Part shown: piece by piece, positions 1-64,000 of the stretch
How positions within the stretch are numbered: position 1 is the first letter of the stretch
Layout: each line of letters begins with the position of its first letter
Source of the DNA: Morganella psychrotolerans
Lineage (GTDB): Bacteria; Pseudomonadota; Gammaproteobacteria; Enterobacterales; Enterobacteriaceae
DNA: 64,000 nt
Assembly: GCF_001676055.1 (NCBI RefSeq)
Contig: NZ_LZEX01000001.1
Span: forward strand, 558,001-622,000
Reading direction: 5' to 3'
The notes under the pieces: model-generated
Seen by the model: the letters and a program-made list of their open reading frames with translations, nothing else
What the model was told of the DNA's origin: nothing
Database searches by the model: none
Translations under genes and position numbers: made by a program

Positions 1-377
1 GATACCAGTGCTGACGGCGCACCATAATATTCACCGTAAACACTCAGAGACGGCATAATACTCCACGCCACACCCACACCGGGAGCAACTGCCAGTCCTT
101 TCTTACCGGAATCCGGATCCAGATACAGCGCTTTCCCGCCGATACTGGCAGAAACAGGGCCTAACGGAAAGGCGAATTTAGCTCTGGCACCGCCGAGCTG
201 ACCCGCATGGTCGCTGCGCGCCCAGTTACCATCAAACGATAAGCCGGCATTCGGGTTGCCGAAACCCACATTCATGTCGGTATATTTCTTACCGGCCTGC
301 ATACTCATTGATACCGCATTTGCCGCACCAGCAACAAACATCAGTGATGCAGCCGCAGCCGCCATATATTTTTTCAT
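1..377 (-). CDS. yfaZ: YfaZ-family outer-membrane protein, 5' part only
   Basis: The frame opens at the ATG ending at 377 and runs off the left edge, so only the first ~125 residues are present. The N-terminus (MKKYMAAAAASLMFVAGAANA) is a clear Sec signal peptide, with cleavage after AnA. The mature part has the alternating Gly/aromatic pattern of a small beta-barrel, and segments such as NAGLSFDGNWARSDH and FPLGPVSASIGGKALY match the YfaZ family (about 180 aa in E. coli). Its role is unknown; members are predicted outer-membrane proteins. It is divergent from katA. The name comes from remembered family motifs, not a search. Confidence 0.75.
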   Translation of the reverse strand, partial: MKKYMAAAAASLMFVAGAANAVSMSMQAGKKYTDMNVGFGNPNAGLSFDGNWARSDHAGQLGGARAKFAFPLGPVSASIGGKALYLDPDSGKKGLAVAPGVGVAWSIMPSLSVYGEYYGAPSALV

Positions 378-473
378 TATGCCACCACATTAAAATCAGA
401 CAGGGTTCTGTGCATTTTCTCTGAAATGCTAACCATTTGAAAGTTAATAATTTACGATTTATGTAAAGTTATC

Positions 474-520
474 TATACCAAGCGTTGTTCAGAATGCCGG
501 TTCGAATAAATAAGGGTATA
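474..520. repeat. Degenerate ERIC remnant (short form)
   Basis: The 47 bp start with TATACC and end with GAATAAATAAGGGTATA, the terminal sequences of the ERIC family seen five more times in this window. The middle has decayed and almost all of the 127-bp element is missing. Confidence 0.5.
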
Positions 521-530
521 ACCTGAATCA

Positions 531-545
531 ATAGGTCTAACCAAT
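531..545. promoter_or_regulatory. Possible OxyR half-site upstream of katA
   Basis: ATAGGTCTAACCAAT fits the OxyR half-site pattern ATAG-N-T-NNN-A-N-CTAT at 9 of 10 defined positions. Regulation of a catalase by OxyR would be expected. The adjoining second half-site, however, is poor, so this is only a suggestion. Confidence 0.25.
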
Positions 546-721
546 CCATCAAATCGACACATTCTTTTTCCTGTAGTGCTATATTTTATACCAAGTCAAA
601 AATTCAGATAAAAACAATAATGCTCCGCACAATTTCTGACTAACCATACTGCTGATTGTGTACATCGCGCTAATTTCTGCATTTCAGCTTGTTTGTTTCT
701 TTTACCGACTGGAGATATGTG

Positions 722-2164
722 ATGAAAAAGAAAGGATTAACCACCGCGGCGGGCGCACCCGTTGTTGATAATAATAATGTGATGACTGCCGGAAAACGTG
801 GACCGATGTTGTTACAGGATGTCTGGTTTCTTGAAAAACTCGCGCATTTCGACCGCGAAGTGATCCCTGAGCGGCGTATGCACGCCAAAGGCTCCGGCGC
901 ATTTGGTACATTTACCGTCACTCACGATATCACCCGCTTTACCCGCGCCAAGCTGTTTTCCCAGGTCGGCAAAAAAACCGATATGTTTGCCCGTTACTCA
1001 ACCGTTGCCGGTGAACGCGGTGCGGCTGACGCCGAGCGTGATATCCGCGGATTTGCGCTGAAGTTTTATACCGAAGAAGGTAACTGGGATATGGTGGGTA
1101 ATAATACTCCGGTATTCTATCTGCGTGACCCGCTGAAATTTCCGGATCTGAACCACGTTGTCAAACGGGATCCGCGCACTAATCTGCGCAATATGGCGTA
1201 TAAATGGGATTTTTTCTCGCATCTGCCTGAATCGCTGCACCAGTTAACTATTGATGTCAGTGATCGCGGACTTCCGCAAAGTTTTCGCCATATGCACGGC
1301 TTCGGCAGCCATACCTACAGCTTTATCAACAGTGATAATGAACGTTTCTGGGTGAAATTCCACTTCCGTTGCCAGCAGGGAATTGCCAACCTGATGGATG
1401 ATGAAGCAGAACAGTTAATCGGTAAAGATCGCGAGAGTTCACAGCGTGACCTCTATGATGCCATTGAAAGCGGAGATTATCCGCGCTGGAACCTGCAAAT
1501 CCAGATAATGCCGGAAACCGATGCGGCAAAAGTCCCGTATAACCCGTTTGATTTAACCAAAGTCTGGCCGCATGCCGATTATCCGCTGATGGATGTGGGC
1601 TATTACGAACTGAACCGTAACCCGGAAAATTATTTCTCTGATGTGGAACAGGCTGCATTTAATCCCGGCAACGTAGTGCCCGGCATCGGTTTCTCTCCGG
1701 ATAAAATGTTGCAGGGGCGTTTGTTCTCCTACGGTGATACACAGCGCTATCGTTTAGGTGTGAACCATAATCAGATACCTGTCAATAAGCCACGCTGCCC
1801 GTTCCATAATTATCATCGCGACGGTGCAATGCGTATTGATGGAAACAGCGGCAACAGTGAAACCTATGAGCCAAACAGTGCCGGGCTTTTTCAGGAACAG
1901 CCGGATTTCAGCGAGCCGCCATTGTCACTTGAAGGTGCCGCAGATCACTGGAACCACCGCGAAGATACAGATTATTTCAGCCAGCCGCGTGCGCTGTATG
2001 AATTACTCAGCGATGCCGAACATCAGCGCATGTTTGCCCGTATCGCCGGAGAGCTTATTCAGGCAGCGCCACAAACGCAGGCACGTCAGATTGATCTGTT
2101 TAAACAGGTTCATCCCGGATACGGTGCCGGTGTGGAAGATGCAATGGCAAAACTGAAGAAATAA
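722..2164 (+). CDS. katA: Catalase, clade 3 small-subunit haem enzyme
   Basis: Breaks down hydrogen peroxide to water and oxygen in the cytoplasm. The 480-aa product is almost collinear with the Proteus mirabilis catalase (484 aa). Visible features are the distal haem histidine His54 in [14 protein letters not shown], the distal Asn in VGNNTPVFY, and the proximal Tyr ligand in [14 protein letters not shown]. The length and lack of a C-terminal flavodoxin-like domain place it in the small-subunit group. The ATG at 722 is chosen because GGAGAT lies 5 bases upstream; an in-frame ATG at 689 has no such site and would add 11 unconserved residues. The gene is monocistronic, converging on menE across a shared terminator. 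Confidence 0.96.
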
Positions 2165-2238
2165 ATACCCTTATTCATTCAAACCGCAGGTTCGTTGGCT
2201 ACGCTCAGCCAGCCTGCATCCTGAATGACGTCAGGTAT
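2165..2238. repeat. ERIC-like element, internally deleted (about 74 bp)
   Basis: Begins ATACCCTTATTCATTCAAAC immediately after the katA stop and ends TGAATGACGTCAGGTAT. The ends are those of the full-length copies at 63218 and 63864, but about 50 bp of the centre is missing. It is transcribed as part of the katA 3' UTR. Confidence 0.8.
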
Positions 2239-2253
2239 ATCCTGAATAAACAT

Positions 2254-2290
2254 AAAAGCCGTTGCAGACAAGTCTGCAACGGCTTTTTTA
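2254..2290. terminator. Bidirectional terminator between katA and menE
   Basis: A perfect 12-bp stem, GCCGTTGCAGAC/GTCTGCAACGGC with a 2-base loop, is flanked by A4 on the left and T6 on the right. It can end both the katA transcript and the convergent men operon. Confidence 0.9.
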
Positions 2291-2297
2291 TGACAAA

Positions 2298-3698
2298 TTA
2301 CACGGCGCTGAAACGTGATTGCGCAAGCTCGGTTAATGGCGCTCGCGCACGTTTTATACCACTGCCGGCCTCAGCCGGAGGTAAATCATAGCAGGCGGCC
2401 GGGCGCATAAAAGGTGCCAGCTCAGTACGGCACCAGTCACATAACTGCTGCTTCTGGTCTGCTGTCCATTTATCATAGTCACGGATCAAAAAAACCGGTG
2501 ATGCACCGAACTCCGCACTGGCCACCGGCACAACATAGCATTCGGCTATCAGCGGGTGCTGCATCAGGTGTTTTTCAATAATCTCCGGCTGCACATTCTC
2601 GCCGCCGCAGCTGAAAAGATTATCCAGCCGCCCGTCAATCACCAGTTCCCCATCCTGCCAATGCCCTTTATCGCGGGTCGGATACCAGCCCTCTTCTGAC
2701 GGCAAGGTGTGCAACCCGCCGTCCAGCCAGATCCCGGCGGCAAAACTGTCACCTTTGAGCCAGATTTGCTGTGCATCATCCAGACGGACAGCTTTACCGG
2801 ACAGCGGCTCACCGACGCCCGGCTTGCCGTCTGCCCGTTTTGCACAGACCGTTGACGCAAATTCTGTCATGCCATAACCGCACCAGCAGCGGATCCCGCG
2901 GGCTCGCGCCGCATTTGTCAGAGTAACCGGGATCGCCGCGCCGCCAAGCAATACATCGCGCAGCGGCGGCAGTGTATCCGGTGACTGCAACAGCCGCCAG
3001 AGCTGAGTAGGCACCAGGGACGCATGACTGCACCCGCGCAGGGACTGCGCCAGCGTTTCACCTTCTGCCCGTAATACCATCTGCCCGCCCTGCAACAACC
3101 AGCGCCAGAGAATCCCCTGCCCGGAGACATGATAAAGTGGCAGGGATAACAGCCAGCTGTCATCTTCCTGATAGTTAAGCAGGGAAACCACACTTTGCGC
3201 ACTGGCAAAATGCGCGACCGGACGATGCGCGATAGCTTTCGGCAATCCGGTCGAGCCGGAGGTCAGCGTCAGGGTTGCCAGGCGTTTCGGATGCGCAATC
3301 ACATCCGGTGGCAAACTACCCGTCAGTGCCGTATCCAGTGATTTTAAGCCCTGAACAGTATCGGTATTCTGATGCCGGTCACAGATAAAATCAGCGCCGA
3401 GAGAGGCAATAAGTGCCGTCAGCTGTGTGTGCGGCAATGCCGGGTTGAGTATCAGGGTTATCGCACCACAGCGCAGCAATGCCAGAAAATCAATGACCAG
3501 CTCCGGGCTGTTTTTGCCGCGCAGCACAACACAGTTGCTCTCGCGTACACCCTGCTGATAAAAACCCGCTGCCCGCGCATCAATACGTGAGACTAATTCT
3601 GCCCATGTCAGAGAGATCCCGCCGCAGCGCAGCGCAATATTCTGCGGCGCCTGCGAAGCACGGGAAACCCACGGCCATTCTGCTGTCGGCATTACCAT
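2298..3698 (-). CDS. menE: o-Succinylbenzoate-CoA ligase
   Basis: Activates o-succinylbenzoate to its CoA thioester with ATP in menaquinone synthesis. The 466-aa protein is an ANL-superfamily adenylating enzyme. It has the phosphate-binding motif [15 protein letters not shown] at about residues 142-156, the hinge region [20 protein letters not shown], and a C-terminal GIK that supplies the adenylation lysine, as in E. coli MenE. It is the last gene of the operon; its ATG overlaps the menC stop by 7 bp, so translation is probably coupled. A second in-frame ATG lies two codons further in. Its transcript ends at the shared terminator at 2254-2290. Confidence 0.96.
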
Positions 3699-4663
3699 TG
3701 TCCTGTGATTGTTAATTCATTTTCCGTAATAAGCGGTAACGGGCTGTCAGGCCACGGGCGCACCAGCTGAGACTGCATCAGAGACAGTGTATCCAGACCC
3801 GGAAGGGTGTCAGGTGTCAGCCAGCCGGCAATACGGGCAAGTTGTGTCAGCCCGAAACTGCTTTCAACAGAGGAGCTTATCACGGCCTGTAAACCGGCAC
3901 GGTGTGCCGCATCAATCAGTTCACGGCAGCGCGTGATGCTGCCGGTCAGTGTGGGTTTGATAACAATCGCCGCCACACCCGGTTGTGCCTGAACGACAAA
4001 TCCCGGCTCCCGTACAGATTCATCCCAGGCAATCGCTATCCCGGTATCCCGTGCGTAATCTAATGATTCCGCCGGTGTTTTACAGGGCTCTTCGAGGAAA
4101 TCAATACGGGCGCGGTATTCCGGTGCCACATATTTCGCAAAACCGTCGGCTTTCACCCGGGTCCAGCTGCGGTTGGCATCCAGGCGCAGGCGCAGATCCG
4201 GCACCGCTTCCAGCAGAAGATTCACCACCATACCGTCGCGCACCGCTTCATACAGCCCGACTTTAACCTTGGCAATTTTATCACCCTGCATAGCATCCAG
4301 CGCGAGGATCAAATCATCCGGGTCACCGGTACACAAGGGTGCTTTACGGGTACTGAGCGCCTCAGGTAATGTGCCATCCAGCTCCGCCAGCGCACAGCTG
4401 ATGCCGAAAGCCACACTCGGCAGTGTGCTTTCAACCGGATCTGAACCGCTGCACCAGTCAGAGATCCACGCCTGTGCAGCAGACAATGCATCATCCAATG
4501 ATTCATGACTGAATTCAGGCAACGGGGAGATTTCCCCCCGCCCTTCACTTCCTGCTTCCCGCAGACAGACCAGCAGCCCGTCACGTGTTTTCAGGCGCTG
4601 ATTGCGCAGAATAACGCCTGCCTCCATCGGCAGGCTGAACCGGTATAAGGTCGCGCTGCGCAT
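3692..4663 (-). CDS. menC: o-Succinylbenzoate synthase
   Basis: Dehydrates SHCHC to o-succinylbenzoate. It is an enolase-superfamily enzyme of 323 aa (E. coli 320). The catalytic set is visible: Lys132/Lys134 in the KVKVG motif, metal ligands Asp162, Glu191 and Asp214, and Lys236 in the [10 protein letters not shown] strand. All are within one residue of the E. coli numbering. Its start codon overlaps the menB stop by one base (TAATG), and its end overlaps menE, so the three genes form a tightly coupled translational unit. Confidence 0.96.
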
Positions 4664-5520
4664 TACGGATTACGTTTAAATTTAGAGAAGTCCGGCGCGC
4701 GTTTTTCGTTGAATGCGTTGCGCCCTTCCTGGCCTTCATCGGTCATATAGAACAACATGGTGGCATTACCTGCCAGCTCTTGTAATCCGGCCTGTCCGTC
4801 ACAGTCGGCATTCAGTGCCGCTTTCAGGCAGCGCAGTGCCATCGGGCTGTTTTCCAGCATTTCACGACACCAGCGCACGGTTTCTTTTTCCAGATCCGCG
4901 TAAGGCACAACGGTGTTGACCAGTCCCATATCCAGGGCTTCCTGCGCACTGTACTGACGGCAGAGGAACCAGATCTCGCGGGCTTTTTTCTGCCCGACAA
5001 TCCGCGCCATATACGCTGCACCCCAGCCGCCGTCAAAGGATCCGACTTTCGGTCCGGTCTGACCAAACACCGCGTTATCCGCCGCAATGGTCAGGTCGCA
5101 CATCATATGCAGCACATGCCCGCCGCCGATGGAATAACCCGCCACCATCGCAACAACCGGTTTAGGACAGGTACGGATATCACGCTGCAAGTCCAGCACG
5201 TTGAGGTGATGAACACCGGTATCATCCTGATAGCCGCCGTAATCGCCACGGATTTTCTGGTCACCACCGGCACAGAACGCTTTTTCACCCTGTCCGGTAA
5301 AGATAATAGTCCCTATCCCGTCATCATAGCGGGCATTCGCCAACGCACTGATCATCTCTTTGACCGTTAACGGGCGAAAGGCATTGCGGACTTCAGGACG
5401 GTTAATGGTAATTTTGGCGATACCGTCTTTCGATTTATGAAAAAGAATATCTTTATAATCGCCGGTGCAATCAACCCATTCAACCGGGGCACAGAGCTGC
5501 TCTTCGCTCGGGTACATCAT
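4663..5520 (-). CDS. menB: 1,4-Dihydroxy-2-naphthoyl-CoA synthase
   Basis: Closes the naphthoquinone ring from o-succinylbenzoyl-CoA (Dieckmann-type condensation). It is a crotonase-fold protein of 285 aa, exactly the E. coli length, with long identical stretches. The oxyanion-hole region AFCAGGDQK and the motif [12 protein letters not shown] are present. Gly156 in QTG marks the bicarbonate-dependent type found in enterobacteria rather than the type using a side-chain carboxylate. It lies 14 bp downstream of menH in the men operon. Confidence 0.97.
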
Positions 5521-5534
5521 AACGGTGAGTTCCT

Positions 5535-6308
5535 TTAAACAGAGTGTAATGATAAAAATGTCCGGATTGCCTGTGCAAATGCCGCAGGGTTTGCCTGATG
5601 GGTATTATGCCCGGCATCCGGAATTGTCTGTAACGTAAATTGGTGCGCGCGTGCGATGGCACAAAATTTTGTATCCCGTTCACCGCAAATATACAACAAC
5701 GGGACGGTAAGCTGTTTCAGTGCGTCTGCCAGATCCGGCTGATGCCCCAGAGAAGTATCAGACAGCATGTCCGCAATCGCACATGCATTATGATGCAGAT
5801 GCTGCGCTACCCGTTGCCTGCGCTGTTCCTCACTGAGATCTGCAAATACCCCCTGACGATACCAGTCATACAGGAAGTCTGCCAGCGGGCGCTCACGTAA
5901 CTGTTGCGCCAGGCCATTATCATGCAGGAGACGTACATGACGTTCATCCTCTGTGGCAAGCCCGGGGTTTCCCGCTTCAATAATCAGCCCGCGCAGCCCG
6001 GCAGGTTTACCGCAAGCGGCATGGTACATTGCCAGCCGTCCGCCGAGGGAATAACCGACCAGCCAGTAATCATCGATACCATTTGCAGAGAGTGTCGCCT
6101 GAATCTGCTGATTTACCTGCTCAAAATTTCCCGCACGCACAGAGGCCGACTCTCCGTGTCCGGGCAGGTCAATCACAAGGGACGGATAATCCCCTGCGTT
6201 ATTAATGATCGGCTGCCACTCTTCTTTGCATCCCCACAGACCATGAAGCCAGACCAGCCGGGGACCTCGTTTTTGCGACATAAATTGCCGCGAGGCAAGT
6301 ACCGTCAT
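5535..6308 (-). CDS. menH: SHCHC synthase (2-succinyl-6-hydroxy-2,4-cyclohexadiene-1-carboxylate synthase)
   Basis: Eliminates pyruvate from SEPHCHC in menaquinone synthesis. It is an alpha/beta-hydrolase of 257 aa. The nucleophile is Ser87 in VGYSLGGR, the acid lies in CGERDTKF, and the histidine in DAGHNTH, matching the Ser-Asp-His triad of E. coli MenH. The start overlaps the menD stop by 4 bp (ATGA), arguing for coupled translation and for this start rather than an internal ATG at codon 10. Confidence 0.95.
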
Positions 6309-7975
6309 TGCGCCGTCTCACTGACGAGTTGCTGAAGGCAGCGCGCGCCGGTGTCTCCGTCAGTCGTCACTTCAATTACCGTTGCGCAATGCTGTGACCA
6401 GGCTTTTTTCAATGTGTCTTTCAGTGACGTCCAGTCACCCGGCGCACTGTAATTGAGGCCGAACATCTGTGCGGCACCGGCAAAACTGACCGATTGCGGC
6501 ATACAATAAAATTTTTGCCGTTCCTGCTCCGGTGTCGGCAGCATAGAAAAAATCTGCCCGCCGTTATTATTTACGATCAGCAAGACAAAAGGTCCGTTAG
6601 TATGACGCAGCAGCGCCAGACTGTTTAAATCATAAAGTGCGGAGATATCCCCGACGACCGCAAGTGTCGGTTTTGCACTGCCGCGCTGAACACCGGCGGC
6701 AGTCGAAATCAGTCCGTCAATACCGCTCGCACCCCGGTTACTGTAAACAGGATAACCGCACGGTAACTGTGCAAAGGCATCAATCAGCCGCACAATCAGG
6801 CTGTTTCCGGCAAATAAAATGCCCTGCGGCGGCAATAATTCATCCAGGCGGCGGGCTATCTGGGCCTCGCCCCAACCTTCACGCAATGTCTCAGTGACAT
6901 GTGCGCTCAGTGCCTGCGTCCATTCTGTCAGTTGCGGCGCCCAGGGTGTGCGGCTCTGTGCCGGATGGTCATCCAGCCATTCGCCCACAGAACAATCAAA
7001 TTTACGTCCGCGATGATTTGCCGGATCCAGGCGCCCGGGAATAGTATCAATTATCCAGAATTCCGGCGGCGTACAGGCGGCCTGCCACTGCAACAGACGT
7101 TTACCGGTCAGACTTGAGCCGAACTGAATAATCACATCGGCCTGCGCGAGCACGTCACGGTAACGTGAAGAGGCCAGCCAGAGGTCAGCATGCGGCAGTG
7201 ATTGCCCGGTCTGGGAAAGCACGTCGCTTATCAGCGGCCAGCCAAGGTTGTCCGCCCACTGACGTAACTGTTTTCCCTCACCGGCCTGCATGCGTCCGGC
7301 AATAATCACGCCTTTTTTCTGCCGCCAGAAAAACCAGTCATCGACACTGATAACAGAGGTACAACGGGTCTGCTGTAACCAGGGTTTATCACTCTGCCAC
7401 CAGTTACCGAGCGGTACCTGCCACTCTTTACCGGTGATCCCGTCATCATCATACAGCGGTTCGGCAAACGGACAGTTTATATGCGCCGCACCATGTTGCA
7501 GGCGATTCATGATGTCATCGAGCGAAGAGACAAGCCAGGCGGCTGTAATATCAAAGGTCGGGCGCGGCAAAGCAAGTGTGGCTGATGGATGAGAGGAAAA
7601 AATCGTGGTCTGGCGGATAGCCTGGTTCGCGCCACAGTCAATCAGCTCCGGCGGGCGGTCGGCGGTCAGGAAAATAACCCGTTCGCCGGTCAGTCCGGCT
7701 TCAATCAGTGCCGGATAAAGATTTGCCACCGCAGTACCGGAGGTCACAATCACTGCTACCGGCATCCGCGTGCTTTTCGCCAGTCCCAGCGCAAGATGCC
7801 CCAGCCCGCGTTCATCAAAATGGGTATGGCAGACAAATTTATCGTTTGCCGCCGCAGCCAGTGTCAGCGGTGTTGACCGGGAGCCCGGTGCAATACAGAT
7901 ATGGCGCAGCCCGTGGCGGCTCAGCGCCTCTAAAATCACCTCCGCCCAGCGGCGGTTTAATGCACTGTTTGACAT
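6305..7975 (-). CDS. menD: SEPHCHC synthase, thiamine-diphosphate dependent
   Basis: Adds a succinic-semialdehyde unit, derived from 2-oxoglutarate, to isochorismate; this is the first committed menaquinone step. From the ATG at 7975 the protein has 556 aa, the same as E. coli MenD. The catalytic Glu55 sits in [10 protein letters not shown], the C-terminal ThDP-binding motif is [16 protein letters not shown], and the [16 protein letters not shown] loop is conserved. A GTG one codon upstream is also in frame, but AAGG is spaced 6 bases from the ATG, which I prefer. It is 107 bp downstream of menF. Confidence 0.96.
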
Positions 7976-8082
7976 CACTCACCTTCACTAAATCAGTCAT
8001 TTATCCCAGTGTACGGGTTGATCTGAAAAATACTTTAATACAGTTCAATAAATCAGATGATTATTTCAAAATCAACGCCCTG

Positions 8083-9420
8083 CTATAGCTCACCCTCAAG
8101 CAATGTCCGCAGCCCGGCCGCTTTATTTTCGATTTCGTTCCATTCCGCCTGCGGGTCTGATCCCGCGACAATACCGGCGCCGGCATACAAATCAATCTGG
8201 CTGCCATGAATTTGCGCACAGCGCAGTGATACAGCAAATTCACTTTGTGACGGACTGCACCAGCCACCGCTGCCTGCATACCAGTTGCGTTCAAAAGGCT
8301 CATTTTTGCGCAAAAATTCCAGAGCGGCAGAACGCGGAAGTCCGGCAACCGCCGCCGTCGGCTGAAGCCGCTGTAAACAATCGCTGTCACGGGGGGCATA
8401 TAATGTGGCAGAGATAGTCCGGTAAAGGTGCTGAACTTTACGTAAACGGATAACAGTCGCATCACTCACTTTCAGGCTATTTACCGCCCCTTCGAGCCGC
8501 TGACAAATATCATCAACCACCACACTGTTTTCATGCACATTTTTTTTATCAGCCAGAAGCCAGCGCGCGGCGGCCTCTGCACGGGCATCATCCGGATCCC
8601 CCGCCACCGTACCGGCAAGGGCTTCAGTACAAAGCTGTGCGCCGGTTCTGAGATAAAGCCGCTCCGGCGGGGATGCCATAAACGCATTATCCGGCGCGGT
8701 CGCCAGCATATAGTGATAACAGTGATGATTGCAGTCGCGGCTCGCCTGCATAAACGCCAGCGGGCGCACCGGTGAGGAGAGTCTGAGCACGGTTTTGCGC
8801 GCGGTAACCACTTTTTCCATCAGGCCGCCTGAAATGGCGGTCACCGCCCCGCGGACCAATTGCATCCACCCGGCTTTATCCGGCTGATGCTCTGCACTGA
8901 TAACCGTGGTTTCAAGAACCGGCGGAATAACATCGCCGCGCAGTGAACGCAGAAAATTTACGGTTTCCTGCACCGGACGGCGGCTATCGATATTCACCAG
9001 AAACTGAATATTGCCCTGCACGCAGCGCAGTTCCGCACGCGGGATAAACAGATAACTGCCGCCGGTACCCTGCTCCGGTGTCGCGGATGATAAGGTATCG
9101 AACTGCCAGCTGTTCAGCCCCCAAATCCGGATATTGCTCTGCTCCGGCAATGTATCAAGTACCGCCTGCGCCTCACTGATATGAGTAAAGCGGCACAATT
9201 CACCGCACACGGCCGCGGTATCTGTTCCGTCGCGGTGCTGCCAGTAAAATTGCGGATAGCACACCTGTCCGTTCAGCCAGCCCGGCCAGTCCGTCACCGG
9301 CAGCGCTGCCTGCAAAGACGGGGGCAGTATCACCGCATACTGATAAATATCATTAGTTTCATTTTTGTTATGGGTTATTTCAGCACAAACCTGAGAAATA
9401 AAATCAGAAAAAAGAATCAC
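8083..9420 (-). CDS. menF: Isochorismate synthase, menaquinone-specific
   Basis: Converts chorismate to isochorismate, which MenD uses. The 445-aa protein has the C-terminal chorismate-binding (MST) domain from about residue 170: the catalytic-base region GGLMEKVVTARKTVL, the LAGTVAGDPDD loop, ENSVVVDDICQRLEG, LQPTAAVAGLPR, and YAGAGIVAGSDPQAEWNEIENKAAG near the end. It starts at a GTG at 9420 with GGAG 6 bases upstream. It contains an intact A8 tract at 8540-8547, a useful contrast to the frame-breaking tracts elsewhere in the window. It is the first gene of menFDHBCE and is divergent from the toxin pair. Confidence 0.95.
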   Translation of the reverse strand: MILFSDFISQVCAEITHNKNETNDIYQYAVILPPSLQAALPVTDWPGWLNGQVCYPQFYWQHRDGTDTAAVCGELCRFTHISEAQAVLDTLPEQSNIRIWGLNSWQFDTLSSATPEQGTGGSYLFIPRAELRCVQGNIQFLVNIDSRRPVQETVNFLRSLRGDVIPPVLETTVISAEHQPDKAGWMQLVRGAVTAISGGLMEKVVTARKTVLRLSSPVRPLAFMQASRDCNHHCYHYMLATAPDNAFMASPPERLYLRTGAQLCTEALAGTVAGDPDDARAEAAARWLLADKKNVHENSVVVDDICQRLEGAVNSLKVSDATVIRLRKVQHLYRTISATLYAPRDSDCLQRLQPTAAVAGLPRSAALEFLRKNEPFERNWYAGSGGWCSPSQSEFAVSLRCAQIHGSQIDLYAGAGIVAGSDPQAEWNEIENKAAGLRTLLEGEL

Positions 9421-9602
9421 TGCTTACTCCGGATATGTCAGACACGCGGGTCACGGTGATTATACGGTGAGATAAAAATTATTAAAACCATCCCTTTTTT
9501 TTATCGTTGAGTCATACGCATTTTTAAGCAATTAATGCTGAAACCGATGTTATTTCGGCCACATCCACCCGGATTTATGTATCTCATAACAAGGGGATAT
9601 TT

Positions 9603-10802
9603 ATGCACACACAAGCAATAGCTATTGACAAAATGATTCCAGCAAATGAAGTGGCACCGGCAACATTAAAGCTGCTTCTTAATGAGGAAGATAATACATT
9701 CCGTTCCGCCGGAATATTTACCCATGATGATTTAGTACAGATTAAACGCTATATCAATTACGGGCTGACACTTCCGCGGGAACTCGAAGATGTTATTGAT
9801 TTTATCGGCTACCGTGAAACTGAACTGAGCGGTTTCGAGCCACATAATATACAAACACTGTTTACACATATTTATCAGCATGCGCTGAGTTGGGAATATG
9901 TGGAGTCTGCCACCAAACAGCAGGCGATTGATCTGGAGATTACAGGATTCAACATCACCACCACAGGCGACTATATATTAAATGCCATTAATGAGATGCC
10001 GGTTATCACTCAGGCAAAAATAACGTTACAGGATCTGTCATCAGATAAATTAAAGAATATAACATACAAAAAACAGGATCATATTATCTCCGGGGAATTG
10101 GTGAAAATACTAACTGCAATGAAAGAGGATATTATCGGGGAAAGAATAAAAACGCAGCGTGTAAAAAATATTATCGGCCGGTTCCGCCTGGAACTTATTG
10201 GTGGACTGGATGACTCTGATAATGAAATTCCGTCACTGATGTATGAAGTCAAACGTAAACAGAAACAATTACTCAAGAATCAGAGCAATGAGAAAACGGA
10301 CGGCATTATGTCTGAAATCCGGCTGAAAAATGAGGAAATAGAGATCCTCAAACGGGAATACAGCCAGTTTGTAAAACTGTCATTCTCAGGGCTGGTCGGC
10401 GGTATCATTGGTCTGATTATCACCGGCGGCATTTTTGGTTACCGCGCAGAACAGGTACGGCGGCGTAAAAACATACTCATTGAGGAGGTTGCGGGGCTAC
10501 AGGAAAAAGTCATTGCTCAGCAGGCGATACAAAAGCTGATCATTAAACTGGATAAAGAACTCAGTACACTGGATGGTTATTTCTCCGATGCACATACTGC
10601 AATCGACCATCTTGATTTTATGTGGCAGGTCATGCTGACAGAAGTTACCGAATCCCTGAATACCTTTATGCAGATAAATGACGCGTACAGTCTTCTGCAA
10701 TTTTCATTGCAGCTGAAAAAAATCACACTGCCGTGGCAGCGTGTGCGCGGATACTCAAAAGAACTCCTCGCTATTTTTGACACTGCAATATTAGCCGCTT
10801 AA
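9603..10802 (+). CDS. xaxA: XaxA-like subunit of an alpha-xenorhabdolysin-type binary pore-forming toxin
   Basis: A 399-aa, almost entirely helical protein without a Sec signal. It has one strongly hydrophobic segment at residues 259-280 (SFSGLVGGIIGLIITGGIFG) flanked by long charged amphipathic helices. That layout, the GG-rich hydrophobic hairpin and the DHLDFMWQVMLTEV stretch near the end match XaxA/YaxA proteins of Xenorhabdus, Photorhabdus and Yersinia. In that family the A subunit binds membrane and assembles with subunit B into a pore. The start has AAGGGGAT upstream. The codons are visibly AT-richer than in the flanking men and nuo genes, suggesting transfer. Identification is by remembered family features. 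Confidence 0.82.
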   Translation: MHTQAIAIDKMIPANEVAPATLKLLLNEEDNTFRSAGIFTHDDLVQIKRYINYGLTLPRELEDVIDFIGYRETELSGFEPHNIQTLFTHIYQHALSWEYVESATKQQAIDLEITGFNITTTGDYILNAINEMPVITQAKITLQDLSSDKLKNITYKKQDHIISGELVKILTAMKEDIIGERIKTQRVKNIIGRFRLELIGGLDDSDNEIPSLMYEVKRKQKQLLKNQSNEKTDGIMSEIRLKNEEIEILKREYSQFVKLSFSGLVGGIIGLIITGGIFGYRAEQVRRRKNILIEEVAGLQEKVIAQQAIQKLIIKLDKELSTLDGYFSDAHTAIDHLDFMWQVMLTEVTESLNTFMQINDAYSLLQFSLQLKKITLPWQRVRGYSKELLAIFDTAILAA

Positions 10803-10811
10803 CAGGAGGAT

Positions 10812-11801
10812 ATGATGATGAATTCTGAGCTTATTCCTGAAGATATTACATTGGCACAAATAAGACACACTATTAATAATATTAATGGTGGAATTGAAAC
10901 CTTGTCCCTGCCGACCGTTAATTTACACGCACAAATTCATAAAATAAAACGCTGGCAGACCCGCATTCTGAATGCGGTATCCGCTGAGTCCACCACGATT
11001 TATTCTCAGTTATACAGCTTTGACCTGGAAAATTTATTTCAAAGTATTTCATCTGATGCAGGCTCAAATCCTCATGCCGCCCCGCATGAAAAACAAATTT
11101 ATGAATTTTTAATCGGGCAAATTAATACAGTCAATCATTCGGTAAACAGCATTAATAAACAATTTAATGCAGAATATGATGTATCTGCTATTCCGTTGTT
11201 ACAAGGAAATTTACTTCATTATCAGTCGTATCTTAACCGGACAATTGAAAATGCCTTGCCGAATATTGATAAATTTATCAACGATAAATCCTACTGGGAG
11301 GAGAAACTGGCCGTCATTATTCAGTCTGAGGAAATTATCCATCAGCGGGGAATTCAGTCACTCTTTGGCCCGACAACATTACCGACAGCCGAACAACTGA
11401 AGAATGTGGAATTATCCTCATCTGAGCGCCTTATTATGAATGAATTGTACCGCGTTATTTCCGCTATTATAAATACGCTGTCCGAAGGTCTGAGTTATAT
11501 TCAGCTGGTTGAAACCCGTACGATCCTCAGCCAGCGCATTTATGATCTCCACGGCGTTATCCGCAAACTGAAAAATGAGTTGCAACAGATAAAAGACCAG
11601 GCACATGAAATCAGTAATGCGCTGGTACTACTTCCGCAACTGAGTGAGTTTGATAACAGAGTCAATGCCGTGCTGCGGTTCTGGTTGCAGAGTGTTCAGC
11701 GCTATGAACCGTATGTCAGTAAATCAGTACCGCTGCCCGGGCTGGATACCATTATCCTTGCCCACCGCCGTTATTTTTCCGCGTTCACCGGAATTGCATA
11801 A
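10812..11801 (+). CDS. xaxB: XaxB-like subunit of the binary pore-forming toxin
   Basis: A 329-aa helical protein lying 9 bp after xaxA, the order and spacing expected for XaxA/XaxB pairs. It has repeated coiled-coil stretches (about residues 10-60, 100-150 and 235-275) and no long transmembrane helix. In the family, XaxB activates XaxA and helps it insert. Three consecutive ATG codons (10812, 10815, 10818) follow GGAGG; spacing favours the second or third. It ends at a strong terminator. It is AT-rich like its partner. Assignment leans on the partner and on gene order as well as the helical pattern. Confidence 0.78.
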   Translation: MMMNSELIPEDITLAQIRHTINNINGGIETLSLPTVNLHAQIHKIKRWQTRILNAVSAESTTIYSQLYSFDLENLFQSISSDAGSNPHAAPHEKQIYEFLIGQINTVNHSVNSINKQFNAEYDVSAIPLLQGNLLHYQSYLNRTIENALPNIDKFINDKSYWEEKLAVIIQSEEIIHQRGIQSLFGPTTLPTAEQLKNVELSSSERLIMNELYRVISAIINTLSEGLSYIQLVETRTILSQRIYDLHGVIRKLKNELQQIKDQAHEISNALVLLPQLSEFDNRVNAVLRFWLQSVQRYEPYVSKSVPLPGLDTIILAHRRYFSAFTGIA

Positions 11802-11804
11802 AAT

Positions 11805-11840
11805 AAAGCCCGGCGCTGTCTGCACAGTGCCGGGCTTTTT
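11805..11840. terminator. Bidirectional terminator between xaxB and nuoN
   Basis: The stem AAAGCCCGGC-G-CTGT pairs with ACAG-T-GCCGGGCTTT around a 4-base loop, with T5 on the right and an A-rich flank on the left. It starts 3 bp after the xaxB stop and lies 24 bp beyond the nuoN stop on the other strand. Confidence 0.9.
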
Positions 11841-11863
11841 GCCGTTTTATCCGGTTACCGGGA

Positions 11864-13321
11864 TCAGTATGCTAATACCGCATGACCGACCAGGGTAATA
11901 AATGGCTGCGGCCAGAGACCGAAAACCACCACCACAATTGCGGAGAGCAGTACCACAATGCCGCCCGCACTCATCGCCCAGTCTGACGGTGCAATACGTG
12001 CCGGTGTTTGTGAGCCACGGATGTAGAGGCTCACCATCATGCGCAGGTAATAATACAGACCTATTGCACTGCCGAGGACAACAGCAGCGGTCAGCCACCA
12101 CAGCTGCGCATTCACCGCGGTTGCCACAACATAGAACTTACCGATAAACCCGAAGGTCATCGGGATCCCTGCCAGGGAAAGCATCATCACCGTCATCACG
12201 GCGGCCAGTATCGGCTTGCGCCAGAACAGGCCACGGTATGCGTGAAGTGAATCAGCATCCGGCCCGCTGTACGGACTGGACATCAGACTGACCACACCAA
12301 ATGCACCCAGGCTGGCAAACAGATAACCCGCCAGGTAAATCCCTGCGGTTTCTTCTGCCAGTTTCGGGTCATTAATTGCGATAAACGCCACCAGCAGATA
12401 GCCCATGTGCGCAACAGACGAATAGCCCAGCATCCGCTTGATACTGTTTTGAGTGATCGCCATCAGGTTACCGAACAGAATCGACGCAATCGCAATCACG
12501 GTCAGCACAATACGCAGTGTGTCTGAATCCGCCATCGGTGCCAGCGCCAGCAGGCGCAGAACCGCAGCAAAAATCCCGATTTTACCGGCGGTTGCCAGAA
12601 ACGTAGATACCGGAGCAGGTGCGCCCTGGTAAACATCCGGCGTCCACAACTGGAACGGGAACAGTGACAGTTTAAAGCCGATACCGACAATCATCATACC
12701 CAGACCGACAAGGATCAGCGGCTGATGAAGCTGACTGTCTGCCAGGCTGCGTCCCAGTCCGGCAAAAGAGAGATCACCGGATTCCGCGTACAGCAGCGCC
12801 ATCCCGAACAGCAGGAAAGACGATGCCGCGGCTGACATCAGCATGTACTTGATTGCCGCTTCCAGCGAGCGCTTCTGTTGCCGCGCGTAGCCGATAAGCC
12901 CGAACAGCGGCAGTGTCAGCAGTTCAATCCCGATAAAGAAAGAGGCCAGGTGATCCGCACCCGCGAGCAAAATGCCCCCGAGAGTGGCGATCAAAACCAG
13001 CAGGTAAAACTCTTCTTTATTATCCGGATACGTTTTCAGCCACGAATACGCAAATGTCGAGGTGGCCAGTGACGAAATCAGGATAAGCCCGGTGTAAAAC
13101 ATGCTGTAGCCGTCAATATGCACCAGAGGCGTAACATCCATTGCCGGTTGTTGTGCCGTGAAATATAAAGACACCAGCGCAAGGTTCAGACCAACGACCG
13201 TCAGTGTGGCATTGATAAAGTGATCGCGTCGCCACGCAATGGACAGCATCACAACCACCACTGTCAACCCGACGATCAGCAGTGGTAAGAGTGCGATCAG
13301 TTGTTGAGGAGTTATTGTCAT
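11864..13321 (-). CDS. nuoN: NADH:quinone oxidoreductase subunit N
   Basis: An antiporter-like membrane subunit of complex I that contributes to proton translocation. It has 485 aa, identical in length to E. coli NuoN, with about 14 hydrophobic helices. The proton-channel region around [28 protein letters not shown] is conserved, with its Lys/Glu residues. It is the last gene of nuoA-N, starts 6 bp after nuoM, and its transcript ends at the terminator shared with xaxB. Confidence 0.97.
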
Positions 13322-13327
13322 GGCGAA

Positions 13328-14848
13328 TTACAACCCTGTAGTTGAAATGGAAGCAGAATACCACTGCTGAATATTCGCCATCGCGGCCGAAGAGGTATCC
13401 AGAACCGGCTGCGGGTAAATACCCAGAATAACCAGCAATACCACTAATAACATCACGATAGAGATTTCACGCAGATTCATGCCTGCAATAGGTTTATCCG
13501 ATTTGGCTTCGCCGTAATACACCTGCTGCATCATCCACAGTGCATATACGGAAGCAAAAACCAGTCCCGCCGATGAAATTACCGTGATCAGTGTGTAGCT
13601 GCCGAAGCTGCCGAACAGGATCATAAATTCACCAACGAAGTTACCGGTGCCCGGCATCCCGAGTGTTGCCACCGCAAAGAACAGGGAGAGTGCAGGCAGA
13701 TATTTAATCCGTTTCCACAGCCCGCCCATCTGGCGCATATCACGGGTGCCCAGGCGCTCATAAAGCTGACCACACAGAATAAACAGACCTGCCGCAGAAA
13801 GACCGTGCGCGATCATCTGCACCACCGCCCCCTGATACGCCAGCATGCTTGCCGAGTAAATCGCGATCAGGACAAAGCCCATGTGCGACACACTGGTGTA
13901 CGCAATAAGGCGTTTGATATCCGTTTGTTTAAACGCCATCCACGCGCCGTAGAATATGCCGATAACACCCAGCCACATGGCAATAGGTGTGAAATCCGCA
14001 GAGGCTTGCGGGAACAGAGGCAGCGCAAAACGCAGCAGACCATAAGCCGCTGTTTTCAGCAAAATACCGGCAAGGTCAACAGAGCCGGCAGTCGGTGCCT
14101 GGCTGTGTGCATCCGGCAGCCAGCCGTGCAACGGCACTACCGGCATTTTGACCGCAAAGGCGATAAAGAAGCCCAGCATCAGCAGATACTGCACACCATA
14201 GCTCATCGGCGTATTCAGCAGATCTTCATAACCGAAGCTCCACTGACCCGTTGCGTTAAAGTGCACAATCGCCAGCGCCATAATAGAAATCAGCATCACC
14301 AGACCACTGGACTGGGTATAGATGAAGAATTTCGTTGCCGCACCAATACGGGTTTTACCGTCAGAGCCGCTGTGTCCCCAGAGTGCGATCAGGAAGTACA
14401 TCGGCACCAGCATCATTTCCCAGAAGAAGAAGAACAGGAAAAGATCCATTGCCAGGAACACGCCCATCACCCCGCCTAAAATCCACAGCAGGTTCAGATG
14501 GAAGAAGCCCTGATACGGCTGGTTTTCACCCCACGAACAGAGGATAGCCAGCAGACCAAGAAGTGCGGTCAGCACCACCATCAGCAGTGATAAACCATCC
14601 AGTGCCAGGTGGATATTGATGCCGAAGCGCGGGATCCACGACAGGAAATATTCTGCCTGCCAGTCCGGGATACCTTTCGGGTTAATTAAGCTGTAATTCC
14701 CCTGTATCCACAGATACAGAGCAAGAAGTAACGTGATCCCCATCGTCAGCAGCGCTATCCAACGCGGCAACTTTGTGCCGAAGCGCTCGGTCTGCCAGCA
14801 CAGCAGACCACCGATGAAGGGAATTAAAATCAGCCAGGGTAATAGCAT
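13328..14848 (-). CDS. nuoM: NADH:quinone oxidoreductase subunit M
   Basis: A second antiporter-like proton-pumping subunit of complex I, 506 aa (E. coli 509), with 14 predicted membrane helices. The key glutamate of helix 5 lies in FFFFWEMMLVPMYFLIALWG, and a lysine of the channel lies in FAVKMPVVPLHGWLPDAHSQ. It lies 19 bp downstream of nuoL in the same transcript. Confidence 0.97.
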   Translation of the reverse strand: MLLPWLILIPFIGGLLCWQTERFGTKLPRWIALLTMGITLLLALYLWIQGNYSLINPKGIPDWQAEYFLSWIPRFGINIHLALDGLSLLMVVLTALLGLLAILCSWGENQPYQGFFHLNLLWILGGVMGVFLAMDLFLFFFFWEMMLVPMYFLIALWGHSGSDGKTRIGAATKFFIYTQSSGLVMLISIMALAIVHFNATGQWSFGYEDLLNTPMSYGVQYLLMLGFFIAFAVKMPVVPLHGWLPDAHSQAPTAGSVDLAGILLKTAAYGLLRFALPLFPQASADFTPIAMWLGVIGIFYGAWMAFKQTDIKRLIAYTSVSHMGFVLIAIYSASMLAYQGAVVQMIAHGLSAAGLFILCGQLYERLGTRDMRQMGGLWKRIKYLPALSLFFAVATLGMPGTGNFVGEFMILFGSFGSYTLITVISSAGLVFASVYALWMMQQVYYGEAKSDKPIAGMNLREISIVMLLVVLLVILGIYPQPVLDTSSAAMANIQQWYSASISTTGL

Positions 14849-14867
14849 GGCGCAGTGTGTCCCTTAT

Positions 14868-16709
14868 TTAAACCAAAAGCAGCAGAGCGAGAACCAGCAC
14901 TGCACCCAGCCCCATAGAGGCGATATACCAGCGAACCTGCCCGTTTTCACTCAGGCTCAGTCCTTTGTTACTCCAGCGCGCGAACACAGCCGGAAGATTC
15001 ATCAGACTGTTGAGCGGGTCACTTTGCAGCAGCCAGCCCACCGCTTTAAACGGCTTAACAAAAATCACATCATACAGGGCGTCAAAGCCCCATGCGCGGA
15101 ACCACCAGGCGGAGAAGAAGCGCCCCGGTGCCGAGTTTGCAATCGCTGTCACCAGCGTACGACGACCCAGCCAGAGAGCAGCAGCCAGTAAGATACCGGC
15201 AACAGCCACAATACCTGAGGTGATTTCTGTCGTGGTTTTGTCCGCTGCAGTATTGATAATGGTTTCAGCCGGGAAGATCCCGTGCAACGGCTGCGGGATA
15301 AATGCCCCTGCCGCCGTGGATAAAATAACCAGTACCAGTAACGGGAAGGTATGGGTAAAGCCTTTCACTGCGTGAGCCTGTGTATGCTCTTTACCGTGGA
15401 ACACGATGAAAATCATACGGAAGGTGTACAGCGATGTCATAAAGGCACCGACCAGTCCGGCGATAAACAACGGATTCTGCCCCTGTGCCACCGCACCCCA
15501 CAGAATTTCATCTTTACTGTAGAAACCGGCGGTGATAATCGGCAGAGCAGCAAGCGCGGCACCACCAACCAGGAAGCAGATATACACAAACGGAATTTTT
15601 TTGCGCAATCCACCCATCTTAAAGATGTTCTGTTCATGGTGGCAGGCGAGGATCACCGAGCCGGACGCCAGGAACAACAGGGCTTTAAAGAATGCATGGG
15701 TCATCAGATGGAAAATAGCCGCATCCCACGCCTGTACGCCGAGCGCCAGGAACATATAGCCAATCTGGCTCATGGTAGAATAGGCAAGGACACGTTTGAT
15801 ATCTGTCTGAACCAGTGCGGCAAAGCCCGCCATCACTAACGTGACCGCACCGACAACGCCGACTAAATGCAGTACTTCCGGTGATAACAGGAACAATTCA
15901 TGGCTGCGGGCAATCAGATACACACCCGCGGTTACCATGGTTGCGGCGTGGATCAGTGCTGAAACCGGGGTCGGACCTGCCATCGCATCAGCAAGCCAGG
16001 TTTGTAACGGCAATTGTGCCGATTTACCCACTGCACCGCCGAGGATCATCAGTGTCGCCCAGAAGATAATCTGAGAACCGGCTTCAAAGTGCTGAGGAGC
16101 CAGCACCGCCAGTTCACGGAAGCTCAGGGTGCCGAGTTTGTCCCACAGGATAAACATGCCGATGGCCAGGAACACATCACCGATACGCGTGACGATAAAG
16201 GCTTTCATTGCCGCCGCGCCATTTGCCGGATTGGTGTAATAGAAGCCGATCAGCAGATAGCTGCACAGCCCTACTCCTTCCCAGCCCAGGTACATCAGCA
16301 GCATGTTATCTGCCAGCACCAGGATCACCATACTGGCGATAAACAGGTTAGTGTACGCAAAGAAGCGCGAATAGCCCTCTTCACCGCGCATATACCAGGA
16401 GGCATACATGTGGATCAGAAAACCGACACCTGTGACCACACCCAGCATAGTGAGCGACAATCCGTCCAGAACCAGGGTAACAGGAATGACGAAATCACCC
16501 GCGCTCATCCACGTCCAGAGTGTTTGTTCATACAAACCGCCGCCGTTGGCAAGGAAATCCATCCCTGCCCACAGAGCCGTAAGTGCTGCCAGCCCGACAG
16601 AGCCGGTGCCGATGATGGCAGACACATTTTCTGACCAGCGTCCGCGTGAAAAGGCTAATAACAGAAAGCCAATCAGCGGCAGCAAAATGGTTAAAAAGAG
16701 TAAGTTCAT
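14868..16709 (-). CDS. nuoL: NADH:quinone oxidoreductase subunit L
   Basis: The distal antiporter-like subunit of complex I, with a long lateral helix after the 14 core helices; 613 aa, as in E. coli. The conserved core [19 protein letters not shown] and [20 protein letters not shown] segments are present, and the C-terminal part (about 520-613) carries the lateral helix and terminal membrane anchor. The start overlaps the nuoK stop by 4 bp (ATGA). Confidence 0.97.
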
Positions 16710-17008
16710 CCGCGCATCTCACTGACTTTATCAATATCAAGATCCTGACGCTGACGATGCAATTGCAGCAACAATGCCAGCCCGATACTCGCTTCCGCCG
16801 CCGCCAGACTGATGGCCAGGATATACATTACCTGCCCGTCCGGCTGATCCCAGTAGCTTCCGCCGACGACAAATGCCAGCGCAGCCGCGTTAATCATTAT
16901 TTCCAGACCAATCAGCATAAACAGCAGATTGCGGCGGATAACCAAACAGGTAAACCCGAGGATAAACAGCACCGCCGCGAGAATTAATCCATGATGAAGA
17001 GGGATCAT
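16706..17008 (-). CDS. nuoK: NADH:quinone oxidoreductase subunit K
   Basis: A small membrane subunit of complex I (100 aa, the usual length) with three helices and two conserved membrane glutamates, in [12 protein letters not shown] and [17 protein letters not shown]. It overlaps nuoJ and nuoL by 4 bp each, typical of coupled translation in this operon. Confidence 0.97.
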
Positions 17009-17541
17009 ACTTTTTCCTCCGTATTACGCTGACTGACCAAATCGCCGCCCGCTTTTTCATCGCGCCCGATGTGATACGCGACCACCAGCCCCGCCAGCAG
17101 CAGGAAGGACGCCAGTTCAACCACTAAAACATACGGGCCGAACAGACTGATACCGACCTGTTTTGCCGTGATAACATCGCCGGCAATACCATTGTCTTTC
17201 AGTGTGCGGATACCGTAAATCATCACACCCAGCAGTACCGCCGAGAGCAGCCCCGGTCCCATCCAGACAGACGGTGACAGCCATTTACGTTCCTGGTCCA
17301 CCACCGCACGCCCCAGATTAAGCATCATCACCACAAACACGAACAGCACCATAATGGCACCGGCGTAGACGATGATTTCCAGCGCACCGGCAAAGTACGC
17401 GCCGAGGGCAAAGAACACGGCAGACAGCGCCAGCAGTGAGGTTATCAGATACAGTAAAGCATGCACCGGATTGGTTTGTGTGATAACACACAGTGTTGCC
17501 AGAATGGCAATCAGCCCGGCGACATAAAAGGTTATTTCCAT
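17005..17541 (-). CDS. nuoJ: NADH:quinone oxidoreductase subunit J
   Basis: A membrane subunit of complex I with five helices; 178 aa (E. coli 184). The helix with the characteristic pi-bulge region, [22 protein letters not shown], is intact. It follows nuoI by 13 bp and overlaps nuoK by 4 bp. Confidence 0.96.
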
Positions 17542-17554
17542 TTTTCCGCTCCTC

Positions 17555-18097
17555 TTATGGCAACAGACTTTTCACATCAATCGGTTTGGCTTCATTGTCG
17601 GCTTCGCCTTTGGCTTTGCCCGCAACCGCCATACCGGTTTTGTGATAGAAGTTATATTCCGGATATTTACCGGGACCTGAGATCAGTAAATCATCTTTCT
17701 CATACACCAGATCCTGACGCTTAAATTCACCCATTTCAAAATCCGGCGTCAGCTGAATGGCGGTCGTCGGGCACGCCTCTTCACACAGACCGCAGAAAAT
17801 ACAGCGGGAGAAGTTAATACGGAAAAATTCTGGGTACCAGCGACCGTCTTCATGCTCCGCTTTTTGCAGCGAGATACAACCCACCGGGCAGACCGCCGCA
17901 CATAAGTTACAGGCAACACAGCGCTCTTCTCCGTCCGGATCGCGCGTGAGCACAATCCGTCCGCGGTAACGGGGCGGCAGGTAAACCGGCTCTTCCGGGT
18001 ACATCTGAGTTTCGCGTTTGTGGAAGGCGTGAAGGCCTATCATCCAAATACTGCGTACCTGGGTGGCGAAACCAACCACTAACTCTTTCAATGTCAT
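17555..18097 (-). CDS. nuoI: NADH:quinone oxidoreductase subunit I, 2[4Fe-4S] ferredoxin-like
   Basis: Carries clusters N6a and N6b on the way to quinone in the peripheral arm of complex I. The 180-aa product has two CxxCxxCxxxCP motifs, [16 protein letters not shown] and [16 protein letters not shown], plus an amphipathic N-terminal helix lying on the membrane. It is 12 bp downstream of nuoH. Confidence 0.97.
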
Positions 18098-18109
18098 GGT
18101 CCGGCTCCC

Positions 18110-19087
18110 CTATTGAGCAATCAAGATAACGGCTGCTGTCACCAGCAGGTTAATCAGCGTCAGCGGCAGACACACTTTCCAGCCGAATGACATTACCTGG
18201 TCATAACGCGGACGCGGCAGCGAGGCGCGGATCAGGATAAACATCATCATAAAGAAGGCGGTTTTCAGTGCAAACCAGATGAACGGCGGCAGGAAAGGTC
18301 CGTGCCAGCCCCCGAAGAACAGGGTCACAATCAGGGCGGAAACCGTTACGATCCCGATATATTCCCCGACAAAGAACAGACCGAATTTCATCCCGGAATA
18401 TTCAAGGTGATACCCGTCCGCCAGTTCCTGCTCTGCTTCCGGCTGGTCAAACGGATGACGGTGACACACCGCCACACCCGCTATCGCAAAAGTGATAAAG
18501 CCGAGGATCTGCGGAACCACGTTCCACAAAGATGCCTGGGAATTGACGATATCCAGCAGATTAAATGACCCCGCCTGCGCTACCACACCCAGCACAGATA
18601 ATCCGAGGAACACTTCATAACTGACCGTCTGCGCCGAGGCACGCATTGCCCCGAGCAGCGAGTATTTATTGTTACTCGCCCATCCGGCAAACAGCACGGC
18701 ATAAACTGCCAGCCCTGCCAGCATCAGGAAGAACAGGATCCCGATATTGAGATCTGCCACCACCCACGACGGGCTGACCGGGACAATCGCAAACGCCAGC
18801 AACAGCGCGGTAAACGCAACCATCGGAGCCAGTGTGAAAATAAAGCGGTCAGCGAATTTCGGCGTCCAGTCCTCTTTAAAGAACATTTTGATCATGTCCG
18901 CCACTAATTGCAGCGAGCCGCCCCAGCCCACACGGTTTGGTCCGTAGCGGTTCTGGAACAGTCCCAGCAGGCGGCGCTCCCCGAAGCTCATAAAGGCCCC
19001 GCAGGTGACAACCACCAGCAGGATCACCACGGCTTTCAGGATGCTCAGCAGCACATCAATTAATTCAGGTGTAAACCAGCTGCTCAT
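18110..19087 (-). CDS. nuoH: NADH:quinone oxidoreductase subunit H
   Basis: The membrane subunit that forms the quinone-binding chamber at the joint of the two arms; 325 aa with eight helices. The quinone-site loops [20 protein letters not shown] and [20 protein letters not shown], the latter rich in charged residues, are conserved. It overlaps nuoG by 4 bp. Confidence 0.97.
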
Positions 19088-21807
19088 TGTGCCACCTCCT
19101 GTACATTAACCACTGCACCCGCCAGCGCCGGCGAAATTCCCGGCATACCTAACGGCAGACCAATCTGTCCGGCACCAAGCTGTGTGCTGATGCGAACCGG
19201 CAGAGCAAGTGTGCTGTTTGTCAGTTTAATCGTCAGTGACTGCCCTTCTGCCACATTCAGCTGTTGTGCATCCTGTGCACTCAGCATCACATAGGCATCG
19301 GTCATACGTTCCTGAATGACCGGCGCGCGCTGGGATAACTCTTCACTACCGAACAGGTGATAATACGGCGCTACTGTCCATACCCCCTGCTGTGGCACAA
19401 ATGCCGCAGGAACCGTATCGAAGTAATCCATACCGCCATCTTTTTCACTGAACAACCGCACACCCGGGTCACCGAAGCGCAGATGACCACCGACTTCCGC
19501 CTGGAATTTATTCCATGCCTGCGGTGAGTTCCATCCCGGCGCCCAGGCAAACGGAATTTGCTGACGCGGTGCAACCGGACTGTTGTTCCCTTCCATCGAG
19601 AAGGCAAACGGCGAGTCAATGTCCTGCGGCTGACGCTGTTCATGCACACTGACATCAGCCAGCATGGATGTGCGTCCGCTGTAGCGGTGCGGTTCACGTG
19701 CCAGTTTCTGACCACGGATACGGAAAGCGGCATCCGGCGCAGCATCTTTGATACCCGCCAGTTGCGGCAGTTTCTCAATACAGGCGTCAATCACATGATC
19801 AAGCTGCGACCAGTCACAGCCCTGCTCATTTATTTCACTTTGCAGATCTGCCAGCCAGCGCCAGCTCTCATGCATGATGATGTGTTTGTCGTAGAATGAC
19901 GGCTCATACACCTGATAGAAACGCTGTGCGCGGCCTTCATGGTTGATAAGCGTACCGTCACTTTCCGCAAAACTTGATGCAGAGAGTACCAGCGAGGCTT
20001 TCGCCATAATCGCTGTATGCTGATGATCCAGCACAATCAGATTGGTGACTTTATCCAGTGCGCGGTCAATTGCGGCTTTGTCGCCGTGGCGATAGAGATC
20101 GTTCTCCATCACAATCGCGGTATCTGCGCTGCCGTCTGCCAGCAGAGCCAGTGCATTGTCCAGCGGCTGAGCCTCAAGCATTGCCACACCGAAGCTGTTT
20201 GCTTCCGCGCCGACAAATGTCAGACCAACCTGAACGCCTTTGTCTTTCAGCGCCCATGCCACGTTAGCGGCCGCCTGAATAACCGCATCACTACCAGCAT
20301 TGCTGCCGCTGATAATCAGTGGTTTTTTAGCCGAACTCAGTGCCAGTGCAATCATCTCTGCCTGCGCTTTCAGCTCAGGTGATAAATCATTCACCACAGG
20401 TGCGGTGTTATCAATCGCGTGAGCGACAGCAAAACCAAACCGCGCCTGTGAGTCAACCGGCGCGTTGTAATGCAGCGCGGCAACATCATCCAGACGGGTG
20501 GTATCAACATTCGTGACAAACAGCGGGTGTTTCGCGCGCTGCCCGATATTCTGGATAGCGGCAATCTGCCAGTCCGCAACTTTCTGTGCGGCGGCCATTT
20601 CACGCGCTTTGCCTTTTACTGCCTGACGGACAGAAAGTGCCACACGCGCTGCCGTCTGGGTTAAATCTTCACCCAGGATAAGCACGGCGTCATAGCTTTC
20701 TATCTCACGCAGTGACGGAGTATACACGCCGCCCTGTTGCAGAATTTCCAGCATCATTTCAAGACGACGCTGCTCAGCTCCTGACAATCCGCTGAAGAAA
20801 TTTTCTGTGCCGACCAGTTCACGCAGCGCAAAGTTACTTTCCACACTGGCACGCGGTGAGCCGATACCGATAGTCCGCGTTGCCTGACGCAGAATATCGG
20901 CGGCACCGTGTGCGGCCTGCTCTGCGTTGATGGCAATCCATGAATCTCCGCGGCGCTGCTGCGGTTGACGCGGGCGGTCGTCGCGGTTGACATAACCGTA
21001 GCCGAAACGGCCTTTATCGCAGAGGAAATACTGGTTAATAGTACCGTTATAGCGGTTTTCGATGCGGCGTAATTCACCGTAGCGCTCACCCGGGCTGATA
21101 TTACAGCCGACACTGCACTGCTGGCAGACGCTCGGCGCAAACTGCATATCCCATTTACGGTTGTAGCGTTCAGAGTGAGTTTTATCGGTGAAAACACCGG
21201 TCGGACACACTTCGACCAGGTTTCCGGAGAATTCGCTTTCCAGGGTTCCGCTTTCCGGACGACCGAAATAGACGTTATCGTGCGCGCCATACACCCCGAG
21301 ATCGGTACCGTCCGCATAATCTTTGTAGTAACGGACACAGCGGTAACAGGCGATACAGCGGTTCATCTCATGGGCAACAAACGGACCCAGATCCTGATTC
21401 TGATGGGTACGTTTTGTGAAACGGTATTTGCGCATGGAGTGCCCGGTCATAACCGTCATATCCTGAAGATGGCAGTTACCGCCCTCTTCACAGACAGGAC
21501 AATCATGCGGATGGTTGACCATCAGCCATTCCACCACACTTTCACGGAACTGTTTGGCTTCTTCATCATCAATAGAGATAAAAGTGCCATCCTGCGCCGG
21601 TGTCATACACGACATTACCAGACGACCACGGGTGTCATCGGCATTCTGATACTGCTTTACCGCGCACTGGCGGCAAGCGCCGACGCTTCCGAGCGCCGGA
21701 TGCCAGCAAAAGTAGGGAATATCAAGCCCGAGGGAGAGACAGGCGTGTAACAGGTTATCTGCCCCGTCGACTTCATATTCTTTGCCGTCTACATATATTG
21801 TAGCCAT
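19084..21807 (-). CDS. nuoG: NADH:quinone oxidoreductase subunit G
   Basis: The largest peripheral-arm subunit, with a chain of Fe-S clusters and a molybdopterin-oxidoreductase-like C-terminal domain that has no cofactor of its own. Visible are the [2Fe-2S] domain ([15 protein letters not shown]), [14 protein letters not shown] with an upstream His for N5, CIACYRC...CPTGVF for N4, and CQQCSVGC for N7. From the ATG at 21807 it has 907 aa. I reject the in-frame ATG at 21816 because it would sit one base from the GGAAG ribosome-binding site; E. coli NuoG also starts MATI. Confidence 0.96.
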
Positions 21808-21827
21808 AGTCAGCATGCTTCCAAAAG

Positions 21828-21842
21828 GCCTGCATTGCAGGC
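21828..21842. other. Hairpin in the nuoF-nuoG gap
   Basis: GCCTGC-ATT-GCAGGC forms a perfect 6-bp stem in the 58 bp between nuoF and nuoG, one of the few real gaps in the operon. It could protect an mRNA end or attenuate. No long U tract follows, so I do not call it a terminator. Confidence 0.4.
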
Positions 21843-21865
21843 GTTAAACGAAAATCCGTAAGGGA

Positions 21866-23218
21866 TCACCAACGCTGTTTCAGCAGGTTCGGCTGGATCC
21901 CGGCGATGGTCTGCACGTTACCGTAAACCGGCTGTACAATCCCTGCTTCAAATTCATCACGGAAATATTTGATTGCACTCTGTAACGGCTCTACCGCGCC
22001 CGGCGCGTGTGCGCAGAAGGTTTTACCGGGACCGAGGAAACGACATAATTGCTCTAATGTCTCAATGTCTCCCGGCTGCCCTTCCCCTTTTTCTATTGCG
22101 CGCAGAATTTTCACACTCCATGGCAGTCCGTCACGGCACGGTGTACACCAGCCGCAGGACTCACGGGCAAAAAATTCTTCGAGGTTACGGGTCAGTGACA
22201 CCATATTGATTTCATTATCCACCGCCATCGCAAGCGCCGTTCCCAGACGACTGCCCGCTTTGCCGATATGTTCAAAATCCATTGGTAAATCAAGATGATC
22301 CTGTGTCAGGAAATCGGTTCCCGCCCCGCCCGGCTGCCAGGCTTTCAGGGTTAACCCGTCACACATGCCACCGGCGTAGTCTTCCAGGATCTCACGAGCT
22401 GTTGTGCCGAACGGCAGCTCCCACAGACCCGGGTTTTTCACGCGACCGGAAAAGCCCATCAGTTTGGTGCCTGCATCCGCACTTTTGCCTTCGCTCAGCC
22501 CGGTATACCACTCTTTGCCGTGGGCAAGGATAGCCGGGACGTTGCACAGGGTTTCGACGTTGTTTACACAGGTCGGTTTACCCCAGGCACCGGAGCTTGC
22601 CGGGAAAGGCGGTTTGGAGCGCGGATTGGCGCGGCGGCCTTCGAGGGAGTTAATCAGTGCGGTTTCTTCCCCGCAGATATAACGCCCGGCACCGGTGTGA
22701 ACAAATAATTCGAAATCAAACCCGGTGCCAAGGATGTTTTTCCCCAGCAGCCCGGCGGCTTTCGCTTCTTCAATTGCATGACGCAGATGTTTCGCGGCTT
22801 CAATGTATTCACCGCGCAGGAAAATATAACCACGGTATGCTTTCAGGGCAAAGGCGCTGATCAGCATGCCTTCCACCAGCAGGTGCGGCAATTCTTCCAT
22901 CAGTAACCGGTCTTTGTAAGTCCCCGGCTCCATTTCATCGGCGTTACACAGCAGATAGCGGATATTCATGCTTTCGTCTTTCGGCATCAGGCTCCACTTC
23001 AGACCTGTGGAGAAGCCCGCACCGCCGCGACCCTTCAGACCCGCGTCTTTGACAATATTGACTATCTCATCCGGTGCCATGCCTTTCAGCGCGCGCTCTG
23101 CGCCCGCGTAACCATTTTTGCTGCGGTATTCATCCAGCCATACAGGCTGGTGATCATCACGCAGCCGCCAGGTCAGCGGGTGCGTTTCCGCCGTGCGGCA
23201 AACTGTTTTCACTGTCAT
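21866..23218 (-). CDS. nuoF: NADH:quinone oxidoreductase subunit F (NADH- and FMN-binding)
   Basis: Entry point of electrons: it binds NADH and FMN and carries cluster N3. The 450-aa protein shows the glycine-rich NADH site [17 protein letters not shown], the FMN loop [14 protein letters not shown] and [14 protein letters not shown], and the N3 ligands ESCGWCTPC with a distant Cys in KTFCAHAPG. The start overlaps nuoE by 4 bp. Confidence 0.97.
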
Positions 23219-23763
23219 GGATACTGCTCCAGTAACGTTTCAATAGCCTCCGGGGTGACGTGACTGTGGGTATCTTCATCAACCATCATGGTCGGCCCCT
23301 TGTCACAGTTCCCCAGGCAACAGGTCGGCAGCAGTGTGAAGCGGCCGTCCGTGGTTGTCTGTCCCGGCTGAATATTTAATTTGCGCTCCAGTGCGGCCTT
23401 GATCCCCTGATAACCGGTGATGTGGCACACCACGCTGTCACAGTAACGGATCACATGGCGTCCGACCGGCTGGCGGAAAATCTGGCTGTAGAATGTTGCC
23501 ACACCTTCAATATCACTCGCCGGAATACCGAGAACGTCACTGATGGCGTAAATAGCGCCATCTTCCACCCAGCCTCTGTGCTTCTGTACTATTTTCAGTG
23601 CTTCGATAGAGGCTGCGCGCGGATCTTCGTAGTGATGCTTTTCTGCTTCAATTTCTGTGCGCTCTTCATCACTGAGCACAAAATCAGCGTGTTTTCCGGC
23701 AGGTTGTGCTGCATTTACGGCAGCTTGCAGTGTTTTTTTTGCTTCAGGGTTCAGTTCTTGCAT
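23215..23763 (-). CDS. nuoE: NADH:quinone oxidoreductase subunit E, [2Fe-2S]
   Basis: Holds cluster N1a next to NuoF. The product is 182 aa, about 16 longer than in E. coli, the extra residues being at the N-terminus. Cluster ligands are the two Cys in [11 protein letters not shown] and the two in [13 protein letters not shown]. An A8 tract near the start (AAKKT region) is in frame and intact. It follows nuoCD by 2 bp. Confidence 0.96.
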
Positions 23764-23765
23764 AA

Positions 23766-25565
23766 TCAGCGATCCACATCCGACATTACGAAATCGATAC
23801 TCCCGAGGTACACAATCAGGTCAGACACCAGACTGCCGCTGATCACTGACGGGATCTGCTGCAAATGGGCGTAACTTGGTGTACGGATACGGGTACGGTA
23901 ACTCATGGTGCTGCCGTCACTGGTCAGGTAATAGCTGTTGATCCCTTTGGTGGCTTCAACCATCTGGAAGGATTCATTCGCCGGCATTACCGGACCCCAT
24001 GACACCTGGAGGAAATGGTTAATCATGGTTTCAATGTGTTGCAGGGTGCGCTCTTTCGGCGGCGGCGTGGTCAGCGGGTGATCTGCTTTAAACGGCCCTT
24101 CCGGCATATTTTTATAACATTGTTCCAGGATGCGCAGGCTCTGACGGACTTCTTCCACTTTCAGCATCACGCGGTCATAGCTGTCGCCGTTGGCGGCAAC
24201 CGGGATGTCAAAATCAAAGTTTTCATAACCTGAATACGGGCGCCACTTGCGCACGTCAAAATCAATACCGGTTGCACGCAGACCGGCACCGGTCACACCC
24301 CACTCAAGCGCTTCTTTGGCGTTATAGGCGGCAACGCCGATAGAGCGCCCTTTCAGGATGGAGTTTTTCAGTGCCGCCGTGACATAGGATTCCAGGCGTT
24401 TCGGCATCCAGTCAAGGAAATCGCGCAGCAGACGCTCCCAGCCTTTCGGCAGATCATGCGCCACACCGCCTATCCGGAACCACGCCGGATGCATACGGAA
24501 ACCGGTGATAGCTTCCACCACATCATAAATTTTCTGGCGATCGGTAAACGCAAAGAAGACCGGTGTCATCGCCCCGGTATCCTGAATAAAGGTACTGATG
24601 TACAGCAGATGGCTGTTAATGCGGAACAACTCAGAGAGCATCACGCGGATAACATTGACGCGATCCGGTACTTCAATACCGGCGAGTTTTTCCACCGCCA
24701 GTACATACGGCATTTCGTTGACGCAGCCGCCGAGGTACTCAATACGGTCAGTGTACGGAATGTAGCTGTGCCATGACTGGCGCTCACCCATTTTTTCCGC
24801 ACCACGGTGGTGATAGCCGATATCGGGAACGCAATCGACAATCTCTTCACCATCGAGCTGTAAGATGATGCGGAACGCACCATGAGAAGACGGGTGATTC
24901 GGGCCGAGGTTCAGGAACATAAAGTCCTCGTTCTCGTTACCGCGCTTCATACCCCACTCTTCCGGTTTGAAGGTCAGCGCCTCCATTTCCAGATCTTCTT
25001 TCTGTTTGGTCAGGACAAACGGATCAAATTCCGTTGCACGCGCCGGATAATCTTTACGCAGCGGGTGCCCTTCCCAGGTCGTCGGCATCATGATGCGGCG
25101 CAGATTCGGGTGACCATCGATAATAATACCGAACATTTCCCAGGTTTCGCGCTCATACCAGTTGGCATTCGGGAACGCGGGGATCACGGTCGGAATGTGT
25201 AAATCGTTTTCACTCAGCGCCACTTTGAGCATGATGTCGCGGTTACGCTCAATGGAAATCAGGTGATAGAAAACGGAATAATCCGCGGCCGGCAAGCCTT
25301 CGCGGTGTGTGCGCTGGCGCTCATCCATGCCGTGCAAATCGAACAGCATTACATACGGTTTCGGCAGTGATTTCAGGTAAAACATAACCTGCATGAGCTG
25401 TTCACGCTTCACCCAGACAACCGGCATCCCGGTTCGTGTCGGCTGCACCGTAAAGGCGTCAGGTCCGAACTTGCGGCGCAGTTCCTCAACGACGGGGTCA
25501 TCAAGGTAATCATGTGTATGCCACGCGGGACGCTGTCCGGTCTGCGTATTATCTTCTGTCATCAT
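23766..25565 (-). CDS. nuoC: NADH:quinone oxidoreductase fused subunit C/D
   Basis: A 599-aa fusion of the 30-kDa (NuoC, about residues 1-190) and 49-kDa (NuoD, about 210-599) subunits, as in E. coli and relatives. The NuoD part forms the quinone headgroup site with Nuo[23 protein letters not shown] with its histidines, and the [14 protein letters not shown] motif. It is 74 bp after nuoB, the largest gap in the operon apart from the leader, and that gap holds a hairpin. Confidence 0.97.
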
Positions 25566-25596
25566 TGTTCACCACAACAGTTGTTCAGGGTTCAAT

Positions 25597-25624
25597 GGAC
25601 ACAACACATTGCAAGATTGTGTCC
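25597..25624. other. Stem-loop in the nuoB-nuoCD gap
   Basis: GGACACAA and TTGTGTCC form a perfect 8-bp stem around a 12-base loop, lying in the 74-bp space between nuoB and nuoCD. There is no U tract after it on the transcribed strand, so processing or mRNA stabilisation is likelier than termination. Confidence 0.5.
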
Positions 25625-25639
25625 GGTGGCCCGAAAGCC

Positions 25640-26314
25640 TTAAATTTCGTCCGGGGAGCGCAGGTTTGTCACTGCAATCCGTTCACCGCGTTTTCGTTCT
25701 TTTTCTGACTGCATATTGGCACGGTAAACGCCCTGATCACCGACCACCCACGACAGCGGGCGGCGCTCTTTCCCGATGGATTCCTGCAACAGCATCAGTG
25801 CCTGCATATAGGCTTCAGGACGCGGCGGGCAGCCCGGGATATAGACATCAACCGGGATAAACTTGTCAACGCCCTGCACGACAGAATAAATGTCATACAT
25901 ACCGCCGGAGTTTGCACAGGCGCCCATGGAAATGACCCATTTCGGCTCTAACATCTGATCATACAAACGCTGGATAACCGGGGCCATTTTGGTGAAGCAC
26001 GTTCCTGCAACCACCATGAAATCCGCCTGACGCGGAGACGCACGCAGTACTTCCGCACCAAAACGCGCCACATCATGCACTGCGGTAAAAGATGTCACCA
26101 TTTCGACATAACAACAGGACAGACCGAAGTTAAACGGCCACAGGGAATTTTTGCGTCCCCAGTTCACCATGTCGTGTAATGCATGATCGAGTTTCCCCAT
26201 GTACACGCTGCGGTGGACATGCTGATCCAGCGGATCGCCTGTAGTCTCTTGTTTTTGCAGGGGGTAACGGTCATTCTCACCGTTTGGATCGATGCGGGTG
26301 AGCGTATAATCCAT
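25640..26314 (-). CDS. nuoB: NADH:quinone oxidoreductase subunit B
   Basis: Carries the terminal cluster N2, which reduces quinone. It has 224 aa from the ATG at 26314, where the protein begins [20 protein letters not shown] exactly as in E. coli. A GTG four codons earlier would overlap the likely ribosome-binding site GTGAGG, so I do not use it. N2 ligands are seen as the adjacent pair in GLSCCYVEM, the Cys in [12 protein letters not shown], and the Cys in [11 protein letters not shown]. Confidence 0.97.
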
Positions 26315-26332
26315 CTTGTGCCTCACTATTAA

Positions 26333-26779
26333 CTACGGTTGATTGTTGTTGATTTTGCTGACGACGCTCGGGTGTTTCACCTCACGGCGTGAGCGTGCAG
26401 GAGTCCAGTCCAGCGCACCAATACGCGCCAGATAGAAAAGCCCTGCCAACAACACCAAAATAAAGATTGCCGCTTCGATAAAGCCAATCCAGCCCGCTTC
26501 TCTGACAGCAACAGACCAGGCGAACAGATATAAGGCTTCAACGTCGAAGATGACGAAAAACATGGCGACCAGGTAAAATTTTGCCGACATGCGCAGTCTT
26601 GCACTGCCGACAGAATCAATACCGGATTCGTAAGGAAGATGTTTTGCACGGGCTTTGGCGCGGCCGCCGAGATAACGGGCACCCAGCAACATAAATGCAC
26701 ATAACCCGAGAGCACCTAAAAGATAGACCGCAAATGCCCAGTTATGGGCAAGGACTTCAGTGGCTGTTGACATACTCAT
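26333..26779 (-). CDS. nuoA: NADH:quinone oxidoreductase subunit A
   Basis: The first gene of the operon: a small membrane subunit with three helices (148 aa; E. coli 147). The long loop after helix 1 carries [18 protein letters not shown], which contacts the quinone chamber, followed by [14 protein letters not shown]. The start at 26779 has its promoter in the 600-bp region reaching to the lrhA terminator. Confidence 0.97.
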
Positions 26780-27392
26780 TGCTTACTCATCAAAAGGTGG
26801 TGTTGCCTGCCGTACCTGCATACAGCACCACAGCGACACACTAAAGGAACAATACCGGGACGGACACAGCACATATCGTGATGAAAAAGACGGATAACCC
26901 GTTTTTTTTGTTCCCCGCTCTCTTCAATTTAGTCACATCAAAATCACATTAACTTAACACGCCGTGCGACTTTATCGCTAAAACGTGTCAGTAAGTAACT
27001 AAATTGAAAATTAACTTTATTATATTAACTGATACATCGCTTTTACCATTCCATTATCTCAGGAAAAACCTGTCTTTCCATCGGTAAACAGGGTCAATAT
27101 TTTTGATCTCAATCACACTTTCATGGAAAATTATTTAACAAATGTTTAATTTTTACTCATTTAGTAAAACCCGACAAAATTAGTCAGGTTTTTAACAAAG
27201 TTTCCCTGTTATGTAATCAGAGCTGTTAATTTTAGCAATTACAGAAAGTGTGTTTTGTTAACATTGTAACAAACAAGTAAACAAAACTGCGATGCCACGC
27301 TTAAAATCACATCAAAAAACAGAACATGCCGTGACGCTGTTAACATTTGTATGATGTGGTTTTCCGCGCAGAGCTGCACAGAGAGAGCATAC
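26780..27392. promoter_or_regulatory. nuo operon promoter and leader region
   Basis: About 610 bp of AT-rich, gene-free DNA between nuoA and the lrhA terminator, as large as expected for the multi-regulated nuo promoter. It contains a near-consensus FNR-type site at 27103-27116 and the 12-mer CATTTAGTAAAA at 27158-27169, which recurs upstream of lrhA at 28828-28839. I could not place a single convincing -35/-10 pair. Confidence 0.5.
27103..27116. promoter_or_regulatory. FNR-like site in the nuo upstream region
   Basis: TTGATCTCAATCAC matches the FNR consensus TTGATNNNNATCAA except at the last base. Oxygen-linked control of nuo is known in E. coli. The site is about 325 bp upstream of nuoA, so it would belong to a distal promoter, or it may instead bind CRP or serve another unit. 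Confidence 0.4.
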
Positions 27393-27422
27393 AAAAAAGC
27401 CGGGAGAAAATATCCCCCGGCT
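27393..27422 (-). terminator. Terminator of lrhA
   Basis: On the minus strand, AGCCGGGGG and CTCCCGGCT form a G/C-rich stem around a short AT loop, followed by T6. It is 72 bp beyond the annotated lrhA stop, or 47 bp beyond the stop of the alternative lrhA frame. Confidence 0.85.
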
Positions 27423-27494
27423 ACGTGTCCGACTGTCACAAATTATGTCAGTTTTGCGTCAGATGATGATTACTCCGCAGAGGATTTATCATCT

Positions 27495-28385
27495 TCAACC
27501 GGTGTCACCGTATAGGGCGTTTTTTTTGTTTTCAATCGCCTGGTAAACTGTGAGCACAGATTCACTCTGTTCATCGCTATTGCGGTATAACCAGTACTGA
27601 ATCTCCGGTAAACGCGGCAGACCTTCGCTGACACTCAGGATCCGCAGATCCGCATTCTGCATTTCAAGCGGACGTGCGGTTATCCCGACCTCCGCATTGA
27701 CTGCTGCACGTACAGCAGACAGAGATGCGGCTTCATACGCCACGCGCCATGGTACGCCCGCCTCATCCAGCGTTTCTGCTGCCAGGTGGCGGAACGGGTT
27801 GGTTTCATCCATAACCACTAACGGGATGGGTTCATTGGCCTGCAACTGAAAATCAGGCGCACAGTGCCACAACACCGGTGCGGTACGCAATGCCGTACGC
27901 GGGTGATGAGCAATCCGCGCCGTTGTCAGTGCGAGGTCGATTTCATGGTTATCCAGCATACCTTCAATATACTGGCTGCGTTTAATACGGACATCAACAG
28001 CCATACGCGGATAAACCGAGGCAATCCGGTTGAGTAAAAAAGGCAGCAGTGAGTCAACAGAATCATCGGATGCACCGATGCGTAACTCCCCTTCTGCATC
28101 ATTGTAGGCCAGTGATGCGGTTGCATCATCATTTGCCCGCAGAATTTGCCGGGCATAACCCAAAAGTTGTAACCCGTGATCGGTCAGTAATTTATTACGA
28201 CCGTGGCGGGCAAACAGTTCGCGTCCGACAAGTTGCTCCAGACGCTGCATTTGCTGACTGACAGCTGACTGGGTACGGCATACTGCCGCCGCCGCTGCCG
28301 CGAATGTGTTCAGATCGGCCACTGCAACAAAGGTCCGCAGCAGGTCGAGGTCAAGATTTAACACTGGACGGTTTGAATTTATCAT
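27495..28385 (-). CDS. lrhA: LysR-type regulator LrhA (HexA/PecT family)
   Basis: In E. coli LrhA represses flagellar and other lifestyle genes. It has a LysR helix-turn-helix at residues 12-70 ([20 protein letters not shown], then [20 protein letters not shown]) and a C-terminal effector domain. The product here is 296 aa against about 312 in E. coli. The last ten residues follow an A8 tract (27520-27527); with seven A the frame would instead read on to 27470 and give a Pro/Asp/Glu-rich tail closer to the E. coli ending. An A9 run also abuts the start codon. It lies upstream of nuo, the usual order. Confidence 0.93.
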
Positions 28386-28748
28386 TTTTTTTTCTTCACT
28401 AATTTTGATTTTTAATACTACCTGGTGTTTATTGGCGAGAAAAAGAGCATCGCCAACGAAGACATTCCCCTATACCTCAGGGTCGGGCAAAACATAACTA
28501 ACACTAACAAAACTACGTAACTGTGAGTAACTCCCCTCCGGATTACTGTTTACTGAGCCATGGCTGCCGGTATACAAACTCACAGTATTTCCGTATATTA
28601 CAACATTATTTTCTTAATATTACGAAATGAAACAATTTGTAAGTGTTAAAAAACCATGCTGCCTATCAGTATACCTGCAATATAAACCATTTATTTAGGC
28701 AAATTTAAGGTCAAATACTCTGAAAATCCATTAATGCGGATAAACAGT

Positions 28749-28766
28749 ATTAGTTATACTACTAAT
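28749..28766. promoter_or_regulatory. Inverted repeat around a -10-like sequence upstream of lrhA
   Basis: ATTAGT-TATACT-ACTAAT is a perfect 6-bp inverted repeat with a spacer that looks like a -10 box. LysR-type proteins often bind such dyads in their own promoters, so an LrhA autoregulatory site is possible. Confidence 0.35.
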
Positions 28767-28830
28767 CATTAGCTACATCAGCATTTAATATATAAGAAAA
28801 GATTATACAATTTCAACAACTGCTGACCAT

Positions 28831-28859
28831 TTAGTAAAAACACTGTATTACTTTACTAA
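28831..28859. promoter_or_regulatory. Second inverted repeat upstream of lrhA
   Basis: TTAGTAAA and TTTACTAA form a perfect 8-bp dyad with a 13-bp spacer. The left arm lies within CATTTAGTAAAA, also present upstream of nuo at 27158. It is a candidate operator; the protein that binds it is unknown. Confidence 0.35.
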
Positions 28860-29063
28860 TTATGATCTTCCCATAGATAACTTTACAAAACAGGAGTACC
28901 TCACTGCTGCGCAGTGAAACACTCTGAATTCATCACAAATTCCAACATACAATTCCAACATACCCACTACTTACAACTACTTCTAATCCTTTCCCAAACA
29001 AAACCTGTTGTTTTTAACCAAAAGCTATTTACCGTCTTCAAAAGGCCGGACGGGAGGAGTACA

Positions 29064-29105
29064 GTGGTTTATCACAGGTTTTTCCTGATAAAACACCTAT
29101 ATTGA
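29064..29105 (+). CDS. Possible 13-residue leader peptide upstream of alaA
   Basis: GTG preceded 4 bases upstream by the strong Shine-Dalgarno sequence GGGAGGAG opens a 13-codon frame (MVYHRFFLIKHLY) that stops 20 bp before alaA. It has no alanine run that would suggest classical attenuation. It could be a translated leader or chance; nothing else supports it. Confidence 0.2.
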   Translation: MVYHRFFLIKHLY

Positions 29106-29125
29106 CGCGCTAAGGTCCTGAACAG

Positions 29126-30340
29126 ATGAATATAATAAGAAAATCCGACAAACTAGATAATGTCTGTTATGACATTCGCGGGCCTGTGCTCAAAGAGGCT
29201 AAACGTCTCGAAGAGGAAGGCCAGAAAGTTCTCAAGCTGAATATCGGAAATCCTGCGCCGTTTGGTTTTGATGCGCCGGATGAAATCCTGGTTGACGTGA
29301 TCCGCAACCTGCCGAGCTCACAGGGCTACAGCGACTCCAAAGGTCTGTACTCCGCCCGTAAAGCCATTGTTCAGTTCTATCAGGAACGCGACATGCGCGA
29401 CATGACCGTTGAAGATGTTTACATCGGCAATGGTGTATCAGAACTTATTGTGCAATCCATGCAGGCGCTACTGAATAACGGCGATGAAATGCTGGTTCCG
29501 GCACCTGATTACCCGCTGTGGACAGGGGCTGTGGCGCTTTCCGGCGGTAATGCTGTTCACTATATGTGTGATGAAGAACAGGGCTGGATGCCGGATATCG
29601 ACGATATCAAAAAGAAAATCACTCCGCGTACCCGCGGTATTGTGGTGATTAACCCGAATAACCCGACCGGGGCTGTCTACAGTAAAGATTTGTTACAGGA
29701 GATTGTCGAAATTGCGCGGCAAAATGACCTGATCATTTTTGCCGATGAAATTTACGACAAAATTCTGTATGACGATGCCGTTCACCATTCTATCGCAGCA
29801 ATGGCACCGGATTTGCTGACCGTGACCTTTAACGGCCTGTCAAAAACCTACCGTATCGCCGGTTTCCGTCAGGGCTGGATGGTACTGAACGGGCCGAAGA
29901 AACACGCAAAAGGCTATATTGAAGGTCTGGAAATGCTCGCGTCCATGCGTCTGTGTGCTAACGTTCCGATGCAGCACGCCATTCAGACCGCAATCGGCGG
30001 CTATCAGAGCATCAACGAATTTATCCATCCGGGCGGTCGTCTGTATGAGCAGCGTAACAAAGCATGGGAACTGATTAACCAGATCCCGGGCTGCTCTTGT
30101 GTGAAACCGATGGGCGCACTTTATATGTTCCCGAAATTTGATGCCAAACGCTTTAATGTGCACGATGACCAGAAGATGATCCTCGATCTGCTGTTACAGG
30201 AAAAAGTGTTGCTGGTTCAGGGAACCGCCTTTAACTGGCCGGAACCGAATCACTTCCGCATTGTGACACTGCCGCGTGAAGATGAGCTGGAGCAGGCTAT
30301 CAGCAAGTTCGGGCGCTTCCTTTCCCACTACCGTCAGTAA
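29126..30340 (+). CDS. alaA: Glutamate-pyruvate (alanine) aminotransferase
   Basis: A PLP-dependent class I aminotransferase that makes alanine from pyruvate. The 404-aa product is nearly collinear with E. coli AlaA (405). It has VINPNNPTGAVYS, the FADEIYDKILYDD Asp/Tyr pair, and the PLP lysine in FNGLSKTYRIAGFRQGWM. AAGG lies 10 bases before the ATG. The 3' end is followed by its own terminator. Confidence 0.96.
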   Translation: MNIIRKSDKLDNVCYDIRGPVLKEAKRLEEEGQKVLKLNIGNPAPFGFDAPDEILVDVIRNLPSSQGYSDSKGLYSARKAIVQFYQERDMRDMTVEDVYIGNGVSELIVQSMQALLNNGDEMLVPAPDYPLWTGAVALSGGNAVHYMCDEEQGWMPDIDDIKKKITPRTRGIVVINPNNPTGAVYSKDLLQEIVEIARQNDLIIFADEIYDKILYDDAVHHSIAAMAPDLLTVTFNGLSKTYRIAGFRQGWMVLNGPKKHAKGYIEGLEMLASMRLCANVPMQHAIQTAIGGYQSINEFIHPGGRLYEQRNKAWELINQIPGCSCVKPMGALYMFPKFDAKRFNVHDDQKMILDLLLQEKVLLVQGTAFNWPEPNHFRIVTLPREDELEQAISKFGRFLSHYRQ

Positions 30341-30358
30341 TCTGTTTACGGGTTTGTG

Positions 30359-30387
30359 AAACGGCTTCCGCACAGGAGGCCGTTTTT
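30359..30387 (+). terminator. Terminator of alaA
   Basis: AAACGGC-T-TCC pairs with GGA-G-GCCGTTT around a 5-base loop, followed by T5. A longer upstream reading of yfbR would begin inside this structure, which supports the later yfbR start. Confidence 0.85.
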
Positions 30388-30460
30388 ATTTACATTAAGT
30401 CCGGAACACCGCAAAATAACTATCATCTCTTTTATCATGCTGCTGTCAGGAATGCTGTTT

Positions 30461-31042
30461 ATGAGTTACTTTTTTGCCCACCTTTCCCGCCTGAAACTGA
30501 TCACCCGCTGGCCGCTGATGCGCAATGTTATCGCTGAGAATGTATCTGAGCACAGCCTTCAGGTTGCATTTGTCGCGCACGCACTTGCTGTGATTAAGAA
30601 CCGCAAATTCGGTGGCTCGCTTAACCCGGAAAAAATTGCCATGCTGGCGATGTACCATGATGCCAGTGAAGTGATCACCGGCGACCTGCCAACGCCGATT
30701 AAGTATTACAATCCGCAGATTGCACATGAATACAAAAAAATTGAGCGGATGGCGCAGAAAAAATTGCTGGCGATGATCCCCGAAGAATTACAGGCGGATT
30801 TTGCCCCGATCCTCGATGAAGACGCACATTCAGAAGAGGATGCGGCGATTGTCAAACAGGCAGATGCCCTGTGTGCCTATCTGAAATGCCTCGAAGAAAT
30901 CGGTGCCGGTAATACGGAGTTCAATCTGGCGAAAGCCCGGCTGGAAAAAACGCTGGAAGAGCGGCGCAGTCCGGAAATGGACTATTTCCGCGAGGTATTT
31001 ATCCCGGGATTCAGTCTGTCACTCGATGAGATAAGTCAGTAA
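30461..31042 (+). CDS. yfbR: 5'-Deoxynucleotidase (HD-domain)
   Basis: Hydrolyses deoxyribonucleoside 5'-monophosphates in the pyrimidine salvage/dUMP network. It is an HD-superfamily protein with His in [15 protein letters not shown] and the His-Asp pair in [19 protein letters not shown], plus a distal Asp in [17 protein letters not shown] start at the ATG at 30461 ([12 protein letters not shown]), which has AGGA 9 bases upstream and gives 193 aa against 199 in E. coli. The 35 extra codons upstream overlap the alaA terminator. Confidence 0.94.
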
Positions 31043-31049
31043 CCGCGGA

Positions 31050-31075
31050 GTTCCCGGCAGGTATGACCCGGGAAC
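31050..31075. terminator. Inverted repeat between convergent yfbR and yfbS
   Basis: GTTCCCGG and CCGGGAAC make a perfect 8-bp stem with a 10-base loop, filling the gap between the two stop codons. It lacks a U tract on either side, so it is a weak or factor-assisted terminator at best. Confidence 0.45.
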
Positions 31076-31079
31076 ACCA

Positions 31080-32912
31080 TCAGAACGGGAACAGTAACGG
31101 GATAACCGCAATACTGATAAGCATCACTACAAAGGTAAAGGGTACTCCGATTTTAACAAAATCGCCGAACGTATAATGCCCGGGGCCAAGCACCAGTGTG
31201 TTAACCGGTGAAGACACCGGGGTCATAAAGGCGGCTGATGCCGCAACACCCACCACCATCGCAAACGGCAGAGGTGAAACCTGCATTTCATATGCTGCCT
31301 GAATCGCAATCGGCGCCATCAGCACGGCAGTTGCCGTATTCGAGATAAATAACCCGATAGCGGCGCACAATATAAACAGGGCTGTCAGCATCACATGCGG
31401 TCCCATGTTCCCCGCCACATCCATCAGACCTTTAACTATCAGCGTGATCCCGCCGGTTTTTTGTAGTGCCAGGGCAAACGGCATCATCCCGACAATCAAA
31501 ATAATGCTGGGCCAGTGTACCGAGCGATACGCACTCTCCATATCAATACAGCGGAATTTCCCCATCAGCAGGCAGGCTATCAGCGCAGCAATAAAATTCG
31601 GGATCTCATTTGTCACCATCATTGCCACCATCAGACCGAGACAAAACAGCGCGTGCGGTGCCTGTGACGCTGCAGGAACCACTGTTTCGACCTCTGCGGC
31701 GAGGTTGAGTACAATGAAGTGACGGCGCTTGGTGGCAAGTATGCGGATAAGTTTCCAGTCACCGACCACCAGCAGGATATCCCCCAGTTGCAGGGGCTCA
31801 TCCACAATATTACCGGCGAGCGCTTTTCCTTCACGGCGCACCCCGAGGACATTCAGCCCGTAACGGGTACGAAACCCGATATCACGCAGACCTTTGCCGA
31901 TTAATTCACTTTCCGGATTCAGCGAGACTTCCGCCATGCCCACATTACGCGCCTGCTCTGAGAAATATTCACCGCGCAGGATCATCGGCTCCAGCATTTG
32001 CTCGGCACAAAATTCACGTAAATCCATATCACTGGCAGACATATCGATCAGCAGAACATCACGGTCACGCAGTTCCATACCACCGGTGGCACCGACCATC
32101 ACGCGGCGAAAACGCCGCCAACGCTCGATCCCCACAATATTGGCACCGTAACGGGTGCGCAGATGAAGTTCATCGAGTGTTTTACCGATAAGCGGGGATC
32201 CGCTGCGGACAGCCAGACGCCGGGCGCGCCCGCTCAGTTTATAATCGCGGATAAGGTCGCGGAATGTGCGCTGTACGCCATCACCGGATTTTTCCGGCTG
32301 GTTACTGCCCAGCCAGTGCCGGGCAATCAGCATATACCCTACGCCCGCGAGTAAAACCAGGATGCCTATCGGGGTAATGGAGAAGAAATTGAAGCCTTTG
32401 ATCCCCTCCATTTCCAGAACACTGTTCACCACCATATTCGGCGGTGTGGCAACCAGTGTCATCATTCCGCTGATAAGTCCGGCAAAACCGAGCGGCATCA
32501 TCAGCCGGGAGGGAGAGATTTTCATACGGGCAGACACACTCAGTACCACAGGGATAAAAATCGCCACCACGCCGGTTGAGCTCATAAATGCGCCCAGCCC
32601 CGCCACACTCACCATCAGAAAAACCAGCAGTTTTGTTTCGCCGGAGCCGGCAACACGCACCAGCCAGTCGCCCATCTGATAGGCAACTCCGGTGCGCACT
32701 AACCCCTCCCCGATAACAAACAGAGCGGCGATCAGCAGAATATTGGGATCACTGAAGCCGGCAACGGCCTCGTTTAAGGTAAGCGTACCACTGAGTACGA
32801 ACGCGATGATCACCAACAGAGCCACAACATCCATCCGGACTTTGTTGGTGGTGAATAAAATAATGGCAATAAAAAGCAGGGTTAAGACCCACGCAAGTTC
32901 CGTATTCACCAA
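31080..32912 (-). CDS. yfbS: SLC13/DASS-type membrane transporter with two RCK_C (TrkA-C) domains
   Basis: A 610-aa inner-membrane protein, the same length as E. coli YfbS, of the divalent anion:sodium symporter family. Two hydrophobic halves (about residues 1-205 and 400-610) flank a cytoplasmic centre with two TrkA-C-like domains (about 220-390) in tandem ([26 protein letters not shown] and the similar [26 protein letters not shown]). [13 protein letters not shown] in the second half is a typical substrate/sodium hairpin. The substrate is not known. It is separated from yfbT by 118 bp. Confidence 0.9.
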
Positions 32913-33030
32913 CGACCTCTTTCGTCAATGCCCGGACAGCCAACATCCTGTCTCACAGTTTTTTATTAACGCACCAACCCCGCGTTTTCACACACATCCG
33001 TGCGGGGATTGATACCGGGTAGTACCGGAT

Positions 33031-33699
33031 TCAGCCCGGCAGGCAGGTCAGCGTAACAGAGCCGTCCGCCGCTTTATCCACCTGTAATTGCGTCAGTGAA
33101 CTGACCTGTAGTGCCAGTTCGTTTGTGCGCGGTGTTCCGGGTGGCACATGCACAGCAATAACTTTGCATCCGGCGTCAAGACCGGATAACAGCCCGGCGG
33201 TGGCATCCTCAAAGACAAAACAGTCCTGCGGTGCCAGCCCCAGCTTTTCCGCTCCGAGCAGATAAGGCTCCGGATGCGGTTTACCCCGGGTAATATTGTC
33301 TGCGGTCACCCAGGCGTCCGGCTCCGGTAAACCAGCAGCTGTATGACGGGGACGCGCAATCGCCACCGTACCGGAAGTTACAATCGCCCAGGGAATACCA
33401 AGAGATTGCAGGCGCAATAACAACGCTTTTGCACCCGGCAGATCCGTTACTTCATCGCTTTCGCGGATTTCCATCTCTGTTACCCACGCCAGTTGCGCGG
33501 CAATCTCTGCGCTATCCGCATCCGGCAGAAAATGGCGGATAGACTCCACCGCCGGTTTTCCGTGGATAAATTGCTTCACGTCTTCTTCATCCGCCCCGAT
33601 ACGGCGGGCAAATGCCAGCCAGGCGCGCTCAACGACATGCAGGGAATCGGCCAGTGTACCGTCCAGATCAAACAGAAAGCCTTTTGCAGTCAGTGCCAT
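33031..33699 (-). CDS. yfbT: Sugar-phosphatase, HAD superfamily
   Basis: Dephosphorylates small sugar phosphates (E. coli YfbT/HxpA). It is a HAD hydrolase of 222 aa with motif I FDLDGTLADS (nucleophile and acid/base Asp), motif II VTSGT, the motif III Lys in RGKPHPEPYLLGAEKLGL, and motif IV VFEDATAGLLSGLDAGC. The cap lies after motif I. It is 44 bp downstream of yfbU on the same strand. Confidence 0.93.
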   Translation of the reverse strand: MALTAKGFLFDLDGTLADSLHVVERAWLAFARRIGADEEDVKQFIHGKPAVESIRHFLPDADSAEIAAQLAWVTEMEIRESDEVTDLPGAKALLLRLQSLGIPWAIVTSGTVAIARPRHTAAGLPEPDAWVTADNITRGKPHPEPYLLGAEKLGLAPQDCFVFEDATAGLLSGLDAGCKVIAVHVPPGTPRTNELALQVSSLTQLQVDKAADGSVTLTCLPG

Positions 33700-33743
33700 T
33701 TGTGCCTCTCAGAGTGCGGATAAAGTAAGAGAACCGGATAAAA

Positions 33744-34238
33744 TCAGGCGTTAAGTACCTGATTAATTTCCACTTCACTCAGGTGATACTGACGCGGGCA
33801 ACCATGCCATGCACCCAGCATGCGGACATATTTATCCCACATTGGTGTCTGGGAGTTAAAACCGTGGCTGCCGCTGTCAAAGTGCGTATAACGCCCTTCA
33901 GTATTCACCAGGAAGCGGACATAACTTAAATAGCGGGCTTCAGTTGCCGCATCAAAGCCTAAGAAGTGAATACGGCGCGCATCAATATCTGCCGCATTTT
34001 TCAGATTATCAAAGGAGATACGCAGTGCATGGTACATTTCCATCATATCGATCACGCGCCGGCAGATATCTTCCGGTAATTCACCGAAATCACGATCCAA
34101 TTCACGCATCTGTAACCCGAAGCCACGTTCAATGATAGTCTGCTGGCGGCGGTAGCGCTCGGCATTCTCAGGATCCATCATTGCCATCATTTTATATTGA
34201 TTAGAGAGGATAAGGCGTTGGGCGTTATTCATTTCCAT
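33744..34238 (-). CDS. yfbU: YfbU family protein (UPF0304)
   Basis: The 164-aa product matches E. coli YfbU (164 aa) nearly throughout, including [18 protein letters not shown] and [20 protein letters not shown]. It is predicted to be cytoplasmic and helical. The biochemical role is not established; E. coli YfbU has been linked to cell death when overproduced. A good ribosome-binding site (AGGAGAT) precedes the ATG. Confidence 0.95.
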
Positions 34239-34493
34239 GGTACATCTCCTGAAAAAGTAATCCGGGGTATAACGGAATCATCGCATTACTCAATTCTATA
34301 AGATAGTGAAATGCACCCCTTTTTTGATCCCGGCGGGGAATTTTAAACAGGTATTTATCCCCGGTCAGTAAATGAATAAAAACACATAGCTGAATCGATT
34401 AATAAATGAAAGGCCGGGAAATGACGTGTTCAGGGTTTGTACCATTGCAGAGATTGGATGTTCCGACAGGCGGGTCATTAAGACGGGCTGTTG

Positions 34494-34949
34494 TTACAGA
34501 TCATCCATAAATGAGTTATCTAATTGCTTAAAAGCACGTTTAAGTAATTCCGCCAGCGCCATATAGTCCGGTGTTCCTTCCACGGGCGCAATCGCAATAC
34601 CGGCTTCACTGAATTTAGCGCGGATTTCATGAAACCAGTTCAGCAGACCGGCCGGCAACGGAGTGGCGGCGCGCCGTCCTAACCACCATAGTCCCTGCAA
34701 CGGCAGAGAACAGGCAAAAAGAGCGGTCGCAATAGCAGGTCCTAAGGCACCGCCGAGGGCAATCTGCCAGGTCAGGGTAAATACGGCAACAGGCGGCATA
34801 AAACGGATGCCAAAGCGGGTCGCTTTAATGACACGGTTCTCCGGGAAAACCGGTGCAAGCTGCTTTACCACAGGCCAGAGAGTGGCGTAGCGCTGACCAA
34901 GTCGCAGTGAGCGGAACAATCCCTGCTTTTCCGGTGCGTTCATAGACAT
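34494..34949 (-). CDS. yfbV: YfbV family membrane protein (UPF0208)
   Basis: An inner-membrane protein with two adjacent hydrophobic helices (about residues 45-90), [20 protein letters not shown] and [21 protein letters not shown], and a C-terminal soluble tail ending [12 protein letters not shown]. From the ATG at 34949 it has 151 aa, exactly as E. coli YfbV, with GAGG 5 bases upstream; the TTG five codons earlier is rejected. In E. coli it affects chromosome organisation at the Ter region. It is divergent from ackA. Confidence 0.93.
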
Positions 34950-35317
34950 TATGACCTCAATCAATAAAAAACATAATAATTAAAATATGGCTACAATCAG
35001 TCAAAATATTTTTGTAGGATTAAGTATATTTTGAATTTGCTGTCATCTGCGGGTATGCTACGCCCGTTTAATCACGGTGAAATAATCCTGTAGTAATTAT
35101 TTTGTCTGACGTCATCTTTTTCAAGGGCAAAATGTGTGTTTTTTTGCGCTTTAACAGGTCAGACAACGTATTATAACAATGTTTGCCGTCCGAAATAAAA
35201 ATTGCATGATGTTAATCATGAACAGCGCTGAAATAATGCGCTACGCTTAGATAGATTACGTTTTAACCACTGTCTTAATACATAAGACTTATCCACAACA
35301 CGATTATAGGTAATTCC
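34950..35317. promoter_or_regulatory. yfbV-ackA divergent promoter region
   Basis: 368 bp of AT-rich DNA that must drive ackA-pta to the right and yfbV to the left. It contains an FNR-type palindrome at 35206-35219. No gene is seen. Confidence 0.55.
35206..35219. promoter_or_regulatory. FNR-like palindrome upstream of ackA
   Basis: ATGATGTTAATCAT keeps the central TGATNNNNATCA of the FNR site and sits about 100 bp upstream of the ackA start. Anaerobic activation of ackA-pta is known in E. coli. The outer bases (A/T for T/A) deviate from consensus. Confidence 0.4.
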
Positions 35318-36520
35318 ATGTCAAGTAAGCTGGTACTCGTACTTAACTGCGGTAGTTCTTCACTGAAATTTGCAATCATTGACCCTACATCCGGTGATGA
35401 ATATCTGACGGGTCTGGCGGAGTGTTTTAACCTGCCGGAAGCACGTATCAAGTGGAAAATGGATGGTGCTAAACACGAAGCACAGCTGGGCGCAGGCGCT
35501 GCACACAGCGAAGCGCTGCGTTTCATCGTGAAAGATATCATGGGTGCTAAACCTGAGCTGTCTGCACAGATTGGTGCTATCGGTCACCGTCTGGTTCACG
35601 GTGGTGAGAAATTTGCTCACTCTGTTATCGTCACTGACGAAGTTATCAAAGCAATGGAAGAGTGCTCTGCCTTTGCTCCGCTGCACAACCCGGCTAACCT
35701 GTTAGGCGTTGAAGAAGCGCTTCAAGCGTTCCCGCACCTGGCTGATAAAAACGTCGGCGTTTTCGATACCGCTTTCCATCAGACTATGCCTGAAGAAGCG
35801 TATCTGTATGCCCTGCCGTACAGCCTGTACAAAGAGCACGGTATCCGCCGCTATGGTTTCCACGGTACAAGCCACTATTTCGTGAGCCGTGAAGCCGCTA
35901 AAATGCTGAACAAACCGGTTGAAGAACTGAACGTCATTACCTGTCACTTAGGTAACGGTGGTTCTGTTGCTGCTATCGTTAACGGCGAATGTGTTGATAC
36001 CTCTATGGGTCTGACTCCGCTGGAAGGTCTGGTTATGGGTACGCGCTCAGGCGATATCGACCCGGCTATCATTTTCCATCTGCATGATTCCATGGGTATG
36101 AGTGTTGATGCTATCAATACTATGCTGACTAAAGAATCAGGTCTGCAGGGTCTGACTGAAGTCACCAGCGACTGCCGTTATGTTGAAGAAAACTACGGTA
36201 AACAAGCTGATGCAACCCGCGCAATGAATGTATTCTGCCATCGTCTGGCGAAATACGTGGGCGGTTATGCAACACTGATGGAAGGTCGTCTGGATGCAAT
36301 CATCTTCACCGGCGGTATCGGTGAGAATGCTGCGATGGTCCGCGAGCACACCTTAGAAAAACTGGCTCTGCTCGGCTTTAAACTGGATCACGAACGTAAC
36401 CTGGCTGCCCGTTTCGGTAATGCAGGTAAAATCACAACAGATGACAGCAGCATCGCACTGGTTATCCCGACTAACGAAGAATTAGTCATTGCACAAGACG
36501 CGGCGCGTCTGACTGCATAA
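35318..36520 (+). CDS. ackA: Acetate kinase
   Basis: Interconverts acetyl phosphate + ADP and acetate + ATP, the ATP-yielding step of acetate overflow. It has 400 aa, as in E. coli. It is an ASKHA-fold enzyme: N-terminal [14 protein letters not shown], the phosphate region [10 protein letters not shown], the catalytic HGTSHYFVS stretch, [10 protein letters not shown], and the C-terminal [15 protein letters not shown]. Codon usage is strongly biased towards preferred codons, as expected for a highly expressed gene. It is followed by a hairpin and then pta. Confidence 0.98.
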
Positions 36521-36529
36521 TCTTTGCTC

Positions 36530-36559
36530 TCCGCCGGCGCCCGCCGGCGGATTTATTTT
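36530..36559 (+). terminator. Intercistronic terminator or attenuator between ackA and pta
   Basis: TCCGCCGG-CGCCCG-CCGGCGGA is a GC-only perfect 8-bp stem followed by TTTATTTT. It lies in the 72-bp ackA-pta gap, so it probably reduces but does not abolish pta transcription from the ackA promoter. Confidence 0.7.
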
Positions 36560-36592
36560 GAACACCGAATTGTGAAAAAATAAGAGGTTCAT

Positions 36593-38737
36593 GTGTCCCG
36601 TACTATTATCCTCATTCCTACCGGCACCAGTGTCGGTTTAAGCAGCGTCAGCCTCGGGGTTGTCCGCTCAATGGAACAAAAAGGCGTCAGCCTGAGCTTT
36701 TTCAAACCTATTGCGCAACCACGCCGCACCGGTATTGAAGACCAGACCACCAATATCTTACGCGCTCACTCTTCCCTGAAAATGGCAGAGCCGCTGGATA
36801 TGGATTATGTTGAATCCATGTTGACCAGCGACAAAAAAGATATTCTGATGGAAGAAATTGTTGCCCGTTACCACGACCACACTCAGGGTGCAGAAGTTAT
36901 CCTGATCGAAGGTCTGGTTCCGACCCGCAACTATCCGCACGCACAATCACTGAACTACGATATCGCTCAGACTCTGGGCGCGGAAATCGTATTCGTCACT
37001 GCACCGGGTAATGATACCGCGGCAGAAGTGAAAGAGCGTCTGGAACTTATCCGTAATGAATTTGGTGGTCATAAAAACACCAGCATTGCCGGTGTGATCG
37101 TCAATAAAGTAAATGCACCTGTTGATGAACAAGGCCGTACCCGCCCTGACCTGTCAGAAATCTTTGATGACTCGTCCAAAGCAGTTATCGCGCACCTGAG
37201 CGCGGACGACCTGAAATCCCTGCCACTGCCGGTTGTCGGCTGTGTGCCGTGGAATTTCGATCTGATTGCCACCCGTGCAATCGATATGGCGAACCACTTA
37301 GGCGCAAAAATTATTAACGAAGGCGACATCAAAACCCGCCGCGTTAAATCTGTGACCTTCTGTGCACGCAGCATTCCTCATATGCTGGAGCACTTCCGTC
37401 CGGGTTCCCTGCTGGTAACCTCTGCTGATCGTCCTGACGTGCTGGTTTCTGCCTGCCTGGCAGCGATGAACGGCGTTGAAATCGGTGCAATCCTGCTGAC
37501 CGGCGGTTATAAAATCGACGACAGCATCGCGAAACTGTGTGAACGTGCTTTCGAAACCGGCCTGCCAATCTTTACTGTCAACAGCAACACCTGGCAGACC
37601 TCGCTGAATCTGCAAAGTTTCAGCCTGGAAGTCCCTGCTGACGACCGTGAGCGTATTGAACTGGTTCAGAACTATGTTGCCGGTCACATCGATACCAAAT
37701 GGATCGATTCTCTGGTTGCAGATTCTGAGCGTCCTAACCGTCTGTCTCCTCCGGCATTCCGTTACCTGTTAACTGAACTGGCACGTAAAGCGAAAAAACG
37801 TGTTGTTCTGCCTGAAGGTGATGAGCCACGTACCGTTAAAGCCGCTGCAATCTGCGCTGAACGCGGTCTGGCGACCTGCGTACTGTTAGGTGACCCGGAA
37901 GAAATCCGCCGTGTTGCAGCAGCGCAAGGCGTTGAACTGGGTACAGGTATTGAGCTGGTTGATCCGAAAGACATCCGCGAACTGTATGTTCCGCGTCTGG
38001 TTGAGCTGCGTAAGAGCAAAGGCATGACAGAAGTTGTTGCCCGCGAGCAGTTACAGGATAACGTGGTTCTCGGTACTCTGATGCTGGAACAGGATAAAGT
38101 AGACGGTCTGGTATCCGGTGCGGTTCACACCACAGCGAATACTATTCGTCCGCCGTTACAGTTAATCAAAACAGCACCGGGCAGCTCACTGGTTTCATCT
38201 GTGTTCTTCATGCTGATGCCGGAAGAAGTGCTGGTCTATGGTGACTGTGCAATTAACCCGGATCCGAACCCTGAACAGCTGGCAGAAATCGCAATTCAGT
38301 CCGCTGATTCTGTAAAACTGTTCGGTATCGACCCGCGCGTTGCGATGATCTCCTACTCTACCGGTACATCCGGCCAGGGTGATGATGTTGAGAAAGTCCG
38401 CGAAGCGACCCGCATTGCTCAGGAAAAACGTCCTGACCTGTGCATCGATGGTCCGTTACAGTATGACGCCGCCGTGATGGCTGACGTTGCTAAAACCAAA
38501 GCACCGAACTCTCCGGTTGCAGGTAAAGCAAATGTCTTCATCTTCCCTGACCTGAACACCGGTAACACCACGTATAAAGCCGTTCAGCGTTCAGCAGACC
38601 TGGTGTCTATCGGACCAATGCTGCAAGGCATGCGTAAACCGGTTAATGACCTGTCCCGTGGCGCGTTAGTTGATGATATTGCTTATACCATCGCACTGAC
38701 TGCTATTCAGGCAGCACAGAACGACGCTAAAAAATAA
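36593..38737 (+). CDS. pta: Phosphate acetyltransferase
   Basis: Converts acetyl-CoA and phosphate to acetyl phosphate for AckA. The 714-aa protein is the long enterobacterial form: an N-terminal P-loop-like domain (about 1-220, starting [16 protein letters not shown]), a DRTGG regulatory domain (about 220-340), and the C-terminal catalytic domain (about 390-714) with [27 protein letters not shown] and [10 protein letters not shown]. The start is a GTG at 36593 with AAGAGG upstream; E. coli pta also uses GTG at this position. Confidence 0.97.
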
Positions 38738-38754
38738 GTTTTTAGTCTCTGATC

Positions 38755-38791
38755 AAAAATCCCGGCAGGATCTCCTGCCGGGATTTTTTTT
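38755..38791. terminator. Strong bidirectional terminator after pta
   Basis: AATCCCGGCAGGA and TCCTGCCGGGATT pair fully around a 2-base loop, flanked by A5 on the left and T8 on the right. It ends ackA-pta from the left and the DAHP synthase operon from the right. Confidence 0.95.
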
Positions 38792-38804
38792 ACCGGTCAC
38801 ATCA

Positions 38805-40019
38805 TCAGAACTGCCCCGTCAGCCCGGCAAGCTCTGCCGACTGAGAACGGTTCAGTCTCGGGTCACACAGTGATTCATATCGTTCACCGACATCATCATC
38901 AGCAATCTTCTGCAGGCCGCCGGTGCACTCGGTCACATCACGCCCTGTCATTTCCAGATGCAAACCACCGGGATGAACGCCCTGCGCGCGTAAAATCTGC
39001 ATAAAGAGACGAACTTCTTCACACACGGTCGCAAAATCACGGGTTTTCAGACCGGATACTGTACTGCGGGTGTTGCCGTGCATCGGATCTGTCAGCCAGA
39101 TAACCGGGCTTTTCAGCCTTGCCACCGCCTGTAATAACACAGGCAGTTTTTCCCGGATATGTGCCACACCCAGCCTGACAATCAGCATAATTTTGCCGGG
39201 TTGATTGTGCGGATTAAGCCGCTGTAATAATTGCCTCAGCTTTTCCGCTGTCATCGACGGCCCGCATTTTATACCCACAGGGTTCGCTATTCCCCGCAGA
39301 TATTCCACATGCGCCTGTGAAGGTTCACTGGTACGATCCCCCAGCCAGACAGTATGCGCCGCGCCGTTATACCACTGATTATCAGCCGGATTCAGACGCG
39401 TCAGTGCGCTGTCATAAGGCAACAACAGTGCCTCATGACTGACATAGAACGGATCAAATACCGTATCCGCGGATGACGAGCCACCACTGTTATTGTGCAG
39501 CGCGTTCAGAGTGACCGCCGCACGGTGGTAAGCACCCAGCATCCTTTGCGGATCAGGGATGCGCTGTGCCACAGAAAATTCGTGGCCATTAATAATATCC
39601 CCGCGATAGCTCGGCAGTGAAATACCGTTTTGTACCTCATCCGGACTACTGCGTGGTTTGGCATACTGACCGGCAATACGCCCGATTTTTAATACCGGCT
39701 GCGATAACCCGCTGTGCAGAAGCCCCGTCATTTGAGAGACCGTGTCAGTCCAGGCATTGAGCACATCCTCACGACATTGCGAAAAGGCTTCAGCACAGTC
39801 CCCGCATTGCAGAATAAACCCCTGACTATCACTGATCTGCTTTAATGCGCCGGTCAGTGATTGTATCTCAGTGACAGACACCAGCGGTGGTGCTGCCTGT
39901 AGCTGTTGCTGAACATACCGGACTGACTCCGGCTCCGGATAATCCGGCTGCTGCTGAGCCGGAAATTGCATCCATGAGGAAGGCGTCCATTCCTGCAGCC
40001 CGTCCTGTTTTTTTATCAC
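38805..40019 (-). CDS. Class II 3-deoxy-7-phosphoheptulonate (DAHP) synthase, PhzC/AroA_II-like
   Basis: Condenses PEP and erythrose 4-phosphate at the head of the shikimate pathway. It belongs to the plant/actinobacterial class II, unlike the housekeeping AroF/G/H of enterobacteria. Family blocks are intact: QCGDCAEAF (metal Cys), GRIAGQYAKPRSSP, SHEALLLPYDSALTR, LGDRTSEPSQAHVEY, TDPMHGNT and GGLHLEMTGRDVTECTGG. The GTG at 40019 has AGGAG 7 bases upstream and gives 404 aa. That is shorter than the ~460-aa regulated enzymes and typical of copies serving secondary metabolism, such as PhzC. It is the last gene of a four-gene operon, 19 bp after the cupin gene. Confidence 0.88.
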   Translation of the reverse strand: MIKKQDGLQEWTPSSWMQFPAQQQPDYPEPESVRYVQQQLQAAPPLVSVTEIQSLTGALKQISDSQGFILQCGDCAEAFSQCREDVLNAWTDTVSQMTGLLHSGLSQPVLKIGRIAGQYAKPRSSPDEVQNGISLPSYRGDIINGHEFSVAQRIPDPQRMLGAYHRAAVTLNALHNNSGGSSSADTVFDPFYVSHEALLLPYDSALTRLNPADNQWYNGAAHTVWLGDRTSEPSQAHVEYLRGIANPVGIKCGPSMTAEKLRQLLQRLNPHNQPGKIMLIVRLGVAHIREKLPVLLQAVARLKSPVIWLTDPMHGNTRSTVSGLKTRDFATVCEEVRLFMQILRAQGVHPGGLHLEMTGRDVTECTGGLQKIADDDVGERYESLCDPRLNRSQSAELAGLTGQF

Positions 40020-40038
40020 CTGACAGCTCCTGAAATAA

Positions 40039-40437
40039 TTAGGTACGATCCTGTGATGTCGCCAGGTAAGTTTCAAATTTACCTGTCTGCCGCGCGACAT
40101 AGTCCTCACGCACCGGGGTATACACATCGATCACTTCAGAGGCTTCAAGTACCTCTGCTTCATGGATTGCCCACGAAGGAACAAGACCTGAATCACCGGC
40201 ACGCAGGATCATAGTTTCACCATCAACAACCAGGCGCAGCGAACCTGACAAAACGGTTGTCAGCGTTTCATGCTCATGCTGGTGCTCCGGAATAACCGCA
40301 CCGGTTTTAAAAGTCCAGAATGTCATGGTAAATGCCGTGCCATGAATAAATTTTGCCAGAGCCTTACTCTCTTCCCCCTCTTTGCGGGTTAAGTCCATAT
40401 CATACGAAATCAGTTCATCTGCCGGTATTAAGCCCAT
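40039..40437 (-). CDS. Small single-domain cupin (BacB/AerE-like context)
   Basis: A 132-aa one-domain cupin. Motif 1 gives His52, His54 and Glu57 in IPEHQHEHETLTTVLSG, and motif 2 gives His92 in GDSGLVPSWAIHEAEV, so a metal site is complete. The PEHQH...VLSG block resembles motif 1 of BacB, the two-domain isomerase that follows the prephenate decarboxylase BacA in bacilysin synthesis. A BacA-like gene lies directly upstream here. Isomerisation of a dihydro-hydroxyphenylpyruvate is therefore my inference, not a demonstrated activity. GGAG lies 7 bases before the ATG. The gap to the upstream gene is 55 bp. Confidence 0.7.
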   Translation of the reverse strand: MGLIPADELISYDMDLTRKEGEESKALAKFIHGTAFTMTFWTFKTGAVIPEHQHEHETLTTVLSGSLRLVVDGETMILRAGDSGLVPSWAIHEAEVLEASEVIDVYTPVREDYVARQTGKFETYLATSQDRT

Positions 40438-40492
40438 AATGTGCTCCTGCTGAGTAGTAAATTAAATTCAATAAAATTAAATAAAAAAAATG

Positions 40493-41017
40493 TTATTTAG
40501 GGGCATGAATAGAAAAGCCCATCGGAACCGGTCCGAAATCATGCAAAATATGCAGATGGTATTTTTTTGCCGCACTGAGTGTGGTAATACAGGCATCAAC
40601 AACACCATGCGCACATTGCACACCGGCCTCACTGTTTGAGGTAAACAGTGATTTTCTGACACCTTTATTCAACAGCGGTAATTCATTAAACAGATCCTGC
40701 GGAGCCGGATGCGAACCGACATGGCGGATATCGTTATAATCAGTATGGCGGCTGGCAAATAACATATTATGTGTATCCAGCACAAAGCAGGCCTTTAATT
40801 CCAGTGATAATAAATTCTGAAAAACAATATTATGTAAATCCGGATAAACAATGCAGCCAAGTAATACGCCGTCATTATCACACTTTACTGCTTCAACGGC
40901 TTTTTCCAGTGTCTGATATAATTTCACATTGCCTTTTATATTATTTTCACTTAACCAGTAATGTGCGGCTTTCTCACAATTCGTTCCGTTCGGACCGAGT
41001 GTATGAATGGTTAACAC
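40493..41017 (-). CDS. BacA-like prephenate decarboxylase (prephenate-dehydratase fold)
   Basis: A 174-aa protein with the prephenate-dehydratase fold signature at its N-terminus (IHTLGPNGTNCEKAA, compare TLGPEGTSSEYAA in BacA). It lacks the catalytic Thr-Arg-Phe motif of true dehydratases. The C-terminal GPVPMGFSIH resembles SIPMSWSLF of BacA, a non-aromatising decarboxylase. It also lacks the regulatory ACT domain. I infer decarboxylation of prephenate to a dihydro-4-hydroxyphenylpyruvate. The GTG start has AAGGAG 7 bases upstream and lies 20 bp after the RraA-like gene. AT-rich composition suggests acquisition by transfer. Confidence 0.72.
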   Translation of the reverse strand: MLTIHTLGPNGTNCEKAAHYWLSENNIKGNVKLYQTLEKAVEAVKCDNDGVLLGCIVYPDLHNIVFQNLLSLELKACFVLDTHNMLFASRHTDYNDIRHVGSHPAPQDLFNELPLLNKGVRKSLFTSNSEAGVQCAHGVVDACITTLSAAKKYHLHILHDFGPVPMGFSIHAPK

Positions 41018-41037
41018 GATAACTCTCCTTCAGATAA

Positions 41038-41733
41038 TTATATTCTTCCGGTTTGACTGATTAAATCAGGAAGCCGTTCCCCATGCTGTATTCTGTTCAA
41101 CATTTCATTTTCGACATTAGTTATTTCCAGTGCCTTATCTAAAACCAGCTCAATAAGATCATAAGGAACAATAACCACACCGTTAATATCTGCGACAACT
41201 AAATCACCGGTATGAACGGTCGTTTGTTCTATCTGACACGAACCGCCTGTTTCAGATATATAATAAGCGCCCTGGGTATCAGTTGGTGTTAAATTAGTGG
41301 CGATCACCGGAATAGAGAGTGCATTAAGATCATGACCATCCCTGACTGCCCCGCCTAATATCACGCCTTCAAATCCAAGTTTTTCGAAATAGGTACAGCT
41401 CATGCCGCCCGCCAATGCTGCATCGCGGATACACTCCCCGCTGCCCGCGACATACACCAGATCAGTTGCGTCATACAATTCCGGCACCAGAAAATCACGC
41501 ACCTGTTCCCAGGTCGATTCTGACGGAGCCAGAATACTGCTTCCTTTACGGACAATTTTCCATTGAACGGTATAAGCTTGTGCCGCCATATAATAATCAC
41601 GGCAATTAAATGATGTTAATTTATAACTTAATGTACTGCCGGTTTTAAATCCATCCATAATATCAACAAGGGTGGATGTACTTATTTTAAGTTCTCTGAT
41701 CGTATTTAATTTAGCAATATCAATTTTTTGCAT
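41038..41733 (-). CDS. RraA/HMG-aldolase family protein
   Basis: The 231-aa product has the RraA fold signature VILGGAVRDGHDLNALSIPVIA and GVVIVPYDLIELVLDKAL. It keeps the Arg131-Asp132 pair that HMG/CHA aldolases use for substrate and metal, whereas RraA itself (RNase E inhibitor) has Arg-Gln there. An aldolase or beta-keto-acid decarboxylase activity is therefore likelier than RNase E control. It is about 70 aa longer than E. coli RraA, mostly at the N-terminus. It is the first gene of the prephenate operon, with GGAGGT 5 bases before the ATG; that site can be masked by a hairpin. Confidence 0.72.
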   Translation of the reverse strand: MQKIDIAKLNTIRELKISTSTLVDIMDGFKTGSTLSYKLTSFNCRDYYMAAQAYTVQWKIVRKGSSILAPSESTWEQVRDFLVPELYDATDLVYVAGSGECIRDAALAGGMSCTYFEKLGFEGVILGGAVRDGHDLNALSIPVIATNLTPTDTQGAYYISETGGSCQIEQTTVHTGDLVVADINGVVIVPYDLIELVLDKALEITNVENEMLNRIQHGERLPDLISQTGRI

Positions 41734-41738
41734 TTCTT

Positions 41739-41774
41739 ACCTCCGACACAAAGTCTACTCATTCATCCGGAGGT
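41739..41774 (-). promoter_or_regulatory. 5'-UTR hairpin able to mask the ribosome-binding site of the prephenate operon
   Basis: In the mRNA, ACCTCCG (41774-41768) is complementary to CGGAGGT (41745-41739), and the latter contains the Shine-Dalgarno sequence of the first gene. The stem is 7 bp, with a 22-base loop. This could make translation of the operon conditional. It is also possible that a random anti-Shine-Dalgarno match is being over-read. Confidence 0.45.
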
Positions 41775-41850
41775 TGTAATTGTTATTAATTATCACGACA
41801 CACTTAAAACTTAATTAATTTAGCAATAAATAAACAAAAGTATTTTAACG

Positions 41851-41877
41851 AAAAAAAATCTCCTTACGGAGGTTTTT
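41851..41877. terminator. Terminator between the M48 gene and the prephenate operon
   Basis: AATCTCC-TTAC-GGAGGTT (one G-U pair) is flanked by A on the left and T5 on the right. On the minus strand it is a hairpin followed by T8. It isolates the protease pair from the downstream four-gene operon, which must therefore have its own promoter in 41775-41850. Confidence 0.75.
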
Positions 41878-41905
41878 AATATAAAAATATTTTTCTAATA
41901 TATAA

Positions 41906-43471
41906 TTATCTATGTAACTCATGCCGCGCATGGGCTGTTTGTAACTGTCCGTGGATAAGCTCAGAGAGCGCCTGTAATGACAATGTTTTTCCCTCCCAGA
42001 GCCGGACGCCCCCCATCATGATCAATAGCTTCTGTTTTTTGGCATCAAATTTAAAGAAGCGATTTTTCCCTGCCATAACTGGTGCCGGTGCACCATCAGC
42101 CACATGCAGTGTGATGGTCACCATTCCTGATGTTTCACTGAGATCATAATCCACGATATAGTGCAGCGGATACGCTTGTGCCAGATTATCACTGACCAGT
42201 TGCCCGTGACGAAAAGAAAACAATGGTGTTTTGCCCCGGTTGCGGTACATAAAAGCCACTCCCCAGAACAATAATAAAAATCCGCCACCATAAATCGCTG
42301 CAGAATCAAGCATATTGCTGATCCCCATTTTGGCAGCCGCAATCCCCATTCCTGCCGCAATAAGCGCCCCGAGAATGAACATGGTCAGGAAGGTTTTACG
42401 CCGCTCACCAAGTACGACTTCATCCGCCGCCGTTGATTCATTCAGCAGCGTTTCCAGAACTTCAGTGCGCTGCGCATTATAGTCCGTTGCCTCATTCGAC
42501 AGCGATGCGGTCAGCATCATGGAAATCGCTTTGGCATCCGTAAAGAGGTCAGAAATATTCTCATAATCCTGCGCCTGCACTTCACGTGAGGCCGCCGCCA
42601 GAAGCTCTGTGTCTATCTCCTGAGACAGCGCTTCAATACGGGCACGGGTCTGCGGGTGGGTATCACTCGGGTGAGTCGTTGCGTCATCCAGAAATGATTC
42701 AGCCGCCGGAACGCCGCGCTCACGCAGACGGTTCATTACAACCGGCAGCAGGTCATCAGTCTGTAATGTACCGTCATATAACTCAGCCAGTGTTTCATAA
42801 ATAACCTCGCTGACCGCCGAAATACGCAGCAATGAGCCGGATACCGCCGCCGGTGAACTGACAGCGGCCCCCGCTTTGTCTGCTTCCAGTTCGCGGATAC
42901 GGCTCCAGTGGCTGACCGCAAAATCAAATTGCTCCAGGAAAAAGATCCCCAGATACACAGACGGGCTCATGATCACTTTACTGTATATATCCTGCACCTC
43001 ATCAGCCACCAGAGAAATACTCTGGCTCATTCCCGCGTAAATCGGTGCAAAATTCAGGCTGTATGTGGTGTCTTCACCGGTGAAATGCCCCAGTTCATGA
43101 CCAATGACCGCCGTTGCTTCTTCCCGGTTAAGCAGTGCGGAATAGAGCAGCGGAAAATACAGCGTTTTGCCTTCAATCTGCTGTGTATCATTCAGGCAGA
43201 TAGCATGTGATGTCACATAAAAGCACTCAGTCATCCCCACAATGATATGATCCGGCGACGCAGTTCCGACCTTCCCGGCGGTTTCATCCACCCATTGCCA
43301 GAGACCCGGTGCTTCATCACGGCTGACAGCGTGCCCGATAACAGAAGACGGCTCACTGCGGAACATGGCAAAGCTTTTACGCAGCTTGAACAGCCCTTTG
43401 ATGATGTAACTTGCAATAAGCAGAATACTGATCAGGAGAAAGATCATCATCTTCACCCCGCCGCCGTTCAT
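41906..43471 (-). CDS. Membrane-bound M48-type metalloprotease
   Basis: From the ATG at 43471, which overlaps the upstream stop by 4 bp (ATGA), it has 521 aa. An N-terminal membrane anchor (FLLISILLIASYIIKGLF) is followed by a protease domain with the zinc motif His125-Glu126-x-x-His129 in VIGHELGHFTGED and a third ligand in the ELEADKAG motif, about residues 194-198. Near residue 355 come two more hydrophobic helices (MFILGALIAAGMGIAA and AIYGGGFLLLFWGVAFMY). Last is a soluble, strand-rich C-terminal domain I do not recognise. An ATG at 43450 preceded by GGGG is an alternative start. The substrate is unknown. It is coupled to the small membrane protein gene upstream. Confidence 0.8.
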   Translation of the reverse strand: MNGGGVKMMIFLLISILLIASYIIKGLFKLRKSFAMFRSEPSSVIGHAVSRDEAPGLWQWVDETAGKVGTASPDHIIVGMTECFYVTSHAICLNDTQQIEGKTLYFPLLYSALLNREEATAVIGHELGHFTGEDTTYSLNFAPIYAGMSQSISLVADEVQDIYSKVIMSPSVYLGIFFLEQFDFAVSHWSRIRELEADKAGAAVSSPAAVSGSLLRISAVSEVIYETLAELYDGTLQTDDLLPVVMNRLRERGVPAAESFLDDATTHPSDTHPQTRARIEALSQEIDTELLAAASREVQAQDYENISDLFTDAKAISMMLTASLSNEATDYNAQRTEVLETLLNESTAADEVVLGERRKTFLTMFILGALIAAGMGIAAAKMGISNMLDSAAIYGGGFLLLFWGVAFMYRNRGKTPLFSFRHGQLVSDNLAQAYPLHYIVDYDLSETSGMVTITLHVADGAPAPVMAGKNRFFKFDAKKQKLLIMMGGVRLWEGKTLSLQALSELIHGQLQTAHARHELHR

Positions 43472-43983
43472 CTCAAAATTACCGGCAAACCACATGCCTC
43501 ATAAACTAAAGCACAAAGAATACTCAGACCAACCAGCGTCATCTGCCCGGTCAGAATAAACGGTAACTGTTTGCGGCAACGGGCAAAGACAATTAATAAT
43601 TCATCACGCGAGCGCCGGGCTCTGCGCCCGCTGCTGACGCAAAGATAGAGCGCCATACCGCCGAATAACAGAGAGAGAATACCCGTTATCATGGTTGCTT
43701 TGCTGACGTCTACCCGCGCCACTATCAGCATAATTTCACTGCTGTATTTATTCAGCTCGCAGTTAATCATCCCTAATTGCTCACCGGCAGATGCCGTTTC
43801 ACCATCTTCATAGGTGATTTGTGTATCAGGATCAGCAGCAATCAAACGTTGTAAATCTTCTTTTTCTTCCAGTACATACTGATATGACTGATATTCTTCA
43901 CTCATCCGCCAATATTGGAATGCACCGTATGCCGTGAGTACAAGAGGTAATAACAACAACCAGCTTAATAATTTATTTTTCAT
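43468..43983 (-). CDS. Small membrane protein of unknown function, partner of the M48 protease
   Basis: I do not recognise this 171-aa protein. It has an N-terminal hydrophobic helix (LLSWLLLLPLVLTAYGAF), then a mostly polar, acidic segment with a short coiled coil (about residues 28-90). Two more helices follow near 95-118 (MITGILSLLFGGMALYLCV) and 143-165 (LTGQMTLVGLSILCALVY). Between them is a basic stretch (SSGRRARRSRDE). I use the ATG at 43983 because GAGAG lies 4 bases upstream; an earlier in-frame ATG at 44013 has no such site. Its stop overlaps the M48 start (ATGA), so the two products are probably made together and may act as a complex. Confidence 0.7.
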   Translation of the reverse strand: MKNKLLSWLLLLPLVLTAYGAFQYWRMSEEYQSYQYVLEEKEDLQRLIAADPDTQITYEDGETASAGEQLGMINCELNKYSSEIMLIVARVDVSKATMITGILSLLFGGMALYLCVSSGRRARRSRDELLIVFARCRKQLPFILTGQMTLVGLSILCALVYEACGLPVILR

Positions 43984-44434
43984 GTTACTCTCGTTTACGT
44001 TATATTCCGTCATGGAATGAACATTAATTATGAGATAATTCTCATCATCCGTTCCGTTGTATTTCAGTTACTGAAAACATTTTACGGAAATTAAAAAATG
44101 ACAGCCGGATAAACTGCTTAATATCTATCAATACGCAGGTGTTATATACCCAACATCATTCAGGATGCAGCCAACGAATCTGCAGTTTGAATGAATAAGG
44201 GGATAATTAGTTTATATTCAGTTTGCTCTGCCTTTACACCGGAAAAATTACGCAGATAATACGTTAAATACATAAGATTCCGATATATATTCTGATTATA
44301 TTCAGTGCGGCATTCTACAGGAAAAAGACAAAAGGCAGAACCGGAAAAACAGAGTTCATATATACAGGAATAGATTTTCATTCCATTTTCAGATATATGA
44401 ACTGCCCGCATTTTGTTTTAATCATTCTGAATAT
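43984..44434. other. AT-rich intergenic region upstream of the M48 pair
   Basis: About 450 bp without a credible gene. It holds a short ERIC-like element (44145-44204) and, on the left, the promoter of the M48 pair. An 83-codon minus-strand frame is present, but part of it is made of the ERIC sequence. Confidence 0.6.
44145..44204. repeat. ERIC-like element, internally deleted (60 bp)
   Basis: Starts TATACCCAACATCATTCAGG and ends TTTGAATGAATAAGGGGAT, with the same ends as the full-length copies. Nearly the same internal deletion is seen in the copy at 58401, so this short form probably spreads as such. Confidence 0.85.
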
Positions 44435-44459
44435 AAAAAAGCCTGCATATTGCAGGCTT
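44435..44459 (-). terminator. Terminator of yfcD
   Basis: AAGCCTGCA-TAT-TGCAGGCTT is a perfect 9-bp stem; on the minus strand it is followed by T6. It lies 20 bp after the yfcD stop. Confidence 0.9.
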
Positions 44460-44478
44460 CTCCAATTTTTATTCTTTT

Positions 44479-45099
44479 TTATTCGTTTTCACTGCTCATT
44501 TCAGGCGACGGAGTTTCCACCGGTGTTTCCCGGGTGACCTCAGGCTCGGGTGTAACCGGTTTTACCCGATCACCGGTAATATAGTTCGCCTGATTGTTAC
44601 GGGTCAGCCAGAGCGACAGCGCTTTCAGTGAATCAGGTGTGAATTCATCACACCGGGCCGTGATTTCAGCCGGTGTCAGCCAGATAACCTGGGCGACTTC
44701 ACACTCCTGTAACGCAAACGGCCCGTGAGTTACACAGCTGAACAACCCGCCCCAGACGCGGCAAACCGGCTCTTCATAATAAAACAGTCCGTGCTCTGCA
44801 AACGGAACACCGGCAATACCCAATTCCTCTTCTGCTTCGCGGCGGGCTGAATCCAGCATGTTCTCACCCTGCTGAACCACGCCACCGGCGGTGGCATCCA
44901 GTAATCCGGGATAAAAATCTTTACTCTGCGTCCGGCGCTGCACCAGTATGTTGCCCATACCGTCATGCACAACAATGTAGGTTGCCCGGTGGCGCAGGTT
45001 TTCTGCCCGCATCTGATCGCGGGTTGACTGGCCGATGACATCATTGTTTTCATCAACCACATCCACCCACTCAATATCGCTATTACCGACTTGTCCCAT
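44479..45099 (-). CDS. yfcD: Nudix hydrolase YfcD
   Basis: A predicted cytoplasmic Nudix hydrolase. The complete Nudix box is [23 protein letters not shown], with the preceding [20 protein letters not shown] strand as in E. coli YfcD and isopentenyl-diphosphate-isomerase-like enzymes. The substrate is unknown. The 206-aa product is about 26 residues longer than in E. coli because of a C-terminal tail rich in Pro, Glu, Thr and Ser. It marks the return to the conserved backbone after the accessory block. Confidence 0.92.
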
Positions 45100-45403
45100 C
45101 CCCTAACCTTATCTTTTTTATCAGCAATATGTGATTGTCACAGCCGCTGCTTCTGTTTTATCAGTGACATACCCTGATTGATGTATTATCCGCGCCCATC
45201 TTATACTGCTTTTATATACTAAACTGGTAATGATAGTGTGCCATTATGGTCATTGCAGCAGTATATCAAGAATTGATAGCGGTTCTATGATTGATTTGAG
45301 CGCAAACGTAATTCCGGAGTCTTATACCTTATTCCTCCCTGATCACATATCCCGTTCGCAATTGCTGCTATAGTCAGAGGAGACCCGGGCATAAGGAGTG
45401 ACT
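45100..45403. other. yfcD-yfcH divergent intergenic region
   Basis: About 300 bp with the two divergent promoters. TTATACT at about 45211 is a plausible -10 element. I see no gene or strong structure. Confidence 0.5.
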
Positions 45404-46315
45404 ATGCGTATCCTGATAACAGGTGGTACAGGGCTTATAGGTACACCGCTGGTACAGGCGCTTATCGCCCGTAAACATCATGTGGTGGTGCTCAGCCGTT
45501 CACCTCAGAAAGTCTATTCCCGTTTTTGTTCTGCGGCACAGCACCTCAATTCGCTTGCCGGATTAACGCATCTTAATGATATTGATGCGGTTATTAATCT
45601 TGCCGGTGAACCTATAGCAGATAAACGCTGGAGCAAAGAACAGAAAGAGCGGCTGTGCGAAAGCCGCTGGAAGATAACAGAGCGACTCACCACACTGATA
45701 AATGCCAGTGATACACCGCCTGCTGTATTTCTTTCCGGCTCTGCTGTCGGCTGGTACGGCGATCAGGGACAAGCGGTTGTAACGGAAGCGGAAGAGCCGC
45801 ATCCGGAATTTACCCATACACTCTGCGCCCGCTGGGAAGCCCTCGCACTCTGGGCACAAAGTGATAAAACCCGGGTTTGTCTGCTGCGTACCGGTATTGT
45901 TCTCTCTCCCGAAGGCGGTGCGCTGGCGAAAATGCTGCCATTATACCGGGCAGGTCTTGGCGGGCCTGTTGGTAACGGACGTCAGTATATGCCGTGGATC
46001 CACATCCGTGATATGGTCAGCGCCATCCTGTTTCTGCTGGATAATGATGCGATGAGCGGCACCTTTAATATGACTGCGCCATATCCGTGCCACAATGAAC
46101 AATTTGCCGCTGTACTGGCACAAATTCTTCACCGCCCGCACCTGCTGAGAGTGCCTGCACTGGTGATTAAAGCGTTACTCGGTGAGGCCGCCGTGCTGGT
46201 TCTGGGCGGACAAAATGCGCTGCCTGAACGACTGGAAACGGCGGGGTTTGCCTGTCAGTTTATTAATCTCGAAGACGCGTTGCGGGATTTACTGGAAAGC
46301 CCGGCTGACAACTGA
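45404..46315 (+). CDS. yfcH: Epimerase-like SDR protein YfcH (TIGR01777 family)
   Basis: A predicted NAD(P)-binding extended short-chain dehydrogenase/reductase of 303 aa. It has the Rossmann motif [16 protein letters not shown] at the N-terminus, [16 protein letters not shown], and the family block [16 protein letters not shown]. No substrate is established. The ATG at 45404 has AAGGAG 5 bases upstream; the in-frame GTG at 45398 overlaps that site and is rejected. It converges on ubiX. Confidence 0.92.
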
Positions 46316-46336
46316 CAGCCGGGACAGTCTGAAATA

Positions 46337-46927
46337 TTACGGTATACAGCGCGGCGGTTTCGCCCCGCGCCAGCGGGTGAATAAGTCCTGAGGCAGGTCA
46401 ATATCAAACTGATCGAGCACGCGGTTGACAGTCTGGTCGATAATATCCTGAACTGTCTGTGGCTGGTGATAAAACGCCGGCATCGGCGGCATAATGACAG
46501 CCCCCATTTCAGCCGCCTGCGTCATCAGCCGCAGATGCCCGAGATGCAGCGGTGTCTCCCGCACACACAGCACCAGCTTGCGCCCCTCTTTGAGCACCAC
46601 ATCCGCCGCACGGGTCACCAGGGTGTCTGTATAACTGTGCACAATACCGGATAAGGTTTTCACCGAGCACGGCAAAATCACCATACCTTTGGTTCTGACC
46701 GAACCGGATGAAATGCTTGCCGCGATATCGCGCTCATCGTGAACCACATCAGCCAGCGCCTGTACATCACGCAGGCTGTATGTGGTTTCCAGCGCCAGTG
46801 TCTGCCGCGCCGCCTGACTGATAATCAGGTGTGTTTCAATTTCCGGCACATCCTGCAGGATCTGCAATAAACGCACGCCATAGACAGCACCACTTGCGCC
46901 CGTCAGTCCTACAATCAGTTTTTTCAT
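46337..46927 (-). CDS. ubiX: Flavin prenyltransferase
   Basis: Attaches dimethylallyl phosphate to FMN, making the prenylated flavin used by UbiD in ubiquinone synthesis. From the ATG at 46927 it has 196 aa (E. coli 189). The FMN-binding GLTGASGAVYGVRLLQ, SSGSVRTKGMVILPCS and CVRETPLHLGHLRLM motifs are present. Five extra codons upstream are not conserved. It follows purF by 23 bp, at the end of the cvpA-purF transcript. Confidence 0.95.
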   Translation of the reverse strand: MKKLIVGLTGASGAVYGVRLLQILQDVPEIETHLIISQAARQTLALETTYSLRDVQALADVVHDERDIAASISSGSVRTKGMVILPCSVKTLSGIVHSYTDTLVTRAADVVLKEGRKLVLCVRETPLHLGHLRLMTQAAEMGAVIMPPMPAFYHQPQTVQDIIDQTVNRVLDQFDIDLPQDLFTRWRGAKPPRCIP

Positions 46928-46950
46928 CACATCACCTGCCAAAAAAGAGA

Positions 46951-48468
46951 TTAACCCTCATTATATATCTCAAGGTTCTCAATGTCGGTATGATCACGCA
47001 ACTTTAATTCATCATCCTTACGCAGGTTTTCCACATAATCGAGATAATCCTGGTCTATATCTTTTGTGACATAGATACCGTCAAATACAGATGCCTCAAG
47101 GACGCGGATATCCGGATTCTCTTCACGGACAGCCGCGACAAGGTCTTCCAGATCCTGGAAAATCAGCGCATCCGCACCAATCAGTTTACGGATCTCTTCT
47201 GTTTCACGACCGTGCGCAATTAACTCGTTGGCGTTAGGCATATCAATACCGTAGACGTTCGGGAAGCGCACTTCCGGTGCAGCAGAGGCAAAATAAACTT
47301 TCTTCGCACCTGCTTCACGGGCCAGTTCCACAATCTGTTCTGATGTGGTGCCGCGCACAATGGAATCATCCACCAGCAGGACGTTTTTACCACGGAACTC
47401 TGTCCGGTTCGCATTAAGCTTGCGACGCACCGATTTTTTCCGCTCCTGCTGACCCGGCATGATAAATGTCCGCCCCACATAGCGGTTTTTCACAAACCCC
47501 TGGCGGTACGGTTTTTTCAGGATATGGGCGATTTCCAGCGCACTGTCGATGGAGGTTTCAGGGATGGGGATCACCACATCAATATCCAGGTCATCCCACT
47601 CGCGGGCAATTTTTTCCCCGAGTTTCTGCCCCATGCGCAGGCGGGCGTTATAGACCGATACTTTATCAATAACGGAATCCGGACGGGCAAAATAAACAAA
47701 TTCAAACAGGCACGGCGTCAGTGACGGATTGGCTGCACACTGGCGGGTATAGAGCTGCCCGGTTTCTGTGATATACACAGCTTCACCCGGCGCCACATCG
47801 CGCAAGAATTCAAAACCGAGGGTATCAAGTGCCACACTTTCAGAGGCAACCATATACTCTTCGCGCCCGTCACTCAGCGTGCGTTTTCCGAGTACCAGCG
47901 GACGTATCCCGTTAGGGTCACGGAAAGCCAGAAGCCCGTGCCCGATAATCAGCGCCACGCAGGCGTAAGCACCACGGATTTTACTGTGCATCGCACTGAC
48001 AGCAGCAAAAATGTTATCCGGCTCTAACGGATGTCCGTCAAAGCGATCCAGTTCATAGGCCAGTACATTGAGCAGGATTTCAGAGTCTGAGGTGGTATTC
48101 ACATGACGGCGGGCGGTTTCAAATAACTGACGTTTCAGCGTGTGCGCGTTAGTCAGATTTCCGTTATGTGCCAGGGTGATGCCGAAAGGCGAATTTACAT
48201 AGAACGGCTGTGCTTCTGATGCACTGGAGCTGCCGGCTGTCGGATAGCGGACATGCCCTATCCCGAGTGTTCCCTGTAAACGCAGCATGTGGCGGGTTTC
48301 GAAAACATCTTTCACCAGTCCGTTGGCTTTACGGAGCCGGAAACCATTGTTACTGTCAATGGTTGCGATACCGGCTGCGTCCTGACCCCGGTGCTGTAAC
48401 ACCGTGAGCGCGTCATAGATTGATTGATTGACCTGTGTAAAACCAACGATCCCAACAATACCACACAT
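46951..48468 (-). CDS. purF: Amidophosphoribosyltransferase
   Basis: Catalyses the first committed step of purine synthesis: PRPP and glutamine give phosphoribosylamine. It has 505 aa as in E. coli. The catalytic Cys follows the initiator Met ([10 protein letters not shown]) in the Ntn glutaminase domain. The phosphoribosyltransferase domain carries the PRPP loop [16 protein letters not shown]. It lies 15 bp after cvpA; control by PurR is expected from the operator upstream of cvpA. Confidence 0.97.
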
Positions 48469-48483
48469 GTAGTTTTTTCCTCA

Positions 48484-48990
48484 TCAGCCGGGCGGAGAAG
48501 GAAAGTTCTCCGGCAGGAAACTGGACGCATTCTGAAGGTAGTCAAAGAACCACCTGATAACATGACTGAATTGGGGAATGAGTTGTGACTGCTGCCAGTC
48601 GCTGCTCTGACTCATCTGCGTGAAGCTGTCGAGGAAGAATAATATTGCCGCCACGATCAGCACCCCGCGCAGAGCACCAAAACAGACCCCGAGAACACGA
48701 TCTGTGCCTGATAAGCCTGTCGTGCGGACCAGTGAACCAATAACATGGTTAATCACCGAGCCGACAATAAGTGTCGCGACAAACAAAATCGCAATCGCGA
48801 TACCGTTACGGACCAGCGGGTCATCAAAACGCGTAAAATAGTCCGCCAGCAACGGAAAAAACTCGCTGGCCACATAAAACGCACAGACCCAGGTCACTAA
48901 CGATAAGGCTTCACGAACGAAACCACGAACCAGGCTGACTAATGCCGAGAATGCAATAACTGCAATAATTGCGTAATCAATCCAAACCAT
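48484..48990 (-). CDS. cvpA: CvpA membrane protein
   Basis: A four-helix inner-membrane protein required for colicin V production in E. coli and linked to envelope and bile stress. It has 168 aa from the ATG at 48990 (MVWIDYAIIAVIAF), which matches the E. coli start; the TTG four codons upstream is not used. GLSGTDRVLGVCFGALRG is highly conserved. It is the first gene after the PurR box, co-transcribed with purF. Confidence 0.95.
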   Translation of the reverse strand: MVWIDYAIIAVIAFSALVSLVRGFVREALSLVTWVCAFYVASEFFPLLADYFTRFDDPLVRNGIAIAILFVATLIVGSVINHVIGSLVRTTGLSGTDRVLGVCFGALRGVLIVAAILFFLDSFTQMSQSSDWQQSQLIPQFSHVIRWFFDYLQNASSFLPENFPSPPG

Positions 48991-49044
48991 ATCACTATCC
49001 AAATTGATGGCCCGGCATCAGTGACGGGCGCATTCTAACAGAAA

Positions 49045-49060
49045 ACGAAAACGTTTGCGT
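49045..49060. promoter_or_regulatory. PurR operator upstream of cvpA-purF
   Basis: ACGAAAACGTTTGCGT is an excellent match, in reverse orientation, to the PurR consensus ACGCAAACGTTTTCGT. It lies 55 bp upstream of the cvpA start, where the E. coli cvpA-purF operator also lies. Confidence 0.9.
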
Positions 49061-49169
49061 AACGGATTTTTGCACTATCAGAAAATAAATTGCGGCGAAA
49101 TAAAAAATTATAATCGCCGCAAAGAGTTAACTGTTTTTATTAACGGACACCGCTAATCCATTAAATTTA

Positions 49170-49857
49170 CTAAGGTTTATATGCCCTGACTTCGCCACTG
49201 AGTTCACTGAGCTGTTTCAGTTCACCTAATGAGGACTCCAGCTGTGCTTTTGATGCCGACGGTCCGACCATAATCAGGGTAACTTTTCCGCGCGGTACAG
49301 TATACACCTGATAACCCGACAACCGCAGTGTGGCGACTATCTCTTCCACCCGGCGGGCATTGGATAATGCACCGAGCTGGACCACCCAGGCCTGTCCCTG
49401 AGGCGTTTTTTTCCGGCTTAGGTTCCGGTTTAGGCTCTGGTTTTGGTTCCGGCTTAGGCTCCGGTTTTGGTTCCGGCTTAGGCTCAGGTTTTGGCTGAGG
49501 CTGTGGTTCCGGTGGTTTTTCCGGTACAACAACCGGCGGCAGAGGCGCAACCCCCGGCGGAACATTCGATGTGGTACCGGAGCTTGTCACATCAGCCGGT
49601 ACACTGTCGCCAGTCTGAGCCGCTTCCGTTATCATCGCGCTGGACGCACCTTCCGACGGCATTGACGGCATGGTCTGATTAATTGGATTTACCGCATCAA
49701 TCTCATCCTGCTCTCCCTCTTTCGGGATAAGCGGGATGGAGGCGAACTGGTCTTCGTTATATTTCTTATCGCCATCCAGCAGCGCCGGCAGGACAATTAC
49801 GCCCACCGCGACCAGGATTATCGTTCCGACTAAGCGATTCTGAAATTTACTGGCCAC
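49170..49857 (-). pseudogene. dedD: Cell-division SPOR protein DedD, frame interrupted at an A7 tract
   Basis: DedD is an inner-membrane septal protein. The gene starts at a GTG at 49857 ([21 protein letters not shown], one membrane helix), with AGGAAGG upstream, overlapping the folC end by 11 bp. A proline-rich periplasmic linker with seven KPEP repeats follows. The C-terminal SPOR domain (QAWVVQLGALSNARRVEEIV, ending LSGEVRAYKP at 49170) is in another frame. One A too many in the run at 49406-49412 shifts it; as written, translation ends at 49222 after 211 codons without SPOR. Either a sequencing error, a slippage site, or a real loss. With six A the product would be about 228 aa, as expected (E. 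coli 220). Confidence 0.88.
49413..49496 (-). repeat. Tandem 12-bp repeats coding for KPEP units in dedD
   Basis: Seven near-identical 12-bp units encode Lys-Pro-Glu-Pro repeats in the periplasmic linker. Such tracts change copy number easily. The run ends directly at the A7 tract that breaks the frame. Confidence 0.85.
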
Positions 49858-51148
49858 CCGCACCTTCCTCTGATGATAAAACGTCCATAACATGCGCGAC
49901 AGTATGGAATGATCCACATACCACAATGATGTCGCCGGCATCTGCATCCTGACACGCCTGTGCCCATGCGCTTTCCACATCTGCAAACAATTGTGCGCCG
50001 GGAATATGCTCAGCAAGCTGTTCTGCCGGTGCGCCGCGTAGCTCGGTCAGCGGTGCAAAATACCAGTCTGTCACCTGCTCACTCAGCACCGCGAGAGTGC
50101 CTTTAATATCTTTGTCTCCCAGCATTCCCACCACCGCCCGGACACGTGTGTGTGCTGTGCGCGGCAATTGTGCCAGTTTTGATACCAGATATCCTGCCGC
50201 ATGCGGATTATGCGCCACATCCAGCACCGTCAGCGGCTGCTGTGACACAATCTGGAAGCGGCCCGGCAGTTGTGCCTGACGCAGACCGGTATCAATCGCC
50301 TCACGACTGATTGCCCGTCCGGTTTTATCTTTCACCTGACGCAGGTTGTGAATAACCGCCAGCGCAGTGGCAGCGTTCGCCAACGGGACATTCGGCAACG
50401 GCAGATTGGTCAGGGTTTCATCCTCACACTGCCATGTCCAGTGATCGCCCTGTTCTTCATACGACCAGTCATCCGCACGGCAGAATAGTGATGTTTCCAG
50501 CTTATTTGCCACATCTGCAATAGTATAAGGCGCATCGGGCTCGCCGATTACCGCCACGCAGTGCGGACGGAAAATACCGGCTTTTTCACGGGCGATATGC
50601 TCACGATCAGCACCCAGCCAGTCGGTATGATCCAGTGCGATACTGGTGATTGCGGTAATATGTGAATCCACAATATTAGTGGCGTCCAGACGCCCGCCAA
50701 GGCCGACTTCGAGAATAACCACATCAAGATTGGCTTCACGGAATAACTGCAATGCCGCCAGCGTACCCGCTTCAAAATAGGTCAGCGTGATATCGCCGCG
50801 CTGTGCGTCAATATCAGCGAACACGCGGCAGAAATCCGCTTCAGAAGGATTTTCCCCCTGAATACGGACACGTTCGGTGTAATTAATCAGATGCGGGGAA
50901 CTGTAGACCCCGACCCGCAACCCGGCCGCAAGAAAGACTGACTCAAGCGTATGGCAGGTAGTGCCTTTACCGTTGGTTCCGGAGACGGTAATCACTTTCG
51001 GCGCGGGATAGCGCAGATTCATGATATCTGCCACCACACCGATGCGTTCCAGTCCCATATCAATAACCTGCGAATGCAGGTCACCCAGATAAGAAAGCCA
51101 CGCCATCAATGATGACGCAGCTGTCAGTTTCTCTTGCTTATCAGACAT
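49847..51148 (-). CDS. folC: Dihydrofolate synthase / folylpolyglutamate synthase (FolC part of the fused frame)
   Basis: Adds glutamate to dihydropteroate and extends polyglutamate tails on folates. From the ATG at 51148 ([20 protein letters not shown]) it has 433 aa (E. coli 422). It shows the Mur-ligase ATP loop [18 protein letters not shown], the second motif [16 protein letters not shown], and [26 protein letters not shown]. No good ribosome-binding site precedes this ATG; an ancestral overlap with accD suggests translational coupling. Its end overlaps the dedD GTG. Confidence 0.9.
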
Positions 51149-52108
51149 CGCGTTTTTTTGACATCTCGTTTTTTTAACGTCAACTGTTGTTTCAGAAGAT
51201 AAAGCGGTATCAGCTTCATCTGCTGTCAGGATCTCAATAGCACCCTCTTCGCAGGGGAACTGATAGTTTGTCAGTTTTGACAAAATTTCAGCAATGGTAT
51301 CGCGCATGTCAGGACGACGGACAATCATATCAATTGCGCCTTTTTCCAGCAGAAACTCGCTGCGCTGGAATCCCGGTGGTAATTTCTCACGTACCGTCTG
51401 CTCAATAACACGCGGGCCGGCAAAGCCAATCAGGGCTTTCGGCTCACCGATATTGATATCACCCAACATAGCCAGGCTTGCGGAAACGCCGCCCATAGTC
51501 GGGTCTGTCAGAACAGAGATATACGCAAGGCCGCGTTCCTGCATTTTAGCCAGTGCCGCACTGGTTTTCGCCATCTGCATCAGCGACATCAGGGCTTCCT
51601 GCATACGGGCACCACCGCTTGCGGAGAAACACACCAGCGGACAGTTATCTTCCAGTGCCTGTTCAACCGCACGGACAAAGCGCGCGCCGACAACAGAAGA
51701 CATAGAACCGCCGATAAATGCAAATTCAAACGCGGCTGCCACGACCGGCATGGTTTTCAGTGTCCCTTTCATCACCACCAGCGCTTCTTTCTCACCGGTG
51801 GTCTTTTGCGCGGCCACTAAACGATCTTTATATTTTTTGGAATCACGGAATTTCAGAATATCTTTTGGTTCGAGATCGGTTCCGAGTTCCGTTGTGCTGC
51901 CTTCATCCAGGAACGTTTCCAGACGATTGCGTGCCGAAATCCGCATATGATGATCACACTTCGGGCACACCCCGAGATTGCGCTCTACTTCCTGCCGGTA
52001 GAGCACCTGACCACAACTGTCACATTTAGTCCAGACACCTTCAGGAATGCTCGCCTTACGGTTCTGGTTAATTGGGGTCTTATTCAGAATTTTTTCAATC
52101 CAGCTCAT
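49847..52108 (-). CDS. accD: AccD-FolC fused reading frame (acetyl-CoA carboxylase beta subunit + folylpolyglutamate synthase)
   Basis: One 753-codon frame. Residues 1 to about 300 are AccD, the carboxyltransferase beta subunit for malonyl-CoA synthesis: a zinc ribbon (KCDSCGQ and GVCPKCDHH) and the crotonase-like core ([20 protein letters not shown], then [14 protein letters not shown]). Residues 321-753 are FolC. In E. coli these are separate adjacent genes. Here a 16-bp tandem duplication at 51144-51175 puts accD in frame with folC. Removing one copy would restore an AccD of about 318 aa ending inside folC by a short overlap. Whether a fused protein is made, or FolC starts separately at 51148, cannot be told from sequence. 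Confidence 0.9.
51144..51175 (-). repeat. 16-bp tandem duplication at the accD-folC junction
   Basis: On the coding strand, AAAAAAACGAGATGTC is followed directly by AAAAAAACGCGATGTC, with one mismatch. Sixteen is not a multiple of three, so the duplication changes the accD frame and fuses it to folC. Each copy carries an A7 tract and an ATG. Confidence 0.9.
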
Positions 52109-52209
52109 TAATGACCTTTCCGTCTGAAATCTGGCTCAGCCAGTGTAATTATTGTTTGCCATTAAACCACATTGCTTACGCACTGTGGATAAAAAAGTGC
52201 TCAAACCAC

Positions 52210-52905
52210 TCAGGCATCATCACGTTTCTGTGCTTTTTTCGCTGCCCGGCGGTGACGCCAGACCTCGATGATACCAGGTAATATGGAGATAAAAATAATC
52301 GCCACGATGAGTAATTTCAAGTTCTTCTGCACAATCTCGGTTTCCCCGAAGATATAACCGGCATACGCAAATAAAACAACCCACACCACCGCACCAATCA
52401 CATTAAACATGGCGAAATGGCGATATGACATTTTACTCATTCCTGCAACAAACGGGGCAAATGTCCGCACGATCGGTACAAATCGCGCAAGAACGATAGC
52501 CTTGCCGCCATGCGTTTCAAAGAAAGCATGGGTTTTGTTCAGGTAACTGCGGCGGAAAATTTTCGAGTCAGGATTGCGGAACAACCGTTCACCGAAAAAG
52601 TGCCCGATGGTGTAATTTACGGCATCACCGATAATAGCCGCAGTGATCATCAGCAATACCATGATATGGATATTGAGGTCATTTGTCGGCAGTGCTGCCA
52701 GTGTTCCCGCCACAAATAACAGCGAATCCCCCGGCAGAAACGGCGTGACCACAAGACCGGTTTCACAGAACAGAATAAGGAATAAAATAGCATAGACCCA
52801 GATCCCGTACTGCGCCACCAGCTCCTGCATGTGCAAATCAATATGCAGAATAAAATCAATTAAGAACTTTGCAATATCCACGATGTGGTTAAAAAATTCC
52901 ATCAT
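52210..52905 (-). CDS. dedA: DedA family membrane protein
   Basis: A polytopic inner-membrane protein; DedA proteins are thought to move undecaprenyl phosphate or phospholipids and are needed for envelope homeostasis. It has the signature [20 protein letters not shown] with the essential Glu/Asp, and [20 protein letters not shown] with the two arginines. The product is 231 aa, 12 more than in E. coli at the N-terminus; the second of two adjacent ATG codons (52902) has better spacing to GGGGA. It lies between truA and accD in the conserved order. Confidence 0.93.
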
Positions 52906-52944
52906 TTTCCCCGTTCGTTATCACCCGGTGATACAAACTTAATA

Positions 52945-53766
52945 TTAATCAGCTAAAAACAGCGGTCCCATAACCGGTGACGGCAATGCAAATTCCGCGG
53001 GATAGTCGACACTGACCAGATACAACCCTTCTGCCGGTGCCGTTGCTGCGGCTTTGGCGCGCTCTTTCATCGCCAGCAGTTCTGATATCCAGGTAATGTC
53101 CTGATTGCCCCGGCCAATCTCAAGCAGGCTGCCGACAATATTGCGCACCATATGATGCAAAAACGCATTTGCTTTAATATCCACAATCACATACTGCCCC
53201 TGACGGAATACATTGACATGCACCATATTACGCCACGGACTTTTTGACTGACACTGTACTGCACGAAAGGAGGTAAAATCATGCTCACCGAGCAGGCTTT
53301 GTGCCGCCGCATGCATCCGTGTTTCATCCAGCGGATAATGAATGTGCGTGATCCCGTTCGCCAGGACCGCCGGACGATAGCGCTGATTCAGGATAATATA
53401 CCTGTAGCGCCGCGCCGTTGCACTGAAACGTGCATGGAAGTTTTCCGGCACGGTTTTTACCCAGCGCACCGCGATATCCGGCGGCAAATGGGTATTAACA
53501 CCCATTGTCCAGGCCGCATCTTTACGGACGGATGTGGTATGAAAATGCACCACCTGACCGGTGGAATGCACCGCTGTATCCGTTCTGCCCGCACAAATTA
53601 CGGCGATGGGTTCATTTGCTATCTTTGATATTGCCTGCTCCAGTCGCGCCTGGACGCTTACCACGTCTATTTGCCGCTGCCAGCCGAAATACCGGCTGCC
53701 GTCATATTCAATACCCAGCGCAATCGTTGTTTTTACCGCGTCCGGCGGTGAAATTGCGTCTGTCAT
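52945..53766 (-). CDS. truA: tRNA pseudouridine(38-40) synthase
   Basis: Makes pseudouridine at positions 38-40 of the tRNA anticodon arm. The 273-aa protein (E. coli 270) has the catalytic Asp in [18 protein letters not shown] and the conserved [18 protein letters not shown] and [17 protein letters not shown] blocks. Its ATG overlaps the usg stop (TGATG), indicating coupling. Confidence 0.96.
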
Positions 53767-54776
53767 CAGTAAAACTGCTCCTGCGTGAGTCGCTCGGCAA
53801 TTTCAATTGCCATCAGTGCGCCACCAAACTGCACGTTATCGGCAACAGACCAGAAATGCAGGATTTCCGGGATACCGTAATCATTACGCAGGCAACCGAT
53901 ATTCAGAAAATAATTGCCGGAAGCATCAGTTACCTGAGTAGGATAATCCTGCTCATCCGATAACTGAATATCTCCCGCGCGCTCCAGTTCATCCCGCGCT
54001 TCATCACTGCCGAGCGGGCGCAGAGTTTCCAACTGAACCACCTGACCGTTACCGTAGAATACCGGCGACTGCACACAGGTCACGCTGATTGGCAGCCCGG
54101 CATCCTGTAATACTTTGCGGGTTTCTTCCACAATGCGGCGCTCTTCAGTCACGCTGCCCTGCTCATCTGCCAGTAACGGCAGAACATTGAATGCCAACTG
54201 TTTACCAAAACGCCCGCCTTCCGGCGGAATACCGTTGAGTAATTTCGCGCTTTCCCCGGCCAGTTCCTGCACCGCACTTTTACCAAAGCGGGAAACAGAT
54301 AATAAATTAGTCAGATTAATACGCGACAGCCCGGCGCTTTCCACCAGCGGGCGGATAGCGGTAAGCAACTGGCTGACACTGCTGTCTGCCAGCGCAATCA
54401 GGTTGCGGTTGCGGTATTCGCCTAATACCTGCGGGTTCACCGACGGCACCACTAACGGTACATCCGGCTCCAGCGCAAACAGACCGCTGCTGTCTATCAC
54501 GATGCAGCCGTTGTCCGTTGCGGCTTCATAATACGCGCTGGTCGCATCCTGTCCTGCCACAAAAAACGCCAGTTGTACCTGTGACCAGTCAAAATCACGG
54601 GCATCGGTCACCAGGTAATTTTTGCTGTTCATGCGGACAGATTCGCCCGCACTGCGCTCACCGGCTAATAAGAAAAGCTCACCAACCGGAAATTCACGCT
54701 CTTCCAGCAGAGAAACAAGGGCGCTGCCGACAGCTCCGGTCGCACCTAATACAGCAATATTCCAGCCTTCTGACAT
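53766..54776 (-). CDS. usg: Usg, aspartate-semialdehyde dehydrogenase homologue
   Basis: A 336-aa protein from the ATG at 54776 ([20 protein letters not shown]), with GGAG 6 bases upstream; 16 in-frame codons further upstream are not conserved. It has the NAD(P) Rossmann fold and dimerisation domain of Asd but DSSVSQ where Asd has the catalytic Cys, as E. coli Usg has DSLTSQ. It is therefore presumably not an active dehydrogenase; its role is unknown. It sits between pdxB and truA as in E. coli. Confidence 0.92.
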
Positions 54777-54849
54777 AGTCGTCTCCAAAACAAACACTGC
54801 ACGGCGAGGCCGCCGTACAGTCAAAAATTAATGATATATAATCAGGGAG

Positions 54850-55980
54850 TTATCCGCAGTATTGCGCGGTAAAACCAAGGCCGGATAACAGCGCGGCACT
54901 TTGTGCATCATCACAGATAACCGTCAGTGATGACCATTCACGGCGATCCGGATAGAATTTACGCAGTTTATCAAACTCACCCTCAATGGTGGCAACAGCG
55001 CGCAGCGGTGCATCATCGCGGCGTACATCATAAACCAGATGCATTAAACGTTTGAGAATACTTTGCGTTACTTTACCTGAGAGCGTTACAGAGCCGAATT
55101 CCGGCGCAGGTAACAGCTCTGTCAGTGATACTTTCTGCGGTTGCCCGATAAATTCAGACCAGGCTTCAAACACCTGAGTGGTGCCGCGTGCTTTGCCTTC
55201 CAGGGTATAACCGGCAATATGTGGCGTGCCGATATCAACCAGCGAGAGCAGTTCAGCAGACAGTGCCGGCTCCGGCTCCCAGACATCGAGGATAACACTC
55301 AGCGGTTTACCGCCTGCAAGCACTGCCAGCAGTGCGCTGTTATCCACCACCGGCCCGCGGCTGGCGTTGATCAAAATACCGTTATCTTTCATCGCATTCA
55401 GGCGGTCTTCATTCATCAGGTGCAATGTAGTGTAATCACCTGATTTATTCAGCGGGGTGTGGAATGTGAGAATATCCGCCTGTGCCACCAGGGTGTCGAT
55501 ATCATAAAATTCACCGGCATCGCCGTTATCCGCACGCGGTGGGTCGCATAACAGGGTTTTGACCCCGAGCACTTCCAGGCGTTTTGCCAGGCGACCGCCG
55601 ACATTCCCGGCACCGACAATCCCGACAGTTTTATCCGTCAGCTGAAAACCATCACGCTCCGCCAGCAGCATCAGCGCAGAAAAAACATACTCAACAACTG
55701 CAATCGCATTGCAGCCCGGTGCGGAAGAAAAACCAATATTATTCTGCTCCAGCCAGGCTTTATCCACGTGGTCAAAACCGGCCGTCGCCGTGCCGACAAA
55801 TTTTACCGGCGAGTTTTGCAGCAGCTCTGCATTGACCTTTGTGATTGAGCGTACCATCAGCGCATCGGCGTCATCCAGAACACCAGCCGGTAACGGACGT
55901 CCGGGTACTGCTTTCACCGCACCCAGGCGGGAAAAAAGCGCTTCGGCGTAAGGCATATTTTCATCTGTAACGATTTTCAC
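54850..55980 (-). CDS. pdxB: Erythronate-4-phosphate dehydrogenase
   Basis: The second step of the DXP-dependent vitamin B6 pathway. A D-2-hydroxyacid dehydrogenase fold: [20 protein letters not shown] binds [18 protein letters not shown] carries the Arg, and [16 protein letters not shown] the catalytic His. A C-terminal PdxB dimerisation domain follows. I use the GTG at 55980, which gives [20 protein letters not shown], collinear with E. coli MKILVDENMPYA, and has AAGG 8 bases upstream. The product is then 376 aa (E. coli 378). Upstream in-frame codons are not conserved. Confidence 0.94.
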
Positions 55981-56139
55981 GGGCTTCACCTTTATACTGT
56001 CGGCGGCCGGCAAAACGTGTTCAGCACGGCGGCACAACCGAAATTAAAACGGATGGCCGCTATTTTGCCACTTCTGCGTGATAAAACCTACGCCCCGCGC
56101 ACTGATTGTTGCTAAAGAGAGCAATTAATCCTGCAACAC

Positions 56140-56850
56140 TCACTGGTTGCGAAAACGTTCCGGCGTAACCCCGGCTAATTGAGAAAACATCGCAATAAAA
56201 GCTGAAGAGGAACTGTAACCGACATCCAGCGCCACATTCTGTACACTCCGCCCTTCCTGCAATAATGCCACTGCCCGCAAAAAACGCAGACGCTGGCGCC
56301 ATTCACTGAATGACATTCCCAGTTTCTGCTGACAGCGCCGCGACAAGGTACGCTCAGAGGTAAAGCAGCGCACCGCCCATTGTGCCAGAGAGGAATTATC
56401 CGCCGGATCCTGCTCCAGCGCACTGAGAACCGGCGCAAGCAGCTTATCATCCGTGCCCGGCAGATAGGTCGGCTGGCAGCGCGAAATCATCAGTTGATCT
56501 GTCAGTACCTGCGCCAGGCGCTTGTCGGCATCAGTTTGCGGCTCACGGATGGTCCGTCTGAAAAAATCCTGCATCACGGCGCTGAATACCGGCGTCATTT
56601 CTATCACGCACGCCGTATCCGGCAGTACCGGCGCCCATTGCGGGGAAATATCGATAATTTTAAATGATACGCAGCCTTTATTGTAACTGGCATGCTCTGT
56701 TCCCTGCGGGATCCAGATACAGAACCCGGTCGGTGCCAGATAGCGCTGTCCTGCGACAATCATATCCATCACGCCACCGGCGACATACAGCAGTTGCCCG
56801 AAAGGATGACGATGGGTTTCAAATTCAGTATCCGCAAAAAAAAAGTTCAT
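56140..56850 (-). CDS. AraC-family regulator with an N-terminal cupin domain
   Basis: The 236-aa protein has a cupin-like sensor (HRHPFGQLLYVAGGVMDMIV, then FCIWIPQGTEHASYN). Two AraC helix-turn-helix units follow from about residue 150 (SLAQWAVRCFTSERTLSRRC and VQNVALDVGYSSSSAFIAMF). The architecture resembles E. coli NimR. It is divergent from an EamA transporter with 153 bp between the starts; by analogy with the NimR-NimT arrangement it probably controls that transporter. The ligand is unknown. Confidence 0.82.
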   Translation of the reverse strand: MNFFFADTEFETHRHPFGQLLYVAGGVMDMIVAGQRYLAPTGFCIWIPQGTEHASYNKGCVSFKIIDISPQWAPVLPDTACVIEMTPVFSAVMQDFFRRTIREPQTDADKRLAQVLTDQLMISRCQPTYLPGTDDKLLAPVLSALEQDPADNSSLAQWAVRCFTSERTLSRRCQQKLGMSFSEWRQRLRFLRAVALLQEGRSVQNVALDVGYSSSSAFIAMFSQLAGVTPERFRNQ

Positions 56851-57003
56851 TACGGAAGATTAATGTTACGGGATCTTTCAGCCCCAATGAGGCAATATCC
56901 GACTTACGGCTCATCTTGTCAGATTCTCTCTATAAATTGGCGGGATATCGTTATATAGAATAATTAAGACAGACTACACTAGCGCACCTGCCTGATAAAT
57001 AAA

Positions 57004-57945
57004 ATGAGTTTACTGATGAAAAACCTGCTTTTCCCCCTGGGGGCCGTACTAATCTGGTCTGTCAATGCGGTGGTGAATAAACTTGCCGCAGGCGCAATTG
57101 CCCCGGGAGCTATCTCCTTTTACCGCTGGGCGCTGGCACTGGCGCTGATGACGCCCTTCCTGCTAATCCCTGTCTGGCGACAGCGTGCAGTAGTGAAACA
57201 GCACGCATGGAAATTATTTATCCTCGGATTTCTGGGAATGGGGCTCTATCAGAGTCTTGCCTATTACGCCGCGTATACGGTCAGCGCCACCTTTATGGGA
57301 ATTATTACATCACTTATCCCGCTGCTGACGGTAATTTTAAGTATTCCGGTACTGCGCATCGCACCGACAGTCGGCATTGTACTCGGGACAATCCTTTCCC
57401 TGAGCGGACTGACCTGGCTTATCAGTAAAGGAAATCCGGCGGTTCTTCTGACCCAGGGGCTGGGACAGGGTGAATTGCTGATGTTTATCGCGGGACTGGC
57501 GTATGCCTTTTATGGTGTGCTGACCAAGCGCTGGGCAATTCCGCTTTCCAGTATTCATTCACTGTATATGCAGATAGTGTTTGGTGTGATCCTGCTTATC
57601 CCGGTTTTCCTGAGTGCCGGTAGTGTGGCACTGACATCTGATAATATCGGCCTGGTTCTTTATGCGGGGATTGCCGCCTCCATTTTTGCACCATTGTTAT
57701 GGATCCTCGGCGTGACCCGGTTAGGCGCAAATGCAGCATCCATATTTATGAATCTGGCACCGGTATTGACGGCAATTATCGCAGCCGTCTTCCTGAAAGA
57801 GGAACTGCACAGTTATCATATTATCGGCGGCGGCGTGGTACTGATTGGCGTGATCCTCGCCCAGCGCCTGCGCACACCACTGACGCAGGTGTTGCGCCGC
57901 AAGGTAAAACGCACAGTGAACAACAAATGTGCTGCAGAAGAGTAA
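57004..57945 (+). CDS. EamA/DMT-superfamily exporter
   Basis: A 313-aa inner-membrane protein with ten predicted helices made of two EamA repeats (about residues 10-140 and 155-290). Conserved features are WSVNAVVNKLAA in helix 1, the QSLAYYAAYTVSATFMGII stretch, and APVLTAIIAAVFLKEEL near the end of repeat 2. Family members export small metabolites or amino acids; the substrate here is unknown. The start is ambiguous between the ATG at 57004 and one at 57016. It is divergent from the AraC regulator. Confidence 0.85.
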   Translation: MSLLMKNLLFPLGAVLIWSVNAVVNKLAAGAIAPGAISFYRWALALALMTPFLLIPVWRQRAVVKQHAWKLFILGFLGMGLYQSLAYYAAYTVSATFMGIITSLIPLLTVILSIPVLRIAPTVGIVLGTILSLSGLTWLISKGNPAVLLTQGLGQGELLMFIAGLAYAFYGVLTKRWAIPLSSIHSLYMQIVFGVILLIPVFLSAGSVALTSDNIGLVLYAGIAASIFAPLLWILGVTRLGANAASIFMNLAPVLTAIIAAVFLKEELHSYHIIGGGVVLIGVILAQRLRTPLTQVLRRKVKRTVNNKCAAEE

Positions 57946-57973
57946 CCTGTATTCTGGTTGGCAATAACCGATG

Positions 57974-58004
57974 AAAAACAGCCGCGCCAAAAATGGCACG
58001 GCTG
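57974..58004 (-). terminator. Terminator of the yjbD-like gene
   Basis: CAGCCGCGCCA-AAAA-TGGCACGGCTG (one mismatch) is followed on the minus strand by T5. It lies 20 bp after the stop of the 89-aa gene and may also stop reading from the EamA gene. Confidence 0.8.
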
Positions 58005-58024
58005 AGTTTATAAACAGAGGTGGT

Positions 58025-58294
58025 TCAGCGCAGTCCGCGTGTATGGGTTTTGGCTGACCAGCTGTAGGTTTCATCCCCGCCGCCGGGTTTAATTTTTTCT
58101 TTACGTTTTTGTGCTCTGACTTTTGCGGCTGCAGCTTCAACCTCTTTTGAGATCTCAGTGACAATCTGATCTTTAACTTTATTCAGCTCCCCGTTGGTCA
58201 ACGGGCGCCCCAGCATTTTTTGTTCCTGACCCAACCGGGTTTTCACCCGCATTTGTTGTGCGTCAGTCATTTCTCCGAGCGTCAGTTTTTTCAT
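58025..58294 (-). CDS. YjbD-like small protein (DUF3811 family)
   Basis: An 89-aa, highly charged, helical cytoplasmic protein. The N-terminal MTDAQQMRVKTRLGQEQKML, GRPLTNGELNKVKDQ and the ending YSWSAKTHTRG match E. coli YjbD (SWSANTSTRG). Its function is unknown. GGTTCTG precedes the ATG without an ideal ribosome-binding site. Bounded by its own terminators. Confidence 0.8.
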   Translation of the reverse strand: MKKLTLGEMTDAQQMRVKTRLGQEQKMLGRPLTNGELNKVKDQIVTEISKEVEAAAAKVRAQKRKEKIKPGGGDETYSWSAKTHTRGLR

Positions 58295-58352
58295 TCAGAA
58301 CCTCTGTAGCAGCGTGATAATAATCTATACCCTGACAGAGTTTACCTCAAAA

Positions 58353-58386
58353 GAAAATGCCCCGGTGAATAAACCGGGGCATTTTT
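58353..58386. terminator. Bidirectional terminator after fabB
   Basis: AAAATGCCCCGGT and ACCGGGGCATTTT pair fully around a 6-base loop, with A-rich and T6 flanks. The fabB transcript reaches it only after crossing the ERIC copy at 58401-58461. Confidence 0.9.
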
Positions 58387-58400
58387 TAATTATCGGGGTA

Positions 58401-58461
58401 TATACCCAACATCATTCAGGATGCAGCCAACACATCTGCAGTTTGAATGAATAAGGGTATA
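58401..58461. repeat. ERIC-like element, internally deleted (61 bp)
   Basis: Starts TATACCCAACATCATTCAGG and ends TTTGAATGAATAAGGGTATA, two bases beyond the fabB stop codon. It is nearly identical to the copy at 44145. Confidence 0.88.
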
Positions 58462-58463
58462 GA

Positions 58464-59678
58464 TTAGCCCTGATATTTACGCATGACTAAGGTTGCGTTT
58501 GTTCCGCCGAAACCAAAACTGTTCGACATAACGGTAGTCAGCTTGCGCTCAGTCGGTTTGGTGATGATATCCATCCCCGCCGCTTTCTCATCAAGATTTT
58601 CCACGTTAATACTCGGCGCAATAAAACCATGCTCCAGCATCAGCAGGCTGTAAATCGCTTCATGAACACCTGCAGCACCCAGGGAGTGACCGGTCATCGC
58701 TTTGGTCGCTGACAGTGCCGGGGTATGATCACCGAACACTTCATGAATCGCTTCCAGCTCTTTGGTATCACCCACCGGTGTAGATGTGCCGTGTGTATTA
58801 ATGTAGTCAATCGGTGCATCCAGACCGTGCATCGCCATCTGCATACAACGGACAGCGCCTTCACCGGATGGAGCAACCATATCTGCGCCATCAGATGTTG
58901 CACCGTAACCGACAACTTCACCATAAATGTGCGCGCCGCGTGCCAGAGCATGTTCCAGCTCTTCTACCACGACCATACCACCGCCGCCGGCGATAACGAA
59001 ACCATCGCGGTTCTGGTCGTAAGTACGGGACGCTTTTTCCGGCGTCTCGTTATATTTGGTCGACAGTGCGCCCATTGCGTCAAATTCGCAGCTCATTTCC
59101 CAGCACAGTTCTTCACCGCCGCCGGCAAATACCACATCCTGTTTACCCAGCTGGATTAGCTCTACCGCGTGACCGATACAGTGCGCGGAAGTTGAACAGG
59201 CGGAGCTGATAGAGTAGTTAACACCTTTAACTTTAAACGGTGTTGCCAGGTTTGCAGACACACCGGATGCCATAGCACGCGGCACCATATAAGGTCCGAC
59301 ACCACGCAGCCCTTTGGCGCGCATACCGTCAGAACCGGCAACCTGATTGCGCGGAGAGCCGCCGCCTGAACCGGCAACAACCCCGGTACGGATACTGCCT
59401 ACCTGCTCAGGGGTCAGACCGGCATCCGCAATAGCCTGCTCCATGGAAAGATAGGCGTAAACAGACGCATCACTCATGAAACGGGCAGGTTTACGATCAA
59501 TGAGACCGGCAGTATCCAGTTTGACATTACCCCAGACATGGCTGCGCATTCCCATTTCTTTAAACTCTTCTGAGAACGTGATCCCGGAACGACCTTCTCT
59601 CAAAGAAGCCAGTACTTCTTCCTGGTTATTACCAATACTTGAAATAATCCCCAGACCAGTGATTACTGCACGCTTCAT
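58464..59678 (-). CDS. fabB: 3-Oxoacyl-ACP synthase I
   Basis: Elongates acyl chains, and is essential for unsaturated fatty acid synthesis. The 404-aa protein (E. coli 406) has the thiolase fold with the Cys-His-His triad: Cys in [14 protein letters not shown], His in [14 protein letters not shown], and His in [16 protein letters not shown]. The glycine-rich [12 protein letters not shown] closes the active site. FabR- and FadR-like operators lie 47-82 bp upstream, indicating control by unsaturated/saturated acyl balance and long-chain acyl-CoA as in E. coli. Confidence 0.97.
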
Positions 59679-59724
59679 TCATTACCTCTGTCATTTATGT
59701 ATTACGGGATTTTAGCGATACTTT

Positions 59725-59742
59725 AGCTTACACCTGTAAGCT
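59725..59742 (-). promoter_or_regulatory. FabR operator of fabB
   Basis: AGCTTACACCTGTAAGCT is a perfect 8-bp dyad with a 2-bp centre, closely like the FabR sites of E. coli fabA and fabB (AGCGTACA/TGTTCGCT). Confidence 0.8.
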
Positions 59743-59743
59743 G

Positions 59744-59760
59744 AACAAGTCCGATCAGAT
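59744..59760 (-). promoter_or_regulatory. FadR-like site of fabB
   Basis: AACAAGTCCGATCAGAT matches the FadR consensus AACTGGTCCGACCAGTT at 13 of 17 positions and adjoins the FabR site, the same order of sites as in E. coli. Confidence 0.65.
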
Positions 59761-59871
59761 GTTTTTTCGCATCTTTACATACTGAACCTGCCCTGTGTCA
59801 CATCCGGCATAGCGACCCCGTGCAAAGCAGAGTAAAATCAGGGAAAGTGAACAAAAAACACAGGCTGGAAT

Positions 59872-61164
59872 GTGAAAAAAAACGTAATTGAAACGGCTCA
59901 TTTAACCCTGAACGAACAGGGTACACCTGTTTCGCAACATTTTGATGACGTCTATTTTTCAAACGATGGCGAACAGGCGGAAACCCGTTATGTGTTCCTC
60001 AGCGGTAACGATTTTCCTGCACGGTTCAGCCGGATTACCACACAAACCTGTACCGTGGCAGAAACCGGATTCGGCACCGGGCTGAATTTTCTGACCCTCT
60101 GCCAGAGCTTTCGTCATTTCCGTAACACACACCCGGACAGCCCGCTGCGGCGCCTGCATTTTATCAGTTTTGAAAAATACCCGCTGGCGTCTGAGGACTT
60201 ACAGGCTGCACATCAGCGCTGGCCGGAATTCGCAGATTTCTCCTTACAACTGTACGCTCAGTGGCCGCACGCCGCTCCCGGTTGCCACCGGATTTTTTTA
60301 GATAACGGAGACATTACACTTGATTTATGGCTGGGTGATATCAGCACACTTCTGCCGTCTCTCACCCATGCGCTGGATAACAAAATCGACGCCTGGTTTC
60401 TGGACGGCTTTGCACCGTCAAAAAATCCGGATATGTGGCAGCAGCCACTGTTTGAACTGATCGCCCGCTTCACCCGCCCGGGCGGGACATTTGCCACCTT
60501 TACCGCCGCAGGCTTTGTCCGCCGGGGTTTACAACAGGCAGGATTTGATGTGGAGCGCCGGACAGGTTTTGCCCACAAACGTGAATGTCTGGCCGGTATC
60601 AATACCCGCACACCCGCCGTCTCTCTCACTCCCTGGCACGATCGCCACCCTGCTGCTGCCCGCAGGCACATTGCAGTTATCGGCGGCGGAATAGCCGGTG
60701 TACTCAGCGCCCTCACTCTGTTGCAACGAGGCGCGGACGTTTCGTTATATTGCGCTGATGACTCATTAGCCACCAATGCATCCGGTAACCGGCAGGGCGC
60801 GCTCTATCCTCTGCTGACCGGTCTTGACGATCCTCTTGAACGTTTCTTCACGGTCGCCTTTACGTTTGCACGGCGCACCTATGATGCGCTGTCTGCTCAG
60901 GGTGTGAAATACAGTCATGATTGGTGCGGTGTTATCCAACTGATGTATAACGAAAAAAACAGAAAAAAAGTCAATGCCATTGCTGCTGTTCCCCGCCCTG
61001 AAACACTGTTTAAGATATTGTCACGCCAACAACTCAGTGAGCTTGCGGGTCAGGATGTGAATTCCGGTGGCTTATATTATCCTGCCGGTGGCTGGCTCTG
61101 TCCGCAGGAATTAGTGCATGGTGCCGCCGCACTTGCACAAAAAAAGGTCTGCATCTGTATCTGA
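59872..61164 (+). CDS. mnmC: MnmC N-terminal part: methyltransferase domain and start of the FAD domain
   Basis: The 430-aa product of the unshifted frame. The methyltransferase domain (about residues 1-245) is complete, so the methylating half of the reaction could survive. The FAD domain is cut after about 160 residues, ending in the unrelated tail VCICI. Confidence 0.8.
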   Translation: MKKNVIETAHLTLNEQGTPVSQHFDDVYFSNDGEQAETRYVFLSGNDFPARFSRITTQTCTVAETGFGTGLNFLTLCQSFRHFRNTHPDSPLRRLHFISFEKYPLASEDLQAAHQRWPEFADFSLQLYAQWPHAAPGCHRIFLDNGDITLDLWLGDISTLLPSLTHALDNKIDAWFLDGFAPSKNPDMWQQPLFELIARFTRPGGTFATFTAAGFVRRGLQQAGFDVERRTGFAHKRECLAGINTRTPAVSLTPWHDRHPAAARRHIAVIGGGIAGVLSALTLLQRGADVSLYCADDSLATNASGNRQGALYPLLTGLDDPLERFFTVAFTFARRTYDALSAQGVKYSHDWCGVIQLMYNEKNRKKVNAIAAVPRPETLFKILSRQQLSELAGQDVNSGGLYYPAGGWLCPQELVHGAAALAQKKVCICI

Positions 61165-61244
61165 ACCATAATGCAGAGCATCTGGAGCAGACCGCACAGG
61201 GCTGGCAGATCCGTTTTGCCGATAACAGCACCGTACAGACAGAT

Positions 61245-61883
61245 GTGGTTGTGCTGGCAAATGGTCACCACATCACACAATATCCGCAGTCCGCTGCACT
61301 GCCGGTAACACCGGTGCGCGGACAAGTGAGCCATGTGCCGACTGTTCCGGCAATTGCCGGGCTGAAAGCCGTGCTCTGTTATGAAGGTTATCTGACCCCG
61401 GTCAACCCGGCAGACGGACAACACAGCCTCGGTGCCAGTCACCAGCGTAATGACATCACAACCACATACAGTGAAGAGGAACAACTTGCCAACAAAGCGC
61501 GTCTGCTCACTTCCCTGCCGGATGTGAGCTGGTCTCATGAAGTGGATATCAGCGGAAAAGAGGCGCATACAGGCATCCGCTGTACCGTGCGCGATCACCT
61601 TCCTGTAGTCGGTAACGTACCTGACTTTGCACAACTTATGGTGCAATATGCAAAACTGGAAAGAATGAAACGCAAGCCGGATTTGGTCAGCAGCGCTGCA
61701 GATATACCGCAGTTGTTTATCATCGGGGCACTCGGTTCACGGGGGTTATGTACTGCACCACTGGCGGCTGAATTGCTCGCGGCTCAGATTTTTGATGAAG
61801 CCCTGCCGCTGGATGATGAAACACTGGCGGAATTGCATCCGAACCGTTTTCATATCCGTAAATTACTCAAAGGTGCACTGTAA
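61245..61883 (+). CDS. mnmC: MnmC C-terminal fragment of the FAD oxidase domain
   Basis: The remainder of the FAD domain (VVLANGHHITQY; VRGQVSHVPTVP; DVSWSHEVDISGKEAHTGIR; LGSRGLCTAPLAAELLAAQI) in the -1 frame relative to the first part. The ATG-like opening codon here is an internal GTG with no ribosome-binding site. It is expressed only by frameshifting or if the run is really A8. Confidence 0.75.
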   Translation: MVVLANGHHITQYPQSAALPVTPVRGQVSHVPTVPAIAGLKAVLCYEGYLTPVNPADGQHSLGASHQRNDITTTYSEEEQLANKARLLTSLPDVSWSHEVDISGKEAHTGIRCTVRDHLPVVGNVPDFAQLMVQYAKLERMKRKPDLVSSAADIPQLFIIGALGSRGLCTAPLAAELLAAQIFDEALPLDDETLAELHPNRFHIRKLLKGAL

Positions 61884-62160
61884 CAGAAGAACAGATTCTG
61901 AGTTGATGACCGGGAGGGCAATACATATATCTGTTTTTCTGGTCGTCATCACAATATTAATTATTTTTTCTGCTGAAAAGCCCGGTTTTTAACCCCGAAA
62001 CCGGTTGATCACCGCCACAAATACTACCCGTTTTGTGTTCTTCCCCACAAAAAACAGTTCATTTCCCGGGCAATCCGCACATCCTTTTGCTCAATGATCA
62101 ATTTACAGAAAACTTAATATTCCCTTACGCTTCATCCGGAAATAATAACCGGAGAATAAT

Positions 62161-63165
62161 ATGAAGAATAAAATAGTTATTGCCTTTACATTTTCACTGC
62201 TCTGTTTCAGTTCAGCCTATGCAAAAAATAATCCTGTCCCGGAGAATATCCACTATGACACCATTGTTGAGCAGGCATATCAGAAATTTAAAACGGAGAA
62301 AACCGGTACTGTCGCCGATTATATTCCGGCACTGGCAAAATACAGCCCGGATAATTACGCTATCGTTATTGCGACTGTTGACGGGAAAATCTACAGTGCG
62401 GGTGATAAAGACGCACTTTTTCCTCTCGAATCCCTGTCTAAAATATTCACACTCGCCCTCGTATTAAATCAGCAGGGCCCACAAACGGTACTGACGAAAT
62501 TAGGTGCAAATGCCACAGGGTTGCCGTTTAATTCTGGGCTGGCGATTGAATTGCGACCTGATCGTCCGCAAAATCCGCTGGTTAATGCAGGTGCTATCAG
62601 TGCGGTCAGTCTGATTAATGCGCAAAGCCCGGATGACCGCTGGCAACAGATTATGCAAAACATGGAAGCCTATGCCGATAACAGCCTGGTTATCAATGAT
62701 GAAGTCTATCGCTCGGAATCAGAAACGAATCAGCACAACCAGGCACTGGCGCGGCTGATGCTCTCTTACGGTATGTTATATGGTGACCCGGATGTGGCGG
62801 TTGATCTCTACACCCGCCAGTGCTCTGTCGATGCCACCACCGTTGATCTTGCTAAGATGGGTGCGGTATTTGCCAATCACGGAAAATCGCCATACAGCGG
62901 AAAACAGCTTCTGAGTGCTGAAAATACCGGAAAGGTGCTGGCAGAAATGGCTATTGCCGGGTTATATGACGGCTCAGGTGAATGGTTATATCAGGTCGGG
63001 ATCCCGGCAAAAAGTGGTGTTGGCGGTGGTATTCTGGCTGTCGTTCCGGGAAAATATGCAGTAGCCGTGTATTCCCCGCCACTGGATAAAGCCGGGAACA
63101 GTGTCAGAGCACAGGCTGCGATTGGGTTTATTGCACAGGAAACCGGTGCTGATTTATATCAGTAA
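62161..63165 (+). CDS. glsA: Glutaminase A with a Sec signal peptide
   Basis: Hydrolyses glutamine to glutamate and ammonia. It is a serine-dependent glutaminase of the beta-lactamase-like fold, 334 aa. The nucleophile motif is Ser91-x-x-Lys94 in PLESLSKIF. NPLVNAGAISAVSLI, MLSYGMLYGDPDVAVDLYTR and PAKSGVGGGILAVVPGK are typical. Unlike cytosolic E. coli YbaS/YneH (about 310 aa), it opens with a signal peptide (KIVIAFTFSLLCFSSAYA, cleavage after AYA), so it is probably periplasmic. GGAG lies 7 bases before the ATG. It appears monocistronic. Confidence 0.9.
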   Translation: MKNKIVIAFTFSLLCFSSAYAKNNPVPENIHYDTIVEQAYQKFKTEKTGTVADYIPALAKYSPDNYAIVIATVDGKIYSAGDKDALFPLESLSKIFTLALVLNQQGPQTVLTKLGANATGLPFNSGLAIELRPDRPQNPLVNAGAISAVSLINAQSPDDRWQQIMQNMEAYADNSLVINDEVYRSESETNQHNQALARLMLSYGMLYGDPDVAVDLYTRQCSVDATTVDLAKMGAVFANHGKSPYSGKQLLSAENTGKVLAEMAIAGLYDGSGEWLYQVGIPAKSGVGGGILAVVPGKYAVAVYSPPLDKAGNSVRAQAAIGFIAQETGADLYQ

Positions 63166-63184
63166 TCCGTAACCCGCAACGTAA

Positions 63185-63216
63185 ATGGGTCATCCACATT
63201 CCTGCCGATGACCCAT
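63185..63216 (+). terminator. Perfect stem-loop 3' of glsA
   Basis: ATGGGTCATC and GATGACCCAT form a 10-bp perfect stem with a 12-base loop, 19 bp after the glsA stop and directly before an ERIC element. No U tract follows, so it may stabilise the 3' end rather than terminate. Confidence 0.4.
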
Positions 63217-63217
63217 G

Positions 63218-63342
63218 TATACCCTTATTCATTCAAACTGCACGTTCGTTGGCCGCGGTCAGCCAGCCGGGTCACATACTTGTGTATGCTCCCAGTCTGT
63301 CTTTCCTTGCCGCCTGCCTGCATCTTGAATGACGTTGGGTAT
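63218..63342. repeat. Full-length ERIC element (125 bp)
   Basis: Runs from TATACCCTTATTCATTCAAA to TGAATGACGTTGGGTAT and includes the central region (GTCACATACTTGTGTATGCTCC). It matches the classical enterobacterial ERIC in length and in its central part. It is inverted relative to the copy at 63864. Confidence 0.92.
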
Positions 63343-63414
63343 CGTATCTTCTTTAGATTTTATTATTCGCGTAATGCGACTGTTCCGAACTATTTCCTGA
63401 CTATTTCCGACGTA

Positions 63415-63678
63415 TCAGGCATTCAGAGCAATGACTTTTTCAGTCTGATTTTCCTCTGAACTGTACAGCGAATCTAATTCCCGTTTGGCATTAAAAATAA
63501 CTAAACCACTAAATAAAATCATGCCGATTGAAGGGACTGCTCTTTCAATTACACTCATTCCGTCAATTTTAAACCAGAAAGAAAATAACAGCGCCAGCAA
63601 TACCACGGCAGCAACCGCTATCTTCGTGTAAATAGTCACAGCCTGTTGAGCTGTATTTTTCGGTTGTAATTCAAACAT
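63415..63678 (-). CDS. Small membrane protein, 87 aa, unknown
   Basis: I do not recognise it. It has two hydrophobic helices, about residues 18-37 (TKIAVAAVVLLALLFSFWF) and 47-64 (AVPSIGMILFSGLVIFNA), with a polar N-terminus and a charged C-terminal tail (KRELDSLYSSEENQTEKV). It would lie in the inner membrane with both ends on the same side. AGG lies 10 bases before the ATG. It is flanked by two inverted full-length ERIC elements. Confidence 0.6.
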   Translation of the reverse strand: MFELQPKNTAQQAVTIYTKIAVAAVVLLALLFSFWFKIDGMSVIERAVPSIGMILFSGLVIFNAKRELDSLYSSEENQTEKVIALNA

Positions 63679-63863
63679 AATTTAATACCTGTTTTTGTGG
63701 GGACAGGCTCATTCTGACAGAATAAATGTTAATGGCAAGTTAATATTTGATGATATTTTATCAAGATCACGCAAAGTTGTTGACTTTTTTGCAACAAAAG
63801 AGACGCCAGTCTCAAATATACACGTATCCGGATCACGAAAAATAAGTGTAAATCATTAAGTTA

Positions 63864-63990
63864 TATACCCAACATCATTCAAGATGCAGGCAGGCGGCAA
63901 GTGCAGATAGACGGGGAGCATAGATAAACTATGTGACCTGGCTAGCTGAGCGAAGCCAACGAACCTGCAGTTTGAATGAATAAGGGTATA
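63864..63990. repeat. Full-length ERIC element (127 bp)
   Basis: Starts TATACCCAACATCATTCAAG and ends TTTGAATGAATAAGGGTATA; 127 bp is the canonical ERIC length. The inner part (GTGACCTGGCTAGCTGAGCG) aligns with the ERIC consensus region GTGACTGGGGTGAGCG. The rest of 63679-64000 is AT-rich promoter-like DNA with no gene. Confidence 0.93.
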
Positions 63991-64000
63991 AATAAAAAAC

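What the first reader, a model, noticed from the sequence alone, without database searches (positions are those of the whole stretch)
38805..41733. Four-gene operon predicted to divert prephenate into an uncharacterised non-aromatic metabolite
Seen: on one strand, gaps of 20, 55 and 19 bp link an RraA/HMG-aldolase-like protein, a prephenate-dehydratase-fold protein lacking Thr-Arg-Phe but ending like BacA, a one-domain cupin, and a short class II DAHP synthase; a terminator isolates it from the gene upstream. Known: BacA-type decarboxylases with cupin isomerases make dihydro-hydroxyphenylpyruvates in bacilysin (BacA/BacB) and aeruginosin (AerD/AerE) synthesis, and a related decarboxylase leads to 2,5-dihydrophenylalanine in Photorhabdus; extra class II DAHP synthases feed secondary pathways such as phenazines. 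Inferred: the operon boosts shikimate flux and makes a cyclohexenyl or dihydro-aromatic product. The RraA-like member is not part of the bacilysin set, and no aminotransferase, ligase or exporter is present, so the product should differ.
Basis: partly seen in the sequence, partly recalled or inferred. Interest (0 to 1): 0.82.

Follow-up and report, generated by a model that had tools for sequence, protein, structure and literature searches.

The report
Movable four-gene prephenate-diverting operon
A small movable set of four genes in Morganella and its relatives probably turns an intermediate of aromatic amino acid synthesis into an unknown small molecule, using a close relative of TdaC, a protein of unsolved role from a marine antibiotic pathway.

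Summary
The operon is real: four open minus-strand genes (gaps 20, 55, 19 bp) for an RraA-like protein, a 174-aa prephenate-dehydratase-fold protein, a one-domain cupin and a class II DAHP synthase. All four occur in the same order in 12 of 12 distinct loci examined in Morganella, Providencia and Proteus (three of them damaged). It is a discrete cassette: 3 of 3 Morganella genomes without it show an empty site.

Main correction: the 174-aa protein is nearer to TdaC of the tropodithietic acid cluster (45% identity) than to BacA (26%; BacA recalled). A tree separates a TdaC clade (97/96) from BacA-like proteins and true dehydratases. TdaC's reaction is unresolved in the papers seen. In six other loci a TdaC-clade gene lies directly upstream of a DUF6421 (Fe/pterin oxidase family) gene; one of these clusters also has DAHP synthase/chorismate mutase, which points to prephenate.

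The RraA-like protein keeps a pyruvate-aldolase motif in 12 of 12 loci. The Morganella DAHP synthase lacks the inserted allosteric helices. Likely function: shikimate-fed diversion of prephenate to a small, probably non-aromatic product. No activity is shown; extra phenylpyruvate supply remains a rival.

The parts
41038..41733 (-). Gene 1: RraA-like protein, 231 aa, probable class II pyruvate aldolase or decarboxylase
   Evidence: Pfam RraA-like 2.9e-19; G-x20-R-D-x2-[ED] in 12 of 12 loci; aligns with R123/D124 of aldolase 3NOJ
40493..41017 (-). Gene 2: TdaC-clade PDT-fold protein, 174 aa, no Thr-Arg-Phe, no ACT domain
   Evidence: Pfam PDT 8.6e-08; 45% to TdaC; TdaC clade 97/96
40039..40437 (-). 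Gene 3: one-domain cupin, 132 aa, with H52, H54, H56, E57, H92 conserved
   Evidence: Pfam Cupin_2 1.5e-14; residues invariant in 8 of 8 aligned
38805..40019 (-). Gene 4: class II DAHP synthase, 404 aa, short form without helices alpha2a/2b
   Evidence: Pfam DAHP_synth_2 507.6 bits; below NCBIfam TIGR01358 cut-off (489.7 of 614.7); gap against PA2843 about 182-231
38755..38788 (.). Two-way intrinsic terminator shared with pta
   Evidence: 16-bp perfect inverted repeat; folds z -6.4 and -6.8
41851..41872 (-). Weak terminator-like hairpin and T8 between the M48-peptidase-like gene and the operon
   Evidence: z about -1.1 to -1.2; not listed
38793..41917 (.). Extent of the cassette that is missing at the empty site of Morganella genomes without the operon
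   Evidence: blastn of three empty-site loci, breakpoints within a few bases of each other

Best explanation
A self-contained, horizontally moved four-gene pathway that draws carbon into the shikimate route and diverts prephenate to a small non-aromatic product. Step 1: the class II DAHP synthase, in Morganella without its inserted allosteric helices, raises shikimate flux (inferred from anatomy). Step 2: host enzymes make chorismate and prephenate (established pathway). Step 3: the TdaC-clade protein, with the PDT fold but without the dehydratase Thr-Arg-Phe and the ACT domain, acts on prephenate, most likely by BacA-like decarboxylation without aromatisation (inferred). Step 4: the metal-binding cupin isomerises or oxidises that product (inferred). 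Step 5: the RraA-like protein, with an intact class II pyruvate-aldolase motif, does enolate chemistry on the pyruvyl side chain (inferred). With no aminotransferase, ligase or exporter, the product is probably a small compound that leaves by itself or by host transporters (inferred). Shown: anatomy, family and clade, conservation, empty site, motif retention. Not shown: any enzyme activity.
For: All four genes in the same order in 12 of 12 loci from three genera, with genus-specific settings and an empty site in 3 of 3 Morganella genomes lacking it. TdaC-clade placement of gene 2 next to BacA-like proteins and away from PDTs. Absence of Thr-Arg-Phe. DAHP synthase in this operon and DAHP synthase/chorismate mutase in a Pseudoalteromonas cluster with a TdaC-clade gene point to prephenate. 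RraA-type aldolase motif in 12 of 12. Short-form DAHP synthases lacking these helices work mainly in secondary metabolism (PMC6435475, passages). No PaaA/PaaC match in the genome, so a tropone product is unlikely.
Against: No activity, transcript or metabolite data. The BacA sequence was recalled and sits on a long branch; one search warns of long branches. A review suggests TdaC may simply make phenylpyruvate (PMC7497051). TDA is made by a Janthinobacterium without tdaC (PMC13163973), so TdaC's role even there is unsure. The cupin is not specifically BacB-like. The Providencia and Proteus DAHP synthases keep the inserted helices, so loss of regulation is not a general feature of the operon. 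The structure model of gene 2 failed (pLDDT 48.5). Three of 12 copies are damaged.
Confidence: 0.42

Rival explanations
1. Unregulated phenylpyruvate supply: the TdaC-clade protein is still a prephenate dehydratase that lacks the ACT domain; with the helix-less DAHP synthase it makes extra phenylpyruvate, which the cupin and the RraA-like protein process further.
For: A review proposes prephenate to phenylpyruvate for TdaC as precursor supply (PMC7497051, passages). Dispensability of tdaC in Janthinobacterium (PMC13163973) fits a supply role. One PDT-family row (L067) also lacks an exact Thr-Arg-Phe, so the motif is not an absolute test.
Against: Gene 2 lacks the N-x-T-R-F block and the E-N-x3-G stretch of the 8 PDTs and is only 17% identical to the genome's own PDT domain. 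Proteeae already make phenylpyruvate from phenylalanine with an amino acid deaminase (recalled).
Confidence: 0.2
2. The TdaC clade uses another substrate, for example a different shikimate-derived or keto acid compound, and the operon makes something unrelated to prephenate.
For: TdaC's substrate is unknown (PMC7497051, PMC13163973, passages). The clade has its own invariant residues not seen in BacA-like or PDT sequences, such as Cys14 in T-N-C-E and Cys143.
Against: Shikimate-entry genes sit in this operon and in the Pseudoalteromonas cluster, the latter with chorismate mutase. The two sister groups, PDT and BacA, both act on prephenate (established, recalled).
Confidence: 0.2
3. Gene 1 is a regulator of RNase E (RraA in the strict sense) and not an enzyme of the pathway.
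For: Pfam and NCBIfam place it in the RraA superfamily.
Against: 22.8 bits against a cut-off of 241.25 for enterobacterial RraA; the Arg-Asp catalytic pair is kept in 12 of 12 loci.
Confidence: 0.05

Closest known systems
TdaC of the tropodithietic acid (tda) cluster, Phaeobacter and Tritonibacter
   Same: Same clade; 45% (Phaeobacter) and 39% (Tritonibacter) identity; same T-N-C-E, H-P-A-P, C-I-T-T and V-P-M-G-F-x-I-H blocks
   Different: tdaA-F neighbours are absent here, and this genome has no PaaA/PaaC match
   Same: Gene 2 relatives at about 44-51% identity, nearest by profile (2e-80)
   Different: Partner is a DUF6421 protein (Fe/pterin oxidase family, PMC12614342) with ligases in 4 of 6 and aminotransferases in 2 of 6, instead of cupin plus RraA-like
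Bacilysin BacA/BacB and other non-aromatising prephenate decarboxylase pathways
   Same: PDT fold without Thr-Arg-Phe or ACT; a cupin in the operon; prephenate as likely substrate
   Different: Gene 2 is outside the BacA-like group; cupin has one domain and matches BacB at E 0.042 only; no aminotransferase, ligase or exporter; RraA-like protein added
RraA-type HMG/CHA aldolase (3NOJ)
   Same: Fold family, Arg-Asp pair and G-x20-R-D-x2-E/D motif
   Different: Low similarity (1.9e-5), different operon, substrate unknown
Type IIB short-form DAHP synthase PA1901 (PhzC)
   Same: Lacks alpha2a/2b and lies in a secondary-metabolism-like operon (PMC6435475, passages)
   Different: Sequence nearer to long-form PA2843 (9.8e-118) than to PA1901 (3.5e-81); Providencia and Proteus orthologues are long, so a separate loss

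Membership tests
TdaC clade | Groups with TdaC in a tree, apart from BacA-like and PDT sequences | tested here: met
   20-row clade 97/96; operon rows 11, one branch 100/98
TdaC clade | Same reaction as TdaC | not testable with these tools
   TdaC's reaction is unresolved in PMC7497051 and PMC13163973 (passages)
Tropodithietic acid cluster | tdaA-F neighbours and phenylacetate catabolism genes | tested here: not met
   No such neighbours in the window list of ORFs (judged by eye); no PaaA/PaaC match in the genome
Prephenate dehydratase (PheA type) | Thr-Arg-Phe motif | tested here: not met
   Present in the 8 PDTs (not in a ninth, L067); absent here
Prephenate dehydratase (PheA type) | Pfam PDT score over cut-off | tested here: met
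   32.6 bits against 25.2, but 32.4 against 219 in NCBIfam
BacA-type prephenate decarboxylase | Sequence grouping with BacA | tested here: not met
   26% to recalled BacA; operon plus BacA-like rows as one clade disfavoured, p-AU 0.031, with long branches in play
BacA-type prephenate decarboxylase | Decarboxylates prephenate without aromatising it | not testable with these tools
   needs enzyme assay
BacB-type cupin | Two cupin domains related to BacB | tested here: not met
   One domain of 132 aa; BacB at E 0.042
RraA-type class II pyruvate aldolase | Arg-Asp catalytic pair and metal-binding motif | tested here: met
   12 of 12 loci (motif wording recalled); alignment to 3NOJ
RraA-type class II pyruvate aldolase | Aldolase or decarboxylase activity | not testable with these tools
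   needs enzyme assay
Class II DAHP synthase | Family score and catalytic sequence blocks | tested here: met
   Pfam 507.6 bits; blocks invariant in 6 of 6 aligned (roles of the blocks recalled); below the NCBIfam equivalog cut-off
Type IIB short-form DAHP synthase | No alpha2a/2b helices | tested here: met
   Gap opposite PA2843 182-231; met in the 3 Morganella rows, not in the Providencia and Proteus rows
Type IIB short-form DAHP synthase | Sequence nearer to PA1901 than to the long form | tested here: not met
   PA2843 9.8e-118, PA1901 (6bmc) 3.5e-81

The most novel reading that the evidence does not exclude
The operon encodes a new fate of prephenate: cleavage of its side chain. The TdaC-clade protein decarboxylates prephenate without aromatising it, the cupin moves the double bond out of the ring and adds water, and the RraA-like enzyme splits the resulting tertiary-alcohol 4-hydroxy-2-oxo acid (the bonding pattern of its textbook substrate HMG) into pyruvate and a six-carbon hydroxycyclohexenone-type product. 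Such a small neutral compound needs no aminotransferase, ligase or exporter, which fits the gene set. TdaC would then be a non-aromatising prephenate enzyme as well, revising the present guess for tropodithietic acid.
Probability: 0.12. Interest if true: 0.85.

Novelty: new variant of a known kind. Interest (0 to 1): 0.58.

Why it matters
TdaC's reaction is an open question: a review calls its role obscure and a 2026 paper calls it unresolved (PMC7497051, PMC13163973, passages). This operon is a small setting for the same enzyme clade in easily grown bacteria, with three partners and natural empty-site relatives for comparison. It shows that the clade is not tied to tropones: three gene contexts (tda, DUF6421, RraA-cupin) share one branch beside the BacA-like proteins, so one shared reaction on prephenate becomes directly testable. 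An RraA-like protein acting on a prephenate-derived keto acid would be a new use of that superfamily.

Tried and rejected
BacA orthology of the 174-aa protein: tested, not met. Tropone synthesis in this genome: rejected, no PaaA/PaaC match. A solved relative of the 174-aa protein: none by sequence, one chance-level row by profile (E 0.79). AlphaFold2 model from the six sequences allowed: poor (pLDDT 48.5), so no fold search was run. Flanking repeats as a sign of how the cassette moved: only short, chance-like ones, so the route is unknown. Close relatives of the RraA-like protein and the cupin outside the operon: besides two Proteus mirabilis records, the rows listed reach about 34% and 39% (lists capped); no match to the RraA-like protein at E 1e-20 in 368 other genomes of the class. 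A paper on this gene set: none seen (open-access library only, so weak evidence of absence).

Rows dropped or merged: the broken gene 2 of P. alcalifaciens (L008) was left out of the tree. A second Proteus mirabilis record (NZ_OL790812) was seen in searches but not opened. The PDT alignment held 8 of the 9 PDT-family rows; the one left out (L067) lacks an exact Thr-Arg-Phe. Five PDT loci were first read on the wrong strand (two of them showing stops) and were re-read before the tree.
Full report
Observation. The window lies in a Morganella genome close to M. psychrotolerans (gene 2 is 97% identical to L003). Four open genes run on the minus strand: RraA-like (41733-41038), PDT-fold (41017-40493), cupin (40437-40039) and class II DAHP synthase (40019-38805). 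Gaps are 20, 55 and 19 bp. A perfect 16-bp inverted repeat forms a two-way terminator towards pta; the upstream terminator is weak. Pfam confirms the four families.

Conservation and mobility. tblastn finds all four genes in the same order and strand in 12 of 12 distinct loci found through gene 2: the window, M. psychrotolerans L003, M. morganii L004, eight Providencia genomes (L005, L006, L007, L008, L029, L052, L053, L055) and Proteus mirabilis H63 L009. Three of the 12 are damaged: L008 (breaks in genes 2 and 4), L053 (internal deletion in gene 4) and L007 (gene 1 lacks its first part). Among species representatives gene 2 is present in 3 of 6 Morganella and 8 of 24 Providencia genomes. Of 295 genomes of the GTDB family 9 have any match, and 3 of these (two Morganella with the window, one Providencia) are of this type. 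In a draw of 369 genomes of the class only the window's genome has a match better than 1e-4; in 398 of the phylum the only strong ones besides it are G760 and G869, two genomes of one other family. G760 matches Phaeobacter porticola by record length (218,458 bases, searches list). The settings differ by genus: beside pta in Morganella, beside an acetate permease gene in Providencia, between plsY-like and tsaD-like genes in Proteus (neighbours named by eye). In 3 of 3 Morganella genomes without the operon the pta terminator is followed at once by the M48-peptidase-like gene, so the cassette spans about 38793-41917. G+C is 41-42% in genes 1 and 2, 49% in gene 3 and 54% in gene 4, against 51% for the window: genes 1 and 2 look foreign, gene 4 does not.

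What gene 2 is. In the plasmid collection, TdaC of tropodithietic acid clusters matches at about 44% and proteins annotated BacA at 30-34%. In a joint alignment gene 2 is 45% identical to Phaeobacter TdaC, 26% to BacA (recalled) and 17% to the genome's own PDT domain. In a tree of 38 sequences the 11 operon rows (100/98) lie in a clade of 20 with three TdaC rows and six rows paired with DUF6421 (97/96); the nine BacA-like and other rows lie outside it, and nine PDT rows stand apart (100/100). The program warns of long branches, BacA and L027 among them. An AU test disfavours operon plus BacA-like rows as one clade (p 0.031). Profile comparisons rank DUF6421-paired 2e-80, TdaC 8e-48, BacA-like 2e-24 and PDT 4e-6. 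The N-x-T-R-F block, invariant in the 8 PDTs, is missing; a ninth PDT-family row (L067) reads Ala-Arg-Tyr, so the block is a strong but not absolute mark.

What is known of TdaC. A review says its role remains obscure and suggests prephenate to phenylpyruvate (PMC7497051, passages). A 2026 paper reports tropodithietic acid from a Janthinobacterium without tdaC and calls TdaC's role unresolved (PMC13163973, abstract and passages). The TdaE paper's main text does not mention TdaC (PMC8283759, find).

Contexts of the clade. In S. xylosus, Pseudoalteromonas, two Pantoea, Serpentinimonas and G869 the TdaC-clade gene is followed directly by a DUF6421 gene (G869 by eye and motif), with ATP-grasp genes near in 4 of 6, an aminotransferase in 2 of 6 and a candidate exporter in 6 of 6. 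The DUF6421 metal motif given for the PolE family (PMC12614342, passages) is present in 5 of 6, the sixth annotation being truncated. The Pseudoalteromonas cluster also has a DAHP synthase/chorismate mutase, which would make prephenate. With the DAHP synthase here, that is the best indirect sign that the clade uses prephenate.

Partners. The RraA-like protein aligns R131 and D132 with the essential Arg-123 and metal-binding Asp-124 of aldolase 3NOJ (roles from PMC5065237, passages). The motif G-x20-R-D-x2-E/D is present in 12 of 12 loci (wording of the motif recalled). The cupin keeps H52, H54, H56, E57 and H92 in 8 of 8 but is only weakly like BacB. The DAHP synthase is the only class II copy in the genome. 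Against PA2843 it lacks about residues 182-231, covering most of the alpha2a/2b insert (179-225 in PMC6435475, passages); Providencia and Proteus orthologues keep it. It is nearer to long-form PA2843 than to short-form PA1901, so the short form seems to have arisen separately in Morganella.

Mechanism and judgement. Shown: a movable, conserved four-gene unit with a TdaC-clade enzyme, an apparently competent RraA-type aldolase, a metal-binding cupin and a DAHP synthase. Inferred: flux into shikimate, action on prephenate without aromatisation, cupin rearrangement or oxidation, enolate chemistry on the side chain, and a small product without a dedicated exporter. The chief rival is extra phenylpyruvate supply. 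The boldest open reading is cleavage of the side chain into pyruvate and a six-carbon ring ketone.

Limits.

Noticed in passing
L010/L071, L011, L012, L034, L013, L050: A TdaC-clade gene directly followed by a DUF6421 (PolE, Fe/pterin oxidase family) gene in six loci, with ATP-grasp ligases in four: candidate dipeptide-like product clusters, one on a 25.6-kb mobilizable Staphylococcus xylosus plasmid.
   Followed up: partly
L024, L025, L026, L030, L031: A conserved cluster around a BacA-like gene (Lrp regulator, Dabb, DUF2000, PaaK-like ligase, branched-chain aminotransferase, carboxymuconolactone-decarboxylase-like, ornithine-cyclodeaminase-like, LysE) in three unnamed enteric genomes, a Pantoea plasmid and a Pseudomonas aeruginosa plasmid.
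   Followed up: no
L027 7309-7893, L028 7443-8033: A very divergent PDT-fold gene (about 24% to gene 2 for L027) in a cluster with aminodeoxychorismate-synthase-like genes and an MFS transporter (named by eye).
   Followed up: no
window 38805-40019; L006, L009, L005: The DAHP synthase lost the alpha2a/2b insert in the Morganella lineage only; Providencia and Proteus orthologues keep it, so the short form arose separately from PhzC.
   Followed up: partly
L008, L053, L007: Damaged copies of the operon in three Providencia genomes, pointing to loss in some lineages.
   Followed up: partly
window 49847-52108 (-): accD and folC (named by eye) form one open frame of 753 codons; fusion or homopolymer error of a draft genome not told apart.
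   Followed up: partly
window 59872-61883 (+): mnmC (named by eye) is split over two frames near 61160; mutation and assembly error not told apart.
   Followed up: partly
window 49222-50016 (-): dedD-like gene (named by eye) changes frame after its KPEP repeat; mutation and assembly error not told apart.
   Followed up: partly
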